The notes under the pieces were generated by a model. The model saw nothing but the letters and a program-made list of their open reading frames with translations, was not told where the DNA came from and searched no databases. The translations under genes were made by a program, and so were the position numbers. From Gemmatimonadales bacterium (GTDB lineage Bacteria > Gemmatimonadota > Gemmatimonadetes > Longimicrobiales > Gaopeijiaceae), in NCBI GenBank assembly GCA_020344755.1, contig CP070829.1, positions 327,323 through 391,322 of the forward strand: a DNA stretch of 64,000 nucleotides, read 5' to 3'. Below, in pieces: positions 1-64,000 of this stretch (position 1 is its first letter; each line of letters begins with the position of its first letter).

Positions 1-1266
1 GTTGTGGAGCTGCCAGAGCCGGGCGCGCTCGGGTTGGAGCACCGGGCCTTCGTGATCGGTCTGCGGCGCTCCGTCCGCCTCTCGTTGGGACACGAACAGC
101 GCCATCTGACCGGCTCCCTCCTCACCGCGAGGCCCCGACCTCCCGGCCCCTCCCGCCCCGTCCGGAACGTCCCGCCATGGAGAACCCGGCTCCCCGACCC
201 TCGTGCGCGTCGGACCTCCAGGGGCGGTGAAGGTCGCGCTGCTCTCCTCCCGGGAAAGGGCCGAACGGACCGCCTCTTCCACCAGGCTCTCGACCCCGTC
301 CTGGTCCCGGAAGCGGACCTCCGCCTTCGCGGGGTGGACGTTCACGTCCACGGCTCCCTCCGGTACCTCCAGGTACAGCACGTACCAGGGGCGCGAACCG
401 TATGGGATGGTGGTCCGGTAGCCCCGGTCCACGGCCCGCTGGAGCTTGGAGTCGCGGAACGGGCGCCCGTTCACGAACAGGTAGCCCCTCCGGAGACCCG
501 GCTGCGCCGCATCGGGTCGCTGGGCCAGGCCGGAAAGCCCGTAGGCCACACCGGGCCGGGAGACGCTCGCGGGCCCCGCGGCCGGGTCCCCCACGGCGAC
601 CATGCTGGAGGCGGCCTCGTCCCCCCACAACCGGGCCACCCGCTCGCCCAGGTCCCGGGAGGAAGGAAGATCCAGGATCGCGCGGTCGTCCGAGAAGAGC
701 TCGATCCGGACTCCCGGGTTGGCCAGGGCCAGCGTGGTGACGACTTCGCCGATGGCACGGGTCTCGGCACTCACACTCTTCATGAAGGCGCTCCGGGCCG
801 GAGCGTTGAAGAACAGGCCCTTCACCTCCACCGTGGTGCCGCGCCGACGCGGGAAGTCCGTCACCTCGAGGATCCGTCCCCCCGTGCTCCGGAGAAGCGT
901 CCCCACCTCCCCCATCCCGTCGTGGGTTTCCAGGTTCAACCGTGAGACCGCTGCGATGGACGGAAGCGCCTCACCTCGAAAGCCGAAGCTCCGCACCGTC
1001 TTGAGATCCCCCGCAGTCCGTATCTTGCTGGTGGCGTGGCGATCGAGGGCCAGGAGAGCGTCTTCCCGCCCCATCCCCTGGCCATCGTCCGTTACACGGA
1101 TCCGTCTCTTGCCTCCGCGCTCGATCCGGACCTCCACGGAGGTGGCACCGGCATCCAGGGCATTCTCCACCAATTCGCGGACCACCGAGGCAGGCCGCTC
1201 CACCACCTCCCCAGCCGCGATCTGGTTCGCCACATCGTCCGGGAGGACCTGGATCCGACGACTCAC
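1..1266 (-). CDS. mutL: DNA mismatch repair protein MutL, C-terminus cut by window edge
   Basis: MutL is the ATP-driven matchmaker of mismatch repair, linking MutS-bound mismatches to strand incision. The 422 visible codons show the GHKL ATPase signatures in order: IAAGEVVERP near residue 16, the ENALDAGA helix, DDGQGM, ATSKI and GFRGEAL. The transducer region follows with FVNGRP and VDVNVHPAK. The last residues, LWQLHN, match the usual start of the MutL dimerisation domain, so the gene continues past base 1 in frame. The start is a GTG that overlaps the tatD stop by four bases (GTGA), which argues for translational coupling. Whether the C-terminal endonuclease motif is present cannot be seen. 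Confidence 0.95.
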   Translation of the reverse strand, partial: MSRRIQVLPDDVANQIAAGEVVERPASVVRELVENALDAGATSVEVRIERGGKRRIRVTDDGQGMGREDALLALDRHATSKIRTAGDLKTVRSFGFRGEALPSIAAVSRLNLETHDGMGEVGTLLRSTGGRILEVTDFPRRRGTTVEVKGLFFNAPARSAFMKSVSAETRAIGEVVTTLALANPGVRIELFSDDRAILDLPSSRDLGERVARLWGDEAASSMVAVGDPAAGPASVSRPGVAYGLSGLAQRPDAAQPGLRRGYLFVNGRPFRDSKLQRAVDRGYRTTIPYGSRPWYVLYLEVPEGAVDVNVHPAKAEVRFRDQDGVESLVEEAVRSALSREESSATFTAPGGPTRTRVGEPGSPWRDVPDGAGGAGRSGPRGEEGAGQMALFVSQREADGAPQTDHEGPVLQPERARLWQLHN

Positions 1267-2042
1267 GCCGCTCCTCCCGTGGGCTCGAGCCCGTAGAAGG
1301 CCCGCGCGTTCTCCGTGACCCGCCGGGAGAACTCACCTGGATCCTCGCCTCGGATCTCCGCCACACGCCTCGACGTCAGGGTGACGAAGGCCGGCTCGTT
1401 CCGGTGCCCCCGGTGGGGGACCGGCGCAAGGTAGGGTGCGTCGGTCTCCACCAGGATCCGTTCCTCGGGGACCCGCCGGACCTGATCCATTCCATCGAAT
1501 CGGCTGAAGGTGACGATCCCCGAGAACGAGACGTACCACCCCGCCTCCAGACCCGCGTCCAGCAGCTCGTCTCCACCGGTGAAGCAGTGGAGCACCCCCC
1601 GGATTCCCGGAGGCAGGCCCCGCAGGACCGAGCACATCTCGGAGTCCGCGGAACGGGAATGAATCACCAGGGGCAGATCATACCGTTCCGCGAGCGCCAC
1701 CTGACGCTCCAGGACCTCCACCTGCGACGCCCGGGGGGCGAAGTCATAGTGGAAGTCCAGTCCGCATTCGCCCACGGCCACCACCCGGGGGTGGGTCAGG
1801 AGTTCGCCGACCTCCAGGTCCCACCCTTTCCGCGCTTCACCCGCCTCGTGGGGGTGGAGGCCCGCGGTACACCATACGCGGGGGTCCGCTTCGGCCAGCC
1901 GGAGGGCGTTCCGGGCATCGTCCGGCGTCGACGAGATGGCCACCACGCCCTGCACGCCGGCGCTCCACGCACGACGGAGGACTTCCTGGCGATCCTCGTC
2001 GAAAGCGTCGGAAGTGATGTGGCAGTGGCTGTCGAAGGACAT
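1263..2042 (-). CDS. tatD: TatD-family metal-dependent DNase
   Basis: This is a 259-residue metal-dependent hydrolase of the TatD type, known as a 3'-5' exonuclease or deoxyribonuclease acting in DNA repair and turnover. The TIM-barrel metal ligands are visible: HCH at residues 6-8, the GECGLDF strand with its glutamate, VIHSR, LHCFTG and the terminal ETDAPYLAP. Length is normal for the family. It lies 76 bases after secF and its stop overlaps the mutL start, so tatD and mutL are probably co-transcribed as two DNA-maintenance genes. Confidence 0.93.
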   Translation of the reverse strand: MSFDSHCHITSDAFDEDRQEVLRRAWSAGVQGVVAISSTPDDARNALRLAEADPRVWCTAGLHPHEAGEARKGWDLEVGELLTHPRVVAVGECGLDFHYDFAPRASQVEVLERQVALAERYDLPLVIHSRSADSEMCSVLRGLPPGIRGVLHCFTGGDELLDAGLEAGWYVSFSGIVTFSRFDGMDQVRRVPEERILVETDAPYLAPVPHRGHRNEPAFVTLTSRRVAEIRGEDPGEFSRRVTENARAFYGLEPTGGAA

Positions 2043-2074
2043 CCGGAACGGCGGGGGATTACAGGCGGGATGCG

Positions 2075-2105
2075 CAGAGGGCCCGGCGGGGTGCCGAGCC
2101 CTCTG
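2075..2105 (-). terminator. Hairpin between secF and tatD
   Basis: The 8-base arms CAGAGGGC (2075-2082) and GCCCTCTG (2098-2105) pair perfectly. An inner CGGC/GCCG extension follows after one mismatch. It sits just downstream of the secF stop. No T-run follows on the minus strand, so it may be a partial or Rho-assisted terminator, or a processing hairpin. Confidence 0.4.
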
Positions 2106-2118
2106 GTATCGCCCGGAC

Positions 2119-3072
2119 TCAGACCGGGACCGCGTCGGCCGCCTTGTGGAGCTTCTTCTTCTTGCTGCGGTCCCTCATCCGCTTCTCGATCTCCAGAAGC
2201 GCCGGAGACGCCACGAAGATGGAAGAGTACGTCCCGATGACCACACCCAGGATCAGCACCAGCGAGAAATCCCGAATGACCGCCGGTCCCAGGATCAGGA
2301 GCGCCATGAGCACCGCAAGCGTCGTTCCGGAGGTCAGGACCGTGCGTGGAAGCGTCTCGTTGATGGAGCGGTTCACCAACTCGGCCTGGTCCTGCTTCCG
2401 AGCGCCCTTCTTCCCGAGGTTCTCACGGATGCGGTCGAACACCACGATGGTGTCGTTCAGCGAGTACCCCACGATCGTCAGGATCGCCGCCACCGTAGGA
2501 AGCATGATCTCCACCCGGAAGACAGCCAGGAAGCCCAGGGTGATGAGGATATCGTGCAAGGTGGCGATCACCGCTGCCATCCCGAAGCGAAGCTCGAAAC
2601 GGATCGCCAGGTAGATGAGGGTCAGGACGAAGGAGAAGAGGATCGCCAGCGCCGCCTTGCTCTGGAGCTCCGACCCGATCTTGGGCCCCACCAGTTCCGT
2701 TCGCGAGACCTCGTAGGTCGGCCCGAAGGCCTGGGTCAGCTGGGTCTCGATCCCGGTCCGGACCTCGTCGATGGTGGCATCGGAGAGCTGGGCACGGATC
2801 ACGAACTCGTTCTCACCGCTGAACCGAGTGACCTCGGGGCCCGAGACGCCGCCCAGGGCGGAGCGGACATCCTGCACGGTGACGTCGTCCTCGAAGTGGA
2901 CCTGCACCAGGGATCCCCCGGTGAAGTCCACTCCGTAGTTCTGCCAGTTGCCGATGGCGAAGACGTTGAAGACCATGCCAGCGATTCCGGCGAGAATCAC
3001 GATGGCAGAGATGACATACGCCGTCCGGCGCTTCTCGATGAAGTGGTAGCTGGCGTGGTTGAATAGACGCAT
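2119..3072 (-). CDS. secF: Protein translocase subunit SecF
   Basis: SecF is the membrane partner of SecD. The pair uses the proton gradient to pull preproteins out of the SecYEG channel on the periplasmic side. The 317-residue product has an N-terminal membrane segment, the VDFTGG motif near residue 49, a periplasmic domain, then five membrane segments including GYSLNDTIVVFDRIREN near residue 203, the family hallmark. The C-terminal tail is lysine-rich. It follows secD by seven bases in the standard secD-secF order. Confidence 0.97.
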   Translation of the reverse strand: MRLFNHASYHFIEKRRTAYVISAIVILAGIAGMVFNVFAIGNWQNYGVDFTGGSLVQVHFEDDVTVQDVRSALGGVSGPEVTRFSGENEFVIRAQLSDATIDEVRTGIETQLTQAFGPTYEVSRTELVGPKIGSELQSKAALAILFSFVLTLIYLAIRFELRFGMAAVIATLHDILITLGFLAVFRVEIMLPTVAAILTIVGYSLNDTIVVFDRIRENLGKKGARKQDQAELVNRSINETLPRTVLTSGTTLAVLMALLILGPAVIRDFSLVLILGVVIGTYSSIFVASPALLEIEKRMRDRSKKKKLHKAADAVPV

Positions 3073-3079
3073 GGTGCCT

Positions 3080-4738
3080 CTAGATGCTGATGGGATCCGA
3101 GGCCTTCTTGCCCTGCAGGTAGAGCAGGAAGAAGGTCCGGGTCACGTAGAGCGCGGAGACGAACGAGGCCACGATTCCGATGGACAGCGTCACCGCGAAT
3201 CCACGAACCGGGCCCGTCCCGAACTGGAAGAGGATCAGGGCCGTGATGAGGGTCGTGAGGTTGGCGTCGACGATGGCCGAGAGGGCGTGTCCGAAGCCTT
3301 CGTCCACCGCCGTTCGGGTGGCCCGCCCCGCCTCCAGTTCCTCTCGGATCCGCTCGAAGATGAGCACGTTGGCGTCCACCGCCATTCCCACCGACAGGAT
3401 CAGTCCGGCAATCCCGGGAAGGGTGAGTGTCGCGTTGAACGCCGCGAGCCCACCCAGGATGATGACCACGTAGACCATGAGGGCGCCCACGGCCAGGACG
3501 CCAGCCATCCGGTAGTACCCGATCATGATGAACAGGACCAGGATGACGCCCACCAGGCCGGCGGTCTCACCCTGTTCGATGGAGCCGGCTCCCAGTGACG
3601 GTCCCACGGTCCGCTCCTCCATGATGCGCAGAGGCGCCGGGAGGGCACCGGCTCGGAGGACCAGGGCCAGGTCGTTGGCCTCCTCCATGGGTGCGCCGGT
3701 GAGGTCGATCTGGCCCGACGCTCCGATCCGATCACGGATCACCGGCGCGCTCATGACCTCCCCGTCCAGGACGATGGCCAGGAAGTCTCCCACGTGCTGG
3801 CCCGTGAACCGGGCGAAGTCCCTGCCGCCCCGGCGATCCAGCTCGAAGCGGACCTGGGGGGTGTTGTACTGAGGATCCCTCGCGGCCTGCGCGGTCTCCA
3901 GCGACTCCCCGGTGAGGAATGCCTCGTCCTCCAGGACGTACAGCCGCCGATAGGTGCGGGCGCCCTGACCCACGAGCTCCGCACCCCAGTGCAATTCGAC
4001 GTTGCGGGGGAGTGTCCGCCGGACCTCCGGCATGGCCAGGAAGAGCTCCGCCTGGGGCATGTCTTCCACCGCGACCAGGTAGATGCCCTCGCCGTCTCCC
4101 TGCAGGAGAAGCGAGGTGAAAGGCCTCAGGTTCGCCTCTGGCTCTTCCTGGTCCTGGGCCCCGGCGGAGTCTGCCGCAGCCTCCGTGGTGTCCCCACCGA
4201 AGAGCAGGGCCGCCACATCGTCGGTCTGGTCAGGTGCCTCGACGGCCCTCCCCAGCACCTGCAGAGAGTCCACTCCGACCGCCGCGACGATCGCCCGGTC
4301 CATCCGAGCCAGTGCGGACTGGAGCTCCGACGTGGGGAGAACCAGCTTGAACTCGAGGAACGCCGCCTGCTGAACGATGTCCCGAGCCCGCTGCTGGTCG
4401 GAGATTCCCGCCAACTCGACGATCAAGCGCTCGGAGCCCGACTTCTGGATGAGAGGCTCCTCGACTCCCAGCTCGTCGATGCGGGTCCGGATGACCCGTT
4501 CCACCCGGTCGATGGCGTCGGCCCGAGCCTCCGGCGTCATCGTCCCGAGGGAGTCGTCCACCTCCAGCACCAGGTGCATCCCGCCCTGGAGATCCAGGCC
4601 GAGCTTGATCGGCGACTGGACACAACCCGCGTCCTCACCCCGGTTGCACGACTCCTGGTAGTGATCGTAGAGCTGCCAGGCGCATACGACGATCAGCGCC
4701 AGCGTGGTGATGATGCGGCCGCGCACCGTTTTGAACAT
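3080..4738 (-). CDS. secD: Protein translocase subunit SecD
   Basis: This is the large SecDF subunit, 552 residues. It shows an N-terminal membrane anchor, LGLDLQGGMHLVLEV near residue 46, a long periplasmic P1 region, and a C-terminal block of membrane helices. That block contains GMAVDANVLIFERIREE from about residue 451, where the proton-relay aspartate sits. The periplasmic part carries an acidic insert rich in D, E and A around residues 175-200, which varies between lineages. It heads the secD-secF unit. The 224 bases upstream hold a perfect TTGACA box. Confidence 0.97.
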   Translation of the reverse strand: MFKTVRGRIITTLALIVVCAWQLYDHYQESCNRGEDAGCVQSPIKLGLDLQGGMHLVLEVDDSLGTMTPEARADAIDRVERVIRTRIDELGVEEPLIQKSGSERLIVELAGISDQQRARDIVQQAAFLEFKLVLPTSELQSALARMDRAIVAAVGVDSLQVLGRAVEAPDQTDDVAALLFGGDTTEAAADSAGAQDQEEPEANLRPFTSLLLQGDGEGIYLVAVEDMPQAELFLAMPEVRRTLPRNVELHWGAELVGQGARTYRRLYVLEDEAFLTGESLETAQAARDPQYNTPQVRFELDRRGGRDFARFTGQHVGDFLAIVLDGEVMSAPVIRDRIGASGQIDLTGAPMEEANDLALVLRAGALPAPLRIMEERTVGPSLGAGSIEQGETAGLVGVILVLFIMIGYYRMAGVLAVGALMVYVVIILGGLAAFNATLTLPGIAGLILSVGMAVDANVLIFERIREELEAGRATRTAVDEGFGHALSAIVDANLTTLITALILFQFGTGPVRGFAVTLSIGIVASFVSALYVTRTFFLLYLQGKKASDPISI

Positions 4739-4764
4739 GAACCCGCTTTCCCTCGTCGACTGGT

Positions 4765-4800
4765 AAAAAAAGCCCGGACGACCCCGGAGAGCCGCCCGTG
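4765..4800 (-). terminator. T7 run after GC-rich dyad in the secD leader
   Basis: On the minus strand a run of seven T (4771-4765) follows a GC-rich stretch with short CCGG self-complementary arms. It lies between the PilB-type gene and secD, 27 bases before the secD start. It could end transcription arriving from the upstream unit or act as a leader attenuator. The stem is short, so the call is tentative. Confidence 0.3.
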
Positions 4801-4858
4801 ATGATTAGCCCATCATCCCCCGATCGAGCCTGAAGAGTAGCCCGCCGTGAACAGCCTC

Positions 4859-4889
4859 TTAACCTGACGGACCCACCCGGGGGTGTCAA
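4859..4889 (-). promoter_or_regulatory. Possible secDF promoter
   Basis: On the minus strand a consensus TTGACA (4889-4884) lies about 145 bases before the secD ATG. About 18-19 bases further on is only a weak -10 candidate (AGGTTA or GGTTAA). The -35 box is perfect but the -10 box is poor, so this is a suggestion only. Confidence 0.25.
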
Positions 4890-4962
4890 TCGATCTCGCC
4901 GGCCCGATTTCCCTACCCCGCCCGCCTCGGAAAGAGCCCACGGGAGGTGATCGGAGATGGAC

Positions 4963-7053
4963 TCACACGGCCCTGCGGAGGACGGCCCGGACCCGCGCCA
5001 TGAGCCGCGTCGAATCCGTCGCCTTGGTCACGTAGTCGTCCGCCCCGGCGTCCAGGAGGGCGGCCTCGTCTTCGTCGGTCCCCGTGCCCGTGTGGATGAG
5101 GACCGGGAGAGCCGCCGTGGTGACCGACCCCCGGATGTGGGTCAGGACTTCCCGGCCTTCCATCCCGGGCATCTCCAGATCCAGAATGACCAGTGAGTAC
5201 GATGGATCGCGCTTGAGCACGTCCAGGGCCTCGAGGCCATCCACCGCCTCATCCACCTCGAAGCCGTCTCTTTCGAGGAGAGAGCGGGAGAGGAGGCGGG
5301 CGTCCGCGTCGTCGTCCACCACCAGGGCCCGGGGTGGGCCTTCACTCTTCTCCTCCGGCTCCTCTTCGAGGGCCTGGCCCAGCACGCGCTCCGCCTCCAC
5401 AAGCGTGGTCTTTCCCGCGGAAACGTGCTCCAGGGCCACCTCGTGCATGGTTCGCATCCCACCCTGCTCCGCCACCCGTGAAAGGGTGGCGTGTCCCTTC
5501 CTCTGCTCCACCGCCGCCTGGAAACGCGGACCCGCCGCCATGACCTCCACGACCGGTAGCCGGCCCCGGTAACCCGTGAAGCCGCACTCCTGGCACCCCA
5601 CGGCCCGGACCACCGGCTCCATTCCGTGGCGCTCGGTCAGCCGCTGCTCCTCGGGAGTGAGCTGGCCTCGAACCGACTCGGCGCAGGCAGAGCACACCCG
5701 CCGCATGAGCCGCTGCGCCAGCGCGCCCCGGAGCGTCTGGGCGATGGTTCCGAAGGGGAGGCCCATGTCGGCCAGCCGCGCCACCGCCGCCACCGCGTCG
5801 TTGGCATGGACCGTCGCCAGTACGAGGTGACCCGTCATGGCGGCCTGGGCGGCCACCTCCGCCGTCTCACGGTCCCGGATCTCCCCCACCAGGATCACGT
5901 CCGGATCCTGGCGAAGGATGGCCCGGAGGGCCGATCCGAAGGTCACGCCCTGCCGGGTCTCCACCTGGGTCTGGGTGATGGCCGGGAGGTCGTACTCGAT
6001 GGGGTCTTCCACCGTCATGATGTTGATCTGACCGTCGGCCATCTCGCGAAGCGCGCCGTACAGCGTCGTGGTCTTTCCGGAGCCCGTGGGACCGGTGATC
6101 ACCACGATCCCATCCCGGTGCGTAAGGAGCCCCCGAAGCCGGTCCAACTCCACCTTCGGGAGGTCCAGGTCGTCCAGTGTCAGGCCCGCACTCGAGTCCA
6201 GTACACGGATCACGCACTTCTCGGATCCCGCGGCGGGGAGTGTGGAGACCCGGAGGTCGTAGTGCAGACTCCGAATCCGGACCCGGGCCTTTCCGTCCTG
6301 CGGGCGAAGGCGGTCCGCGATGTCCAGCTTGGAGAGAATCTTGATCCGGGATATGACCCGGTTCAGCGCCGACATGGGCAGATCCATGTGCTTGCGCAAC
6401 ACCCCGTCCACCCGATACCGGACCGCGCCGCCATTCCTTCCCGGCTCGATGTGGATGTCGCTGGCTCCCTGGGCGATGCCGTCGGAGATGATGAGGTTCG
6501 TGAGCCGTATCACCGGAGTGGCGTCGGCATCGCTCTCCGACACCTCCTCCGGGCCCATCTCCTCAACCAGGGAGACGGCGTCGGCCCCCACCTCCCCGTC
6601 GTCCAGCGACCCCAGGAGCGACTCCACCTGTCGGCTCGGCGAGAACCGGCCGTCCAGGGCTTCCTGGATGGCCGACGGTGACGCCACCTGGAAGACCGCT
6701 GTTCGGCCCGAGCTGAACCCCACGGCGCGCTCCATCTCCACGTCGGTGGGATCGCAGGTGGCCACCACCAGCTGCCGATCCTCCTGGAGCATCGGGAAGA
6801 CGTGGTACTTCCGGGACATGGCCTCGGGAAGGGCCAGGGCGGCGTTGGGGTCGGCCAGGCGGAAGTCCGCCGCCTGGAGCCGGTAGTAGTCCGCCACCCG
6901 ACGGGCCAACTCGTCCTCCGAGATCCCGAAGGCCCTGGACACCACCGGCCACGCATCTCGTATGGCGGTGTCCGCCGGCACCTCCACGGAGACCCCGGGG
7001 GCGATGCCCGCCCGCTCCACGACCCGAACCAGCCAGTGCGGTGGTCGGGTCAT
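4963..7053 (-). CDS. PilB/GspE-type secretion ATPase fused to a C-terminal receiver domain
   Basis: This 696-residue hexameric-type ATPase should energise a type IV pilus or type II secretion assembly at the inner membrane. Domains: a GspE N-terminal domain (about 1-165), then the catalytic core with Walker A GPTGSGKT at 321-328, an Asp box (TVEDPIEY), Walker B DVILVGEIRD near 385-394 and a His box (ATVHAND). A tetracysteine zinc site follows at C454, C457, C487 and C490. From residue 575 an extra CheY-like receiver begins, with acidic residues in VVDDD, phosphoacceptor D625 in LVILDLEMPG and the conserved lysine K677 in YVTK. A receiver at this end is unusual for PilB or GspE. The ATG overlaps the stop of the receiver-GGDEF gene by four bases. 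No other pilus gene is nearby. Confidence 0.9.
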   Translation of the reverse strand: MTRPPHWLVRVVERAGIAPGVSVEVPADTAIRDAWPVVSRAFGISEDELARRVADYYRLQAADFRLADPNAALALPEAMSRKYHVFPMLQEDRQLVVATCDPTDVEMERAVGFSSGRTAVFQVASPSAIQEALDGRFSPSRQVESLLGSLDDGEVGADAVSLVEEMGPEEVSESDADATPVIRLTNLIISDGIAQGASDIHIEPGRNGGAVRYRVDGVLRKHMDLPMSALNRVISRIKILSKLDIADRLRPQDGKARVRIRSLHYDLRVSTLPAAGSEKCVIRVLDSSAGLTLDDLDLPKVELDRLRGLLTHRDGIVVITGPTGSGKTTTLYGALREMADGQINIMTVEDPIEYDLPAITQTQVETRQGVTFGSALRAILRQDPDVILVGEIRDRETAEVAAQAAMTGHLVLATVHANDAVAAVARLADMGLPFGTIAQTLRGALAQRLMRRVCSACAESVRGQLTPEEQRLTERHGMEPVVRAVGCQECGFTGYRGRLPVVEVMAAGPRFQAAVEQRKGHATLSRVAEQGGMRTMHEVALEHVSAGKTTLVEAERVLGQALEEEPEEKSEGPPRALVVDDDADARLLSRSLLERDGFEVDEAVDGLEALDVLKRDPSYSLVILDLEMPGMEGREVLTHIRGSVTTAALPVLIHTGTGTDEDEAALLDAGADDYVTKATDSTRLMARVRAVLRRAV

Positions 7054-7943
7054 GGCAGCACAGCCTTACGCTTGGCTCGCTTTTCCTCGTACATGGCCGA
7101 GTCGGCCCGGGCGAGGAGATCGTCCAGGCGCACCACGGCGGATCCATCGTACCTCGTGGCCCCGATGCTCACCGACAGGCGGTAGGGATCACGGGAATTG
7201 CGATTGAAGCCGTCCACGGCCCGCTTCACCCTCCGGACGAACACCTCCAGCGGCTCCGCCGCAGCCTCCGGGGCGAGGACCGCGAACGCGTCGCCCCCGA
7301 GCCGGGCCATGAGGTCCGAGCTCCGAAAGCAGGCGCGCAGGATCTCCGCCAGCCGCAGGAGCGCCCGGTCCCCCACGTGGTGGCCCAGGGTGTCATTGAT
7401 GGTCTTGAAGCGATCCACGTCCAGGTAGATGAGGGCCACACCCTTCCCGGACCGGCGAGCGAGCTTCAGGTAGTGCTCACCCAGGTCGCCGAAGCCCCGC
7501 CGGTTGTAGAGCCCGGTGAGGTCGTCGATGAGCGACAGCGAACGCAGCGCTGTAAGGAGACGATGGCGCTCGATGGCATAGCGGAGCGACCGCACCAGGA
7601 GTCCCTCCGTGACGTCTTTCCGAACCAGATAGTCCTGGGCTCCCCCCTGCACGCTGGCCAGCGCCATCTCGTCGTCTTCCTGCGAGGTCAGGACGACGAT
7701 GGGCACGCCGGGGGAGAAGGCGAAGGTCCGTTCGAACGTCACCAGGCCCTGGCTGTCGGGGAGGTCGAGGTTGAGCATCACCACGTCCACACCCCCGCGC
7801 GTGATGTGCTCGAGGCCGACGGCAAGCTCGCCGGCATGAACCGTCTCGAAGTCACCGTGGGCCGACTCGAGAACGCCGCTGATCTCCCGGGCGGATTCCT
7901 GATCGGGCTCCACCAGGAGCACTCGAATGGGTCGCTTGCTCAA
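7050..7943 (-). CDS. Receiver-GGDEF protein with degenerate phosphorylation and cyclase sites
   Basis: This 297-residue two-domain signalling protein has a receiver (about 6-125) and a GGDEF domain (about 135-295). In the receiver, the phosphoacceptor position in the usual LLDLxLPDS motif is asparagine (N58, MLNLDLPDS), and the conserved lysine of YLVK is arginine (YLVRK). The GGDEF domain keeps the LDVDRFKTIND metal and base region, but the signature reads GGDAF (216-220), losing the catalytic glutamate. An inhibitory-site motif RSSD lies exactly five residues before it (207-210). So it may bind c-di-GMP rather than make it. It starts with TTG at 7943 with no clear Shine-Dalgarno, so the start is less sure. 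It is coupled to the PilB-receiver gene, the obvious target. Confidence 0.88.
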   Translation of the reverse strand: MSKRPIRVLLVEPDQESAREISGVLESAHGDFETVHAGELAVGLEHITRGGVDVVMLNLDLPDSQGLVTFERTFAFSPGVPIVVLTSQEDDEMALASVQGGAQDYLVRKDVTEGLLVRSLRYAIERHRLLTALRSLSLIDDLTGLYNRRGFGDLGEHYLKLARRSGKGVALIYLDVDRFKTINDTLGHHVGDRALLRLAEILRACFRSSDLMARLGGDAFAVLAPEAAAEPLEVFVRRVKRAVDGFNRNSRDPYRLSVSIGATRYDGSAVVRLDDLLARADSAMYEEKRAKRKAVLP

Positions 7944-8118
7944 CTGGGACGGGCAGGAGGTGGTCGACGTTGGGGTTCGCTGACGTCGGGGAAGCTACCC
8001 ACATGCCCGGGGGCCCGCCACCTTCGATAAACGGATGGCGGCCCCTGGCATTCTCCAGGGCACCGCCGTCCCCCCTGCGACCGCAGGTCCTGAAAGCGAG
8101 CTTTCCGGAGAGAGCTCG

Positions 8119-8913
8119 TCATTTCCCTCCGCGACCGAGGATCAGCGAGGCCAGGAAATCCGCCACCTCCGGCTCATCGCGCTGTGCCAACCAGAACAGC
8201 GCTGCCCTTCGGGTCTCTGCGTGCGGTGCATCGGTGGCCAGCTCCATGAGGACCTCCTTGGCCCGCCCTCCCCCGTGTTGTGACAGGGCGAATACCGCCG
8301 CCTCCCGCACCGACCCCTCTCCGTCCTCCCGGGCCACCTCGGAGAGGGGTGCCACGACCTGCTCCGCCGCCAACTGCCCGGCCCAGAAGAGCGCGGACCG
8401 CCGAACATCCGCGGGCAACTCCCGGTCCCGGGCCGCACGGATGATCCCGGACGCCGGATCCGCTCCCCGTGGCAGGCGAGCGAGGAAGAATCCATGTTCC
8501 ACAACCTCCGGGTCCGTATCCCGGTAGGCCAGCGTGACAAGCAAGTCGGACGCCTCCACGGGGTCCACCATACCCAGGGACCGTGCGTCTTCCAGGGGGC
8601 GGACCCGGCGGGCCCGGAGGGAACGGATCATTCCGTCCCTCCGCTCGAGCTCGACCTGCAGCGGACCCGGTCCGCACGCGCCGTCGGTACGCCCATCCCA
8701 CCTCCAGTGGGAATCCTCCCGACCCTCCGCGTCGCGGATCCGGATGGCGTGGTCACAGACCTCGACCCCGTCCGAGACCGGCGCCTGGAATGTGACCCAG
8801 CCATCGCCTCCTGCGTCGATCCGACTCCCCAACGACTGCGCCTCTGCGGCTCCGGTGGTGGCGACGAACGAGAGCACGCCGAGCACCTTCCAGGCCCCGG
8901 ATCTCCGACGCAT
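8119..8913 (-). CDS. Exported HEAT-repeat protein, small
   Basis: This is a roughly 264-residue protein with an N-terminal signal peptide ending near AEA-QS. Its middle section has beta-rich sequence with a cysteine pair and a stretch of charged residues. The C-terminal third holds at least three HEAT-type helical repeats built on ALFWAGQ, AVFALSQ and ALFWLAQ. HEAT solenoids bind partner proteins; no enzyme motif is visible. I chose the ATG at 8913 because GGGGAGG sits about seven bases upstream. The GTG at 8922 would overlap the previous gene. It follows the larger HEAT gene directly and belongs to the same sigma/anti-sigma operon. Confidence 0.78.
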   Translation of the reverse strand: MRRRSGAWKVLGVLSFVATTGAAEAQSLGSRIDAGGDGWVTFQAPVSDGVEVCDHAIRIRDAEGREDSHWRWDGRTDGACGPGPLQVELERRDGMIRSLRARRVRPLEDARSLGMVDPVEASDLLVTLAYRDTDPEVVEHGFFLARLPRGADPASGIIRAARDRELPADVRRSALFWAGQLAAEQVVAPLSEVAREDGEGSVREAAVFALSQHGGGRAKEVLMELATDAPHAETRRAALFWLAQRDEPEVADFLASLILGRGGK

Positions 8914-8914
8914 C

Positions 8915-10339
8915 TCAGCCACCTCCCCGGACGAGCTCCAGAAGGAACTCCGGCACCCGGGGATCCTCGCTCTGACCCAGCCAGAAGATCACGCGCTCCT
9001 TGAGCTCCGGATCGGTCTCGGCCCGCGCGATCTCCATGAGGGCGTCCACCGCCGCCGTCTCGGCCTCCTCCACCTGCTGAGCCAGCACCATGACGGCGTG
9101 TTCCCGGAGTTCCCGGTCCTCCGCCGTCCGGTAGACGCGGACAACCTGGGCCGGGGTCAGACCCGCCTGCCCGGCCCAGAACAGGGCATTGCGCCGAATC
9201 TCGACGCTCTCCGACGGGTCCATGGCCCGCTCCACGAGCCAGGCGCTGGACTCCGGGTCACCGGACCGGCCGATGGCGAAGAGGACCCGCTCCTTGAGTT
9301 CGCGATCGGACAGCGAACCATACAGGTCCCGCATGAACGGGAGGCTTCCTTCCATCTGGCCCAGCCAGAAGACCGCTTGCTCCCGCAGGTGGGCGGGCGT
9401 GTCCGGGCCTCGGGCAAAGGACTCCAGGACGGCCCGAGCCTCCGGATGGCCGGACTGGCCCAGGGCGAGCAGGGCTCGCTCCTGGATCTCCGGGGCCGCA
9501 TCTCCGGCGGAGAGGATATCCATGAGGGCTTCAATGGCCGCCGGGTCGTCCACCTGCGACAGCCAGAAGACCGCCGCCTCTCGCACCGCCGGGTCCGGAT
9601 CCGGATTCTCGTGCGCCAGGTCCACGAGGACGTCCACCGTCTCGGAGGTCATGTGCTGAGCCAGGAGGACGACCGCCTGCCTACGGAGCTCGGCCGAGCA
9701 CACTCCCCTCTCCGCCAGTACTTCTCGAAGGATGGGGACCGCCCTTTCAGAATCCATGTTCAGCAGCGCCGACAGGGCCGCCGATCGGACCCCCTGTTCC
9801 TCGTCCTCGCAACTCTGCGCCGCCTGTGCCCGAACCCGGGCGGTGGCCTCCGCATCTCCGCGACGCGCCGCCGCAGCGGTGATCCGTGCCTCCAGCGTGC
9901 GCGCGTCCTCCCGCGTCGCGGCCTCGGCGAAGAGCTCGGCCTGCTCCGCCAGGAGGTCACGTGCCCGCGCGAGATTGGCAGAGGAACCCTCTCGATACCG
10001 TGCCAATGCCTCGAAATAGTAGGCATCTCCAGTGTACGGCGAGCGCGAGAAGCGCTGCCTCAACTCCATGAACAGCCGTGCCGCCTCCCGGTACTCCTCC
10101 CGGGCCAGGGCTCGCCTCGCCTGCCGGTAGAGGTCGTCCTCCGGGTCCTGAACCAGTCCCTCGATCTCCTGGAGCCGGGCGTCGAGCCAAGCCAGCCCTG
10201 CAAGCTCCTCCCGCTCCGCCCCCAATGGGGCGTCCACGGAACGCATCGCGGTCGGTGCGTTCGGAGGGATCGCCTGTGCCGCCACCCCACCTGCGAGGAC
10301 CAGCCCCACCCACGTCATCCCGATCACATTCCCACGCAT
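8915..10339 (-). CDS. Exported HEAT-repeat protein, large
   Basis: This is a roughly 474-residue protein with a signal peptide cleaved after VAAQA. An N-terminal helical region resembles tetratricopeptide or YbgF-type sequence (ARRALAREEYREAARLF, then SPYTGDAYYFEALARY). The rest is a long run of HEAT repeats with a strikingly regular core: AVFWLSQ, ALLALGQ, AVFWLGQ, VLFAIGR, ALFWAGQ, AVMVLAQ and VIFWLGQ, spaced about 30-40 residues apart. It is likely a periplasmic scaffold or sensor arm. The ATG at 10339 is preferred because GGAGGA ends six bases before it. It lies between the anti-sigma and small HEAT genes. Confidence 0.8.
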   Translation of the reverse strand: MRGNVIGMTWVGLVLAGGVAAQAIPPNAPTAMRSVDAPLGAEREELAGLAWLDARLQEIEGLVQDPEDDLYRQARRALAREEYREAARLFMELRQRFSRSPYTGDAYYFEALARYREGSSANLARARDLLAEQAELFAEAATREDARTLEARITAAAARRGDAEATARVRAQAAQSCEDEEQGVRSAALSALLNMDSERAVPILREVLAERGVCSAELRRQAVVLLAQHMTSETVDVLVDLAHENPDPDPAVREAAVFWLSQVDDPAAIEALMDILSAGDAAPEIQERALLALGQSGHPEARAVLESFARGPDTPAHLREQAVFWLGQMEGSLPFMRDLYGSLSDRELKERVLFAIGRSGDPESSAWLVERAMDPSESVEIRRNALFWAGQAGLTPAQVVRVYRTAEDRELREHAVMVLAQQVEEAETAAVDALMEIARAETDPELKERVIFWLGQSEDPRVPEFLLELVRGGG

Positions 10340-10352
10340 GGTCATTCCTCCG

Positions 10353-11078
10353 TCAGCTCCCAGCCAATCGCGCCTGGGCCGTGGGGATCACGGCCTGCAT
10401 GCGAGGCAGCACGTTTCCTTCCGAAAGTCCCTCATCCAGCAACTCCAGCTCCTGCCGGGCTCTCGCCCCCTCCACGCCTCCACCGGCGACCAGCGTGGTC
10501 TGAAGCAGGATCAACTCCAGGTCCTCCAGGATCGACGCGACTTCGGGGTCCATGGGGAGCCCGGAGTCCAGGAGGAAACGGGTCTGGTCCAGCAACTGGC
10601 CGGCCCATTCCGCCACCTCCGGGTCTACCGTTCCTCGGGCCACGTCCGACTTCACCAGGGTGAGGAGGGGTTCGGTCCGGGCGAGGTGCTCGACCGCCGC
10701 AGCCCGGTTCGCCCGAACCAGGCGGCTCCGGTCCACCGGAACGGCCTCGGCCTCTGCCGCCGTGGTCACCCCCTCGGCTCCCGGAACCGGGGCTCGGGAC
10801 CAACGCCCGATTCCGATCCCAACAGCCAGCACCGCCGTCGCCGCCATCGCCAACCACGCCGCCGGGGCGAGCCCGCGGCGCGTCCCCGAGGAGCCCGAGG
10901 CACGCAGGGGGATCACCGCCGCGGCGTCCTCCGTCGCGCCCTCGGCGGCGTCATCCCTGCCGCTGGCCACGAGCCGAGCCTCCAGCCGGACCCAGATCTC
11001 GTCCCGGGGTGTGGGAGGGGGTGGGTTGAAATGCTCACGAACCATGTCCGCCGTCCAGTCCCGGTCCTCGTCCGTCAT
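10353..11078 (-). CDS. Probable membrane anti-sigma factor
   Basis: This roughly 241-residue protein has a single membrane segment at about residues 71-91. The cytoplasmic N-terminal part is short and acidic (MTDEDRDW, then a proline run and WVRLEARL), and the C-terminal part is helical and presumably periplasmic. Position directly after an ECF sigma gene and this topology suggest an anti-sigma factor. There is no zinc-binding HxxxCxxC motif, so it would be of a non-zinc type. An upstream GTG at 11105 overlaps the sigma stop (GTGA) and would add nine residues; the internal ATG gives the more typical N-terminus. Function is inferred from context. Confidence 0.65.
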   Translation of the reverse strand: MTDEDRDWTADMVREHFNPPPPTPRDEIWVRLEARLVASGRDDAAEGATEDAAAVIPLRASGSSGTRRGLAPAAWLAMAATAVLAVGIGIGRWSRAPVPGAEGVTTAAEAEAVPVDRSRLVRANRAAAVEHLARTEPLLTLVKSDVARGTVDPEVAEWAGQLLDQTRFLLDSGLPMDPEVASILEDLELILLQTTLVAGGGVEGARARQELELLDEGLSEGNVLPRMQAVIPTAQARLAGS

Positions 11079-11101
11079 CGTTCGTCGTCTCCCTTCTACC
11101 G

Positions 11102-11656
11102 TCACGCGTACTCGGGCGCGAAGTCGCTCAGGGCATCCCTGAGCCTTGCCCGCGCCCGGCTCAAGCGGGCCTTCGAGGTCCCCTCGGCGACGTCCAGCGC
11201 CCGTGCGATCTCGCCGTGGTTGTAGCCCTCCACGTCGTGGAGGACGAATACGGTCCGGTAGATCTCCGGAAGGCTTTCCACCGCCGCCTTCACCCGGTCT
11301 CGAAGGTGGGGATCGGAGCGCTGCGACGGTCGGGCCGCCAGGGGCCCTGCCGTCTCCAGGTCCCGCTCCCGGTCCCGGTGTCGCTTCACCCTGCGGATCT
11401 CGTTCAGGGCCACCGAGGTGGTCACGGCGTGAAGCCAGGTGGAGAAGGCTGCGTCGCCCCGGAACTGCTCCAACCGGCGGTACACCCGGAAGAAGGCCTC
11501 CTGCGTGATGTCCCGTGCCATTTCGTCGTCTCCCACCATGCGGTACGCCAGCCCGTAGACCCGGTCGACATGCAGGTCGTAGAGGCGTCTGAAGGCTCCG
11601 GTATCCCCGGCACGCGCCCGCTCGATGTAATCTGCTTCCGTCAACCGTGGCTCCAC
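11102..11656 (-). CDS. ECF-type RNA polymerase sigma factor
   Basis: This is a group 4 sigma factor of about 184 residues. Region 2 is clear (GAFRRLYDLHVDRVYGLAYR, then ITQEAFFRVYRRLEQFRG and FSTWLHAVTTSVALNEIRR). Region 4 carries the helix-turn-helix (LPEIYRTVFVLHDVEGYNHGEIA, then GTSKARLSRARARLR). A GTG at 11656 with GAGGGG eight bases upstream is chosen. The longest frame starts with ATG at 11731 and would add a low-complexity basic extension reaching into the divergent SCO1 upstream region. It heads an operon with a membrane anti-sigma candidate and two exported HEAT proteins, so it probably responds to an envelope signal. Confidence 0.9.
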   Translation of the reverse strand: MEPRLTEADYIERARAGDTGAFRRLYDLHVDRVYGLAYRMVGDDEMARDITQEAFFRVYRRLEQFRGDAAFSTWLHAVTTSVALNEIRRVKRHRDRERDLETAGPLAARPSQRSDPHLRDRVKAAVESLPEIYRTVFVLHDVEGYNHGEIARALDVAEGTSKARLSRARARLRDALSDFAPEYA

Positions 11657-11748
11657 CTGTGGTGCCCCTCGTCGTTTGGTTCCAGCTGATGGGACACAGC
11701 CTCGGCCGGAACCGTTGCGTCCCCCCGGCACTGCCCCAACTTCAATGG

Positions 11749-12387
11749 ATGAAGAAGCGTACGATCCAGGTGGCCATGAGCGCGATTCTCGGGATCATGC
11801 TGGCGCTGGTCTTCACCTTCAGGGAGATGATCCCGGAGTTGGGCCGGGGCCCCGGCTCCCCCGAAACCGCATCGGCACTCCTTCCCGCCCCTTATCCGGC
11901 GCCCCCCCTGGCGTTGGTGGACCCGCAGGGCCGTCGCCTCGAGCTTCAGGCCCTCCGGGGTACCCTCGTGGCGGTCTTCTTCGGCTACACGCATTGTCCG
12001 GACGTGTGTCCCCTGACCCTCCAGCGGCTCGGGAGGCTTCAGGAGGCTTGGGGAAGCGACCGGCCCGAGCTCTCCGTGGTCTTCGTCTCGGTGGATCCGG
12101 AACGGGACACGCCCGACCGGCTCCGGACCTTCGTGGAGTCCCTCCCGGGTCACGTACTCGCTCTGACCGCGCCGGAGGACGAAGTCCGGCAGCAAGCGGC
12201 AGCCTGGGGTGTGATGGTCCGAGAGCGGCACGAGGAGGGCCTTCCGATGGGGGAGTACCTGGTGGACCACACGGCCCGCACCTTCCTGCTCGATCTGGAT
12301 GGGCGGGTGATCGCCACCCTCCCCCCCATGCCGAGCCCGGGGGAGGTGGACCGAACCGTTGCCGAGGTGTTGGAGACCCTGCGGTGA
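11749..12387 (+). CDS. SCO1/SenC-type copper chaperone
   Basis: This is a 212-residue thioredoxin-fold protein anchored by one N-terminal membrane segment (about residues 7-24). The copper ligands are complete: C83 and C87 in THCPDVC and H172 in VDHTARTF. SCO proteins load the CuA centre of cytochrome oxidase in the periplasm. The ATG at 11749 gives a compact signal anchor (MKKRTIQVAM). Longer in-frame starts back to 11647 would overlap the divergent sigma gene. Its stop overlaps the GTG of the next gene (GTGA), so the two are co-translated. Confidence 0.92.
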   Translation: MKKRTIQVAMSAILGIMLALVFTFREMIPELGRGPGSPETASALLPAPYPAPPLALVDPQGRRLELQALRGTLVAVFFGYTHCPDVCPLTLQRLGRLQEAWGSDRPELSVVFVSVDPERDTPDRLRTFVESLPGHVLALTAPEDEVRQQAAAWGVMVRERHEEGLPMGEYLVDHTARTFLLDLDGRVIATLPPMPSPGEVDRTVAEVLETLR

Positions 12388-12884
12388 CCCGGACCGTCGG
12401 CCCTCGGTGGGGGCGCGCCCCAGGGCGGGTGGCCCCTCGCCCCGACCTCCAGCGTCGGATCCAATTCGCCGGACGCAGGATCCGCGTCCCTACCCTGTGG
12501 GTCCTCCAGTTCGGCGTCGTCACCTCGCTGGCCGCGTGCGGTCCCCCGGGTGTCGAACGGGAAGGGGATACCGCCATCGAGATCGAGTACGGAATCTCCC
12601 CCACGCCCCCCATGGTGGGTCCGGCCCAGGTCTGGGCACGGGTCCGGGACGGAGGGCGAGCGGCCCCGACGTCCGCGACCGTCCAGGTCCGCATGTTCGA
12701 CGCGGACGGGAGCGCAGGGCCGGAGGTGACCCTCGAGCCCGACTCCTCGGGGCTCTGGACCGGAACGGTGCCTTTCCCTTCGTCGGGAGAAGGGATGCTC
12801 CAGTTCAGGGTGGGGCTCGCGGACGCCCGCCGCGCCACGATTCGACATCCCGTCTCCGTGAGTCGACGCCCGGGAGCCTCTTAG
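12384..12884 (+). CDS. Lipoprotein with FixH/YtkA-like domain
   Basis: This is a roughly 166-residue product read from the GTG that overlaps the SCO1 stop. A hydrophobic stretch ends in the lipobox LAAC (C52 from this start). The n-region is long, so a GTG at 12429 is a reasonable alternative. After the cysteine comes a beta-sandwich-like domain with PTPPMVGPAQVWARV, VQVRMFDADG and GLWTGTVPFPSSGEGMLQFRV. This pattern resembles the YtkA or FixH group, which accompanies copper or cytochrome oxidase assembly. Coupling to a copper chaperone supports that, but the family assignment is by eye. Confidence 0.7.
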   Translation: MTRTVGPRWGRAPGRVAPRPDLQRRIQFAGRRIRVPTLWVLQFGVVTSLAACGPPGVEREGDTAIEIEYGISPTPPMVGPAQVWARVRDGGRAAPTSATVQVRMFDADGSAGPEVTLEPDSSGLWTGTVPFPSSGEGMLQFRVGLADARRATIRHPVSVSRRPGAS

Positions 12885-12891
12885 CCGGGCG

Positions 12892-14298
12892 CTATTCCAG
12901 GGGGAGTTCCAGCACGGCCTCGGCTCCCGGCCCATCCTCTCGATTCCGCAGCATCAGGTTGCCCCCGTGGCTCTCGGCGATCTGTCGTGAGAGGGCCAGC
13001 CCGATTCCGGATCCGCCGGGTTTGGTGGTGTAGAACGGCACGAACAGGTTCCCCGTCTCGGGAATTCCGCCTCCGCGGTCCCGCACTCGGAGGCGCCACA
13101 CGGGAGGATCCGACTCCCAGGCCACCTCCACGGTGGCCTCTCTCGCCTCGGCCTCAAGTGTCGCGTCCACCGCATTGCGGATCAGGTTGATGAGAAGCTG
13201 CTCGAGCTGGTCCGGGTCGGCCTGGACTTCCAGGCGGGGCCCGGGGCAGATCTCCACCGGAAGACGGACCTCCAGGGATGCAACACGTCGGGCCAGCTCC
13301 CCGACGCGGACGGGGGAACGTTCCGGCTCGGGGAGGCGGGCCAGGCGGGCATAGGCGCCCATGAACCGTCCCAGAGCCTCTGCCCGCCCCTGGATCACCT
13401 CCAGACCCCGTCCTACGTCCTCCTCGAGATCCTCGGGTGGAGGCTCCCGGGACATCAGATCCTGGAGGCTGGCGCTGATGGACTTGATGGGCGCCAGTGA
13501 ATTGTTGATCTCGTGGGAGAGGACCCTGATGATGCGCTTCCAGGCCTGGCGCTCCTCCTCCCGTAGGGCTCGGCTCAGGTCCGAGAGCACCAGCAGCCTC
13601 AGCGGCATCCCTTCCTGCCGGATTACGCTGCGTCGCAGCTCCCACCGGCCCTGTCCCCCAGGGTACGAGAGCTCCAGGGTCCGGGGGGCGACCCCGCGCA
13701 GGCCATCGTCGAGCCGTAGCTCCGCCGCCGTCCGGCCCAGGAGGCGGTCGGACGGCTGCCCCAGGAGGCGCTCTCCGGCACGGTTCACCAGGGCCAGGAC
13801 CTCGTCCTCGTCGAAGGCGAACAGTGCGACGTCCACGGACTCGAGGACCTTCCGGAGAAACTCGGTCGCCTCCACCGCACCCAGGCGTTGCTCCCGCAGG
13901 ATCGCCTCCAGGGCGTTCACCTCCCGGTACGCAAGGGAGAGCGCGTCGTCCATGCCCTCTTCCGGAAGACGTGCCCGGATCGAGAAGTCTCCCTCCCGGA
14001 GCGCCGCCAACATGTTCGCCAGCGTTTGCAGGGGGCGCACCACACGGTCGCGGAGGGCCAGGGAGCTCATGAGCCAGAGGATCACCACGACCACCGTCGC
14101 CGCCCACCGGACCCCCAACGACACGTCCCCGAACCAGAGGAGCGCCAGGGCCAGCACCACGGCCGGAAGCCCGGTGGCCAGGGCGAGGACGACGATCCGG
14201 CGGTCGTGGGGGAGGCGTCGAAGGCGGACCGGCGGGCGAGCCGACCCCCGCCGAGGGGGCTTGGGTCGAGTTCGGGGCCGATCCATCCCGTTCCCCAC
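12892..14298 (-). CDS. NtrY-like sensor histidine kinase
   Basis: This 468-residue membrane kinase has two membrane segments close together (about residues 36-57 and 63-82) with no periplasmic sensor between them. They are followed by a HAMP linker (RVVRPLQTLANML), a PAS domain (about 140-235), the phosphoacceptor box RVLSHEINNSLAP and a HATPase domain. The HATPase shows the N box LINLIRNAVDAT, G1 VRDRGGGIP and G2 GSGIGLALSRQIAESHGG. The HEINN box is typical of NtrB/NtrY kinases that drive sigma-54 activators. It follows the NtrC-type regulator by seven bases and is surely its partner. Because the membrane part is sensorless, the signal is probably cytoplasmic or within the membrane. Confidence 0.92.
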   Translation of the reverse strand: MGNGMDRPRTRPKPPRRGSARPPVRLRRLPHDRRIVVLALATGLPAVVLALALLWFGDVSLGVRWAATVVVVILWLMSSLALRDRVVRPLQTLANMLAALREGDFSIRARLPEEGMDDALSLAYREVNALEAILREQRLGAVEATEFLRKVLESVDVALFAFDEDEVLALVNRAGERLLGQPSDRLLGRTAAELRLDDGLRGVAPRTLELSYPGGQGRWELRRSVIRQEGMPLRLLVLSDLSRALREEERQAWKRIIRVLSHEINNSLAPIKSISASLQDLMSREPPPEDLEEDVGRGLEVIQGRAEALGRFMGAYARLARLPEPERSPVRVGELARRVASLEVRLPVEICPGPRLEVQADPDQLEQLLINLIRNAVDATLEAEAREATVEVAWESDPPVWRLRVRDRGGGIPETGNLFVPFYTTKPGGSGIGLALSRQIAESHGGNLMLRNREDGPGAEAVLELPLE

Positions 14299-14305
14299 CT
14301 TCCCC

Positions 14306-15694
14306 CTACCCCGCCGAGAGTCCGTGGCGCTGAAGCCGCCGGTAGAGCGCGCTCCGCGACAGTCCCAGCTGCTCGGCGGCCCGGCTCACGTTCCCCTCGT
14401 GCCGCTCCAGCGACTTCTCGATCAGACGGCGCTCCACTTCGTCCAGCGTCAGCCCCTCGAGTTCACCGGTCTCGTCGTCTCCTCGACGCCGGAGCATGAG
14501 GTCGGCCCCGGTCACCTCGGGTCCCCGGGCCATGAGAACCGCTCGATGCATGGCGTGCTCCATCTCGCGTACGTTCCCGGGCCAACCGTGGCGAAGGATC
14601 ACCTCCGCCGCCTCGGCCGACAGGCCCTCCACGGTCCGGTCGTAGCGAGCCGCCGCCCGCCTGAGGAAGAGGAGGGCCAGGGGTACCAGGTCCTCGCGCC
14701 GCTCCCGCAGAGGCGGAAGGTGGATCTCCACGGTGTTGAGCCGATAGAGCAGGTCCTCCCGGAACGTCCCGCTGGCTACCGCCTCTTCCAGGTTCGCGTT
14801 CGTGGCGGAGAGGACCCGGACGTCGACGAAGCGCACCTTGGACGACCCGACCCGCTGGACCTCGCCGGTCTCCAGAACGCGGAGGAGCTTGGACTGCTGC
14901 TGCAGGCTGATATTCGCGATCTCGTCCAGGAACAGGGTGCCGCCGTCAGCCAGCTCGAAGCACCCCACCCGGTCGGACTTCGCGTCGGTGAACGCGCCCC
15001 GAACGTGTCCGAAGATCTCGCTCTCGAAGACGCCTTCGCTGAAGCCACCGACGTTCACCGAAACCAGGGGCCTCTGTGCGCGCCCCGAGGCCGCGTGGAG
15101 CCAGCGGGCCACCACCTCCTTCCCGGTTCCGTGTTCGCCTCGGATCAGGACATTCGCGTCCGAGGGCGCTACCCGCTCCATGATGTCCAGGACCGGCCCC
15201 ATGGCCCTGGATCCGGCGATGAGGTCGGGAAGCCCCTGCAGGTCCCGCAATCGACGGTTTTCGCCCTCCAGTCGTTCCGCACTCCGGAGGGCCCGCCCCA
15301 GTTCCGCCTGGGTGCGCAGCGTGGTGAGGAGGCGCTCGTTCTCCCAGGGCTTCTCCACGTAGTCCCGGGCACCCCGGCGCATGGCTTCCACCGCCCCCTC
15401 GACGCTCCCCCAAGCGGTCATGACCACCACGGGGAGGGTTCGGTCCAGCTCCTGGATCCGCTGGAGAAGGTCGAGCCCCTCCGCGCCGGAGGTGGTGTCC
15501 CGGGTGTAGTTGAGATCCATCAGAACCACGTCGAATTCCCGGGCCTCCACCTCCTGGAGGACCCCGGCGGGGCTCTGGGCAGTGCGGATGTCGAACCCGG
15601 ATCCTTTCAGGAGAAGCCGCAGGGCCTCCAGGACGTCGGGCTGATCGTCCGCCACCAGGACCCGCACCGGTGCCGGGGACGACGACCCGTTCAT
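14306..15694 (-). CDS. NtrC-family sigma-54-dependent response regulator
   Basis: This 462-residue activator has a receiver (about 10-135) with phosphoacceptor LMDLNYT and a short insertion after it (TRDTTSGAEG), seen in a subfamily common in Bacteroidota-like lineages. The AAA+ domain has Walker A GEHGTGKE, a sigma-54 contact loop reading GAFTDA instead of GAFTGA, and Walker B GGTLFLDEI. It ends in a Fis-type helix-turn-helix (HEGNVSRAAEQLGLSRSALYRRL). The ATG overlaps the stop of the upstream ABC ATPase by four bases (ATGA), so the longer in-frame ORF reaching 16372 is only run-through across that gene. It probably controls the export genes at 16550-20233. Confidence 0.94.
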   Translation of the reverse strand: MNGSSSPAPVRVLVADDQPDVLEALRLLLKGSGFDIRTAQSPAGVLQEVEAREFDVVLMDLNYTRDTTSGAEGLDLLQRIQELDRTLPVVVMTAWGSVEGAVEAMRRGARDYVEKPWENERLLTTLRTQAELGRALRSAERLEGENRRLRDLQGLPDLIAGSRAMGPVLDIMERVAPSDANVLIRGEHGTGKEVVARWLHAASGRAQRPLVSVNVGGFSEGVFESEIFGHVRGAFTDAKSDRVGCFELADGGTLFLDEIANISLQQQSKLLRVLETGEVQRVGSSKVRFVDVRVLSATNANLEEAVASGTFREDLLYRLNTVEIHLPPLRERREDLVPLALLFLRRAAARYDRTVEGLSAEAAEVILRHGWPGNVREMEHAMHRAVLMARGPEVTGADLMLRRRGDDETGELEGLTLDEVERRLIEKSLERHEGNVSRAAEQLGLSRSALYRRLQRHGLSAG

Positions 15695-16356
15695 TCGTCC
15701 ACCACCCACCCGTCCTGAAGGTGGATGATCCGGTTTCCGTACCCGGCGAATTTCTCGTTGTGGGTCACCTGGACGATGGTGGTGCCCTCCTCGTTGAGCT
15801 TCTTGAGGAGGTCCATGATCATCTCGCCCTGGGAGGAGTGCAGGCTTCCGGTGGGCTCGTCCGCCAGGATCACCCTGGGTTCGGCGATGACGGCCCGAGC
15901 GACGGCCACGAGTTGCTGCTGGCCGCCGGACAACTGGTTCGGGTAGAGGTCCTTCTTGCCGACGATATTGAAGCGATCCAGGGTGTCGGCAACGATGGCC
16001 TGCCGGTCCTTGCGCTTCACGTTTCGGTACGAGAGCGGAATCTCGAGGTTCTCGTACACGGTCAGGTCGTCCAGGAGGTGATACTGCTGGAAGACGAACC
16101 CGACGTATGCCTTGTTCAACTCGATGCGGGCCTTGGGGCGCATGACGTGCACCGCGTGACCGTCCAGGTAGTACTCGCCCCGCCAATCGGCGTCCAGCAT
16201 CCCCAGGATGCTGAGGAGGGTGGACTTCCCCGCGCCGGAGGGGCCCATGATGGTGACGAACTCTCCGGTCTCGATCACCGCACTCACCCGTCGCAGGACG
16301 AAGGTCTCCCCCGCCCCGGTGCGGAACGACTTCTCGATGTTTCTCAGCTCGATCAT
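15691..16356 (-). CDS. MacB/LolD-type ABC transporter ATPase with altered D-loop
   Basis: This is a 221-residue nucleotide-binding subunit. Walker A is GPSGAGKST, the signature is LSGGQQQL, Walker B is VILADEPTG and the switch histidine is VTHN. After Walker B the D-loop reads GSLHSSQ where the family normally has GNLDSKN, so the D-loop aspartate is histidine. The signature also ends in L rather than R. It resembles MacB/LolD ATPases that work with FtsX-type permeases, but no permease gene is in the window. It is translationally coupled to the NtrC-type regulator, so the ATPase may serve a sensory role. Confidence 0.9.
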   Translation of the reverse strand: MIELRNIEKSFRTGAGETFVLRRVSAVIETGEFVTIMGPSGAGKSTLLSILGMLDADWRGEYYLDGHAVHVMRPKARIELNKAYVGFVFQQYHLLDDLTVYENLEIPLSYRNVKRKDRQAIVADTLDRFNIVGKKDLYPNQLSGGQQQLVAVARAVIAEPRVILADEPTGSLHSSQGEMIMDLLKKLNEEGTTIVQVTHNEKFAGYGNRIIHLQDGWVVDE

Positions 16357-16468
16357 GCGGCGGACCCGCCATTCAGTGTCATTCTCTTTCTCGTCCCGGC
16401 CCGGCGATGGGCCGCGCCCAATTTAGTCAATCCCCTCGCTTCCGGCAGCGGCGGCCCCTCGAACGCCC

Positions 16469-16501
16469 GAGGGGGCCGGGCGTGACGCCCGGCCCCCTCG
16501 T
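16469..16501. terminator. Strong inverted repeat between the two ABC ATPase genes
   Basis: The 16-base arms of CGAGGGGGCCGGGCGT and its exact complement are separated by a single base, so in practice this is a 14-15 bp stem with a tight loop. It lies about 50 bases past the stop of the 16550-17293 gene. There is no T-tract on the minus strand. It probably terminates or insulates the tolC-type operon from the downstream ABC-ntrC-kinase unit. Confidence 0.55.
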
Positions 16502-16549
16502 TTGCGGCGCGTGCGGCGTCCGGATGAGGCGCCGCCGCTCCGGCGTCCC

Positions 16550-17293
16550 TCAGTCGTGGCCCACGTCGAAGCCCGCTTCCTCCAGCTCCTGCGCCCGCTT
16601 CGCGTCGTCCTCGCTCACCACCTGCCCGTCGAACAGGTGCACGCTCCGGTCCGCCACGTGCGCATATCGAGGATCGTGCGTCACCATACAGATCGTCGCC
16701 CCCTCCTCGTGCAGCTCCTTCAGGAGCTCCATTACCGCGTTCCCGTTCTTCGAATCCAGGTTCCCCGTCGGCTCGTCCGCCAGCAGGATCAACGGCTTCC
16801 CCACGATCGCACGTGCCACCGCCACCCGCTGCTGCTGTCCCCCGCTCAGCTGACTCGGATAGTGCTTCATCCGGTGCGCCATCCCCACACGCTCCAGCGC
16901 CGCCTCCACACGCTCCCGTCGCTCGCTTCCCCCCATCCCACGGTACGTCAGCGGCAGCTCCACGTTCTCGTAGACCGTCAGGTCCCCGATCAGGTTGAAC
17001 GCCTGGAAGACGAATCCGATCGCCTGGTTCCGGATCTTCGCCCGCTGCCCCGCGCTCAGATTCTCCACCGGCTCCCCGTCCAGCAGGTACTTCCCCCCGG
17101 TCGGTGAATCCAGCAGCCCCAGGATCGACAGCAACGTCGTCTTTCCGCACCCCGATGGACCCGCGATCGACACGAATTCCCCGCTCTCGATGTCCAGGTT
17201 GATCCCGCTGAGGGCGTGCGTCTCCACCTCGTCCGTGTAGAACACCTTCGACAGCTCGTTGAGGTGGATGAGTGAATGGCTGCTGTTCGACAT
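16550..17293 (-). CDS. MacB-type ABC transporter ATPase
   Basis: This 247-residue ATPase has fully canonical motifs: Walker A GPSGCGKTT, signature LSGGQQQRVAVARA, Walker B LILLADEPTG, D-loop GNLDSKN and switch VTHD. The ATG at 17293 is preceded by GGGAGGA at proper spacing, so the 36-codon upstream extension is not coding. It follows the HlyD-type adaptor gene, as in MacAB-TolC systems. The membrane permease that such an ATPase needs is missing from the locus. Confidence 0.93.
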   Translation of the reverse strand: MSNSSHSLIHLNELSKVFYTDEVETHALSGINLDIESGEFVSIAGPSGCGKTTLLSILGLLDSPTGGKYLLDGEPVENLSAGQRAKIRNQAIGFVFQAFNLIGDLTVYENVELPLTYRGMGGSERRERVEAALERVGMAHRMKHYPSQLSGGQQQRVAVARAIVGKPLILLADEPTGNLDSKNGNAVMELLKELHEEGATICMVTHDPRYAHVADRSVHLFDGQVVSEDDAKRAQELEEAGFDVGHD

Positions 17294-17339
17294 CGTCGTC
17301 CTCCCTTCCCTTTCGATAGTTGAATTCCAGGCGGCCGCG

Positions 17340-18599
17340 TCAGCGGATCCGGACCCGGTCGTAGCCGTCGTACTGGGACATATCCGAGAGGATGACCACA
17401 TCCCCGGGAGACAGTCCTTCCCTGATCTCGATCTCGTTCACCGAGCTGGCCCCCAGGAGCACCGCGATTCGCTCCGCGTGCTCTCCATCCGGCGTCAACC
17501 GGAAGAGGCTGACCCGCTGATTGGCCTGCCCGAACTGCGGCCGTCCGACGTAGACCACGTCGTCGAGGCGCTCGATGATGACGTTCCCGTCCACGCTCAA
17601 GTCCGGCCGCGCGCTGGGCGGGAGAGGCGTGGGAAGGCTGACGTCGATGGTCACAGTTCCCTGCCGGACCGCGGGATCGATCCGGGTCACGCGACCCTGG
17701 ATGGTGTCCGAGCGGGTGTCTACCAGCGCGGTCTGGCCCACGACGATCTCCTGGGCCTGGGTCTGGGTGATGCGAATCTCCGCCTTCAGGCGCCCGGGAA
17801 CCACGATGCGGGCAAGTTCCTGACCCGAAAGCACGTACTGCCCCTCCTGGAGGGGGTTCGCCACCGGCGAGAGAATCCCGGCGTTCGGGGCCCGGACCAC
17901 AAGCGAGGCAAGGCGGTCCTGGTTGAACTCCACCTGGTCCTGAAGGCGTTCCACCTGGAGCGCCTGGGCGGCCAGCTGGTCCGCCTGGCCCTCCTGCATC
18001 ACCTGGAGCCTGCGCTCTTCGAGGTCCAAGCGGATCTCGTACTCCTCCACGGCCTCCCGGGTGCGCTCGAGCTCCGCCCGAGCCACCAGATCCGGATTGG
18101 TGTCGAAGAGCCGTTGGTTGGTCTCGTAATCCCTGCGGGCCTGGGCCAGCTGCGTCCGGAGCGTGGCGACGGCCCCCTCCTGCTGCAGCTCCTGGGTCCG
18201 GAGGTTGCTCCGCAGCTGCAGGAGAGAGGCCTGCGCCTGGGAGAGCTGGGTCTGCGCCTGGAGCAGCTGCATGTTCACGTCCGGATTCGACATCTCCAGG
18301 ATGACGTCCCCCTCCTCCACGTTCGTCCCCGGCAGGAGGTGGATCCGTTCCACCCGCCCGTTGGTGACCGCCGTGATGAAGCGAGCGTCTTCCGGAACAA
18401 GCGTTCCGGGTCCCCGGATCTGCCGGACCAGTGTGCCCCGCTTCACGGTGTCCCGCCATACCACCGCCGAGTCCACCGCCGGCGCGGCGGGATCGAGCGA
18501 GCGGAAGAAGAGGGTCAGGCCCACAAGGGCGACGGCACCCACCGCGATCCAGACGGAGCGCTTCCGCTTCTTGGGCTTGGTGTCTCGGATGATGTCCAC
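17340..18599 (-). CDS. HlyD/MacA-type periplasmic adaptor protein
   Basis: This 419-residue membrane-fusion protein has a basic N-terminus (KPKKRKR), one membrane anchor (about 15-33), and a lipoyl half-motif with GRVERIHLLPGTNVEEGDVILEM near 80-105. A long coiled-coil hairpin rich in Q, L and E runs about 108-235, and the second lipoyl half is VVRAPNAGILSPV. Beta-barrel and membrane-proximal domains follow. It would bridge an inner-membrane pump to the TolC-type channel encoded just upstream. It starts with GTG at 18599, with GAGAG about nine bases before it. Confidence 0.92.
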   Translation of the reverse strand: MDIIRDTKPKKRKRSVWIAVGAVALVGLTLFFRSLDPAAPAVDSAVVWRDTVKRGTLVRQIRGPGTLVPEDARFITAVTNGRVERIHLLPGTNVEEGDVILEMSNPDVNMQLLQAQTQLSQAQASLLQLRSNLRTQELQQEGAVATLRTQLAQARRDYETNQRLFDTNPDLVARAELERTREAVEEYEIRLDLEERRLQVMQEGQADQLAAQALQVERLQDQVEFNQDRLASLVVRAPNAGILSPVANPLQEGQYVLSGQELARIVVPGRLKAEIRITQTQAQEIVVGQTALVDTRSDTIQGRVTRIDPAVRQGTVTIDVSLPTPLPPSARPDLSVDGNVIIERLDDVVYVGRPQFGQANQRVSLFRLTPDGEHAERIAVLLGASSVNEIEIREGLSPGDVVILSDMSQYDGYDRVRIR

Positions 18600-18664
18600 G
18601 GGAATATCTCTCGGTGCAATCGATCGTTGTCGTATGCTCTCAAACGGCGCTCAGCGGCGTGCGG

Positions 18665-20233
18665 TCAGCCCCCCGCCCCATCGTCTTCACCCAACCCACC
18701 ACCTGGGCGGAGGGACCGACCGGTGGCCGCCTCCAGAACCACCAGCGCCTGGTGGAATCCGTACTGTGCGTTCAGGTAGTCCCGCTCCGCGGTGCTGAGC
18801 GAGGTCTCCGCGTCCTGCAGATCCAGGATCGACGTGTTCCCCACCGCGTAGCGCTGACGAGCCTGCTCCAGCTGCTGCCGCGCGAGCTCCAGGTTGCGCG
18901 CTTCGATCTCGGTGCTACGGTGCGCCGACCGCACATCGTCCAGCGCCTGCGTGATGGCGGTCGTGAGACGAAGCTCCTCGGCCCGGAGGTCGTGCGCGGC
19001 ATCTCGGGCTGCGGCCTCTGCCTGCTCCACCTGACGTTGGCGCGAGAACCCCTGGAAGACCGGGACGCTCACACGGAGCTGCAAGGTCAGCGGGTTCTTC
19101 GTGAAATCGAAGGGAAAGACCTGATTTTGGGAAAGCGCCGCGTCCCCGATCGCCGGGGTGTAGACGTACCGGGAACAGTCCTGGGGTGCGTAGGCCGGAA
19201 GCCCTCCCGGAATCGCCGAATCGATGGCGTTGAAGTTCTGACACGAGGCCAACTGGCTGTCGTACTTTCCTTCCACGCTGTTGCGGATGAAGTCTTCGTT
19301 CCGGGCCTGGAGAGCGTTTCCGGAAAAGGCCGTTGTGAGACTGAGCGACGGCAGATAGCTGCTCCAGGCCTGCTTCACCTGGGCCCCCTGGGCGTCCTCG
19401 GTGGCGCGGAAGGAGCGCAGCGAAGGATGCCGGGCCATGGCGTCCGTGATCAGGTCGGCCGGGGACCAGGGCGGCTCGAAGATGACGAACTCACTCACCA
19501 ACTCCACATCACCGTCCATCCCCGTGCCCAGCTGCTCCATGAGGCGGAGTCGCTCGGCCCGGTGGTCCCGTTCCGCATTCAGGAGGGCGATTTCGGCGCG
19601 CCCCAGCGTCACCTCCGCCTGGATCGCCTCGGTGCCCGCCGCCGCCCCCGCGGCCACCCGGGTTCGGACGATCTCCAGGTTCTGCGCTGCTCGCTCCTGC
19701 TGGTCCAGGGCCACCCGGACCGCGTCCCGGGCCCTGAGAGCCGTCATGTACTGCAGCGTGACGAGCTGCTGCATGTTGAACCGAGCGGCGTCGATCCCCG
19801 CGCTCACGGAGCGGGCATTCGCCCGTGCGCTGGGGAGGGCATAGAGGGTGCGGCCGTCCAGCGTCCAGTTGAGGGAGAGGCTGTAGCTGGAGCTGTACCA
19901 GTCGGTGCTCTGGGCCCCGAAATCGAGGGTCCCGATCCGCTGGACACCGGCCTCGGTGTACGCCGCGCTCCCGCTGGCGATCGCGGAGGGAAGAAAGCTC
20001 GCGTAGGCCTCACGGACCTGCCAGTCTGCCGCGGCCTGGTCGTTTGCGCGCCGAAGGTAGACCGGGTTGTTCCGCTCCGCGATCTCCAGCGCCTCCTGAA
20101 GGCTGAGCTGCCGCGCCTCCTGGGCCGCCAGGGAGGTCGCCAGGAGGCTTCCGAGAAGCTGTGCCGCCACGAACCACATCCGCCGGTGCGCCACGCCACC
20201 CCTCACCTCAACCCGAATCCCGCTCTTCCTCAC
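18665..20233 (-). CDS. TolC-family outer-membrane efflux protein (first copy)
   Basis: This 522-residue protein has a signal peptide ending in SLAAQ and two outer-membrane efflux repeats. Each repeat is made of long alpha-helices with LSLQEALEIAERNNP at the first and a QALDDVRSAHRSTEIEARNLELARQQLEQARQ-like helix in the second (only in part typical). The family forms trimeric channels across the outer membrane and periplasm. The GTG start has GGGAGG five bases upstream. It leads the export operon with the adaptor and ABC ATPase, under a possible sigma-54 promoter. Confidence 0.92.
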   Translation of the reverse strand: MRKSGIRVEVRGGVAHRRMWFVAAQLLGSLLATSLAAQEARQLSLQEALEIAERNNPVYLRRANDQAAADWQVREAYASFLPSAIASGSAAYTEAGVQRIGTLDFGAQSTDWYSSSYSLSLNWTLDGRTLYALPSARANARSVSAGIDAARFNMQQLVTLQYMTALRARDAVRVALDQQERAAQNLEIVRTRVAAGAAAGTEAIQAEVTLGRAEIALLNAERDHRAERLRLMEQLGTGMDGDVELVSEFVIFEPPWSPADLITDAMARHPSLRSFRATEDAQGAQVKQAWSSYLPSLSLTTAFSGNALQARNEDFIRNSVEGKYDSQLASCQNFNAIDSAIPGGLPAYAPQDCSRYVYTPAIGDAALSQNQVFPFDFTKNPLTLQLRVSVPVFQGFSRQRQVEQAEAAARDAAHDLRAEELRLTTAITQALDDVRSAHRSTEIEARNLELARQQLEQARQRYAVGNTSILDLQDAETSLSTAERDYLNAQYGFHQALVVLEAATGRSLRPGGGLGEDDGAGG

Positions 20234-20686
20234 CGTGACCTCCCGCCGTCACCTGGTTCGCGAATCCCCAACGAAGGAAATCCACCCCGATCGACCCCGG
20301 AATCCACCGGCATCCACCCCGCGATTTCACCACCCATCGACCGGGGCGGGTCTCCCTCTGGGCCCTGCATAAGGGAAGGACCGTGCCAGAAAATGGTGTC
20401 CGTCCTATATCTCATGACAACAACACCTTGACTCGATTCACCTGAAGTGCTGTCCTCCGGGTGGATGGGCGGTTCTGGGATCGCTCGTCCCATTTCCGGA
20501 CACCTTTCAGCCTCCCGGCGCCCCCACGGTCCTGGGCCCTCCCGGTTTCAGCCGGACCGAAACGTCGGCCTCGGGAGCCCGTATGGAGGTGAGTCCCACG
20601 GACCCCCGTGAGCCCGGCAGCGACCGGCGCATGAACCCGATCCGTGGGTCGGCGCGGTCCGCTACCACTCCCCTCTCGAGGTTGTC
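20234..20686. other. Divergent intergenic region between the tolC-type gene and the 20687 gene
   Basis: This is the longest gene-free stretch of the window. It contains a sigma-54-like element, an 8-base inverted pair GGTGTCCG (20395-20402) and CGGACACC (20497-20504), a TTGACT box on plus at 20428 without a good -10, and locally AT-richer sequence near 20391-20430. I see no credible gene in it. Confidence 0.6.
20373..20389 (-). promoter_or_regulatory. Candidate sigma-54 promoter upstream of the TolC-HlyD-ABC operon
   Basis: On the minus strand CTGGCACGGTCCTTCCC matches the -24 half of the sigma-54 consensus perfectly (YTGGCACG). After the correct spacing it has a partial -12 half (TTCCC instead of TTGCW). 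It would start transcription about 130 bases before the GTG at 20233. The sigma-54 activator gene in the same locus supports it. The missing -12 G weakens it. Confidence 0.42.
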
Positions 20687-21283
20687 ATGGCCACCTTCCC
20701 CGCTTTCCATCCCGCCGGCACCCGCTTCGGGCCCGGGAGCAAGCTCCCGCGACTCCTGGTGATCTTCCTTGCGGTCGCCGGATGGTCCTTGACCCTCCCC
20801 TTGCCGGCGTCGGCACAGGGCGGGGCTTCGGCCCCCTGCAGCGCCCCCGAGTACCGTGCGTTCGACTTCTGGATCGGGGAGTGGGACGTGTTCTCCCCCG
20901 ACGGCCGCAAGGTGGGAGCGAACGCGATCCGCTCCACCATGGGCGGATGCGTGCTCCACGAGAGCTACGACGGACAACAGGGATTCCACGGCGAGAGCTT
21001 CAATTCGTGGGATGCTCTCCGGGGGGTCTGGCATCAGTCGTGGATGGACAACTCCGGGACCGTCCTCCTCATCGAGGGCGGGGTGCGGGACGGGGCAATG
21101 GTCCTGGAGGGCACCACCATGGGAGCAGACGGTGCGACGGTGTTGAACCGCATCACCTGGACTGTGCTGAACGAGTCTGGGGACCGGGTTCGGCAGCATT
21201 GGCAGGCTTCCACCGATGGAGGCGAGACCTGGACCCAAGTCTTCGACGGGGAATACCGGCGAAGGAGCCTCCCCTCCCGCTAG
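20687..21283 (+). CDS. Exported hypothetical protein, DUF1579-like
   Basis: This is a 198-residue protein with a long basic N-terminus, a signal segment (about 22-43) and cleavage near ASAQG. The mature part has FDFWIGEWDVFSPDGRKVG, ANAIRSTMGGCVLHESY and a C-terminal WTQVFDGEYRR. This resembles the DUF1579 group of beta-barrel, lipocalin-like proteins of unknown function. The ATG has GAGG six bases upstream. It stands alone before the MurB-like gene, 84 bases away. Confidence 0.7.
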   Translation: MATFPAFHPAGTRFGPGSKLPRLLVIFLAVAGWSLTLPLPASAQGGASAPCSAPEYRAFDFWIGEWDVFSPDGRKVGANAIRSTMGGCVLHESYDGQQGFHGESFNSWDALRGVWHQSWMDNSGTVLLIEGGVRDGAMVLEGTTMGADGATVLNRITWTVLNESGDRVRQHWQASTDGGETWTQVFDGEYRRRSLPSR

Positions 21284-21367
21284 TTCCGTGCCTGCGCCGG
21301 CCGGGTACCGGACGGTTCCGGCGGCCCGGGGGGATGGCTATCTTCCCCCGCCCCCAACCCTCGAGCC

Positions 21368-22327
21368 ATGGCACACGACCCCTATCGAGACTTCCTCCGG
21401 GCGCTACCTCCGGAGTCCATTGTACAGCGCCGGGTCTCCCTGGCCCCCTTCACCACCTTCCGCATCGGGGGCCCGGCGGACCTTCTCGTTCGGGCCGGGA
21501 CGCCGGAGTCCCTGGCCGCGGCGATCCAGGCCGCACGGTCGAGCGGCGTCCCCCACTTCCTCCTGGGCCGGGGCGCGAACCTCCTTGTGGGCGACCAGGG
21601 CTTCCGGGGCGTCGTGATCCGAAGCGAAGCGCCCCCGGAGGGGGACGGGCTCGGTGGGATCCACTTCCTCGACGAGGTCACGGTCCGAGCTGCAGCCGGA
21701 GTGGAGACCTTCCCGGATCTCATTCTGGCCACGGTGGAGAGGGGGCTGGCCGGACTGCACCATTACGTGGGCATCCCCTCGACGGTGGGTGGTGCCCTGT
21801 GGCAGAACCTCCATTTCCTTTCACCGGACCGGAAACGGACCTGCTTCATCGAGGAGGTCCTCGCCGGCGCGGAGATCCTCACGGCGGAGGGAGAACGGAG
21901 AAGGGTTGGAGTGGAGTATTTCGAGTTCGGATACGACGACTCCATTCTCCACCACCGAGCCGACGTCGTGCTGTCCGCCGACTTCCGCCTGCAACCCGCC
22001 CCCGTGGAGGAGCTGCGGGCCGTCATCCGATCCAATCTGGAGTGGCGGGACGAACGTCACCCGGACCTCTGGCTCTACCCGTCGGCCGGATCCGTCTTCC
22101 AGAAAATCGACGGGATCGGAGCCGGGCGCCTGATCGACGAGGTGGGGTTGAAGGGTCACGTGCTCGGGGCCGCCGGAATCTTCCACAAGCATGCGAACAT
22201 CATCGTGAATCTCGGGGGGGCCCGGGCCGCGGAGGTGCGGCAGCTCATGGACCTGGCTCAAACCACCGTGGCCCGGGAGTTGGGCTACGACCTTGTGCCG
22301 GAGATCGGGCTCGTCGGAGAATTCTGA
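21368..22327 (+). CDS. murB: MurB-like FAD enzyme with altered active-site residues
   Basis: This is a 319-residue protein of the UDP-N-acetylenolpyruvoylglucosamine reductase family, the NADPH-dependent step that makes UDP-MurNAc for peptidoglycan. FAD-binding motifs FTTFRIGGPADLL and LLGRGANLLVGDQGF, YVGIPSTVGGALWQN, the catalytic serine in SAGSVFQK and the terminal glutamate in LVPEIGLVGEF are visible. Two positions differ from the norm. The family YRxS motif, which supplies a substrate-binding arginine, reads YDDS, and the usual MNAG after GGA is LWQNLH. No cell-wall neighbours are nearby. It may be the true MurB of a divergent lineage or a paralogue with another substrate. Confidence 0.82.
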   Translation: MAHDPYRDFLRALPPESIVQRRVSLAPFTTFRIGGPADLLVRAGTPESLAAAIQAARSSGVPHFLLGRGANLLVGDQGFRGVVIRSEAPPEGDGLGGIHFLDEVTVRAAAGVETFPDLILATVERGLAGLHHYVGIPSTVGGALWQNLHFLSPDRKRTCFIEEVLAGAEILTAEGERRRVGVEYFEFGYDDSILHHRADVVLSADFRLQPAPVEELRAVIRSNLEWRDERHPDLWLYPSAGSVFQKIDGIGAGRLIDEVGLKGHVLGAAGIFHKHANIIVNLGGARAAEVRQLMDLAQTTVARELGYDLVPEIGLVGEF

Positions 22328-22340
22328 GCCGCCCAGGGCT

Positions 22341-23039
22341 TCAGGCCATGGACAGTTCCGCCGCCACGGATCGCAGGGTCTCCGGCTCCAACAGGTGCCC
22401 GAGGGGGTGCCAGCGCTCCTCGAGGGTGACCCCCATCCGCTCCACCTGGCCACTCTGACGCTCCAACAGGGCGGGGGTCACGTGGACGTCCTGCCTCCCC
22501 TGCACCGACACGATCCTCATGGATGCATAGCGGTCGCGGGCCCGGTCGAGATCCAGGTCCGGAGGCAAGACCTCTCCCCAGAGCACCATCCCGCGAAGGG
22601 CACTGGTCCCATACGCCGCCCAACGGGCCACGGTGTGGCACCCCTGCGAGAATCCCAAGCCCACCACCGATACGGGGGCGGGCAGCCCGCCCTCGACATG
22701 CCGCAGCAGGAGATCCAGGTAGCGGACGTAGTCGGAGATCTCCACCTCCCGGTCTTCGCGGGTCATCCAGGTCCCCCCCACCCGCGACTCCTCCCCGTGC
22801 CGTCCGGACGGATCCCCCACGTAGAAGCGATTCAACGCCTCCGGTGCCACGATGAGCCGCCAGGGCCGGGAAAGGTCGCGGAACCGGCGGATGAACTGGG
22901 GTGCGAGCTGGCGGTACCCGTGCAGGACCACCCAGACCTCCCGGACCGCGGGCCCAGGGCTCCCGAGGAGGGCATACCGGGCCGTCCGGGGCACCTGGAG
23001 ATGGTGCATGGAGGCCTGGGGAGCGTCTCCCACGGTCAC
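22341..23039 (-). CDS. Alpha/beta hydrolase, phospholipase/carboxylesterase type
   Basis: This 232-residue hydrolase has an oxyanion strand VVLHGYRQLA, nucleophile motif GLGFSQG, the acid in SVQGRQDVHV and the histidine in HPLGHLL. Overall it resembles the small carboxylesterase/phospholipase family. There is no signal peptide, so it is cytoplasmic. The GTG start overlaps the stop of the membrane protein gene (GTGA). It converges with the MurB-like gene, 13 bases apart. The substrate cannot be told. Confidence 0.85.
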   Translation of the reverse strand: MTVGDAPQASMHHLQVPRTARYALLGSPGPAVREVWVVLHGYRQLAPQFIRRFRDLSRPWRLIVAPEALNRFYVGDPSGRHGEESRVGGTWMTREDREVEISDYVRYLDLLLRHVEGGLPAPVSVVGLGFSQGCHTVARWAAYGTSALRGMVLWGEVLPPDLDLDRARDRYASMRIVSVQGRQDVHVTPALLERQSGQVERMGVTLEERWHPLGHLLEPETLRSVAAELSMA

Positions 23040-23428
23040 CCCAGGAAGCGGCTCACCGTGTACGCCAACGTTCCCACGTGGGCCACCAGAAAGACGCAGA
23101 GCGCCCTTCGCGCCCAGGTCCTATCGACCATCCGCAGGTTCCGCAGCACGAGCCACGCGGCGGGAATGGACAACCACCCGAGGACCGGAATGAGGTGGTC
23201 CGCCACGGCCGGAACGGGGTCCAGGATCCGGCTCGGGCGATCCAGGATCCCGGTGGTTCGAAGGAGCCACCGGACCGACCACGGATAGAGCGCCATGAAG
23301 ACCGGGGCGGCCAGCACCGCGTTGACGAAGAACCAGCCCCCAGCCCGCGTCTCCACCCAGGGGACCTCTCCACCCTCCCGCCCTGCGTCGCCTCCCGGGC
23401 CCGGGATCTCCTTCACGGTGTGGATCAT
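23036..23428 (-). CDS. Small membrane protein of unknown function
   Basis: This is a 130-residue protein with a soluble N-terminal 30 residues and about three hydrophobic segments (near 32-50, 72-95 and 106-125). I recognise no family. The ATG directly abuts the stop of the LON-domain gene, and the stop overlaps the hydrolase start, so the three genes form one tight unit. Confidence 0.6.
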   Translation of the reverse strand: MIHTVKEIPGPGGDAGREGGEVPWVETRAGGWFFVNAVLAAPVFMALYPWSVRWLLRTTGILDRPSRILDPVPAVADHLIPVLGWLSIPAAWLVLRNLRMVDRTWARRALCVFLVAHVGTLAYTVSRFLG

Positions 23429-24019
23429 CTACGCTCGGTCCACGGCAGCCTGGAAGACCGCGTCGAGGCGCTCCAGGCGGTGGGTCTCCTGTCGAAGTTC
23501 CAGGAAGGACTGCTGCCAGCGCGTGTCGATCTGCACCAGCGGCGCCAACTGGAAGGAAAGATCGCAGGAGAGGTCGAGGTCCGGGAGTTCCTCGGGCGGC
23601 TCCTCCATGCTGGCCACCACCGCGTCGAAGAGCTCCAGGGTCTGCCGTCGGGCCACCTGGATCGCGTCGGAGCGAGGGTGGGAGAGGTCCAGGTAGGGCC
23701 TCACCTCAGCCTCGTAGTAGAGCGTCCTCTGTTCCATGCCGTGCACGATCTCGAAGCGTGCATCGCAGCGCACCAGGATCAGGGAGCGTCCGTCCGGGAG
23801 GGGCTGGTACTTGTCGATCCTCACCATGGAACCGACGCGGGATTCCTCCAACAGGAACGGGCCCTGGTCATCCGAGTCGTGGTGGATCAACCCGAACCGC
23901 CGGTCGTGTTCGAGGCAGTAGGCCACCATGCTGCGGTACCTGGCCTCGAAGATGTGCAGCGGCATGAGTGCTCCGGGAAAGAGCACCACCGGCAGAGGAA
24001 AGAGTGGGACGACTTCCAT
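23429..24019 (-). CDS. LON substrate-binding-domain protein
   Basis: This 196-residue protein consists only of the Lon protease N-terminal domain. It opens with VPLFPLPVVLFPGALMPLHIFEARYR and continues with VGSMVRIDKYQPLPDGRSLI and a helical C-terminal part. There is no AAA+ or protease domain. Such proteins are widespread and may recognise unfolded or specific substrates. It heads a three-gene unit with a membrane protein and an alpha/beta hydrolase. Confidence 0.88.
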   Translation of the reverse strand: MEVVPLFPLPVVLFPGALMPLHIFEARYRSMVAYCLEHDRRFGLIHHDSDDQGPFLLEESRVGSMVRIDKYQPLPDGRSLILVRCDARFEIVHGMEQRTLYYEAEVRPYLDLSHPRSDAIQVARRQTLELFDAVVASMEEPPEELPDLDLSCDLSFQLAPLVQIDTRWQQSFLELRQETHRLERLDAVFQAAVDRA

Positions 24020-24132
24020 GGCGCCGCGTTACACCTGGGCAGGACTGAGGTTCGAACGACGTGGCACGGAATGACCGTGCCGAAGCCGCCAAACCCTTCT
24101 CCTGTCAGAAAGGTCCCCGGGCCTGCGGGCCG

Positions 24133-25491
24133 CTAGTCGTCCTCCACCTGCAGCCGGTGGAGCTCCCCCGCGAGCCGGAAGCGGATGCGCACCAGGAGAA
24201 GGAGGGCCACCACGGCCAGGCCCAACGCCAACCCCCACCAGAGTCCCTGGGCACCCATGCTCCCACGGAAGGCCAGCGCCACCCCCACCGGAAGCCCCGC
24301 CACCCAGAAGCCCAGCAAATTGAGGATCATGGGAATCCGCGTATCCCCCACACCTCGCAGGACCCCCATCGCCACCACCTGGAGGCCGTCGAAGACCTGA
24401 AAGAGGGCCGCGATGGGAAGGAGCGAGGCGGCCAGGGCGACCACCGGGAGGTCCGAGGAGTAGATGCGGGCCAGCTTCTCCGGGATCAGGAAGAAGATCA
24501 CCATGGTGACCAGCATGAAGCCGGCCCCCACCAGCAGCCCGCCCAGAGCGGCCCGCCGGGCCCGGTCCGGGTCGGCCGCCCCCACGCCCCTCCCCACCAG
24601 CACCGCCGTGGCCTGGGACACCCCCAGGGGCACCATGAAGGTGAGGGCCGAGAGGTTCAGAGCGATCTGATGACCCGCCATGGAGACGGTTCCCAGGACC
24701 CCGATCAGGACCCCGGCAAGCCCGAAGGCGCCGTACTCCATCCCCATCTGAGCTCCGATGGGCACACCGACCCGGAGCATCCGGCCCAAGGGCCGCGGTC
24801 GGAGCGCCTCCCGACGGAACGGAAGCAGCTGTCCCCGCAGGAGACTCCACCCTATGACCAGCAGCCCCCCCGCCATCACCCCCCGGGACATGGACGAGGC
24901 CCACCCGGAGCCCACCGCGCCCAGTGCCGGGAACCCGAGGTTTCCGTAGACCAGGACCCAATTGAAGAAGACGTTGGCCAGGTTCGCCACCGCCATCGCG
25001 GCCAGGATGGGGAGGACGCGACCCTGGGCCTGAAGCGTCTGTCGAAAGACCAGGAAGAGGTAGAACGGGAGGAGCCCGGGGATGGTGGCGCGGGCGTAGC
25101 CAGCGGCGAGCGGGATGACCTCGCCGGGCTGCCGCGCCAGGACCAGAAGGGGTTCCGCCACCGCCAGCAGAACGGAGGCGGTGCCGGCGAGGGCTACGGC
25201 CAGCAGGATCGCCCGCTGTACCGCCCGGGCCGCACCTTCGGCGTCGCCGGCTCCCACCGCCTGGGAGACCACTGGATCCAGGGCGAAGAGGAGCCCCATG
25301 CCGAAGACGGCACAGGCGAAGAAGTAGATGTTCCCCAGGGCGACCCCGGCCAGATCCTGGGGGGAGACGTGGCCGACCATGATGGTGTCCACCACACCCA
25401 GGAGCATCATCCCGACCTGTACCGCAGCCACTGGCAGGGCCAGCCGCAGGAGCTCGGCGAACTCTTCTCGCCGTGGGAGATGGACGGTCAT
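24133..25491 (-). CDS. MATE-family multidrug/sodium antiporter
   Basis: This 452-residue, twelve-helix transporter is of the MATE type, exporting cationic drugs or metabolites in exchange for Na+ or H+. Typical motifs are LALPVAAVQVGMMLLGVVDTIMVGHVS near the N-terminus and the second-half counterpart VPLGVSQATAVLVGRGVGA. Length and symmetry are normal for a NorM-like protein. The gene stands alone, 39 bases before the stop of the next upstream gene. Confidence 0.92.
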   Translation of the reverse strand: MTVHLPRREEFAELLRLALPVAAVQVGMMLLGVVDTIMVGHVSPQDLAGVALGNIYFFACAVFGMGLLFALDPVVSQAVGAGDAEGAARAVQRAILLAVALAGTASVLLAVAEPLLVLARQPGEVIPLAAGYARATIPGLLPFYLFLVFRQTLQAQGRVLPILAAMAVANLANVFFNWVLVYGNLGFPALGAVGSGWASSMSRGVMAGGLLVIGWSLLRGQLLPFRREALRPRPLGRMLRVGVPIGAQMGMEYGAFGLAGVLIGVLGTVSMAGHQIALNLSALTFMVPLGVSQATAVLVGRGVGAADPDRARRAALGGLLVGAGFMLVTMVIFFLIPEKLARIYSSDLPVVALAASLLPIAALFQVFDGLQVVAMGVLRGVGDTRIPMILNLLGFWVAGLPVGVALAFRGSMGAQGLWWGLALGLAVVALLLLVRIRFRLAGELHRLQVEDD

Positions 25492-25530
25492 GCGGGACGG
25501 ATGGCGCGGCCGAGGGACGCCCTGGCCGGC

Positions 25531-26019
25531 TCAGCCCCTGCGCTCGGGATCACACCCCTCCCGTCGCCGGGTGTCCGCGAGCTGGAGGATCTTCCACCCA
25601 TCGGGGGTCATCGTCATGATGAAGACGTCGACCCCGCAGTGCTGGAAGGCCCCATCCACGAAGACGTTGTAAGGGGTCCAGGCCATGGCCAGGTTCCCGT
25701 CCACCAGGACCACTTCCTCGAAGGTGACCTCGTCGATGTAGACCTCCGCCCCTGCGACGTTGTTGATGAAGGACTCCACCGGCGTCTCCCGGGTGAGAGG
25801 CTCCCCCGAGGGATCCGGCACGGCCGTATGGAGCCGCGCGTCGGCGTGGAAGACCGACCGGAGCTTGGCCTCGTCCTTCTCCCGCATTCCGTCGAACAGC
25901 CGGGTGACTACCTCCAGGACCGCAGCCTCCGGAGCCTCCTGTGCACCGAGCCCCGAGGAGAAGAGCCCCACTGCCAAGACCGCCACGCCCACCGCACGGG
26001 CCAATCTCTCCATCTTCAT
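25531..26019 (-). CDS. Exported SnoaL/NTF2-like protein
   Basis: This is a 162-residue protein with a signal peptide (cut near GLGAQ) and an NTF2-like cone fold: VVTRLFDGMREKDEAKLRSVFHADARLHT, then AMAWTPYNVFVDGAFQHCGVDVF and GWKILQLADTRR. These proteins can be small enzymes or binding proteins; no specific catalytic pair is convincing. The ATG at 26019 gives a clean signal sequence. The longer in-frame ORF would cover the divergent gene upstream. Confidence 0.78.
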   Translation of the reverse strand: MKMERLARAVGVAVLAVGLFSSGLGAQEAPEAAVLEVVTRLFDGMREKDEAKLRSVFHADARLHTAVPDPSGEPLTRETPVESFINNVAGAEVYIDEVTFEEVVLVDGNLAMAWTPYNVFVDGAFQHCGVDVFIMTMTPDGWKILQLADTRRREGCDPERRG

Positions 26020-26149
26020 CGCTATCGCACTCCGGTACGGGTCTTCGTCTCGCCCCACGGCTGAAGGGCCGCCTGAATCTGAACGCAGGGACTTGCCCGT
26101 CAAACCCCCGAGCGCTGATCCTCCGGGGGTACCCGTGCCCGGAGGCCGA

Positions 26150-26629
26150 ATGAGCGAAGCACCCGAGTCGCTTGGAGGAGAGCTCCTGTCGTTGTGGCGC
26201 CGGCTCTCCGGGCGCCCCGCCGGGCCCTGGCTCTTCATGCGCGCCGTTTCCCGCATGGTTCCGTACACGGGCGCCCTGGGGTGCCGGGTGGAAGCCCTGG
26301 CGGCGGGCCGGGCCACCGTCTCACTGAGGGATCGCCGTGGGGTCCGAAACCACCTCCGTTCCATCCACGCCGTGGCCCTGGTGAATCTAGGGGAATTCGC
26401 CACCGGGCTGGCGGTTCTGACCGCGCTGGAACCGGGTGTGCGAGGAATCGTGACGGGATTGTCCGCCCGGTACCACGCCAAGGCCCGTGGCCGGATCGAG
26501 GCCAGGTGCGTGGTGGAGGACCGGTGGTCGGCCGGGCAGGTGGCGGAGGCGGTGGCGCACCTGACCGACGCATCCGGTACGGAGGTGGCCACCATCCGCG
26601 CCGTCTGGAAGCTCGGAGCCGCACCGTGA
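26150..26629 (+). CDS. Hotdog-fold thioesterase-like protein (DUF4442 type)
   Basis: This 159-residue protein has the PYTGALGCRVEAL and VRNHLRSIHAVALVNLGEFATGLAV features of DUF4442 or PaaI-like hotdog proteins, which commonly hydrolyse acyl-CoA thioesters. The ATG at 26150 has GGAGG seven bases upstream. Its TGA overlaps the GTG of the nitronate monooxygenase-like gene, so the two are co-translated. Confidence 0.8.
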   Translation: MSEAPESLGGELLSLWRRLSGRPAGPWLFMRAVSRMVPYTGALGCRVEALAAGRATVSLRDRRGVRNHLRSIHAVALVNLGEFATGLAVLTALEPGVRGIVTGLSARYHAKARGRIEARCVVEDRWSAGQVAEAVAHLTDASGTEVATIRAVWKLGAAP

Positions 26630-27639
26630 CCCTCCTGGAGACGGCCCTCACGAGGGACGCGGGGATTCGCATTCCCATCATCGGTGGCCCCATGTACCCG
26701 TGCTCGAACCCGGAGCTGGTGGCGGCGGTGTCCGATGCCGGAGGCTTGGGCGTGCTCCAGCCGGTCTCACTGACCTTCGTGCACGGGTACGACTTCCGGG
26801 ATGGGATCCGCCACATCCGGAGCCTGACGCCCAGCCCCGTGGGCATGAACGCTCTCATCGAGGGGACGAACCGTAGCTACCGCCGGCGCATGGAGGGGTG
26901 GATCGACACCGCATTGGAGGAAGGGGTCCGCTTCTTCGTCACCTCGCTCGGGAAGCCCCGCTGGGTGGTCGACCGGGTGCATGGTGCGGGTGGACGGGTC
27001 TACCACGACGTCACGGAGCGAAAGTGGGCCCTCAAGGCCGCGGAGTCGGGGGTGGACGGGCTCATCGCCGTGAATCGCCGGGCCGGCGGTCACCCGGGCC
27101 CTCTCACGCCAGAGGCACTCCTGGAGGAGCTGGCGGACCTGGGTCTACCGGTGGTCTGCGCGGGAGGCGTGGGGCGGGCGGAGGAGTTCGTCGATGCCCT
27201 CCGCATGGGGTACGCCGGCGTCCAGATGGGAACGCGCTTCATCGCGACCCCTGAGTGCAGCGCCAGCGATGCCTACAAGGCCGCCATCCTGGACGCGGGA
27301 GCCCAGGACATCGTGTGGAGCGACCGGGTCACGGGCGTGCCTGTGGCGCTCATCAACACACCCTACGTCCAAGCCATGGGTACCGAAGCCGGCCCCCTCG
27401 CCCGACGGCTCCTCCGGGGGCGTCGAACAAAGCACTGGATGCGGTCGCTCTATGCCCTCCGCTCGCTCTGGACGCTCCGGAGGTCGTCGTATTCGATGGG
27501 GGGGCACCGGGAGTACTGGCAGGCAGGTCGGTCGGTGGACGGGATCAAAAAGGTTGAGCCCGTGGCGGAAATCATCGCTAGATTTGGGAACAGAGCCTTG
27601 GGAGACGCGGGTACCACCCCGCGTCCCCACGACGACTGA
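26626..27639 (+). CDS. Nitronate monooxygenase / 2-nitropropane dioxygenase-like flavoenzyme
   Basis: This is a 337-residue FMN TIM-barrel enzyme. Visible are PIIGGPMYPCSNPELVAAVSDAGGLG at the N-terminus, the GGHPG loop with the active-site histidine (RRAGGHPG), the phosphate-binding VVCAGGVGRAEEFVDAL and GYAGVQMGTRFIATPEC. The family oxidises alkyl nitronates or related compounds; some members act on lipid intermediates. Coupling to a hotdog thioesterase-like gene hints at acyl metabolism here. It starts with a GTG overlapping the previous stop. Confidence 0.88.
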   Translation: MTLLETALTRDAGIRIPIIGGPMYPCSNPELVAAVSDAGGLGVLQPVSLTFVHGYDFRDGIRHIRSLTPSPVGMNALIEGTNRSYRRRMEGWIDTALEEGVRFFVTSLGKPRWVVDRVHGAGGRVYHDVTERKWALKAAESGVDGLIAVNRRAGGHPGPLTPEALLEELADLGLPVVCAGGVGRAEEFVDALRMGYAGVQMGTRFIATPECSASDAYKAAILDAGAQDIVWSDRVTGVPVALINTPYVQAMGTEAGPLARRLLRGRRTKHWMRSLYALRSLWTLRRSSYSMGGHREYWQAGRSVDGIKKVEPVAEIIARFGNRALGDAGTTPRPHDD

Positions 27640-27672
27640 GCATCCCATCCCGAATCTACGAGAGAGCCCACC

Positions 27673-28347
27673 ATGCGACGTCCTCTGACCGGTCTCACTG
27701 CGCTTGCCCTTGCCGCTTCGCTCGTTTCCGTCAACGCCTGCAGCACCAATACGGGCCGCGGGGCCATCATCGGGGCCGCAGCCGGGGCCGCCGTGGGAGC
27801 CGCCGTGGGGAGCACCGGTGGATCCACAACGAAGGGTGCCATCATGGGGGCCGTGTTGGGAGGCGCCGCCGGCGCCCTCATCGGACGCCGTATGGACCAG
27901 AAGGCCGAGGAACTGGCACGACGGCTCCCCAACGCCTCCATCGAGCGGGTGGGCGAGGGGATCCTCATCACCTTCGACTCGGGCATCCTCTTCGGCTTCG
28001 ACTCCAGTGACCTGACGGCCGAGGCTCGGTCGAACCTCGCCGCACTGGCGAACTCGTTGAACGACCTCGAGGACGACGCCATCCTCATGGTGGCAGGCCA
28101 TACGGACGCCACCGGATCCGACGCCTACAACCAGGCCCTGTCCGAGCGCCGGGCTGCGGCGGCAGCGACGTATCTCACCCAGGCGGGGATGGATCCGGCC
28201 CAGCTCCAGACGCTGGGACTGGGCGAGACCGAGCCTATCGCGGACAACTCCTCGGAAGCGGGCCAGTCCCAGAACCGCAGGGTGGAGGTCGCGATCTACG
28301 CCAGCGAGGAGTATCGCCAGCGCGTGCAGAGCCGGGTCGGCCAGTAG
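27673..28347 (+). CDS. OmpA-family lipoprotein with glycine-zipper segment (YiaD type)
   Basis: This 224-residue protein has a lipobox ending at C23 (VNAC). A glycine-zipper stretch with alternating G, A and V follows (about 28-70). The C-terminal OmpA domain (about 100-215) carries LFGFDSSDL, GHTDATGSDAYN and LSERRAAAAATYL, which bind peptidoglycan. It likely tethers the outer membrane to the cell wall. GAGAGA lies upstream of the ATG. The K+ channel gene follows 24 bases later. Confidence 0.92.
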   Translation: MRRPLTGLTALALAASLVSVNACSTNTGRGAIIGAAAGAAVGAAVGSTGGSTTKGAIMGAVLGGAAGALIGRRMDQKAEELARRLPNASIERVGEGILITFDSGILFGFDSSDLTAEARSNLAALANSLNDLEDDAILMVAGHTDATGSDAYNQALSERRAAAAATYLTQAGMDPAQLQTLGLGETEPIADNSSEAGQSQNRRVEVAIYASEEYRQRVQSRVGQ

Positions 28348-28371
28348 GTTCGAACCGACTGACGGATCCTG

Positions 28372-29286
28372 GTGGACATACTCCGCCCGGGAGCGGATGC
28401 CTCCGAGGCCCAGAAGAGGGCCTACGAGGTCATCTTCGAGCACCACAGCGTCGCGGGCCGGACGTTCGACATCGGCCTCATCCTGGCGATCCTGGCCAGC
28501 GTGGCCGCCGTGGTCCTGGAGAGCGTCGCCAGTGTTCGGGCCGACCATGGGCCCCTCCTCAGGGGGATCGAGTGGGGCTTCACCCTTCTGTTCACGGCGG
28601 AGTACATCCTTCGCCTCTGGTGCGTCTCACGGCCACTCCGGTACGCACGGAGCTTCTTCGGGATCGTGGACCTCCTGGCGGTCCTCCCCACCTACCTGGC
28701 CGTGCTGCTCCCGGGTGGCCAGGTGCTGGCGGTGGTGCGCATCCTCCGGGTCCTGCGGGTCTTCCGGATCCTCAAGCTCGGGCAGTACGTGGGGGAGGCC
28801 CGCCTCCTTGTCACCGCCCTTCGGGCCAGCCGGGTGAAGATCACCGTCTTCGTCTTCACCGTCCTCACGCTGGTGGTGGTGCTGGGAAGCGTCATCTACC
28901 TGGTGGAGGGTCGACGTCCCGAGAGCGGATTCACCAGCATCCCGATCTCCATGTACTGGGCGGTGGTGACCCTCACGACGGTGGGGTATGGTGACGTGGC
29001 CCCGGTCACCCCGCTGGGGCAGACCCTGGCGGCGCTGATCATGATCCTGGGGTACGGCATCATCGCCGTGCCCACCGGAATCGTGAGCGTGGAGCTGGCC
29101 CACGTGGCTCGGGAAGAGGCCGCTCGCAGTCGATCCTCTTCCGCGGTCGTCCCCACGGGAGGGGCCGGGGAGCGGGAGGATCCGATCGCCGGCGCCTGCA
29201 CCGTCTGCGAGCTGGCCACCCATGATGCCGATGCCCGCTACTGCAAGCGTTGTGGCGCCCCGCTGGAACGGGAGGAGCGGGGCTGA
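28372..29286 (+). CDS. Voltage-gated K+ channel with C-terminal zinc ribbon
   Basis: This 304-residue six-helix channel has an arginine-rich S4 voltage sensor (VVRILRVLRVFRILKLG), a pore loop with the selectivity filter TTVGYGD at 202-208 and an S6 helix. The cytoplasmic tail carries two CxxC pairs (C276/C279 and C291/C294) that form a probable zinc ribbon, unusual in Kv-type channels. A bacterial Kv protein moves K+ outward on depolarisation. The start codon is GTG. It may be co-transcribed with the OmpA-type gene. Confidence 0.9.
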   Translation: MDILRPGADASEAQKRAYEVIFEHHSVAGRTFDIGLILAILASVAAVVLESVASVRADHGPLLRGIEWGFTLLFTAEYILRLWCVSRPLRYARSFFGIVDLLAVLPTYLAVLLPGGQVLAVVRILRVLRVFRILKLGQYVGEARLLVTALRASRVKITVFVFTVLTLVVVLGSVIYLVEGRRPESGFTSIPISMYWAVVTLTTVGYGDVAPVTPLGQTLAALIMILGYGIIAVPTGIVSVELAHVAREEAARSRSSSAVVPTGGAGEREDPIAGACTVCELATHDADARYCKRCGAPLEREERG

Positions 29287-29287
29287 G

Positions 29288-29309
29288 GCGGGCCCCACCG
29301 CCCGCTCTT
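29288..29309 (+). terminator. Weak terminator after the K+ channel gene
   Basis: A GCGGG/CCCGC stem (29288-29292, 29301-29305) is followed by TCTTTCC. It lies in the convergent gap before the DUF1295-type gene. The stem is short. Confidence 0.3.
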
Positions 29310-29373
29310 TCCTGCCGGCCCCGGAGTCGTCAGGGACTCCGCGGTCCCCGGAACTCCGCCCGGAGTTCCTCCC

Positions 29374-30147
29374 TCACTCCTTCCGCGGGGGCCAGGGGAC
29401 GAAGGCCGAGGTTCGGCGCACGTACGCGGCATATCGGGGCCGGCTCTCCGTCAGGTGGGGCTCGAGGAGGGGAACGCCGGAGACCCGCAGGAGCAGGAGA
29501 GTCATGGTCACGGGTGCGAAGACCGTCCACCAGGCACCCGCGTCGGCGGCCATGAGCCAAAGCCCCCACCAGAGCAGCGCATCGCCGAAGTAGTTGGGGT
29601 GTCTGGAGTACCTCCAGAGCCCCGAATCCAGGACCATCCCACGCCGTGCCGGGTCTCGACGGAATCGGCGGAGCTGCTGGTCGGCAACCGCCTCGAACAG
29701 GAAACCTGCCAGGAACACCACGACCCCGGCCCAACCCACGAGGCCGGGCATACCCGGGGAGGCAATCGCCGCGAGGATGGGCCAGGAAAGGAGCCAGATC
29801 AGGCCGGCTTGCAGGAGGAAGACGGTCCACAGGCTCACCCACCAGAACCCGTCCCCATGCCGAGCCCTCATCTGGGCGTACCGGTAATCCTCGTCCCCCT
29901 TCCCGACCCACCGCACCCCGAGGTGGAGTCCCAGCCGAAGAGCCCAGAGCAGGACTGCCGCCAGGGCCAGAGCCGGCCGGACTCCGGAGGAGGCGGCCCC
30001 CCAATGGTAGACCACGGCAAGGACACCGAAGCCGGGCCCCCAGAAGACATCCACCACGGAAGCGTCGCGGCGGACCACGGAGTAGCCCCAGAGAGCCACC
30101 ATGGGCACAACGATCCAGGGAAGGGCCCAGACCCAGATCGAGGTCAC
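29374..30147 (-). CDS. DUF1295 / steroid reductase-like membrane protein
   Basis: This 257-residue membrane protein has about six hydrophobic segments. The C-terminal signature RRGMVLDSGLWRYSRHPNYFGDALLWWGLW is typical of DUF1295 and related isoprenylcysteine methyltransferase or 5-alpha-reductase-like families that bind NADPH or S-adenosylmethionine at the membrane. The N-terminal VDVFWGPGFG motif also fits DUF1295. A GTG at 30147 is chosen because it begins the first hydrophobic helix; upstream codons are shadow sequence of the divergent reading. Substrate unknown. Confidence 0.82.
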   Translation of the reverse strand: MTSIWVWALPWIVVPMVALWGYSVVRRDASVVDVFWGPGFGVLAVVYHWGAASSGVRPALALAAVLLWALRLGLHLGVRWVGKGDEDYRYAQMRARHGDGFWWVSLWTVFLLQAGLIWLLSWPILAAIASPGMPGLVGWAGVVVFLAGFLFEAVADQQLRRFRRDPARRGMVLDSGLWRYSRHPNYFGDALLWWGLWLMAADAGAWWTVFAPVTMTLLLLRVSGVPLLEPHLTESRPRYAAYVRRTSAFVPWPPRKE

Positions 30148-30223
30148 GTCCGGAGCCCCGGAAGGCGAAGTATCTCTTCCTCGGGCGCGCCACGGGACGC
30201 CTGTACCCCACTCCGCGAATACA

Positions 30224-30787
30224 TCAGACGCAGTCCCGGACCGACCACCCCTCGGGCCCGCGGACGAGGCGGCACCGGGCGCGGTCTTCCTGGCTGGGAT
30301 TCTCTCGCATCCCGACGAAGACCGACGCCGTCTCCGCCGTCTCCCAGACGGGGTGGGACACCACCAGCAGGACGGCGGGCTCGTCGGTCTCCAGGATCCG
30401 CTCCTGGAGTCCGGCATCCTGGCCGCACTCGGACACCGGAAGGACCCGGGGTTCGACGTCGGTGAGCCGAGAAAGCAGTCGAGCCGACGGGTTCCAGGGC
30501 TCGTCGCTCCCTCTCATGAAGGCGTTGTAGGTCAACCCGGAGCGCCGACCCACCGCGAGACACCACGCCCGAGGGGTCCCGGCCCGGGCCGAAGACTGGT
30601 AGTTCCGGGCAATGAAGCGGATCACCGCCTCGTGGACCGCCGCCTCGTCCCCGGAGGTGGTGGCACCCTGAAAGGGTGTCCGACTGGAGGAGCACCCAGC
30701 GAGGACCAGGAGGAATACCGGCGCCACGCGGGCGGCACGTAATCGGGCTACGGCTCTCGGTGTCCCGTGCTGCACGGTCTCTCCCAC
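30224..30787 (-). CDS. Hypothetical lipoprotein
   Basis: This is a product of up to 187 residues with a basic n-region and a lipobox ending LAGC, then SSSRTPFQG. The mature part holds AVHEAVIRFIARNYQ, a tryptophan-cysteine motif AWCLAVG and a C-terminal CRLVRGPEGWSVRDC with possible disulphide cysteines. No family is recognised. Start uncertain: a GTG at 30787, or a GTG 12 bases later that has GGGAGAG upstream. It follows the outer-membrane protein gene by seven bases. Confidence 0.6.
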   Translation of the reverse strand: MGETVQHGTPRAVARLRAARVAPVFLLVLAGCSSSRTPFQGATTSGDEAAVHEAVIRFIARNYQSSARAGTPRAWCLAVGRRSGLTYNAFMRGSDEPWNPSARLLSRLTDVEPRVLPVSECGQDAGLQERILETDEPAVLLVVSHPVWETAETASVFVGMRENPSQEDRARCRLVRGPEGWSVRDCV

Positions 30788-30794
30788 CGTGGGA

Positions 30795-32108
30795 TCAGAA
30801 TCTGCCGCCGCCTCCCCCTCCCAGAGCCGGGAAGCGTGCGTTCACGATGTTGTTGAAGATGGAGCCGAAACGATAACTGATCCCCACCTCGAAGGAGAGT
30901 CGGGAGCCCGTGGCGAGGGCGCGGCGACGGGTCAGGATCTCCTCCGGGGTCAGCCCCGCTCCGCTGAGGTAACGCTGGTCGTGGATGATCTCGTAGTTCG
31001 CCCGGAGATCGAGCCCCAGCCCACGAATCAGCCGGTAGTTGACGTTCCCGGTGAGCTGGACCTGGTACTCGTCGCTGTGCTGGAGGTACTGCCGGGCCTC
31101 CACCCCGAAGTTGGCGCTTCCCCAGGACTCCTGCTGCCGGAACTGGAGGTCGAACTGATGGCGCCAGAGCAGCTCCGACAGCTTCTCGAAAACGGTGATC
31201 TCCTCGTATTCCCGATACTCGATCCCCAACGTGTACAGCGCGACCAGGCGTCGCCGGGTCGACTCCTGCCAGGGGAAGTAGTTCCACTCGATGGCAGGGG
31301 CAAGGTCGAACCCAAAGTCCCGGTTGAACCGTGTGCTGGACCCGGCCTGGGCCCTTAAACCGGTGGACCAGTGGGAGTCGAGGGAGCGCACGACCAAGGT
31401 CCGGGCGTCCCAGTCATCACGCTCGTCCACGAAGCTGTCGCCATCGTCGAACTCCACCTCCCGCCGGGAGAGGTTGAAACTGCCACCCAGGTCGATCTTC
31501 CACATGTCGGTGGTGCGGTTTGCCGACGCGCTGAAGCGGAACTCGTCCTGGGTTTCCCGGTCCTCCCGCTCCAGGTCCGCATTTCCCCGGAGGGAGAACA
31601 CCCAGTAATTCCAGGGGTCTTCCTCCTGCTCTTCCTCCAGCTCCTCGGTCGAAGGGAGGTCACGCTCCACTCCCGTCACTGCGAGCATGTCCGTGAACCC
31701 CGCCCGCGCCGCGAAGCGGACGAGCCCCAGGCCGATGGTCTGGGTGAGCCCCGCCACCACCTCCTCCTCGACGTCCGTCCCGCTCGAGGTGAACAGGTAG
31801 CGGTCCTCGAGACCTTCGAGGGGTCCCTGACCCTCGAAGTCGAAGGCGTACTGGAAGCCGCCGCTTCCGGCGGACTGGCCCGTGAGGAGCACATAGACCT
31901 GGGCATCCTGGGGCTCCCGGACCCAGTTCACCCAGGTGATCTCCTGCCGAAAGCGGTCCTCCCTGCACCGCCAAGTGGCACAGTCGAGAAAGACCCTCAA
32001 GGCCGACTCCTCCCGGCTGAGATCGGGAGTGGTCACCTGGGCGGCGGCCGGGAGGGGACAAGAGACGCCCAGGGCCACGAGGGCGGCCAGAAGCGCGATT
32101 CGTCGCAT
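30795..32108 (-). CDS. Outer-membrane beta-barrel protein, unclassified
   Basis: This 437-residue protein has a signal peptide cut at AAAQ. The N-terminal region has two cysteines (CATWRC). The rest is rich in alternating aromatic and polar strands such as FRFSASANRTTDMWKIDLGGSFNLSRREVEF, and ends in SFEVGISYRFGSIFNNIVNARFP, then a glycine run and RF. A terminal aromatic and this strand pattern point to an outer-membrane barrel of the DUF481-like kind. It is co-oriented with the hypothetical lipoprotein gene. Ligand unknown. Confidence 0.7.
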   Translation of the reverse strand: MRRIALLAALVALGVSCPLPAAAQVTTPDLSREESALRVFLDCATWRCREDRFRQEITWVNWVREPQDAQVYVLLTGQSAGSGGFQYAFDFEGQGPLEGLEDRYLFTSSGTDVEEEVVAGLTQTIGLGLVRFAARAGFTDMLAVTGVERDLPSTEELEEEQEEDPWNYWVFSLRGNADLEREDRETQDEFRFSASANRTTDMWKIDLGGSFNLSRREVEFDDGDSFVDERDDWDARTLVVRSLDSHWSTGLRAQAGSSTRFNRDFGFDLAPAIEWNYFPWQESTRRRLVALYTLGIEYREYEEITVFEKLSELLWRHQFDLQFRQQESWGSANFGVEARQYLQHSDEYQVQLTGNVNYRLIRGLGLDLRANYEIIHDQRYLSGAGLTPEEILTRRRALATGSRLSFEVGISYRFGSIFNNIVNARFPALGGGGGGRF

Positions 32109-32206
32109 GGATCTATCTCGAATGTGGTGAGATCAGTACGTCGACCGCGGAACGGTCAGGGCGGGCCGGTCCGCGGGGCACCGACCCGCCTGAGAGACAC
32201 GCTGCA

Positions 32207-32225
32207 CGCCCCAGGTGTTGGGGCG
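32207..32225. terminator. Hairpin after the RND operon
   Basis: The perfect 7-base arms CGCCCCA and TGGGGCG flank a 5-base loop, 60 bases past the stop of the RND gene on the minus strand. No T-run follows. Confidence 0.4.
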
Positions 32226-32284
32226 CGGGTCTCGAGCGTGGGATCCCATCGCCGAGGAACCCCCTGGGCTCGCTCCCCTACCTG

Positions 32285-35200
32285 CTATTCCGGCTGGAGT
32301 TCCGGTCCCCCGCCAGGCGACAATGAGGACCGGAGCGCAGCCACCGTCTTCCGCTTCCGGGGCGGGCGGGCGGGTGGCGCGGACTCGGTACCGGACTCCG
32401 CGGACTCCGGGTCGTCGCCCCCAGCCGCCGTGTAGCCCTCGCCCACGACCCCGTCCTCTCCGGAGTGGGTGAAGTGGCGACGGAAGAACTCCGACATGTC
32501 ATCCACGAGGGAATACATGACCGGGACCAGGACCAGGGTCAGGAAGGTGGCGAAGATGATCCCGGCGATCACGGCCACGGCCATGGGGCCCCACCACGCG
32601 GCTTGCTCCCCACCCCAGTAGAGCTCCGGCGCCAAGCTGGCGTAGAGGCCGAAGAAGTCGAAGTTCAGGCCGACGGCCAGGGGGACCAGCCCCAACGCCG
32701 TCGTCGCCGCCGTGAGGACCACAGGGCGGAAACGGGTCTTCCCCCCCTGTACCAGCGCTTCGCGCCGGTTCATCCCGTCCCGGGTCCGAAGGATGTCGAT
32801 GTAGTCGATGAGGACGATGGCGTTGTTCACCACGATCCCCGCGAGGGAGATGATTCCCACGCCGGTCATGATGATGCCGAAGGGCATGCGGAAGATCATC
32901 AGCCCGAGTAGGACCCCCACGGTGGACATGAGCACCGAGGTGAGGATGATGATGGGCTTCACCACCGAGTTGAACTGGCTGACCAGGATAAATCCGATCA
33001 GGAAGAGGGCGACGAGGAACGCGCTGGTGAGGAACTCCTGCGCTTCCGCCTGGTCTTCCTGCTGGCCGGTGTACTGGATGGTGTACCCCGGCGGAAGGGA
33101 GGCGGCGAAGTCCGCCAGCGCCTCCCGGGTCTCCACAAGGAGCGCATTGGAGTTCACCCCCGCCGCCGCGTCGGCGGACACCGTGGCCATCCGGGTCTGG
33201 TCCTTTCGTCGGATGGTGCCGTACCCCTCCCCTACGCGCCATGAAGCCACGGACGAGAGGGGAATCTGCTGCCCGCCCTCCGCCACGACGGTGAGGTTCG
33301 CCAGCTGATCCAGCTCCTGGCGGTAGCGGGGTGCGAGCCGCACGACGATGTCGAACTCGTCGTTTCCGGTGCGGAACTTCGCGGCTTCGACTCCCTGGAT
33401 CGCTCCACGGACCGCCTGCCCCACGTCCAGGGTGGAGAGGTCGTACAGGGCGGCCTTCTCCCGGTCTACGATCACCGACAACTCCGGCCGGGCCGCGTCC
33501 AGGTCACTCTCCAGGCCGACCATCCGGACAAAGACCGGGTGGTTCTGCAAGGTCAGGATGGCCTCGTCCGACAACCGCTTCAACACGTCCGGATCCTCTC
33601 CCACGATCTCGACGTTCACCGCCGGTCCCCCGGCAACCCCCTCCTGAAGCCCCTCCACCGTGACCTCGGCCCCGGCGATGTCGTTCCCGACTCGATCCTG
33701 CATCCAAGCCAGAGTCTCGAATACGTCGAACTCCTGGTCCTGGAAGTCCACGAAGCTGAGGGAGATCCTGCCCCGGTCCGGCCCGGAAGGTCCGCCCTGG
33801 CCCATGGCCCCGGTGATGGCATTCCCACCGCCGCTCCCGGCGGCTGCGACACGGGACTTCCAGTCACTCCTCCCAGGTACCGCCCGGAGCTCGGCCTCGA
33901 GCCGCTCCACCAGCTCGTTGGTCGCATCCGCCCGGGTCCCCACGGGGGTCTCCACGTCCACGAAGACCTGCTTCGGAGGGATGTCCTCGGGGAAGAACTC
34001 GACCCCGTGGTTGAAGCGCCCGAACAGAGCCGCCGTCACCACGAACGAAAGCACGGTCATTCCCAGGATGGCACCCCGGTGCTCGAGGGCCCAACGGATC
34101 TGCCCCTCGTAGGTGTGGACGATGGCCGGGACCACACGGGCCTGGAAGAAGTGGGTGAATCGCGTGAGCGCGAAGTGGAAGAGGGCCCAAACCAGGAGCG
34201 CCGAGAGCACCAGCAGGCCGGCCGTGAGGGGATTGACCCGCACCAGTACGAGCAACGCCAGAACTCCGGCCGCCATGAGCGTCCAGCGCGCGACTCGGGT
34301 GAGCCCCTTCCGCGGCCCGCTCTCGAGCCGCATGAACGACCCGCAGAGGGAGGGAACGATCACCAGTGCCACGAACAGCGACGACGACAACGTCACGATG
34401 AGCGTGGTGGGGAGATACCCCATGAACTCCCCGGTCATCCCCGGCCAGAAGAGAAGGGGTGCGAACGCCGCCAGCGTGGTCAACGTCGCGGCGACCACCG
34501 GCATCGCGACCTCACCCGTCGCCTTCTTGGCCGCCAGTTTCCGATCCCAGCCCTCTTCCATGTAGCGGTAGATGTTCTCCACCACCACAATGGCGTTGTC
34601 CACCAACATCCCCAGGGCGAGGATGAGGGAGAACAGCACCACCATGTTCATGGTCGTCCCCAGGGCCTTGAGCACGACAAAGCTCAGGAGCATGGAAGCG
34701 GGGATGGAGATCCCCACGAAGAAGGAGTTGGTGAGGCCGAGGAAGAAGAGCAGCACCCCCACGATGAGGATGAGGCCGGAGACGATGTTGTTCTCCAGGC
34801 TGGACACCATCTTGCGGATGTCCTCGGATTGGTCCGAGGTGATCTTCGCCACCGTGGTGGGCGGGAAGAGCGGCTGCATCTCCGCCAGCACACCCTTCAC
34901 CGCGTCGGAAGTCTGGATGATGTTGCGCCCCGACCGCTTGATGACGTCCAGCGTGACCACGTCGACCCCGTCCAGGCGGGCATAGCTCTCCCGCTCGGCG
35001 AAGCCGAAGTCCACCGTCGCCAGGTCCCGCACGTACACCGGGCGATTCCAGTCATTGGTGATGACCAGGTCCTCGATCACCGACGGGTCGTCGAACTCGC
35101 CGTCGATCCGAACGAGGTACTTGGAGCGTCCCACGTCGATGGACCCGCCGGGCACGTTCACGTTCTCGCGGCTCACGGCGTCGGTGACGTCGGTGAGAGC

Positions 35201-35878
35201 CAGACCGTAGTACTTGAGCTTCTGCAGGTCCACATCGACCTGCACCTCCCGCTCGAGACCGCCACGGACATCGACCCTGAGGATCTCCGGCACGGCTTCG
35301 AGCCGGTCCTGGAGCTCCTCGGCGATCTCCTTCAGGCGCACCAGCCCGTACTCCCCCGAGAGGTTGACCTGTAGGATGGGAACCTCGGAGAAGTTGAACT
35401 CGACGATGGAAGGGTCCTCGGCGTCCGGGGGCAGCTCCGGGCGCGCCAGGTCCACCTTCTCCCGCACCCGTGCGAGCGCGTCCTCCAGGTCCACGGTCGT
35501 CTCGAACTCCGCCATGACGCTGGAGAAGCCTTCCGTGGACGTGGACGAGAGCTCCTTGACGTCCCCGATGGTGGACAACTCGTCCTCCAGGGGTCGGGTG
35601 ACCAGCGTCTCCATGTCCGCCGGTGAGACACCTGGATACGCGGTGTTCACGGCGATCATGGGGAGTTCCACCTCGGGCATGGACTCCTTGGGCGTGGTGA
35701 GGTAGGCCTGGATCCCCATCACGGTGAGGATGACGAGAAGGACCTTCACACTGGTGGCATGGTCCACGGCGAAGGAGGTCGGCGCGAACTCCTTGAAGCG
35801 AGCGAGGTAGGCGCGGTCGTCCGCGCGCTCCTCGATCGGCGACTCCTGCTCCGCCCCCCGTTGTCGTCTGTCGCTCAT
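32285..35878 (-). CDS. RND-family efflux transporter permease (AcrB/HAE1 type)
   Basis: This is a roughly 1197-residue inner-membrane proton-driven pump. It shows the two-fold RND layout: a first membrane helix (VKVLLVILTVMGIQAYLTTPKES), a porter domain, membrane helices with LALGMLVDNAIVVVENIYR (motif A with the proton-relay aspartate), a second porter domain, and the second copy with GIVVNNAIVLIDYID. It is longer than AcrB because of an extra loop and a charged C-terminal tail. Start: GTG at 35881 or the adjacent ATG at 35878, both behind GGGGAGG. It overlaps the adaptor stop. It forms a tripartite pump with the next two genes. Confidence 0.95.
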   Translation of the reverse strand: MSDRRQRGAEQESPIEERADDRAYLARFKEFAPTSFAVDHATSVKVLLVILTVMGIQAYLTTPKESMPEVELPMIAVNTAYPGVSPADMETLVTRPLEDELSTIGDVKELSSTSTEGFSSVMAEFETTVDLEDALARVREKVDLARPELPPDAEDPSIVEFNFSEVPILQVNLSGEYGLVRLKEIAEELQDRLEAVPEILRVDVRGGLEREVQVDVDLQKLKYYGLALTDVTDAVSRENVNVPGGSIDVGRSKYLVRIDGEFDDPSVIEDLVITNDWNRPVYVRDLATVDFGFAERESYARLDGVDVVTLDVIKRSGRNIIQTSDAVKGVLAEMQPLFPPTTVAKITSDQSEDIRKMVSSLENNIVSGLILIVGVLLFFLGLTNSFFVGISIPASMLLSFVVLKALGTTMNMVVLFSLILALGMLVDNAIVVVENIYRYMEEGWDRKLAAKKATGEVAMPVVAATLTTLAAFAPLLFWPGMTGEFMGYLPTTLIVTLSSSLFVALVIVPSLCGSFMRLESGPRKGLTRVARWTLMAAGVLALLVLVRVNPLTAGLLVLSALLVWALFHFALTRFTHFFQARVVPAIVHTYEGQIRWALEHRGAILGMTVLSFVVTAALFGRFNHGVEFFPEDIPPKQVFVDVETPVGTRADATNELVERLEAELRAVPGRSDWKSRVAAAGSGGGNAITGAMGQGGPSGPDRGRISLSFVDFQDQEFDVFETLAWMQDRVGNDIAGAEVTVEGLQEGVAGGPAVNVEIVGEDPDVLKRLSDEAILTLQNHPVFVRMVGLESDLDAARPELSVIVDREKAALYDLSTLDVGQAVRGAIQGVEAAKFRTGNDEFDIVVRLAPRYRQELDQLANLTVVAEGGQQIPLSSVASWRVGEGYGTIRRKDQTRMATVSADAAAGVNSNALLVETREALADFAASLPPGYTIQYTGQQEDQAEAQEFLTSAFLVALFLIGFILVSQFNSVVKPIIILTSVLMSTVGVLLGLMIFRMPFGIIMTGVGIISLAGIVVNNAIVLIDYIDILRTRDGMNRREALVQGGKTRFRPVVLTAATTALGLVPLAVGLNFDFFGLYASLAPELYWGGEQAAWWGPMAVAVIAGIIFATFLTLVLVPVMYSLVDDMSEFFRRHFTHSGEDGVVGEGYTAAGGDDPESAESGTESAPPARPPRKRKTVAALRSSLSPGGGPELQPE

Positions 35879-36981
35879 CACCTCCCCTCCACCACGCGGA
35901 TCCGGTCGCCGTCGGCCACGCTCTTCTGCCCCAGGACGATCAGGCGATCGCCCTTCTCCAGACCCGTGGTCACGACGACCTGGTTCGCGGCCGACGGACC
36001 GAGCTCCACGGCGCGCGCCCGGGCCATGGCCTGGTCCCCCTCACCTTCCGCCACGAACACGATGTACCCTTCCGTCGTCCGGACCAGGGCGTCCTGGGGG
36101 ACCACCACGGCCTCTTCCAACGCTCGCCGCTGCAGCGAGACGTCGGCCACCATCTCGGGCTTGATCCGACCCTCCCGGTTGGGAAGACGAATCTCCACCG
36201 GGAAAGTGCGGTTGCGCGGGTCCACGGCCACCCCGACGAATCCGATGCGCCCCTCCACCCCCGATTCGGGAAGCACGTCGAAGGTGATTCGGACCGGCGA
36301 GCCCACCGCCACGTCCGGAGCGTACCGTTCCGGGACACCCGCGGAGACCTTGACCGGATAAATGTCCACGATGCGGAACGCCGGGCTCCCGGGGGCCAGG
36401 AGGGATCCCACCTCCACCATGCGATCCTCCAGGATTCCTTCGACCGGTGCCCGGATCACCGTCCGTGCGAGCCGCTCCTCCAGCATCCGGAGGTTCGCCT
36501 CGGACTGCTCCGCGGCGAAGCGAGCCTCCAGGTAGGCGAGCTCGGCCCCAACCCCCTGCTCTTCCCAGAGCCGCTTCCGCCGCTCCCAGGTCTCACGGGC
36601 CAACTCCGCCGCGGCGCGGGCCTGGTCCACCTGGGCCTGCAGGACCGCCGCATCCATGCGAAGCAGGGGCTGTCCTTCCTGCACCCACACGCCCTTGGTC
36701 GCCAGGATCTCCTGGACCGTCCCACCTTCCTCGGCAGAGACGGTCACGTCCCGGTTGGCCCGGACCACGCCGGTGAGGAAGATCTCTTCGACGAAGCGGC
36801 GCGGTTCCACCGGTTCCACGGCGACATTGATGATCCGAGCGAACGCGGATCCGCCTCCGTCCGTCTGTCCTGCGTCGCCGGCCTCGGCGTCTCCGCAAGC
36901 TCCCAGCGCCAAAGCCAGCGCACCGGCCAGCCAGAGTCGACGCCCATTTCTATGTTCAAATGTCATGATTGTCTCATTCAT
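35878..36981 (-). CDS. RND efflux periplasmic adaptor lipoprotein
   Basis: This is a roughly 367-residue membrane-fusion protein. A lipobox ALGAC anchors it to the inner membrane. The lipoyl half-motifs EEGGTVQEILATKGVWVQEGQPLLRMD and VIRAPVEGILEDRMVEVG flank a short helical hairpin, then beta-barrel and membrane-proximal domains. Three starts are possible: GTG at 37008 (GTGA overlap with the tolC-type stop), ATG at 36981 (GGAG upstream) and ATG at 36966 (cleanest signal peptide). I list 36981. Confidence 0.92.
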   Translation of the reverse strand: MNETIMTFEHRNGRRLWLAGALALALGACGDAEAGDAGQTDGGGSAFARIINVAVEPVEPRRFVEEIFLTGVVRANRDVTVSAEEGGTVQEILATKGVWVQEGQPLLRMDAAVLQAQVDQARAAAELARETWERRKRLWEEQGVGAELAYLEARFAAEQSEANLRMLEERLARTVIRAPVEGILEDRMVEVGSLLAPGSPAFRIVDIYPVKVSAGVPERYAPDVAVGSPVRITFDVLPESGVEGRIGFVGVAVDPRNRTFPVEIRLPNREGRIKPEMVADVSLQRRALEEAVVVPQDALVRTTEGYIVFVAEGEGDQAMARARAVELGPSAANQVVVTTGLEKGDRLIVLGQKSVADGDRIRVVEGR

Positions 36982-37004
36982 CCCAGAATCCGCTCCGCCC
37001 GCCC

Positions 37005-38495
37005 TCACAATCCCGTCCCCGTCAGGGGAACCCGCCCCACCGCTGCGTCCAGACGCGCCCGGGCCACCAGGTAGTCGTAGACGGCCTGCGCGTAGTTGAA
37101 CTCACTCTCCCGCAGCGCCACCTCCGCATCGGTGAGCTCCAATTGGCTCCCGAGGCCCTCGACGTATTGTGCTCGGGCGATCTCGAAGCCGGCCTGGGCC
37201 TGCTCCACGGCAAGGCCCTGTCCCTCGGCCCGGAGGAGAGCCTCCTCGACCTGTTCCATGATGTTGCGGACCTCGGTGGCGGCCTGGCTTCGTGCCAATG
37301 CCGTCTGGGTCGCCGCCTGCTGCAGGACCGCCCGACTCTGGTCCACCCGCGCGTCACGCTGGAATCCCTGGAAAAGGGGCAGCGTCAGCTGGATTCCCGC
37401 CAGGCGGCTGTACGCCCGCGGCTGACCGAAGAAGTCCGGACGACCGTTCTGCTGGGCGTTGATGCCATAGGTCCCGAAAAGTGAGACCTTGGGAAGATAC
37501 TCCACCTGCTGCAGCCGCAGCTCCGTGCGACGGAGGTCCTCGTTGGCCTCCAGCTGCCGCACATCGGAGCGGCGCGTCAGCGCGGTCCGGACCAGGGTGT
37601 CCGGGTCCACACCGGGCGTCACGCCGGCGAGGGCCAGAATGGCCTGGTTGTCCGCGGAGTTCTGCTCCGGGTTCCGGAGGTTCATCTCCGAGAGGGCCCC
37701 CGCGAGCTCCAGGGTCTCGGCCTCGCCGTCGGAGAGATCGAGCTCTACGCCCAGGGACCGCTTGCCCTGCACCACGGCGTTCTCGGCTCGCCGAAGGTTG
37801 GGCAGGAGGTTCGCACGCTCCACGCGAAGCCGGAGCACGTCGTAGTCCGACGCCAACCCGGCCTGGTTGAGGGCTTCGGTCTCCGCCAGGCTCTCCTCCA
37901 CCCGACGAAGGGAGTTCCGCAGGAGGCGGAGCTGTTCCTGGCCCAGGAGGAGCTGGTAGTAGGCCGTGCGCACACGGGTCACCACCTCCTGGACCTGCCC
38001 CCGGACCACTTCTTCCTGGAGGGCCCGGAACCGCCCGGCCGCGCCGACACCGATGAAGGCGGCGGCGTTGAAGAGTGGCTGCTCCAGGTTCAGGGAGAGC
38101 GCCCAGAGGTTGTCCGCCCCGAACCGCACCGGCACCAACTCGTCGGGATCGGCCGTGGGATCGAAAATGTTCGCCGGCAGGAAGTTCACCGCCGCCGCGA
38201 TGTTCCGCGTGTAGCTCGTGGTGAGGTCCAGGGAGGGAAAGACGCTCCCCCACGCCTCGGACACCCGCTCATTCGCCTCGTCCAGGGCGAACCGAGCCGC
38301 CTGGAGCTGGGCGTTCCGCTCCACCGCCCTGGTGACCGCTCCCTCCAGGGTCAGCATCCGCGGTCCGCTCTCGACTCCCCTCGCCTGCTGCCCCGGCAGC
38401 GGGGCCCAGGTGAGCAGGATCCCGAGCAGCGCGACCGTACCCGACCGCGCCAACATCCGGCGCCCTTGGCCGGACCACCCCATATATCGCTTCAT
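37005..38495 (-). CDS. TolC-family outer-membrane efflux protein (second copy)
   Basis: This is a roughly 496-residue channel protein with a signal peptide ending near PLPGQQ and two long-helix outer-membrane efflux repeats (LTLEGAVTRAVERNAQLQAARFALDEANERV in the first, typical of the family). The ATG at 38495 is chosen because GGAGAGG is about nine bases upstream; the ATG nine bases earlier directly abuts that site. It serves the RND pump with the overlapping adaptor gene. The order TetR-TolC-adaptor-RND is a common regulated efflux layout. Confidence 0.92.
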   Translation of the reverse strand: MKRYMGWSGQGRRMLARSGTVALLGILLTWAPLPGQQARGVESGPRMLTLEGAVTRAVERNAQLQAARFALDEANERVSEAWGSVFPSLDLTTSYTRNIAAAVNFLPANIFDPTADPDELVPVRFGADNLWALSLNLEQPLFNAAAFIGVGAAGRFRALQEEVVRGQVQEVVTRVRTAYYQLLLGQEQLRLLRNSLRRVEESLAETEALNQAGLASDYDVLRLRVERANLLPNLRRAENAVVQGKRSLGVELDLSDGEAETLELAGALSEMNLRNPEQNSADNQAILALAGVTPGVDPDTLVRTALTRRSDVRQLEANEDLRRTELRLQQVEYLPKVSLFGTYGINAQQNGRPDFFGQPRAYSRLAGIQLTLPLFQGFQRDARVDQSRAVLQQAATQTALARSQAATEVRNIMEQVEEALLRAEGQGLAVEQAQAGFEIARAQYVEGLGSQLELTDAEVALRESEFNYAQAVYDYLVARARLDAAVGRVPLTGTGL

Positions 38496-38530
38496 CGGAG
38501 CCATCCTCTCCGCTTCCCGTTCTCCCTACC

Positions 38531-39187
38531 TCACACCGCCGCCGCTTCCGAGGCCCGCTCGGGAGACCGGATCCGAATCGCATCCAGGACCGCCGGCGTG
38601 CCCACCCCCTCCAGGAGGCGCATCCCGGACTCCTGGAAGAAGACGCGGAACTGCTCCTCGCTCATGACGCCGCTCCCCTCCATGAGTCGGCCCCTCCAGA
38701 ACAGGATGAGGAGGCCGTGCGCGTGGGCCCACATGGTCACGGAGACCCGCTCAGGATCCCCCACCCGGAGGAGCCCGGCGTCCATGCACTCCCGGACCCG
38801 GTCATGCCAGAACTGGCCGATGGCGCACCCCAGGGCCTCCACATCCTCCGGGAGGTCCGTCATCCCGGCGGCCTCGGGTGCCCCGTAGATGAACTCGTAG
38901 AGGCGGGGGTTCTCCAGGGCGAAATCCAGGTACCCCTGGGAGGCCAACTCGAGACGCTTCAGGGGCGTGCCGCCCATCAGCCCGCGGTAGAGGTACTGGG
39001 CAAACCGCTCATATCCCTGAGCCATCACCTCGTGGAGCAGGCGCTCCTTGCTCTCGTAGTACTTGTAGAGCGCAGGCGCGGTGACACCCACGGCACGGGC
39101 GAGCTTGCGCATGGAGAAGCCGTCGGTCCCGTCCCGGAGGAAGAGATCGCAGGCTTCGGCGAGGATTCGTTCACGCTGTTCAGACAT
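38531..39187 (-). CDS. TetR/AcrR-family repressor of the RND operon
   Basis: This 218-residue regulator has an N-terminal helix-turn-helix (about 8-55: ILAEACDLFLRDGTDGFSMRKLARAVGVTAPALYKYYESKE is the family pattern, shown here only by its landmarks FSMRKLA and ALYKYY). A divergent helical ligand domain follows. It probably represses the efflux operon that follows 36 bases later and itself. The ATG at 39187 is chosen because a good promoter ends right before it; the longer frame to 39223 would place codons inside the promoter. No Shine-Dalgarno precedes it, which fits a leaderless mRNA. Confidence 0.93.
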   Translation of the reverse strand: MSEQRERILAEACDLFLRDGTDGFSMRKLARAVGVTAPALYKYYESKERLLHEVMAQGYERFAQYLYRGLMGGTPLKRLELASQGYLDFALENPRLYEFIYGAPEAAGMTDLPEDVEALGCAIGQFWHDRVRECMDAGLLRVGDPERVSVTMWAHAHGLLILFWRGRLMEGSGVMSEEQFRVFFQESGMRLLEGVGTPAVLDAIRIRSPERASEAAAV

Positions 39188-39196
39188 GGTGAACAG
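39176..39196. promoter_or_regulatory. Candidate TetR operator overlapping the start codon
   Basis: Perfect 7-base arms CTGTTCA (39176-39182) and TGAACAG (39190-39196) are separated by seven bases and span the ATG and predicted transcription start. A shorter near-palindrome TGAACA-G-TGTAAA (39190-39202) overlaps it. Either would suit autorepression by the adjacent TetR protein. Confidence 0.55.
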
Positions 39197-39223
39197 TGTA
39201 AACCAATCGCCCTCCGAGTTCAA
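39195..39223 (-). promoter_or_regulatory. Promoter of the TetR-RND operon
   Basis: On the minus strand TTGAAC (39223-39218), exactly 17 bases, then TACACT (39200-39195): four of six matches in each box. The expected start point (about 39188) coincides with the ATG at 39187, predicting a leaderless transcript. Confidence 0.55.
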
Positions 39224-39354
39224 TGGATGAAGCTGTCAAAAAGGGAAAACGCCGTTTAGTGAAAAAACGTGCGAGCCCCCAGAGGGCGGTCGCGAATGCG
39301 GGTACCGGCGACTCCCAGTGGTGCCCTCCGCCCCCCGCCCTCCACCCCCCGGCT

Positions 39355-41259
39355 TCAGTGGCCGGGGGTGACCCAGGCTCGCACGACGTGATCCTCGGGC
39401 CCCAGGGCGTCCACGACCTCGAGTCCATCCACCACCCAGCCGAATGCCGTGTAGCCGCCGTCCAGGTGCGGCTGGGGCGAGTGGGTGACGAAGTACTGCG
39501 ACGTTTCGGTGTCCTTCCCGGCGCTGGCCATGCCCAGCACTCCCCGGAGGTAGGGGATCCGCGTGAACTCGCTCCGAAGGGTGAAGGGAGCCGGGTCCCG
39601 GCCTCCAGCGAGGGTGACGTCTCCGCCTTGCACGACGAAGTTCGGCACCACCCGGTGGAACGGTACGCCATCGTACCGCCCCTCCTCCGCCAGGAGGGTG
39701 ATCCCGTCCACCGTCAGAGGCGCCTCCTCGGTGCGCAGGGCGAGAACGACGGTCCCCCGATTCGTCTCGAGGTGGAGCCGGGGCTCCGGTCCGAGCCGAC
39801 GGAGGCGTTCCCAGTCGACGGTCCGATAGGGCCGGCGAGCCCGGGTCCGCACCGGGGCGGCCTCCTCGCGGGTCGCCTCCAGGTCGGCCACCACCTCGCC
39901 CCCTCCCAACGGCAGGAAGAGGCTGTCCCGCAGGAGTTCCAGTGCCGGCCGGCTCACCTCGTCAAAACCGCTCCGGGCCAAGTCGGCAAACAGCCGGAAG
40001 AAGACGGGGCGCGCCACCTCGAATCCACGGGAGAAGCCCCAACGTCTCTCCAGGGACTCCACGGCGTTCACGGCCGCTCGCCGGGACCCGCCAGCAGCCG
40101 CTTCTCCCAAGAGCTCCGCACCCCGCTGCCCCTCCAGGGCCGCGGCGCCTCTCACCCCGGCAAGGAGCACCGCCTCCTCCTGCAGGTCGGGCCGTAGGAA
40201 CCACTCCTCCACGGGCTCCTGGATCCCCGCCGTCCCCAGGATCTCCAGGATCCCGCCGTTCACAGCGAGGTCGTCGGGATGACGGTCCAGGTGGTCGCGG
40301 AGGAACTCCACCACGGGCCGCGACGGTGGAGCCTGGCCCAGCATCTGGACCGCGAGAAGCCGGACGTGGACCGATGGATCGTCCAGCGCCCCGGCCACCG
40401 CACCCAGGGGCACCGCGGCGTCCATACCGCCGAGGGCTTCCATGGCCGCGGCCCGAATCTCCCACCGGGCTCCGTTCTGCAGCCACCAGCGCTGCAACCC
40501 CCGGCTGAAGAGGTCCTGGGACCGGCCGAGCGCTCGGAGGAGGTGCACTGCGGCCCGATCCCCTGTCTGGTAGCCGGTGAGCGCAATGCGGAGGGCGGGA
40601 CGGTGGGCCCGCCAGGTTCGGGGATCCGGGTGACGCGCGAAGGCGTACCCGGCCCACCACCTCACCTCGGGATCGGGATGGGTGAGGTCCTCCGCAAGGC
40701 GTGCCCACATCTCTTCCTCGCCCGCTCCGGAGAGCACGCAACGGGCCATCGCAAGGTCCACGGCCGCACGCCACTCGGGATCCACGACCTGGAAGAGGCG
40801 GTCCCCCGCCGCCGGCTCGCAACGCTTCCCCACCGCCTCCAATTGGGTCCGGAGGGCGTATTCGTTCCACTCCACCTTCAGGGCGTTGAAGAGGGGGGTA
40901 GACAGCCCTTCCATGGGGAGCTGGCCCAGGGCGAACGCGGCATCCGCCCGAACCCGGGGATCCAGGTCCAGCAGGAGTTCCAGCAGCCGGGAAGCCGCCG
41001 CTGTATCCTGGACCGAGCCGAGAGCGAAGGCGGCCCGTGCCCGCACGGTGGCGTCCTCGTGGTCGAGGTACCGGAGGAGCGCTGCCCCGTCCCGCTGCTC
41101 CTGCAGATCCACGATCCGTTGGAGATCGGGCCTGGCCAGGAGCCCGTCCGCCGGTCGTGCGGAGGGTGCCATGTCCGACCCGGGTCGCGCGTCTGGGGGA
41201 GCGCAGGACCCGAGCACCAGAGCCACCCCCAACAGGCAGAACGTGCTCAGGGCCCTCAT
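39355..41259 (-). CDS. HEAT-repeat lipoprotein with C-terminal cyclophilin domain
   Basis: This 634-residue protein starts with a lipoprotein signal (LGSC, C19). Residues about 45-460 are HEAT repeats (ATVRARAAFALGSV, PRVRADAAFALGQL, PEVRWWAGYAFAR, VHVRLLAVQMLGQ). The last 155 residues or so form a cyclophilin-type peptidyl-prolyl isomerase: LHLETNRGTVVLAL, YDGVPFHRVVPNFVVQGGD with the catalytic arginine, and YFVTHSPQPHLDGGYTAFG. It is likely a membrane-tethered periplasmic chaperone that holds clients on the solenoid. The ATG overlaps the stop of the M1-type peptidase gene (ATGA). Confidence 0.9.
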   Translation of the reverse strand: MRALSTFCLLGVALVLGSCAPPDARPGSDMAPSARPADGLLARPDLQRIVDLQEQRDGAALLRYLDHEDATVRARAAFALGSVQDTAAASRLLELLLDLDPRVRADAAFALGQLPMEGLSTPLFNALKVEWNEYALRTQLEAVGKRCEPAAGDRLFQVVDPEWRAAVDLAMARCVLSGAGEEEMWARLAEDLTHPDPEVRWWAGYAFARHPDPRTWRAHRPALRIALTGYQTGDRAAVHLLRALGRSQDLFSRGLQRWWLQNGARWEIRAAAMEALGGMDAAVPLGAVAGALDDPSVHVRLLAVQMLGQAPPSRPVVEFLRDHLDRHPDDLAVNGGILEILGTAGIQEPVEEWFLRPDLQEEAVLLAGVRGAAALEGQRGAELLGEAAAGGSRRAAVNAVESLERRWGFSRGFEVARPVFFRLFADLARSGFDEVSRPALELLRDSLFLPLGGGEVVADLEATREEAAPVRTRARRPYRTVDWERLRRLGPEPRLHLETNRGTVVLALRTEEAPLTVDGITLLAEEGRYDGVPFHRVVPNFVVQGGDVTLAGGRDPAPFTLRSEFTRIPYLRGVLGMASAGKDTETSQYFVTHSPQPHLDGGYTAFGWVVDGLEVVDALGPEDHVVRAWVTPGH

Positions 41260-43922
41260 GGCCACACCTCCCACGCCGGGGCGGAATTCGCCCCGTGGAC
41301 GATCCGGACCGCCCGGCGTACGCCATCGTACTCCTGGAGGATCTTGCCGCGCAGGCGATGGGGGTACTGGGGCCGCGACTCGAGGAACTCGGCGACCAAG
41401 GCTACCACCTCCGGTGAATTGTGATTCCCCAACAGGGCGCCAAGCCAGCGCCCGGGGAAGAAGATGTCTCCCGTCCGCTGGATCTCCTCCACCAGCGCCA
41501 GCCCGGCCTCCACCAGCCCCGCCCCATGGGCACGCCGCAGGGGATGCTGCAGATAGCCCAGACCCGACAGGACCCAGGGCTCCCGGTCCCGGTTCGCGTC
41601 GTCCGCCAGGCTCTCGAAGAAGGCCTCTCGCACGCGGGGATCGGCGGAGAGTGAGGGGCGCACGAACTGGAAGCGGGCTCGGCGGTCCGGGTTCTGGATC
41701 CGGTCGAACTGGGCATCGAGAAGGGCCCCGGCGCCCGGGACTTCCCGCACCGCCAGCGCCTCGACCAGGGCGATCTCCTGGCTCTCGGAAAGGGGCACGT
41801 CCGGAACCCGCTCCTCCCGCGCCCAGATGCGCCGAAGGCGTGCCACGGCTCCAGGGGTGAGAGCGACGCCCCGGTAGGCGCTGAAGAACGACGCCTTCAG
41901 CGTCGCAGTCGGGGCGGAGGTCACGCCACGCCACATCGCCTCCTCCACCTCCGCAGCCCTTTGATTGCGGACCTCGTCCGGCAGGAGGTCCCAGTAGATG
42001 GTGCCCACGAGCCCCAGGAGCTGGCCCACGAGAATCTCGTCCCGCTCTTCGTCCAGAGCGGCCAGGGCCAGGTCGAGGACCGCACCGGGAACGACCCGCT
42101 CCTCCAGCATGTGGTCCTGGAGGACGAGCCACGCGGCACCTCGCAGGGAGGGGTCGTCCAGCTCCTGGATGTCCAACGCCAGTGCTTCCAGCGCGTCACC
42201 CTCAAGCAGGAACATGCCGTACTCGATACCCGCGCCCATGGGGAGCACCCACTCCGGGCGCTCTCGGCCGGTCCACGCCTCCGCCACCACCTCGGTCTCG
42301 TGCAACCGAACGGTGCTCCGCTCGAGCCCACCGGGCCACGACGCGACCAACTCCAGAGACTGTGGCCAGATCCGCTCCCGGCCCCAGGGGTCCTCCTGCC
42401 GGAGAAGGACCCGTCCCCCTTCTTCTCCTCCGTCCTCGATCGCCACGTGGATGGTGGGACGTCCCGGTTCCTCCACCCAGACGCGGCTCCACGCGGCCAG
42501 GTCCTCGTCAGAGAGCCGATCCAGGATGGTGATCAGGTCCGGCCAGGTGGCGTTTCCATAGAGATGGCTGGAGAGGTATTCCCGCATCCCATCCCGGAAG
42601 GTGTCCTCCCCTACCGTGCGCTCGAGGTGGGCCATGACCACCGGAGCCTTCTGGTAGATGATCGCGCCGTAGAGGGTCCCGGCCTCGCGGAGGTTTTCGA
42701 GGGGCTGCCGGACGGCATTGGCGCCTGGCGTCCGGTCGACACCGTAAGCGGACGGGTGATGGGCCATCAGGAACCGGAGCTTGTGATCCACCTCGGGGAA
42801 TGAGGGATGCACGATCTTGGCTGCCATGAAGTTGGCGAAGACTTCCTTCGTCCACACGTCGTCGAACCACCGCATGGTCACGAGGTCCCCGAACCACATG
42901 TGGGCGGTCTCGTGGGCGATCAGGCTCGCGCGACCCAGGTAGTTGGCCTGCGTCGCCGACTCGTCCAGCATGAGGGAGGATTGCCGATAGAAGATGGAGC
43001 CCGGGTGCTCCATCCCGCCGTACTGGAAGGGCGGAAGGAGCACGAAGTCGAACTTCTGGAAGGGATAGTCCAGCCCGGTGTAGTCCTCGAGCCAGTCCAC
43101 CGCGGTCTGGTGGAGGTCGAAGATCTGCTCCCGGTTTCTGTCCACCGCGGCGGCGTCCGTCTCCCGATGGTACATCGTGAAGAGGAAGCGTCCGCGCCGG
43201 GCCATCTCCACCTGGAATCGCCCTGCGGCGAAGGCCATGAGATAGGTGGGAATGGGTCGGCTGGCCCGGAATGAATAGGTCCTCCGCTCCGGGGAGGGCA
43301 CCACTTCCACCATCTCCCGGTGCACGCCCTCTCCCGCCAGGTCGGCCGGGATCTCCGGCTGGTTCTCCCCGGGCCCGTTCGCCACCGCCACCCAGCCTGC
43401 GGGGACAGCGAGCTCCCAGGACACGCGCGCCTTCAGGTCGGGCTGGTCGAACACCGGTAGCGAGAAGTGGGCGCGGTCCGGCACGAAGAGGGTGTAGAGG
43501 AATTCGTCGGACCGGTTCAGCGCCTCGTCCCCTGCCAGGTAGGCCAGCTCCACGCGGTTCTCTCCCCGCCGAAGGCTCGCCGCGGGTATCACCACATGGT
43601 CGGCCTCGCTCGTCCACTCCACCTTGGATTCGTTGACCACGACCCGCTGCACCCGCTGGGCGGGATCCTTGAAGTCCACCACAAGGGGATGCCGGTCCCG
43701 GTCCTCCCACTGGAAGGTGATGACCGTGTTGCCCTGGATCGGATCGGATCGATCCTCGGGAATGTCCAGAGCGATCCGGTATCGGACCTCCGACAGCGTT
43801 TGGGCCCGGTGCTCCGCCAGGGCGAGCGGCACCCCCAGCTCCACGGGGGGAGGAGGGGCGTCGGTGCAGGCCTGGAACAAGGCCACCAGGGCAAGGAGGC
43901 GGCCAATTCGACGGATGCGCAT
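41256..43922 (-). CDS. M1-family (aminopeptidase N-like) zinc metallopeptidase, exported
   Basis: This 888-residue protein has a hydrophobic signal ending at a cysteine (FQAC, C19; a loose lipobox). The M1 fold is clear: a beta N-domain, substrate loop GGMEH at 302-306 (normally GAMEN), zinc site H337-E338-TA-H341 and third ligand E360 in WTKEVFANF. A long helical C-terminal domain follows. The tail after about residue 600 resembles ARM/HEAT helices of ERAP-type members. It probably trims periplasmic peptides. The MEN-to-MEH change may alter N-terminal amine recognition. It is co-translated with the HEAT-cyclophilin gene. Confidence 0.9.
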   Translation of the reverse strand: MRIRRIGRLLALVALFQACTDAPPPPVELGVPLALAEHRAQTLSEVRYRIALDIPEDRSDPIQGNTVITFQWEDRDRHPLVVDFKDPAQRVQRVVVNESKVEWTSEADHVVIPAASLRRGENRVELAYLAGDEALNRSDEFLYTLFVPDRAHFSLPVFDQPDLKARVSWELAVPAGWVAVANGPGENQPEIPADLAGEGVHREMVEVVPSPERRTYSFRASRPIPTYLMAFAAGRFQVEMARRGRFLFTMYHRETDAAAVDRNREQIFDLHQTAVDWLEDYTGLDYPFQKFDFVLLPPFQYGGMEHPGSIFYRQSSLMLDESATQANYLGRASLIAHETAHMWFGDLVTMRWFDDVWTKEVFANFMAAKIVHPSFPEVDHKLRFLMAHHPSAYGVDRTPGANAVRQPLENLREAGTLYGAIIYQKAPVVMAHLERTVGEDTFRDGMREYLSSHLYGNATWPDLITILDRLSDEDLAAWSRVWVEEPGRPTIHVAIEDGGEEGGRVLLRQEDPWGRERIWPQSLELVASWPGGLERSTVRLHETEVVAEAWTGRERPEWVLPMGAGIEYGMFLLEGDALEALALDIQELDDPSLRGAAWLVLQDHMLEERVVPGAVLDLALAALDEERDEILVGQLLGLVGTIYWDLLPDEVRNQRAAEVEEAMWRGVTSAPTATLKASFFSAYRGVALTPGAVARLRRIWAREERVPDVPLSESQEIALVEALAVREVPGAGALLDAQFDRIQNPDRRARFQFVRPSLSADPRVREAFFESLADDANRDREPWVLSGLGYLQHPLRRAHGAGLVEAGLALVEEIQRTGDIFFPGRWLGALLGNHNSPEVVALVAEFLESRPQYPHRLRGKILQEYDGVRRAVRIVHGANSAPAWEVWP

Positions 43923-44033
43923 GTGAATCCTGGGGTGTGGTCCTCGGGACCGGCCCGCAGTGGCGGGCCGAACCGGTCCGGAACGATGACCACCCGGGAA
44001 GGCCAAGTAAAGCGCCCAAACCCGCGGACGTGC

Positions 44034-44068
44034 CTCCCCGCCGCGCCTCGATGGGCGACGGCGGGGAG
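44034..44068. terminator. Inverted repeat between the barrel gene and the peptidase gene
   Basis: The 10-base perfect arms CTCCCCGCCG (44034-44043) and CGGCGGGGAG (44059-44068) flank a 15-base loop, 15 bases past the stop of the 44083 gene. No T-run follows, so it is a probable but not classical terminator. Confidence 0.45.
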
Positions 44069-44082
44069 TCCGTCGCAAGCCG

Positions 44083-46401
44083 TCAGAGGATCGCGTCGAG
44101 GTAGAGGTCGAGCCTCAGCTGTCGAGACGAGCCGGTGAGGCCATGGGAAAGGTCCAGGCGGATGAGTCCGTCCAGGACGCTCCCGCCGATCCCCACTCCG
44201 TAGAGGATGTCTTCCGTGTCGAACGCCTCGCGGCGGCCTGCCCACCCTGCATCGCCGAACACGCTCACGGTCGCCACGTCGAACCGCCTCGCCACCTCGG
44301 TGCGTGCCCGGGTGAAGGACGAGCCGAAGACGGTGGAGGCGCCATACCCCCGAAGCGAAGATGGGCCTCCCAGGAACCAGTGCCGCTGGAGGGGTGACAC
44401 ACCCCACGTGGTCCCGCCGCCGATCTCCGTACCCAGCCGCCACCGTCCCCCAGCCAGGGGCACGGCAACGCGCAGCGTCGCCGACCCGCGGGCGTAGTCG
44501 CTCTGGTCGGTGGTCCCCGCCTCGCGCCACAGCGCCCCGTGCCCATAGAGGTCGAGTCCCACCTGCGGGAGCAGAGGGTCCGTGCCCCACCACGGAGAGA
44601 GCCGCAATTCTGCGCCCACCTCCTCTACGCGATCCCCGGGGATGTTCGGGCGGAAGATCCCGTCCCCGCTCCAGCTCCGGAAGAGGGCGAAGTCGATCTT
44701 CTTCGAGACCGGATCCTGCCTCTCCACGTAGGCCCGGAAGAAGTGGGAATCCCGGCCGGCCTCCGGCGGCCGCCAGGTCAGGTCGAGGCCGGTGGCCAGG
44801 AAGTACTCCCCGTCATCGCGGCCGAAGAGGAAGGCGTTCAGGGTGTTCCCGAACTCCAGGTACCGGCCCCGGGGGTCGGTGGCCTGCAGCTCCCGGTACG
44901 CACCCACGGCGACCCTTCGCATGACGGTGGACTTCTCCAGCGTCAGGCGCGCCTTGGGTTCCAGGTCCGCGAGACCCATGAAGCCCGAAGCGCTGAAGTT
45001 CCACGGTCCCAGGGGCCCCATGCCCAACCGGGCCTGGAAGCGACCTCCTACGGCGGGGCCCTCTACGCGGTTGTAACGGATCAGATCCGGGCGGTGCCAT
45101 CCCCAGTTGGCCGCCCACGGAATCCCCCGGATCGGGGGAGCCGGGAGATCCGCCAGCGTGGTCACCCACTCCTCCAGGTCCTCGTCCGAGGCGAAGCCCG
45201 GCGCGTCGTCCCAGATCGGGGGCGGCAGGTCCGGACTCGTGGTGATGAGACTCCGATCCTCGGGGACGATGAAGCGGGACTCGCGGCCGGCGGCCACCCG
45301 ATTCGAGCCGGCGAGGGGCTCGTAGCTCACGCCCGAACCGTCCGAGAGGAGCTCTGCAATGAACGCCATGGCCTCCGCACGGCTCTCGAAATGCCGCTCC
45401 GTCAGCGACCCCGGGTCCCCGGCCTGGGCCGCGGCGGCGGCGGCGGCCAGGGCCTGCGCCTCCTCCTCTTCGGTGGTGACGGACTCGATCCGGTACGAGA
45501 TGTCCATGCTGACGGGAAACTTCATGATTCCCGCCGCCGCCTCACCCTCGACGCGCATGGTCCGGGGAAGCCAGATCTCGAAATCCCAGAGGCCGTACTC
45601 GATGGCCACCAGGTTCATGTCGAAGGTCCACGGCTTCAACAGGCCGGGCACGTACTTGAACGAACCCCGCTCCTCCTCTTCCTGGAGCTCCGGAACGTCT
45701 CGCATCGCGTCGAACTGCTGGCTCAACCGGTACACCGCCTGGACCAGGGCTCCGGATTCGGGTTCGATCCAGAGGGCTCCCGTGATCCGGTGCACGTCCG
45801 CCTCCCGGGGGAGGACGTCGAGCTTCACCGTCTGGAGCGTTCGGCCGTCGGGAAGGGCCAGAGTTAGCGTGTCCCCGCTGCGGTAGCGGTAGAGCGAGTC
45901 TGCGCCGGCGGCCAGCGGGTGGGCGAACCAGAAGTCGTCGTCCCGGGGCTCGTACCCCTCCTCACCCTGGTCGGTGATGCCGAAGAGGAGCCGGTCACCG
46001 CCTGGCTCGAAGGGAGCGTCGAACGCCAGGTCGTCCAACCATGTGAGGTTTCCCTCGCGCTCGGCGATCTCTCGCCCCGGGTACTGGGCCCGGGTGCCGA
46101 GGATCTGGAGAAGCGGCTCATACTCCCGGTCCCAGAAAGCCCTCACCGCCGTCTCGTTCCTGTACAGGGTCCGATCCTTCAACGGCGTCCGGATGGCGGC
46201 GGCGATCCGCTGTTGGATCAAGGCGGTGTAGCGCACGATGGACTCGTCGATGGCCTGCCAGTTCTCCCGGGCCACCTCGTGCAGCGATCGGGCCACCGGG
46301 TCCAGGTAGGTATCCGGCGCCTGGGCCCCGAGAGGGCTGCCAAGGGTCGGAGCAAGCGTCGTCAGCAGGGCCGCACAGGCGGCCGTCCGTAGGTCAATCA
46401 T
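44083..46401 (-). CDS. Outer-membrane protein with BamA/ShlB-like C-terminal barrel
   Basis: This 772-residue exported protein has a signal cut near PLGAQ. The N-terminal 330 residues are periplasmic, partly beta-rich (DSLYRYRSGDTLTLALPDGR) with an acidic and alanine-rich linker. From about 480 to the end it is a beta-barrel with FLGGPSSLRGYG, the loop-6 (VRGF-like) signature of the BamA/Omp85/ShlB superfamily, and VFGDAGWAG. No POTRA repeats are obvious. It starts eight bases inside the end of the three-repeat protein gene, so the two are translated together. Confidence 0.82.
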   Translation of the reverse strand: MIDLRTAACAALLTTLAPTLGSPLGAQAPDTYLDPVARSLHEVARENWQAIDESIVRYTALIQQRIAAAIRTPLKDRTLYRNETAVRAFWDREYEPLLQILGTRAQYPGREIAEREGNLTWLDDLAFDAPFEPGGDRLLFGITDQGEEGYEPRDDDFWFAHPLAAGADSLYRYRSGDTLTLALPDGRTLQTVKLDVLPREADVHRITGALWIEPESGALVQAVYRLSQQFDAMRDVPELQEEEERGSFKYVPGLLKPWTFDMNLVAIEYGLWDFEIWLPRTMRVEGEAAAGIMKFPVSMDISYRIESVTTEEEEAQALAAAAAAAQAGDPGSLTERHFESRAEAMAFIAELLSDGSGVSYEPLAGSNRVAAGRESRFIVPEDRSLITTSPDLPPPIWDDAPGFASDEDLEEWVTTLADLPAPPIRGIPWAANWGWHRPDLIRYNRVEGPAVGGRFQARLGMGPLGPWNFSASGFMGLADLEPKARLTLEKSTVMRRVAVGAYRELQATDPRGRYLEFGNTLNAFLFGRDDGEYFLATGLDLTWRPPEAGRDSHFFRAYVERQDPVSKKIDFALFRSWSGDGIFRPNIPGDRVEEVGAELRLSPWWGTDPLLPQVGLDLYGHGALWREAGTTDQSDYARGSATLRVAVPLAGGRWRLGTEIGGGTTWGVSPLQRHWFLGGPSSLRGYGASTVFGSSFTRARTEVARRFDVATVSVFGDAGWAGRREAFDTEDILYGVGIGGSVLDGLIRLDLSHGLTGSSRQLRLDLYLDAIL

Positions 46402-47668
46402 GCTCGAAGCGTACCTCGTCCAACTCGTCCCAGGTCACCAGCACCCACTCCGTTTCCTCCGGGCCGAGGCCCTCCTCGAACCCTTCCGGAGCGATGAAGA
46501 TTCCCTTGTTGTCGTCGCTGACATCGTTGGAGTCCTCCAGGTCGAGGACCCGGCCATCCCGCAGGGTCACCCGCGCACCCCGCGACGAGAGCCGCTCGAT
46601 GCGATCGATCCGACTGAACTCCACGTCGTACTCCACGTCCCGGAACGACCCGTTCAGCATCTCCCAGGACCATCGTTCATCCGCATCCCACAGGATCGCA
46701 CCGCGGATGGACTCCCCGCCCCGGGTGATCACCGTGCCCACCAGGGGTCGACCCCCGTCGAAGGCGTCGTATCCCACCTCCCGGTCGGGCTGGTGGAACC
46801 GGATGGTCTCGAACTCGTCCCACGGGATGTTCACGAGGCCGAGCCCCGGGTCGGAGATCTGCACCCCCCGGTGCCCCCACCCCACGTCGTTGGATCCGTC
46901 CAGGACCATCTCCTCACCATCTTCGAGGGTCACGCGCGCCCCACCCCAGCCCCGCTCGATGGCCGCGATCCGGCGGAAGGGCACCTGCCGGTCCCTGCGC
47001 CCCTCCTCGCCGTCCAGAATATCGCTGGTCAGGATCTCGTCCAGGTCCCACGCAACGTACCCCGTGTACCGGTTGCCCCACCGGTCCTCCGCCGTGCCGT
47101 AGAGCCTCCGCGCCGATGCCGCCGCGACGGCCGGGTGTCCTTCAAAGACGATCCGGTCCAGGTCGCGCCAACCGAGCTCCACGGTGCCTCCCGTGGCATC
47201 CTCTACCACGAGTTCCCTTAGGTCCTCCCCAAGATCCGTGCTCCCTCTGGCGAACTCCACCTCCTGCCCGTTCCTCAGGAGCAGGAGCGCGGCGTCCGGT
47301 CCCGTCACCTTCAACTCCCGGAGTTGCCCGAACCGGATCCCCGCCTCGGCCCAGGACGGAAACTCCGGGTCCGATTCCTCCCACGAGATCCGGAATCCCA
47401 TGAGCTCGACGGTTCGGACTCGACGGACCTCCTCACCTTCCATGGCCCGGATCCAGATCCGGTAGTTGTCCCTGGGAACGGGCTTGGAGCCGTCGAGCAC
47501 GTCCACCCAGCTCCCCTCGTTCCGGTCCCACCGGATGAAGCCTTCGTAGGTGTCGCCCGAGATGGTCTCCACCCGGCCCCAGATCCGGTCTACATCCTGT
47601 GCCGCCACCTCTCCCACGGCCACGGCCAGGGCCATCAAGAGCCCACCTGCCACCCTCCCAGTCGGCAT
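46394..47668 (-). CDS. Exported protein made of three internal repeats
   Basis: This 424-residue protein has a signal cut at VAAQD. Three copies of one module start near residues 29, 189 and 309. Each opens with IWGRV, LYGTA or LVGTV, then a G-x-x-Y/I-x-G strand and a WD-rich turn (IRWDRN, VAWDLD, ILWDAD), then a DG motif. Each closes with a second half ending in a W-D or W-R-D strand and a final hydrophobic-R-F or V-F (LDRIVF, FETIRF, LDEVRF). Copies two and three also share GARVTLxDG and SNDV. It looks like a three-module beta structure. No family is recognised. It overlaps the barrel-protein gene. Confidence 0.72.
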   Translation of the reverse strand: MPTGRVAGGLLMALAVAVGEVAAQDVDRIWGRVETISGDTYEGFIRWDRNEGSWVDVLDGSKPVPRDNYRIWIRAMEGEEVRRVRTVELMGFRISWEESDPEFPSWAEAGIRFGQLRELKVTGPDAALLLLRNGQEVEFARGSTDLGEDLRELVVEDATGGTVELGWRDLDRIVFEGHPAVAAASARRLYGTAEDRWGNRYTGYVAWDLDEILTSDILDGEEGRRDRQVPFRRIAAIERGWGGARVTLEDGEEMVLDGSNDVGWGHRGVQISDPGLGLVNIPWDEFETIRFHQPDREVGYDAFDGGRPLVGTVITRGGESIRGAILWDADERWSWEMLNGSFRDVEYDVEFSRIDRIERLSSRGARVTLRDGRVLDLEDSNDVSDDNKGIFIAPEGFEEGLGPEETEWVLVTWDELDEVRFEHD

Positions 47669-47799
47669 CGTCCTCTCCGGTGCGGTGTCGCAATTCGGAC
47701 AGCATGGGCGGACGGGCCGCCCCCTTTCCCCCGCCCTACGGCGGCCTGACCGAAGGGGTTTCGTCTTGCTTGCGGAGGTTTCGGATTATCTTTACCGCC

Positions 47800-48369
47800 A
47801 TGCCCTCTCCGACTCTCCCCCCGGACTCCTACTGCGCACACGCCCTGGGCCACCCCTTCCACGGGCCGTACCACGACCAGGAGTACGGATTTCCCCTCCA
47901 TGACGACGATGCGCTGTTCGGGCGGCTCATCCTCGAGATCAATCAGGCGGGACTGTCCTGGCTCACCATTCTGAAGAAGAAGGAGAACTTCCACCGGGCG
48001 TTCGACGGGTTCTCCGTGGAACGAGTCGCCGGATACGGACCCCGGGACCGGGACCGGCTCCTGTCGGATCCGGGGATCGTGCGGAATCGTTTGAAGGTTG
48101 ACGCCGTCATCCACAACGCACGGGTCATCCGGGACATGCAGGCGGACTTCGGGAGCTTCGGCGGGTGGCTGGACGCGCACCATCCGCGGGACCGGGCCGA
48201 ATGGGTCGGCCTCTTCCGGAAGACCTTCCGCTTCACCGGCGGGGAAATCACCGGTGAGTTCCTCGTGAGCACCGGGTACCTGGCCGGCGCCCACCACCCC
48301 GGGTGTCCCATCTACCCCCGCGTCCGTCAGGCGCGGCCACCCTGGACCCGGACACACCCCCCCGCATGA
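47800..48369 (+). CDS. tag: DNA-3-methyladenine glycosylase I
   Basis: Tag removes 3-methyladenine from alkylated DNA. The 189-residue product has the family motifs: YHDQEYGFPLHDDDALFGRLILE, INQAGLSWLTILKKKENFHRAF and the C-terminal HHPGCPIY. All four zinc ligands are present (an N-terminal cysteine in SYCAH, the histidine of YHD, and H and C of HHPGC). The ATG at 47800 places the first cysteine at residue 12. Its stop overlaps the hydrolase start (ATGA). Confidence 0.94.
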   Translation: MPSPTLPPDSYCAHALGHPFHGPYHDQEYGFPLHDDDALFGRLILEINQAGLSWLTILKKKENFHRAFDGFSVERVAGYGPRDRDRLLSDPGIVRNRLKVDAVIHNARVIRDMQADFGSFGGWLDAHHPRDRAEWVGLFRKTFRFTGGEITGEFLVSTGYLAGAHHPGCPIYPRVRQARPPWTRTHPPA

Positions 48370-49403
48370 AACCCAACGGCGTCGCCCTTCCCCCTGGCGC
48401 GTTTCCCCCACCCTTCGTGGCGCCCCGATGGGGCACGAATCCCCACATCCAGACGCTGGCCGGAAAGTTCCTCCGCCCGGGACCGGCGCTCGCCGTCACG
48501 CGGGAGCGCTGGGACACTCCCGATGGCGACTTCGTGGACCTCGACTTCCTCCCGGACCAGGGAGGTCCCGTGGTCCTCGTCCTCCACGGCCTGGAGGGCC
48601 ACACCCGACGCGCCTACGTCTTGAACAGCTTCCGGGCGCTGACGAGAAAGGGAATGGTCCCGGTGGGCCTCAACTTCCGCTCCTGCTCCGGAGAGCCGAA
48701 CCGCCGCGCGCGAGCCTACCACTCCGGTGAGACCGGTGACCTGGGATTCTGCCTCGAGCGGATCGCGCGGCGCTTCCCGGGACGTCCCCTTGGGGTGGTG
48801 GGGTTCTCCCTGGGAGGGAACGTCCTCCTCAAGTACCTGGGCGAACGGGGCACCGGCCCCGCCCCCTCCGAGGTGCCGGGACCACTTCCCGACGCCGCGG
48901 TGGCGGTGTCCGTCCCCTACGACCTGGCGGCCGGCGCGGACCTCCTGGCCCGGACGACCATGGGTCAGGTGTACAACCGGTACTTCCTGAAGTCCCTGCT
49001 CCGGAAGGCTAGGGACAAGGCACACCTCCTGGCGGACCACGTGAACCTGGAGGCGCTCCGCAAGGCCCGCACCCTCCGGGAATTCGACGACCTCCTCACC
49101 GCGCCCGTCCACGGGTTCCGCGACGCCGACCACTACTACGCCGAGAGCAGCAGCATGCTGTTCCTGGAGCACATCCGGACCCCTACCCTCCTGCTCCATT
49201 CCGTGGACGACCCCTTTCTGCCCCCGGAGTGCATCCCCCTGGACACCATGGCTGCCAACCCCGCCCTCCACCCCGTGGTCACCGACCGCGGCGGGCACGT
49301 CGGCTTCGTGGGGGGAGGAATCCGGCGCCCGTCCTTCTGGGCGGAGAGTTCCCTTTCCGGCTTCCTCGAGGCGGTCCTCGCCGGGAAGGGCGCGGATCGG
49401 TAA
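48366..49403 (+). CDS. YheT-family alpha/beta hydrolase
   Basis: This 345-residue hydrolase has the N-terminal family signature WGTNPHIQTLAGKF, oxyanion strand VVLVLHGLEGHTRRAY, nucleophile GFSLGGNVLLKYLGE, acid VDDPFLPP and histidine RGGHVGFVGG. The YheT group is a cytoplasmic esterase of uncertain substrate. The ATG at 48366 overlaps the tag stop, so it is co-translated with tag. The longer frame beginning at 48303 is run-through over tag. Confidence 0.9.
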   Translation: MKPNGVALPPGAFPPPFVAPRWGTNPHIQTLAGKFLRPGPALAVTRERWDTPDGDFVDLDFLPDQGGPVVLVLHGLEGHTRRAYVLNSFRALTRKGMVPVGLNFRSCSGEPNRRARAYHSGETGDLGFCLERIARRFPGRPLGVVGFSLGGNVLLKYLGERGTGPAPSEVPGPLPDAAVAVSVPYDLAAGADLLARTTMGQVYNRYFLKSLLRKARDKAHLLADHVNLEALRKARTLREFDDLLTAPVHGFRDADHYYAESSSMLFLEHIRTPTLLLHSVDDPFLPPECIPLDTMAANPALHPVVTDRGGHVGFVGGGIRRPSFWAESSLSGFLEAVLAGKGADR

Positions 49404-49481
49404 CTTGGCGCGATTCCGGCGTGGGGCCGATGGTCTCGGCTTCACCCCCCTTCCACGCCCATTCTCCACGGAGACAGCGCG

Positions 49482-51032
49482 TTGAGCACCCAGCACGACA
49501 ACAGCTTCTTCGGGCACCCCCGGGGGCTGTCGACCCTTTTCTTCACCGAGATGTGGGAGCGCTTCTCCTACTATGGAATGCGCGCGCTCCTGATTCTCTT
49601 CATGACGGCGGAAACGACCAACGTCGTCACCGACGCCGCTGGAAACCCGCTCCGGGACAATCCGGGGATGGGGCTCGAAGTGGGCACCGCCGCCGCCATC
49701 TACGGGTTGTACACCTCTCTGGTCTACATCCTCGCGCTTCCGGGAGGGTGGGTCGCCGACAACCTCTGGGGCCAGCGCAAGGCGGTGTGGGTCGGAGGAT
49801 GGATCATCGCCCTGGGACACTTCACCATGGCGGCGCCCACGCTGACCATGGGCGCGGTCCAAGGAGCCTCGGCCGACTTCACCTTCTTCCTGGGCCTGGT
49901 CTTCATCATCCTGGGGACCGGGCTGCTCAAGCCCAACGTGAGCACGGTGGTGGGGGAGCTCTATCCCGAGGGCGGGGCCCGTCGGGACGCCGGGTTCTCC
50001 ATCTTCTACATGGGGATCAACATCGGCGCCTTCCTGGGCCCCATCGTCACCGGCTGGTTGGGTGAGGACCACAACTGGCACTGGGGCTTCGGCGCCGCCG
50101 GTGTGGGAATGGTGCTGGGGCTGATCCAGTACCGGATGGGGGCCGACTACCTGGGAGACGCGGGCCACCTCAAGACCGGAGAGACGCCCGAGCAGGTCGC
50201 TCGCCGGTCCCGGACCTTTTTCGGCGTCTTCTTCGCGGCCTTGGCGGCCATCGTGGCCTTCGGCTACCTGGTCTCCAACGGCACCATTCCCCTGACGCTC
50301 ACCCAGATCGCGTCCTATCTGGGAAGCGCGGTGCTGATCCTGGTTGCGCTGTATTTCGTCTATCTCTGGACGGCAGGGGGGCACACCCCGGAGGAGAACA
50401 AACGCCTGGGTGTGATCTTCTGGCTGTTCCTCTTGATCGCCGTCTTCTGGTCCGGATTCGAGCAGGCCGGGACGTCGCTGAATCTCTTCGCCCAGGACCT
50501 CACGAACCGGGTCGTTTTCGGGTGGGAAGCCCCGGCGTCCTGGCTCCAGTCCGTGAACCCGATCTTCATCATCATCCTGGCTCCCGTCTTCGGCCAGCTG
50601 TGGGTCTGGCTGGAGCGGCGCCAGGTGAACCCGTCGATCCCCATGAAGGCCGGCCTGGGACTGGTGGGCCTGGGGATGGGCTTCTTCGTCCTCTCCTGGG
50701 GTGCCGCCAACGCCACCCCGGACAACCTGGTCTCCCCCGCCTGGCTGGTCGTGACGTACTTCCTCCACACCGCCGGCGAGCTCACCATCTCTCCGGTGGG
50801 GCTCAGCGCCATCACGAAGCTTTCCCCGGAGCGCCGGGTCGGTCAGATGATGGGGATCTGGTTCGTGGGGGCGGCGCTGGGGAACCTCATCGCCGGTCTC
50901 GTGGCGGGCCAGCTCGAAAGCCTGGCACCCTTCGCGCTCTTCCGGACCGTGGCCATGATCACGGGCGGTGTGGGCCTCTTCGCCATGCTTGCGGCACCCG
51001 GCGTCCGGCGGCTCATGGGAGGCGTGAAGTAG
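49482..51032 (+). CDS. POT-family proton-coupled oligopeptide transporter
   Basis: This 516-residue peptide importer is of the PTR2/POT type. The ExxERFxYYG motif is present from residue 23 (E23, E26, R27, F28, Y30, Y31, G32), coupling proton and peptide. It also has GGWVADNLWGQRKAV, FIILGTGLLKPN, FSIFYMGINIGAF and ELTISPVGLSAITKLSP in the last third. About 14 helices by eye. It starts with TTG; GGAG lies about eight bases upstream and no nearby ATG fits the motif spacing. Confidence 0.95.
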   Translation: MSTQHDNSFFGHPRGLSTLFFTEMWERFSYYGMRALLILFMTAETTNVVTDAAGNPLRDNPGMGLEVGTAAAIYGLYTSLVYILALPGGWVADNLWGQRKAVWVGGWIIALGHFTMAAPTLTMGAVQGASADFTFFLGLVFIILGTGLLKPNVSTVVGELYPEGGARRDAGFSIFYMGINIGAFLGPIVTGWLGEDHNWHWGFGAAGVGMVLGLIQYRMGADYLGDAGHLKTGETPEQVARRSRTFFGVFFAALAAIVAFGYLVSNGTIPLTLTQIASYLGSAVLILVALYFVYLWTAGGHTPEENKRLGVIFWLFLLIAVFWSGFEQAGTSLNLFAQDLTNRVVFGWEAPASWLQSVNPIFIIILAPVFGQLWVWLERRQVNPSIPMKAGLGLVGLGMGFFVLSWGAANATPDNLVSPAWLVVTYFLHTAGELTISPVGLSAITKLSPERRVGQMMGIWFVGAALGNLIAGLVAGQLESLAPFALFRTVAMITGGVGLFAMLAAPGVRRLMGGVK

Positions 51033-51126
51033 CGCGCGTCACCGGGCCCGGTAGCGTGACGGCTCCGAGACCCTGGATGCTTGACCTCCGGGCCCGGTTC
51101 TCCCTAGCCTTCTCCACGTTCGTGGG

Positions 51127-51180
51127 GTCGTCCTCTCGACGACGCCCGCGGACACGGTAATCGGACGGCCTGGACCGTCC
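51127..51180 (+). promoter_or_regulatory. Two hairpins in the cspA leader
   Basis: GTCGTC/GACGAC (51127-51132, 51138-51143) and GGACGG/CCGTCC (51163-51168, 51175-51180) form two six-pair stems ahead of the cold-shock gene. A structured leader is known for cold-shock mRNAs. Here the role is inference. Confidence 0.4.
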
Positions 51181-51212
51181 CGCGTTCAGTTTCACTTGAT
51201 GGAGCAGGTAAG

Positions 51213-51419
51213 ATGCGGACCACCGGAACGGTGAAGTGGTTCAACGACTCGAAGGGCTTCGGGTTCATCGCCCCCGAAGACGGTTCTCGGGATTGCTTCG
51301 TGCATTTCTCGGCCATCCAGGGTGATGGGTTCAGAACCCTGGCGGAGGGCGACAGGGTCGAGTTCGACATCGTGGACGGAGCCAAGGGGCCCTCGGCGGA
51401 GAACGTGGTCCGGGTCTGA
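51213..51419 (+). CDS. Cold shock protein, CspA family
   Basis: This 68-residue single-domain RNA chaperone melts secondary structure in RNA. RNP1 KGFGFI at residues 14-19 and RNP2 VHFSAI at 30-35 are canonical, as is [13 protein letters not shown]. Length is standard. A GGAG site lies about nine bases before the ATG. It has its own structured leader and a strong terminator, so it is a monocistronic unit. Confidence 0.96.
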
Positions 51420-51444
51420 CACCGAGACTGCCGAGCACGAAAGA

Positions 51445-51480
51445 GCGCCGCTCCGGGTCACCCCCGGGGCGGCGCTTCTT
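51445..51480 (+). terminator. Rho-independent terminator of the cspA gene
   Basis: A 13-pair GC-rich stem (51445-51457 with 51463-51475, one G-U pair) and a 5-base loop are followed by TTCTT. Best terminator in the window, 26 bases past the stop. Confidence 0.8.
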
Positions 51481-51572
51481 CGTGTGGTCCAGCGTCCCTG
51501 CCGGTGCCCCTGACCGGCCGGTCCCTCAGGCACCCGGACGATCGACACCCCCGTGTCGGCGGGCGCTCGCCG

Positions 51573-52067
51573 TCAGAAGAAGACCGCGCCGTGCCAGCTC
51601 TCCCGGGCCGGGACCTCCAGCCGCCCCGCCCGAAATGCGCCCAGGTCGGTGAGGGTGCTGTCGAAGACCGGAGTCTCCGGGGTCACGCTCCCCGCCTGAC
51701 CGGCCGCCCTGAACTCCTTCCGGGAGAGGCGGTGCACCTCGCCGGCCGAATCCCGGTAGTAGACCGGCCCGTGGTCCACGATGCGCTGCCCCAGCGACCC
51801 CTCCAGCTCCTTCAGCACCCGGACCATGCTGTCGATGGAGCATCCCGAGGGGGGGACGGAGGCCTGGTCCACGGCCACCAGGAGAAACCGGTCCTCCTCC
51901 CAGCTGTACCCGGCGGTCAGGGGCGCGCCGTGCGCCGCCCACCCGTGCAGGAAGTCCTCCACGGTCCGCAGGAGGGTGTCCACCTGACCGGGCTCCAAGG
52001 GATCGGGCACGGGAAAGACCCAGAGCCGAGAGTCGTCCGGGAGGGCGTCGAAGGGCACGCGAGGCAT
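51573..52067 (-). CDS. Conserved protein often mislabelled 'ABC transporter ATPase'
   Basis: This 164-residue soluble protein has VPFDALPDDSRLWVFP at the N-terminus, GYSWEEDRFLLVAVDQ, SGCSIDSMVRVLKELE in the middle and VPARESWHG near the C-terminus. I recognise this pattern from Bacteroidota proteins commonly annotated as ABC ATPases, yet no Walker A, signature or Walker B motif exists. The invariant GCSID and ESWH suggest an active or binding site. It follows the AI-2E-type permease by four bases and is probably in its operon. Confidence 0.8.
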   Translation of the reverse strand: MPRVPFDALPDDSRLWVFPVPDPLEPGQVDTLLRTVEDFLHGWAAHGAPLTAGYSWEEDRFLLVAVDQASVPPSGCSIDSMVRVLKELEGSLGQRIVDHGPVYYRDSAGEVHRLSRKEFRAAGQAGSVTPETPVFDSTLTDLGAFRAGRLEVPARESWHGAVFF

Positions 52068-52071
52068 CGTG

Positions 52072-53289
52072 TCAGATCCGGTCCGCTTCCGTGAGGGGCC
52101 GCACCTCGCCCCGGGACATGCCCGCCACTCCTCCGGTGGGTGGTGGGGGCTCAGGCTCCCGTTCCGGGGGAATCACTCCCACCCCGTCGTCCGTGAGGGG
52201 CAGGATGTCTCCCAGCTCCGAGGTCGGGGCGCGCTTGTCCAGGAGCACCGCCACCCAGCGAAGGTCCTGGGTGTTCTCCAGGAAGATCTTCACCACCATG
52301 GTCAGGGGCACCGAGAGGAGGGCTCCCACCGGCCCCCAGGTCCAGCCCCAGAAGACGAGGGACAGGACCACCACCAGGGTGGAAAGCCCCAGCCGCCGGC
52401 CCATCAGGTTGGGCTCCAGGATGGAGCCGAAGATGGTGTTGATGACGAAATATCCGAAGGCCACCACAAGGGCGTGACCCAGGGTGCCGACGATGATGAG
52501 GCTGAGTGCGATCCCGGGGATCGACGCGATGATCGATCCCACGGTGGGGATGTAGTTCAGGAAGAACCCGATGAGGCCCAGAAGGACGGGGAAGTCCAGG
52601 CCCATGAACCACGCCCAGCCCCCGATGGCCAGCCCCGTCATGAGGCTGATGACGGTCTTGATGCCCAGGTATTCCTGGATCTCCCGGATGACCTTCTGGA
52701 CCCTCTCCTCACCCCGGATCGAGTCCCCGAAGATCGCCTCCAGCTTCCCCGGGAGGACCGTCATCTCCGCGAGGATGAAGGCCATGATCAGGACCACGAT
52801 GAACGCCTGAGCCAGCAGCGAGGCCCCCAGTTGCGCCGTTCCTCCCAAAAAGTCCAGGAACCGCTCCGGCCCCACCAGGTTCAGGGGCAGGAATTCCCGG
52901 ATCCATCCCTCGCCGAAGAGCTGGACACCGAAGTCGCCGAGGGTCTCGTCCAGGCTCGCGACCCAGGCCGCCTGGATCTCCTCGAGACGAAAGAGATAGC
53001 GCTGGCCCACGGATCGGAGTTCCGTGAGGGCGCGGGTCGCTCCGAGGATCAGGAGCGAGGCCAGTCCCACCACCAGGAGCACGGCCAGACCGATGGCGGC
53101 CCCGTCGGGGACCCTCCGGGCCCTCAGGAGCGAGACCAGCGGAAAGGTCAGGACCGCCAGGAAGAGGGCCAGGGCCGCAGGGAGGAGCACGGGAGCGGCG
53201 AACTGAAGGCCCCAGACCACCACGACCCCCGTTGCCAGGATCCACAGGAAGCGCGCTCCGGCAAATCGCTCGCTGCGGTCGTAGATCAT
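52072..53289 (-). CDS. AI-2E/PerM-family membrane permease
   Basis: This is a 405-residue membrane protein of the AI-2E transporter (PerM/YhhT) superfamily. Hydrophobic segments lie near the N-terminus (three within the first 95 residues) and a cluster of about five in the second half. Landmarks are GLAIGGWAWFMGLDFPVLLGLIGFFLNYIPTVGS and the C-terminal NLMGRRLGLSTLVVVLSLVFWGW, the family hallmark. Members export quorum signals or act as Na+/H+ antiporters. The ATG at 53289 is the first start that keeps the anchor helix at the N-terminus; upstream codons lie over the divergent gene. No clear Shine-Dalgarno. Confidence 0.9.
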   Translation of the reverse strand: MIYDRSERFAGARFLWILATGVVVVWGLQFAAPVLLPAALALFLAVLTFPLVSLLRARRVPDGAAIGLAVLLVVGLASLLILGATRALTELRSVGQRYLFRLEEIQAAWVASLDETLGDFGVQLFGEGWIREFLPLNLVGPERFLDFLGGTAQLGASLLAQAFIVVLIMAFILAEMTVLPGKLEAIFGDSIRGEERVQKVIREIQEYLGIKTVISLMTGLAIGGWAWFMGLDFPVLLGLIGFFLNYIPTVGSIIASIPGIALSLIIVGTLGHALVVAFGYFVINTIFGSILEPNLMGRRLGLSTLVVVLSLVFWGWTWGPVGALLSVPLTMVVKIFLENTQDLRWVAVLLDKRAPTSELGDILPLTDDGVGVIPPEREPEPPPPTGGVAGMSRGEVRPLTEADRI

Positions 53290-53366
53290 GGCGGGGGGAG
53301 GTGTTGCGGGACAGGTTGACCAATGGTAGGACAATCCAGGGTACCTGACCATACTCCCGCCGTACC

Positions 53367-53735
53367 ATGCCCGTTCCCGACCCACTCCCCCCGATTCCCG
53401 AGGACGACGAGGCCCTCCTGAGCGAGTGCCGCGTGGACACGTTCCGGGCGGGGGGTAAGGGAGGCCAGCACCAGAACACCACGGAGACCGGCGTCCGGCT
53501 GGTCCACCGGCCCACCGGGCTCCGCGCGGAGAGCCGAACGGAACGCAGCCAGCTGCAGAATCGCCGCCGGGCCCTGGCTCGGCTGCGATCCAAGCTCGAA
53601 GAACTGCATCGGAAGCGGCCGGAGCGCGTCCCCACCCGTATTCCCGCGGCCCAGCGACGCAAGCGGCTGGAGGAGAAGCGGCGGCGGGGTGAGACGAAGC
53701 GCCTGAGAAAGCGTCCCGATCCGGGAGGCGAGTGA
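53367..53735 (+). CDS. Peptide chain release factor-like protein (RF-1 domain only)
   Basis: This 122-residue protein is a single RF-1 catalytic domain with the GGQ tripeptide at 32-34 (AGGKGGQHQNTTETGVRLVH) and a long basic C-terminal tail rich in R and K. It lacks stop-codon reading domains, as in ArfB-type ribosome rescue hydrolases, whose basic tail enters the empty mRNA channel. It could therefore rescue stalled ribosomes. Its stop overlaps the P-type ATPase start (GTGA). Confidence 0.88.
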   Translation: MPVPDPLPPIPEDDEALLSECRVDTFRAGGKGGQHQNTTETGVRLVHRPTGLRAESRTERSQLQNRRRALARLRSKLEELHRKRPERVPTRIPAAQRRKRLEEKRRRGETKRLRKRPDPGGE

Positions 53736-56377
53736 ACCACTGGCACGCCCTCCCCGGCGACGGGGTCCTCGACGCCGTCGGCTCCACCCCCGAGGGGCTC
53801 TCGGACGCGAGCGCTCGGGCCCGACTCCGTACACACGGACCCAACCTGCTGGAGGCAACCCCCCCCGCCTCGGCGTGGGGGATCCTCCTGTCCCAGTTCC
53901 GCAGCGTGGTGGTCCTCCTTCTCCTCTCGGCCACGTTCCTCGCCGCGCTGTTCGGAGAGATCCCGGAGGCCGTGGCCATCGCCGCGGTGCTGGTCCTGAA
54001 TGCGGGGATCGGCTTCGGGGTCGAGCTGCGCGCCCGACGGGCCATGGAGGCGCTCCTCAGCTACACCGTCCCGTGGGCGACGGCCCTGCGGGACGGGGAG
54101 ACGTGCCGGGTACCCGCGGCCGAGTTGGTGCCGGGTGACGTGATCCTCGTGGCGGCGGGGGAGTCGGTACCCGCCGACGCACGTGTCCTGGAGGCCTGGG
54201 ACCTCCGGACCTCGGAAGCGGCCCTCACCGGCGAGTTCGCGCCGGTGGGCAAGCTGGTGGACCCGGTTCCGAGGGAGACGGTCCTGGCGGAGCGCCGATC
54301 CATGTTGTTCACCGGCACCTCCGTGGCATCGGGACAAGGGAAGGCGGTGGTGGTGGCCACGGGATCGGGCACGGAGCTCGGCGGCATCGGGAAGCTGGTC
54401 CAGTCCGTGGAAGACGAGGAAACCCCGCTGGAAGAGCGCCTCGACGTCCTGGGCCGTCGCCTCGTCTGGCTCACCCTTGGGGTCGCGGCCGTGGTGGGCG
54501 GCGTGGGCTTCCTCCAGGGGCTGCCCCCTCGGGAGATGGTGGAGACGGCCCTCGCCCTGGCCATCGCGGCGGTCCCGGAGGGTCTGCCGGCGGTGGCCAC
54601 CATCGCCCTGGCGGTGGGCCTGAGACGCATGGCGCGACGGAATGCCCTCATCCGCCGCCTGGCCGCCGTGGAAGCCCTGGGAAGCACCACCGTCATCTGC
54701 GCGGACAAGACGGGGACCCTCACCTCCGGGGAGATGACCGTCACCCGCGTGGCCGGCATCGGCTGGGAGGTGCAGGTCAGTGGCGCGGGCTACGACCCCG
54801 TCGGCTCCTTCTCGAAAGACGGCGTCGCGCTGTCGTCCGGCGAGCTGGATCCCTTCGACGCGCTCCTCCACACCGCGGCCATCTCCGGCGATGCCACGGT
54901 CGATGCGGAAGGCCGGCTGCTCCGCGGGGACCCCACCGATGCCGCCCTTCTCATCCTGGCGCGCAAAGCGGGCCTGGACCCCGGCCGGTTACTGGAGGGA
55001 TCCCAGGTGGTCGAGCGGGTCCCCTTCTCTTCGGTCCGGCCTCTCACCGCCTGCGTCGTGGAGTCGAGCTTGGGCGGAGCGAGCCATGTGAAGGGCGCAC
55101 CCGCCGAGATCCTGGGGCGATGCACACTCGTCCTTTCGCCCTCGGGCCCCGAGCCCCTGGACCGGGACACGGGCGGGAAGCTCGACGAGCTCAACCAGGC
55201 CATGGCGCGGGAGGGGCTCCGGGTCATCGCCCTGGCCCAGGGTCGGGACGTGGGAGGCGACCCCCTCTCGGGGCTGACCTTCCTGGGGTTCGCCGGGATC
55301 ACGGACCCGCCGGCGGCGGGCGTCCGGGACACCGTCGGAAAGCTCCAACAGGCGGGGATCCGTACCGTCATGATCACCGGGGATCAGGCGGCCACCGCCT
55401 CCGCCATCGCACGGGATCTGGACATGCTCGGCGGCGAGTCCCAGGTGGTGGAAGGCCGGGCGTTGGGGAACCTGGACGACGAGGGGCTTCAGCGGCTCGT
55501 CGGTACGGCGGCGGCCTTCTCCCGGGCCAGCCCCCGAGACAAGCTCGACATCGTCGACGCCCTTCAAAAGCGCGGCGAGGTGGTGGCGATGCTGGGGGAC
55601 GGCGTGAACGATGCCCCCGCGCTGAAGAAGGCCAACGTGGGCGTGGCCATGGGCCACCGGGGCACCGATGCCGCGAAGGAGACGGCGGATGTCGTGCTCC
55701 AGGACGACCGCTTTCCCACCATCGCCGCCGCGGTGGAGGAAGGACGGGTCATCTTCGACAACATCCGGAAATTCGTCTTCTACCTCTTCAGCTGTAACGT
55801 GGCGGAGGTGCTGGTCCTCCTGCTGGCGGGGCTGGCGGCCCTCCCCCTCCCTCTCCTGCCTCTCCAGATCCTCTGGCTGAACCTGGTCACCGACACGTTC
55901 CCGGCGCTGGCGCTGGCCATGGAGCCCGGCGAGGAGGGTGTCATGACCCGTCCACCTAGGGATCCCAAGGCCGGGATCATGTCCGGCCCCTTCATCCGCG
56001 CCCTTTTCGCCTTCGCCGGCCTCATCACCGCGGTCTCGTTGGGAGCCTTCCTGTGGGGCCTGCGAACGTTGGATCCCCAGAGAGCCACCACCGTGGCCTT
56101 CATGACGCTGGCGCTGGCGCAGCTCTTCCACCTCGGGAACGCGCGCTCGCATGGGCCGGTGCTGGCACCCCGGCGAGCCCTGGCCAACCGCTGGGCCGTC
56201 GCCGCCGTGCCCCTGGTGCTGCTCCTCCAGCTCCTCGCGGTCTACGCCCCCCCGCTGCAGCGCATCCTGGGAACCGTCCCGCTGCGCGCCGCGGAGTGGG
56301 CCGTCATCGTCCCGGCAGCGATCCTCCCCGCCGTCGTGGGCCAAGGCTGGCGGTGGATACGGCAGAGGAAGGGCTGA
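53732..56377 (+). CDS. P-type Ca2+-transporting ATPase (type IIA/PMR1-like)
   Basis: This is an 881-residue cation pump. In order it has an N-terminal cation ATPase domain, actuator loop [10 protein letters not shown], helix M4 with AVPEGLPAV (ion-binding PEGL), phosphorylation site DKTGT with D325, nucleotide-domain KGAPAEIL, hinge GDGVNDAP at 622-629, and M6 [21 protein letters not shown] plus NLVTD points to Ca2+ or Mn2+ rather than heavy metals. The GTG start overlaps the release factor-like gene. It probably removes Ca2+ from the cytoplasm. Confidence 0.95.
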
Positions 56378-56432
56378 CTCCGAGGGGCCGGTACGCCTTC
56401 CTCCCGGCCGCCCGTCCCACGAGAATCCATTC

Positions 56433-57671
56433 ATGAACATCCTGGTCCTGAACGCCGGCTCCTCCACCCTCAAGTTCCAGCTCATCGCGACTGATCTGGA
56501 GCGGATCGCCCACGACTCCGACACGCGCCTCGCCCGGGGCATCATCGAGCGAATCGGTGGTGAGGCCATCGTGAAGGCGTACGGGGAGGACGGCCGCAAG
56601 TGGTATCGAACGGCGGAGCTCCGGAATCTCGGGGCGGCGGTAGACTACGTCCTGAAATGGTTCGTCTCGTCCGCCGGTCCGCTGGATGCGCTGTCGGAAA
56701 TCCAAGCGGTGGGGCACCGGGTGGTCCACGGGGGCGAGGAGTTCCAGGCTTCGGTCCGGATCACCGCCGACGTGCTGGACCAGCTCGAGGACATGATCGA
56801 GCTGGCCCCCCTCCACAACCCCCACAACCTGCGGGCCATCGAAGCGGTGGCGGCGGCCCTGGGGGACAGCGTCCCGCAGGTGGCGGTATTCGATACGGCA
56901 TTCCACGCCAGTATGCCCCAGCACGCGTACCTGTACGCCATCCCCTACTCGTACTATCGCCGACACCGTGTGCGAAAATACGGATTCCACGGCACCAGCC
57001 ACCGGTATGTGGCGCACCGGTGGCGCCAGTTGAACGGCCGTGACCGGAACCAGGGCGACATCATCACCCTGCACCTGGGGAATGGGGCCAGCGCGTGCGC
57101 GATCAAGGCCGGCGAATCCGTCGACACCTCCATGGGCTTCACGCCCCTGGACGGGCTGATCATGGGCACCCGCTCCGGGAGCGTCGATCCCGCCATCCTG
57201 GACTACATCGCCGCCAAGGAGGGCCTTTCCCTGCGGGACGTGGAGACGATCCTGAACAAGCGTTCCGGTCTGCTGGGGATCAGCGGGCTCACCGGGGACA
57301 TGCGGGAGCTCCTGGAGGAGATCGAGGAGTTCGACGACCGACGTGCGCACCTGGCGGTGGAGATGTTCGCGTACCGCGCCCGCCAGTACGTCGGGGCCTA
57401 CCTGGCCGCGTTGGGAGGGGCAGAAGCCGTGGTCTTCACCGGAGGAATCGGGCAGAACGCCCCGGGGATCCGGGGACTCATCTGCCAGGGTCTCGAGTGG
57501 GCCGGGCTCACCCTGGACGAGGCGGCCAACCAGAAGGCCGTGGGGGAGGAATCGGCGCGTATCAGCACCGAGGACTCGTCCCTGCAGGCCTGGGTCATCC
57601 CCACCGACGAGGAGCTCCTTATCGCCCGGGACACGGTGCGACTCGTCCTGGGTGCGCCGAACCCCTTCTAG
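56433..57671 (+). CDS. ackA: Acetate kinase
   Basis: This is a 412-residue ASKHA-fold kinase converting acetate and ATP to acetyl phosphate, in either direction. Signature motifs are complete: [10 protein letters not shown] at residue 7, [49 protein letters not shown] and [10 protein letters not shown]. No phosphotransacetylase lies next to it. The ATG at 56433 begins the conserved N-terminal strand (MNILVLNAG). It converges with the radical SAM cluster. Confidence 0.95.
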
Positions 57672-57784
57672 CGCGGCACAGCCGAGGTTCCCCGCCCCGG
57701 CTCAGGAGATCGCAGGACGTGGGAAGGGCTGCGATACCCGGTCGGGTCGCCGTCCCAGTCCGGGCACGGGCCGCACCAGTGGAA

Positions 57785-59176
57785 TCAGTGGGAGTGCGCG
57801 TCCGCGGACCGGTACTGGTCGAAGCTCGCGGTCCCCGGCTCCAGCCCGAATCGCAGGCCGACCTTCCTGCGAACCTCTCGCCGGACCAGCGGGTTGTAGG
57901 TCAAGTACACCCCGGCCCGGTACGGACTCCGGAGATGCGTCCGGAAGTCCAGGAAACGCCGGAGGATGGTGAGGGGGCGGCTCCAGGTGTGGCGAGCCTC
58001 CGCCAGCGCCCGGGTCAGCTCGTCCGGATCGATCCGCCTGGGCACGAAGGGCGTCGCGTTCACCCGGTAATCCGGGTGGAGCCACCAGCGACCCCCGTAC
58101 AGCAGCCGGTCCTCCTTCTGGAGGCTCCGGTAGAGCTCCGTGCCCGGATAGGGTGTGAGGACATTGAACGCAGCGAAGGCGAACTTCTGCCGGATCGCCC
58201 AGTCCAGGGTCCGCTTCACGGTGTCCAGCGTGTCGGTGTCGTGCCCGAAGGTGAGCGCCGCCCAGGTCTGAAGGCCGTAATCCCGAAGGATCTCGAGCTG
58301 GCGGGCATACGGCCCGGCGGCCGAGTGCAGAATGTTCGGATGTCCCTTGCCCATCCGACGGATGGCCTCGGGGTCGAGGCTCTCGAAGCCGATGACGTGC
58401 CCCAGACACCCGCTCTCGGCCATCAGCGACATGAGCTCCGGATCCTCCGTCATGTCGATGGAGCCCTGGGAGACCCATCGAATCTTGAGGGGGATCAAGG
58501 CCCGGCAGAGCTCCTTGGCGAGCTCCGGATTCGCCGTGAAGTTGTCGTCCACGAAGAAGACGATCTTCTTCTCGAGTGTGGCGAGCTCGGCCACGATCTC
58601 GTCGATGTGCCGGTGGTACAGCCGGCGGTCGAAATAGCGTGAGACCGCGCAGAAGGTGCATGCGAAGGGGCACCCCCGGCTGAACTGCATCAGGTGGATG
58701 GGAAGGTAGCCCTTCCCGCGGTAGAGGTCTCTTCGGGGTCGCAGACCCCTCGACTGGGCCACCCCCGGCGAAGCCCGGTATACAGGCTGCAGCCGCCCCC
58801 GTGCCGCATCGGCCACGACCTCCGGCCAGCCCTGCTCCGCATCCCCCAGGAAGACACTGTCCGCATGGGCCCTCGCCTCTTCCGTTGCGAGGGTGGTGTG
58901 GACGCCCCCGAGGACCACCGGTACACCCCGCTGTCGGTATTCGTCGGCGATCTGGTAGGCGCGGCGGGCGGTCCACGTCTCCACCGTGATTCCCACCAGC
59001 GAGGTGGGTTCGTCGAAGGGGATCCGCTCCATCCGGTCGTCGTAGATGCGCACGTCCACATCCGGGGGCGTCAGACCGGCGATCACCGAGAGCGTGAGGG
59101 GCTCCATGCGGGCCTCGTCCACGTAGAGCGTGTCGTCCGAGGTCCCGATGCGCGGCTTGATCAGGGTGACCCTCAT
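57785..59176 (-). CDS. B12-binding-type radical SAM enzyme A
   Basis: This is a 463-residue class B-like radical SAM protein. The N-terminal Rossmann part (about 1-140) has IKPRIG, YDDRMERIPFDEPTSLVGITVETWTARRAYQIAD and VPVVLGGVHTTL, the cobalamin-domain layout without the DxHxxG motif, as is common in this class. The iron-sulphur cysteines are C169, C173 and C176 (CPFACTFC). The barrel shows FFVDDNFTANPELAKEL, SIDMTEDPELMSLM and IGFESLDPE. It ends with a PGTELYRSL/RPLTI region possibly of DUF4070 type. The ATG overlaps enzyme B's stop (ATGA). Such enzymes methylate or rearrange unactivated carbons; the substrate is unknown. Confidence 0.88.
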   Translation of the reverse strand: MRVTLIKPRIGTSDDTLYVDEARMEPLTLSVIAGLTPPDVDVRIYDDRMERIPFDEPTSLVGITVETWTARRAYQIADEYRQRGVPVVLGGVHTTLATEEARAHADSVFLGDAEQGWPEVVADAARGRLQPVYRASPGVAQSRGLRPRRDLYRGKGYLPIHLMQFSRGCPFACTFCAVSRYFDRRLYHRHIDEIVAELATLEKKIVFFVDDNFTANPELAKELCRALIPLKIRWVSQGSIDMTEDPELMSLMAESGCLGHVIGFESLDPEAIRRMGKGHPNILHSAAGPYARQLEILRDYGLQTWAALTFGHDTDTLDTVKRTLDWAIRQKFAFAAFNVLTPYPGTELYRSLQKEDRLLYGGRWWLHPDYRVNATPFVPRRIDPDELTRALAEARHTWSRPLTILRRFLDFRTHLRSPYRAGVYLTYNPLVRREVRRKVGLRFGLEPGTASFDQYRSADAHSH

Positions 59177-60531
59177 GGCAGACCCTCCGCCGGGACCGGC
59201 GTCCGCCCCGGCTGGGTTGAGGGCGGACGGGCGCCCAGTGGTGCATCCTGCTTGCGGTGGATCTCGGTGCGCGAGATGAGGTTGACGGCGAGGAAGACTC
59301 CCAGGTTGTAGAGGCTCGACAGGTTGGTGCGGCGGTCGAAGGCCCGTCGGGCGATGCTGCTCAGCGTGTTGAAGCGGGTGCGGGCCCGGTAGCACCCCTC
59401 CTCCAGCTCCGTGGCCGTCATCCCCCGGGGGTGGAAGGTCGCGTGGCCGTACCGATACGAGGGATCGAGCCACCAAGGGTCCCGGATGAGCCGGCCCTCG
59501 CGCCGGAGCCGCTCGTAGAGGGACGTCGCCGGCGTGGGCGTGAGCGGATTGAAGTTCGCCAGGAAGAACTTGTTGCGGACGGCGAACTCCAGGTTGCGCT
59601 CGAACGAATCCGGCGTGTCCCGGTCGTATCCGTGGACGAAGGTGCCGTAGATCATCAGGCCGGCATCCTTGAGGCGCTCGATGGCCCCTTCGTACCCCTG
59701 GGCCTTCGCGTTCCAAGCCTTCCGCATCTGCTTCAGGTTCGCCGGATCCAGGGTCTCGAACCCGATGAGCACGGAGATGCAGCCGCTTCGGCGCATGAGA
59801 TCGACCATGCCGGGCTTCCACGCCACGTCGATGGAGGTCTGGCAGGTCCAGCGGATCCCCAGGGGTACGAGGGCCTCGAACAGCTCCTCCGCCCGGGCCT
59901 CGTCGGCGAAGATGTTGTCGTCCACCAGGAAGACGAGCTTGCCATCCAGCGCCTCGATCTCCTCCACCACTTCGCGCACCGGCCGCTGCCTCAGGTTCCG
60001 GCCGTAGAAGGCGTGGATAGAGCAGAAGTCGCAGGCCCACTTGCAGCCGCGACCGTACTGAACCAGGCGGACCGGCGCGTAACCCTTTCCCTGGAAGATG
60101 GACCGGTCCGGGGTGATCCCGGCCAAGGGCGGGGGTGCGGCCTGCCCGTACCGGGGTGCGAGGCGCCGACGGCGCGCATCTTCCACCACCCGGGGCCAGA
60201 CGCCCTCAGCGTCCCCCAGCACGAGCGCGTCCGCGTGCCGGGCCGCTTCGTCGGGTACGAAGGTGGGGTGATAGCCACCCATCACCACCGGCACACCCCG
60301 GGCCCGGAAGGCATCAGCCAGCTGGTAGGCACGGCGAGCGGTATACGTCTCCACCGTCATGGCCACGAGGTCCGTCGGCTCGTCCAGGGGGATTTCCTCG
60401 AGGCGCTCGTCGTACAGGACGCGCTCCACGTCCGGCGGCGTCATGGCCGAGAGGTAGCCGAACGCCAGCGGGGTCATCGCATCCGACGACCGCAGGTCGC
60501 CCATGCTCGGCTTGATGAACGAGATGTGCAT
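59173..60531 (-). CDS. B12-binding-type radical SAM enzyme B
   Basis: This 452-residue paralogue of enzyme A has IKPSMGDLRSSD, LDEPTDLVAMTVETYTARRAYQLAD and PVVMGGYHPTFVPDE in the cobalamin-type part. Cluster cysteines are C163, C167 and C170 (CKWACDFC). Then come FLVDDNIFADEARAEELF, TSIDVAWKPGMVDLM, IGFETLDPANL and a C-terminal tail with NLISRTEIHRKQDAPLG. The ATG at 60531 has AAGGGGG upstream; the 17-codon extension to 60582 is not needed. It leads the leftward pair and its stop overlaps enzyme A. Confidence 0.88.
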   Translation of the reverse strand: MHISFIKPSMGDLRSSDAMTPLAFGYLSAMTPPDVERVLYDERLEEIPLDEPTDLVAMTVETYTARRAYQLADAFRARGVPVVMGGYHPTFVPDEAARHADALVLGDAEGVWPRVVEDARRRRLAPRYGQAAPPPLAGITPDRSIFQGKGYAPVRLVQYGRGCKWACDFCSIHAFYGRNLRQRPVREVVEEIEALDGKLVFLVDDNIFADEARAEELFEALVPLGIRWTCQTSIDVAWKPGMVDLMRRSGCISVLIGFETLDPANLKQMRKAWNAKAQGYEGAIERLKDAGLMIYGTFVHGYDRDTPDSFERNLEFAVRNKFFLANFNPLTPTPATSLYERLRREGRLIRDPWWLDPSYRYGHATFHPRGMTATELEEGCYRARTRFNTLSSIARRAFDRRTNLSSLYNLGVFLAVNLISRTEIHRKQDAPLGARPPSTQPGRTPVPAEGLP

Positions 60532-60553
60532 CCGTGCCCCCTTGTCCGTTGGA

Positions 60554-60582
60554 ATTGTCCGGTCCCGGCCGCCGCACCGCAA
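60554..60582 (-). promoter_or_regulatory. Candidate promoter of the leftward radical SAM pair
   Basis: On the minus strand TTGCGG (60582-60577), exactly 17 bases, then GACAAT (60559-60554), four of six matches at the -10. The start point would lie about 16 bases before the enzyme B ATG, leaving room for its AAGGGGG ribosome site. Confidence 0.45.
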
Positions 60583-60669
60583 CCATCTCGACGAGGAGAC
60601 CCCCTACCTATTGCACGCGGACCCGGTGCTCCCTGATCTTCAGATCCAGGCGGCGAGGAGGCCGCGCAC

Positions 60670-62076
60670 ATGCCAACCAGGACCGAGGAGCCTACCAGCA
60701 CGATGCCCCTGCGCATCGCCCTGATCTCCCCCAAAGGCCCGCTGTATCGGCACCGCGGCGGCATCTGGCGGAAGTCGCTCCGGTATCAGCCTCTCACCCT
60801 CACCACCCTCGCGGCGCTGATCCCCGAGGATCTGCCCCATACCGTGGCCTGCATCGACGAGGGGATCGAGGACGTGCCCCTCGACCTGGACGTCGACGTG
60901 GTAGGACTCACCGTCATCACCGGGACGGCGGTGCGTGCGTACGAGCTGGCCGATCACTTCCGCTCCCGGGGAATCACGGTCGTCCTCGGGGGACCCCACG
61001 TCACCCTGGTGCCCGACAACGCCCAGCCTCACGCCGACGCGGTGGTGGTAGGCTACGCGGAGGACACCTGGCCCCAGCTCCTGCGGGACCAACGCGCCGG
61101 CCGGCTCCGCCCGCGCTACACCATGGCTCCGGACTTGAGCCTGGCGGACCGGCCCTTCCCGCGTCGAGACCTCCTCCCCAGCCACCGATTCGTCACCGCC
61201 GACGTGTTCGAGGCCACGCGGGGCTGCGCCCACGCCTGCGAGTTCTGCGTGGTTCCCACGGCGTGGGGCCGACACCAGCTCCAGAAGCCGGTGGAGGACG
61301 TGGTGGAGGACATCCGCCGGCAGGGCGCTCGCCGGGCGATCTTCGTGGACCTGAACCTCATCTCGGACCGGCGCTACGCCCGGGAGCTGTTCACCGCTCT
61401 CATCCCCCTCCGGGTGGACTGGTACGGGCTGGCCACGGTCCTCCTGGTGGACGACCCCGAGCTCCTCGACCTGTGCGCCCGCAGCGGCTGTCGCGGTCTC
61501 CTCATGGGACTCGAGTCCCTCTCCCCCGCGAACCTCCAGGGGACGCGAAAGGGCTTCAACCGGCCGGAGCACTTCGCCCGTGTGGTGGAACGGCTCCACG
61601 ACCACGGTATCGCCCTGCAGGGCTGCTTCGTATTCGGCCTGGACGAGGACGACCCGGACATCTTCCTGAGGACCGCCCAATTCGCCGTGGATGCGGCGAT
61701 CGACCTGCCGCGATTCGCGGTGGTGACGCCCTTCCCCAACACCCCCCTCTACCGGCGGCTCGAGGCCGAAGGGCGCATCCTTACGCGAAACTGGGAGCTC
61801 TACGACGGACAGCATGTGGTCTTCCAACCGGCGCGCATGAGTCCAGAGGAGCTCCGGGACGGCGTGGAAGCGGCGTGGAAGCACACGTACAGCCTCGGTA
61901 GCACCTGGCGGCGGATCCGGCGGTCACCCGCCCCCTGGCCGACCCGGATCGCGACGAACCTCGGCTACCGCTTCTACGCGAATCACCTGTCGCGCTACTA
62001 CAACTGTGACTGGATCATCGGACCCGCACCCGCCCGGGACACCGGCCCAGGTGCCTCCGCGGGGGTTTCCGCATGA
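60670..62076 (+). CDS. B12-binding-type radical SAM enzyme C, the divergent member
   Basis: This 468-residue radical SAM protein shares the layout but not all motifs of its neighbours. Cobalamin-type part: LISPKGPLYRHRGG, VGLTVITGTAVRAYELADHF and VVLGGPHVTLVPD. Cluster cysteines are C186, C190 and C193 (CAHACEFC). Barrel: IFVDLNLISDRRYARELF, LMGLESLSPANLQGTRKGF, PFPNTPLYRRL. The C-terminus has NHLSRYYNCDW instead of the R-x-E/D-R tail of B and D. The ATG at 60670 has GAGGAGG eight bases upstream. It starts the rightward unit and its stop overlaps enzyme D. Confidence 0.88.
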   Translation: MPTRTEEPTSTMPLRIALISPKGPLYRHRGGIWRKSLRYQPLTLTTLAALIPEDLPHTVACIDEGIEDVPLDLDVDVVGLTVITGTAVRAYELADHFRSRGITVVLGGPHVTLVPDNAQPHADAVVVGYAEDTWPQLLRDQRAGRLRPRYTMAPDLSLADRPFPRRDLLPSHRFVTADVFEATRGCAHACEFCVVPTAWGRHQLQKPVEDVVEDIRRQGARRAIFVDLNLISDRRYARELFTALIPLRVDWYGLATVLLVDDPELLDLCARSGCRGLLMGLESLSPANLQGTRKGFNRPEHFARVVERLHDHGIALQGCFVFGLDEDDPDIFLRTAQFAVDAAIDLPRFAVVTPFPNTPLYRRLEAEGRILTRNWELYDGQHVVFQPARMSPEELRDGVEAAWKHTYSLGSTWRRIRRSPAPWPTRIATNLGYRFYANHLSRYYNCDWIIGPAPARDTGPGASAGVSA

Positions 62077-63437
62077 AGCCGTTCCGGATCACCCTGGTCC
62101 ACCCCTGCGTGGGCCGGAGGCCCGGGCAGCGCTATATCCGCACATGGCAGATGGAGTCGCTCCCGGCCGCGACCTTGGCCGGCCTGACCCCGCCGGACGT
62201 GCAGGTCCGCTTCTACGATGACCGCTTGGAGCGAATCCCCTTCGACGAGCCCACCGACCTCGTGGGGATCAGCGTGGAGACGTATACGGCGAAGAGGGCG
62301 TACCAAATTGCCAGCGACTACCGGCGGCGTGGCGTCCCGGTGGTGATGGGCGGCTTCCACGCCATGCTCTGTCCGGACGAAGTCGCGGACTTCGCGGAGG
62401 CGGTGGTGGTGGGAGAGGCCGAATCGGTCTGGGCTGGGCTCGTGGATGACGCCCGGCACGGCACGCTGAAGAAGTTCTATCGGCCGGCTGGCCGGCCGTC
62501 CCTGGAAGCGGTCCAACCCGACCGGTCCATCTTCCGGGGCAAGCGCTACCTGCCCATCGGGCTCGTCGAGGCCGGGCGGGGCTGTCACCTGCGATGCGAC
62601 TTCTGCGCGGTGCAGACCGTCTTTTCGCAGACCCAGACCCGCCGTCCCATCGACCAGATCCTGGCGGAGGTCGAGTCGCTCAAGAAGAAGAAGCGGATCT
62701 TCTTCTTCGTCGACGACAACATCACCTCCAACATGACGCAGGCGAAGGAGTTCTTCCGGGCCCTGGCGCCGCTGGGAATCCGGTGGGTGAGCCAGGCCAG
62801 CATCAACGCCGCGCACGACGAGGAATTCCTCGATCTCCTTGTGCGAAGCGGGTGCCAGGGGGTCCTCATCGGTCTGGAAAGCCTGGACCCGGAGAACCTC
62901 GCCGCCATGGACAAGGCGGTGAACGTGGTCCGGGGTGGCCTCGAAGCCGGGCTGGCGAATCTGCGCCGCCACGGAATCCGCGTGTACGGGACGTTCATCT
63001 TCGGCTACGACCGGGACACCGCCGCGAGCTTCGGGCCGGCGGTGGATTTCGCGCAGCGGCATCGGTTCTACATCGCGGCCTTCAACCACCTCACGCCGTT
63101 TCCCGGCACCCCGCTGTACCGGCGCTTGCAAGACGAGGGCCGGCTCCTCTACGAGACCTGGTGGCTGGACGACCGCTACAGCTACAACCGGATCCCCTTC
63201 CAGCCGAAGGGGATGACACCGGAGGAGCTTCGGAGGGCCTGCCTCGAAGCACGCCGGGAGTTCTACGGGTTGGGGAACATCCTCCAGCGGGGAGTGGACC
63301 GCGTGAACCGAGGGAACGCGTTCATGCTGCGGAACTTCCTCCCGATCAATCTCATGCACCGGGGCGACGTGAGTCGTCGGGACCACTATCCCCTGGGGGA
63401 CATGGCGTGGCGCAACGAGTTCGTGCCGGCAGGGTGA
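62073..63437 (+). CDS. B12-binding-type radical SAM enzyme D
   Basis: This 454-residue protein is closest to enzymes A and B: YDDRLERIPFDEPTDLVG, SVETYTAKRAYQIASDY and VPVVMGGFHAMLCPDE. Cluster cysteines are C171, C175 and C178 (CHLRCDFC). Then FFFVDDNITSNMTQAKEFF, SINAAHDEEFLDLL and LIGLESLDPENLAAMDK, PFPGTPLYRRL, and a tail NLMHRGDVSRRDHYPLGD like that of enzyme B. The ATG overlaps enzyme C's stop and its stop overlaps the GNAT-like gene (GTGA), so C, D and the acetyltransferase are translated as one unit. Confidence 0.88.
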   Translation: MKPFRITLVHPCVGRRPGQRYIRTWQMESLPAATLAGLTPPDVQVRFYDDRLERIPFDEPTDLVGISVETYTAKRAYQIASDYRRRGVPVVMGGFHAMLCPDEVADFAEAVVVGEAESVWAGLVDDARHGTLKKFYRPAGRPSLEAVQPDRSIFRGKRYLPIGLVEAGRGCHLRCDFCAVQTVFSQTQTRRPIDQILAEVESLKKKKRIFFFVDDNITSNMTQAKEFFRALAPLGIRWVSQASINAAHDEEFLDLLVRSGCQGVLIGLESLDPENLAAMDKAVNVVRGGLEAGLANLRRHGIRVYGTFIFGYDRDTAASFGPAVDFAQRHRFYIAAFNHLTPFPGTPLYRRLQDEGRLLYETWWLDDRYSYNRIPFQPKGMTPEELRRACLEARREFYGLGNILQRGVDRVNRGNAFMLRNFLPINLMHRGDVSRRDHYPLGDMAWRNEFVPAG

Positions 63438-64000
63438 CGTCCACGGCGGTAGGCCCAGGTGGATGGGCTTTTGCTGGACCGGAGGACGACGCGGACGTGC
63501 GGGCGCTCCTACGGACGTCCGTCATGCCCGGGTCCGTCGACGTGGCGTTCACCCGGGAGCCCCGTCACGAGGTCGGCTCCGGCCTCGCCGGAGCGGTGGA
63601 CCGGACCCTGCTCTACCGTGACGGATCCCGTCTCGACGGCGTCGGCCGCCTCAGCGTCCTCGACCTTTGGCGAGGGGGCCTCCCCCAGCGTGTGGGCTAC
63701 TTCGGAGACCTACGGGTCCGGTCGCAGGCACGCCGCCCGGCCCGCATCCTCCGGGACGGATACCGGATCCTGTGTGAGGCCGCCGAGGAGTTGGGAGTGG
63801 CCGGGTGCTTCACGAGCATCGCTACGGACAACGACCGGGCCCGGCGGGTCCTCGAGCGAGGGAGGCGGATCGGACTCCCGGAGTACCTCCCCATCGCCGA
63901 CCTGGTCACTCTCGTGGTTCCGGTCCGCCGGCCGCGTGCGCCTTTCGGCGATCCCGCGCCGAAGGCCCACGCGACCGAGAGCGAGCTCACTTCCTTCCTC
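63434..64000 (+). CDS. GNAT-like acetyltransferase, C-terminus cut by window edge
   Basis: The 189 visible codons start at the GTG that overlaps enzyme D's stop. The N-terminal half resembles a GNAT fold: GGWAFAGPEDDADVRALLRTSV, TREPRHE. Then a strand and acetyl-CoA-binding loop-like segment VGYFGDLRVRSQARRPARILRDGYRIL, and AAEELGVAGCFTSIATDNDRARRVLERG, with its I-A-x-D-N-x-x-A-x-x-x-L pattern typical of GNAT motif B. The reading frame is open to base 64000. It may modify the product or a carrier of the radical SAM pathway. Confidence 0.7.
   Translation, partial: MTSTAVGPGGWAFAGPEDDADVRALLRTSVMPGSVDVAFTREPRHEVGSGLAGAVDRTLLYRDGSRLDGVGRLSVLDLWRGGLPQRVGYFGDLRVRSQARRPARILRDGYRILCEAAEELGVAGCFTSIATDNDRARRVLERGRRIGLPEYLPIADLVTLVVPVRRPRAPFGDPAPKAHATESELTSFL

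Follow-up and report, generated by a model that had tools for sequence, protein, structure and literature searches.

A GH3- and GNAT-containing gene cluster with four B12-type radical SAM enzymes in a Gemmatimonadales bacterium, and a candidate carrier-free amide pathway

Gene content of the locus

Towards the right-hand edge of the window (the whole 64,000-nucleotide stretch analysed here, taken from a single contig of 4.1 Mb of a Gemmatimonadales bacterium at bases 327323-391322) lie four genes for B12-domain radical SAM enzymes, termed A to D, arranged as two divergent pairs. The adjoining stretch was also read, and genes beyond the edge are given in the coordinates of locus L009, to which 52677 is added to obtain window numbering.

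57785..59176, minus strand: gene A, B12-domain radical SAM enzyme, 463 aa; module 2, own clade
59173..60531, minus strand: gene B, B12-domain radical SAM enzyme, 452 aa; module 2; 4-base overlap with A
60532..60669, no strand: divergent gap between B and C, 138 bases; presumed promoter region
60670..62076, plus strand: gene C, B12-domain radical SAM enzyme, DUF4070 start, 468 aa; core
62073..63437, plus strand: gene D, B12-domain radical SAM enzyme, 454 aa; core; marker for searches
63434..64537 (GTG start; L009:10757-11860), plus strand: G1 (GNAT1), tandem-GNAT acyltransferase, 367 aa; cut by the window edge at 64000
L009:11857-12600, plus strand: G2 (GNAT2), second GNAT-type gene
L009:12597-14201 (start approximate), plus strand: GH3, GH3-family acyl-amide synthetase
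L009:14198-15349, plus strand: MacB/FtsX permease, part of a MacB/Lol-type ABC exporter
L009:15346-16035, plus strand: ABC ATPase, part of a MacB/Lol-type ABC exporter

The initial annotation of the window had described four intact B12-type radical SAM genes in two divergent pairs, and both this arrangement and the overlaps at the A/B, C/D and D/GNAT1 junctions, exactly 4 bases each, were confirmed. On the plus strand, serial 4-base overlaps run along the whole operon from C through the ABC ATPase, after which an opposing hydrolase gene marks its end. At the other end A faces an acetate kinase gene (a name read off the translation), so that the unit formed by A-B and by C through the ATPase is bounded on both sides. 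Promoter and terminator scans yielded nothing above shuffled expectation, and no sigma-70-like match in the B/C gap.

All four proteins match Radical_SAM (PF04055) in Pfam at E-values of 2e-12 to 2e-18, and the CxxxCxxC motif is kept within each of their orthologue groups. The B12-binding domain narrowly missed its cut-off in D (29.4 vs 32.1 bits) but exceeded it in the other three, and DUF4070, among A-D, reached threshold in C and D only. The VET(Y/W)TA(K/R)RAYQ(I/L)A block shared by A, B and D and the PLG tail shared by B and D were found as described, and the block and the B/D tail are conserved inside the respective orthologue groups. Scanned with the B12-binding model, the complete 4.1-Mb genome gave nine matches, four of which are A-D inside 5.7 kb; together with the recurrence of the arrangement across phyla, this indicates clustering beyond chance. 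The best PDB relative of D is AprD4, a related enzyme that is not known to need cobalamin. A B12-type domain alone is no proof of cobalamin use, and we regard A-D as candidate enzymes that probably use it.

Conservation, ancestry and horizontal movement

With D as the query, a search of 84,980 species genomes confirmed 131 candidates, and 80 loci were kept at identities of 57-76%. By NCBI labels the loci fall into 13 named phyla (Verrucomicrobiota, Pseudomonadota, Chloroflexota, Acidobacteriota, Planctomycetota, Campylobacterota, Deinococcota, Fidelibacterota, Myxococcota, Elusimicrobiota, Bacteroidota, Thermodesulfobacteriota and Gemmatimonadota); since many of the genomes are MAGs and single labels may be wrong, we give the count as at least twelve phyla. 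In the 52 loci with enough flanking sequence, C was present in 49, G1 and G2 in 50 each and GH3 in 48, with the order C-D-G1-G2-GH3 almost fixed (48-50 of 52), and A and B were found in 18 and 20, respectively. The view of A-D as one set of four therefore needs revision: C-D is near universal, and A-B is a separate module known from about 20 loci. The divergent layout, with A-B on one side and C-D-G1-G2-GH3 on the other, is also that of L077 (Neoroseomonas oryzicola), L079, L085, L092 and L093, and the ABC exporter of the window operon is shared with the operon of an Acidobacteriota locus (L038).

This comparison of neighbourhoods, set beforehand as the refuting test for the cluster, found the genes clustered across phyla and not scattered in known pathways. 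It bears directly on an assignment of the radical SAM genes to hopanoid, bacteriochlorophyll, ladderane-type or tRNA/ribosome modification. Weak radical SAM similarity to HpnJ, BchE, TIGR04072 and RimO would point that way, but all of A-D score under the NCBIfam equivalog cut-offs, far below them for HpnJ, BchE, PhpK, HpnR and TIGR04072 (B vs BchE, 95 of 481 bits), and the linkage to GH3 and GNAT genes across phyla speaks against such roles. Squalene-hopene cyclase (PF13243) gave no match in this genome, with two control genomes positive. On the NCBIfam scores and the missing cyclase we rejected these roles, and consider them scarcely credible.

The initial annotation had described the four enzymes as duplicated paralogues lying side by side. 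In a FastTree phylogeny of 204 sequences, in which long branches were flagged for some B and outlying rows, A and D form clades with support of 100, B is a starred set with 99, and C stands apart, as had been noted from its sequence. Separate A, B and D groups, with C further off and each spanning phyla, imply that the paralogues diverged before they spread through the phyla sampled, and recent local duplication was rejected on this basis.

Distribution at lower ranks is uneven. D was absent from five of five same-genus genomes searched, present at 62-63% identity in two genomes of the same family and at 76-77% in three genomes from another family of the same class; in the phylum as a whole, 6 of 395 genomes carry it at E <= 1e-100. 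The pattern is that of a mosaic cluster that moves horizontally, as the patchiness within genus and family indicates. Direct support comes from Citrobacter portucalensis of gull origin, in which a mobilizable IncFIB/IncFII plasmid carries a complete set in the order G2-GH3-C-D-G1-B-A-PAP2-SnoaL-like, with a fifth B12 radical SAM gene and a desaturase gene. Searches of E. coli genomes and of other plasmids found nothing closely related to the plasmid cluster.

The GH3-GNAT core and its companions

Extending the contig past position 64000 revealed G2, the GH3 synthetase and the ABC exporter, and moved the centre of gravity of the cluster. The radical SAM genes, which had been taken as the focus of a pathway, retain their standing as a co-regulated tailoring set; the centre is GH3 with the two GNATs, most of which lies outside the window. 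The GH3 protein, the sole one of this genome, scored above cut-off in Pfam for PF03321, PF23571 and PF23572. A profile of 27 orthologues aligned with plant JAR1 over nearly its full length (JAR1 20-550, E 1e-35), and the motifs TSGSSGARK and GLWRYRLGD are present; the motif 2 glutamate is retained in a changed context. Identity with the lyso-ornithine lipid synthetase OlsH was ruled out by a score of 32.1 bits against NCBIfam model NF052613, for which an equivalog needs 620.

Neither G1 nor G2 matched a Pfam family, and their sequence profiles had no significant match in the PDB. Their folds were predicted with AlphaFold (AF2) on the orthologues of the Acidobacteriota locus L038. The acetyltransferase that the initial annotation had placed after D is borne out by the G1 model (pLDDT 90), a tandem GNAT with its lowest E-values to other tandem GNATs and better TM-scores, 0.55-0.59, against N-myristoyltransferases. 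By this fold similarity, G1 may be NMT-like, with a long-chain acyl-CoA as a possible donor. In the G2 model (pLDDT 93), the GNAT fold is extended at its C-terminus, and its nearest structures are AAC(2') and NatD.

Two loci hold this trio without radical SAM genes. An Acinetobacter baumannii record (L120) has G2-GH3-TolC-G1 beside EmrA-, EmrB- and TolC-type genes, and Burkholderia arboris (L122) has G2, GH3 and G1 together with desaturase-like and Rieske-like matches. Profile E-values for the trio in these loci were 1e-42 to 1e-126, those of the Acinetobacter GH3 and GNATs 1e-48 to 1e-104. The existence of the trio without radical SAM genes indicates that assembly is the task of GH3 and the GNATs as the core, with the radical SAM enzymes acting as tailoring enzymes, and its position next to EmrA-EmrB-TolC-type genes in L120 indicates that export is general and the type of exporter variable. 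MMPL or EmrAB-TolC-type genes provide the export alternatives in other lineages.

Companion genes were collected by clustering the ORFs of the loci (>=80 aa) and by Pfam and NCBIfam. The most frequent were FA_desaturase (31 loci), SnoaL-like (24) and Rieske (21) proteins, followed by two PAP2 families (17 and 14), MMPL proteins of the HAE3/HpnN type (7), AurF (5) and a hexapeptide protein (4). Two further proteins have no assigned family, a membrane protein that often follows A (10 loci) and the protein f10 (12). In one locus (L081) PAP2 is fused to the desaturase, and Chloroflexota loci carry an additional SPASM radical SAM protein. The lipid-type companion genes do not adjoin the window operon; a desaturase probe, for which there was no positive control, had no match in its own genome. 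The desaturase family includes amino-acid hydroxylases, and the desaturase of L071 is closer to the arginine hydroxylase GntB than to DesA/DesB. The companions are mostly enzymes of hydrophobic substrates, with GntB-type hydroxylases leaving a small-molecule product possible.

The SPASM protein of the Chloroflexota loci, and the modification of peptides by some B12 radical SAM enzymes (ApyD-like similarity), would fit a RiPP or other peptide-modifying cluster with an overlooked small precursor. The ORF clustering (>=80 aa), however, gave no peptidase, leader-binding or conserved small ORF family, and the serial 4-base overlaps leave no space inside the plus-strand operon, which makes this explanation very improbable.

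A proposed pathway for a modified acyl amide

We propose, at a probability of about 0.5, that the genes described here begin, on the left, a mobile operon that makes an amide without carrier proteins and exports the product, which would most likely be amino-lipid-like or an N-acyl-amide; the window contains its left half. GH3 would adenylate a free hydrophobic acid, such as a fatty acid, and couple it to an amine, in the manner of plant JAR1 and bacterial OlsH. Acyl groups would then be added to the amine part by G1, the tandem GNAT with an NMT-like fold, and by the single GNAT G2. With SAM and probably cobalamin, C and D, followed by A and B, would C-methylate, cyclise or desaturate the chain or head at unactivated carbons, before the ABC exporter carries the product to the outer envelope or medium. 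A-D may thereby perform successive methylations or rearrangements of one scaffold. B12 radical SAM enzymes are capable of methylating unactivated carbon or phosphorus, contracting rings and forming rings or thioethers (PMC13331322). GH3 enzymes activate a free acid by adenylation and transfer it to an amine; the bacterial member OlsH does this with free fatty acids and ornithine, yielding N-acyl-ornithine, and needs neither ACP nor CoA (PMC12493201).

FA_desaturase, PAP2, HpnN-like MMPL, Rieske and AurF companions point to lipid or other hydrophobic substrates for this pathway. Against the pathway may be set the sub-threshold B12 domain of D and its closest PDB relative, AprD4, as well as the GntB-like desaturase of L071, the lack of lipid-type companions beside the window operon and the weak match of GH3 to OlsH. 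Part of this evidence could also describe a small soluble product, i.e., a modified amino acid or pseudo-dipeptide such as a signal or antimetabolite, for which GH3 would join two small acids or amino acids, the GNATs would acylate, and methylation of amino-acid carbons would fall to the radical SAM enzymes. Plant GH3 enzymes act on small acids such as jasmonate and benzoates, an AurF-type N-oxygenase is found among the companions along with the GntB-related protein, EmrAB-TolC-type efflux genes adjoin the Acinetobacter version, and acetyltransferases of the aminoglycoside and NatD types are similar to the G2 model. Hydrophobic substrates are nevertheless favoured by the PAP2, MMPL/HpnN-like and Lol/MacB-type partners and by the NMT-like fold of G1, and we consider a small soluble product possible but unlikely.

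A third reading would have the cluster decorate an existing envelope lipid, either a phospholipid or an aminolipid of the ornithine-lipid kind, to adapt the membrane to stress, with no secreted metabolite. The synthesis of a membrane aminolipid by the GH3 enzyme OlsH, the desaturase, PAP2 and hexapeptide-type partners and the wide spread over phyla agree with it. Occurrence in none of five same-genus and 6 of 395 phylum genomes, however, resembles an accessory product more than a membrane lipid, and export genes vary by lineage, so that we regard lipid decoration as rather improbable.

The exported amide proposed here has one of its closest described counterparts in the ornithine-lipid pathway of OlsH/OlsI of Singulisphaera acidiphila (PMC12493201), where a GH3 enzyme likewise is the presumed amide step, carrier-free and with an acyltransferase partner, and has homologues in many phyla; in contrast, that pathway has no described radical SAM enzyme, and its acyltransferase belongs to the alpha/beta-hydrolases instead of the GNATs. 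The Acinetobacter baumannii locus shares homologous GH3 and both GNATs beside export genes and differs in lacking radical SAM genes and in its MFS-type tripartite export, compared with the ABC type here. Clusters with several B12-type radical SAM tailoring enzymes are known for thienamycin (ThnK/ThnL/ThnP) and bacteriochlorophyll c, whereas the core here consists of GH3 and GNATs, and no beta-lactam, porphyrin, PKS, NRPS or RiPP genes were seen. Radical SAM enzymes, mostly with a B12 domain, also act on lipid chains, among them the GDGT ring synthases GrsA/GrsB, the hopanoid methylases HpnP and HpnR and the TIGR04072 lipid proteins; A-D fall far under the equivalog cut-offs for HpnR and TIGR04072, in a genome without a hopanoid cyclase.

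The initial annotation knew of no described pathway with this set of genes, and this still stands: none of the four enzymes reaches an NCBIfam equivalog cut-off, and searches of open-licence papers found no description of the cluster, which given that restriction is weak evidence of absence. As far as our tools show, each part is of a known kind; new are the breadth of the cluster and the way in which it combines two to five B12-type radical SAM enzymes with a GH3 core that uses no carrier. We see slightly better than even odds that the cluster represents an undescribed, horizontally moving class in at least twelve phyla, in which GH3 and two GNATs assemble without a carrier and two to five B12-type radical SAM enzymes remodel unactivated carbons to give modified acyl amides. 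Its core is nearly unchanged across these phyla and on the mobilizable enterobacterial plasmid. With PKS, NRPS, terpene and RiPP genes absent from the core, genome mining by cluster class will probably overlook it. Carriers are available in culture, among them Chthoniobacter flavus Ellin428 and, with the divergent layout of the window, Neoroseomonas oryzicola KCTC 22478; this makes the product directly findable by gene removal and mass spectrometry. To our knowledge, ornithine lipids are so far the sole case of GH3 amide chemistry in bacteria; if our proposal is true, the cluster would link this chemistry with stacked B12-type radical enzymes.

Additional genes within and near the cluster

A conserved multi-pass membrane protein with an HHGF motif (L083:15135-15806 and its relatives, alignment A4), matching neither a Pfam nor an NCBIfam family, is frequently encoded immediately 3' of the B12-domain radical SAM gene A. 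An extra SPASM radical SAM protein lies within the cluster in three Chloroflexota loci (L069, L070 and L071), and a macro-domain gene immediately precedes the radical SAM gene D on its 5' side in L055. The window itself encodes a further short protein:

53367-53735, + strand: 122-aa protein with a GGKGGQHQNTTETGVRL motif

It resembles ArfB-type hydrolases or release factors of the short kind, and its gene shares a 4-base overlap with a P-type ATPase gene.

A mobilizable plasmid from a gull

The whole cluster, including a fifth B12 radical SAM gene, is present on a mobilizable IncFIB/IncFII plasmid of Citrobacter portucalensis sourced from a gull (L119; NZ_CP134684.1, 40060-71391). Close DNA relatives were sought in E. 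coli genomes and other plasmids, and none were found.

GNAT and GH3 genes in other settings

On plasmid ABSP7_p1 of Azospirillum brasilense Sp 7 (L121), a homologue of the second GNAT, G2 (profile E 6e-40), has no homologue of the acyl-amide synthetase GH3, the tandem-GNAT acyltransferase G1 or the radical SAM genes within 10 kb, which suggests from gene context that G2 can act in another setting. Consecutive genes also occur in Acinetobacter baumannii (NZ_CP064203.1), 3' of LuxR-type regulator and amidase genes:

L120:7171-14850: EmrA-type, EmrB-type, G2, GH3, TolC-type, G1

This 3.97 Mb record is evidently a chromosome despite its database label as a plasmid. An EmrAB pair has been the subject of colistin resistance work. 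In L120, the GH3/GNAT product may be exported by the EmrAB-like pump.
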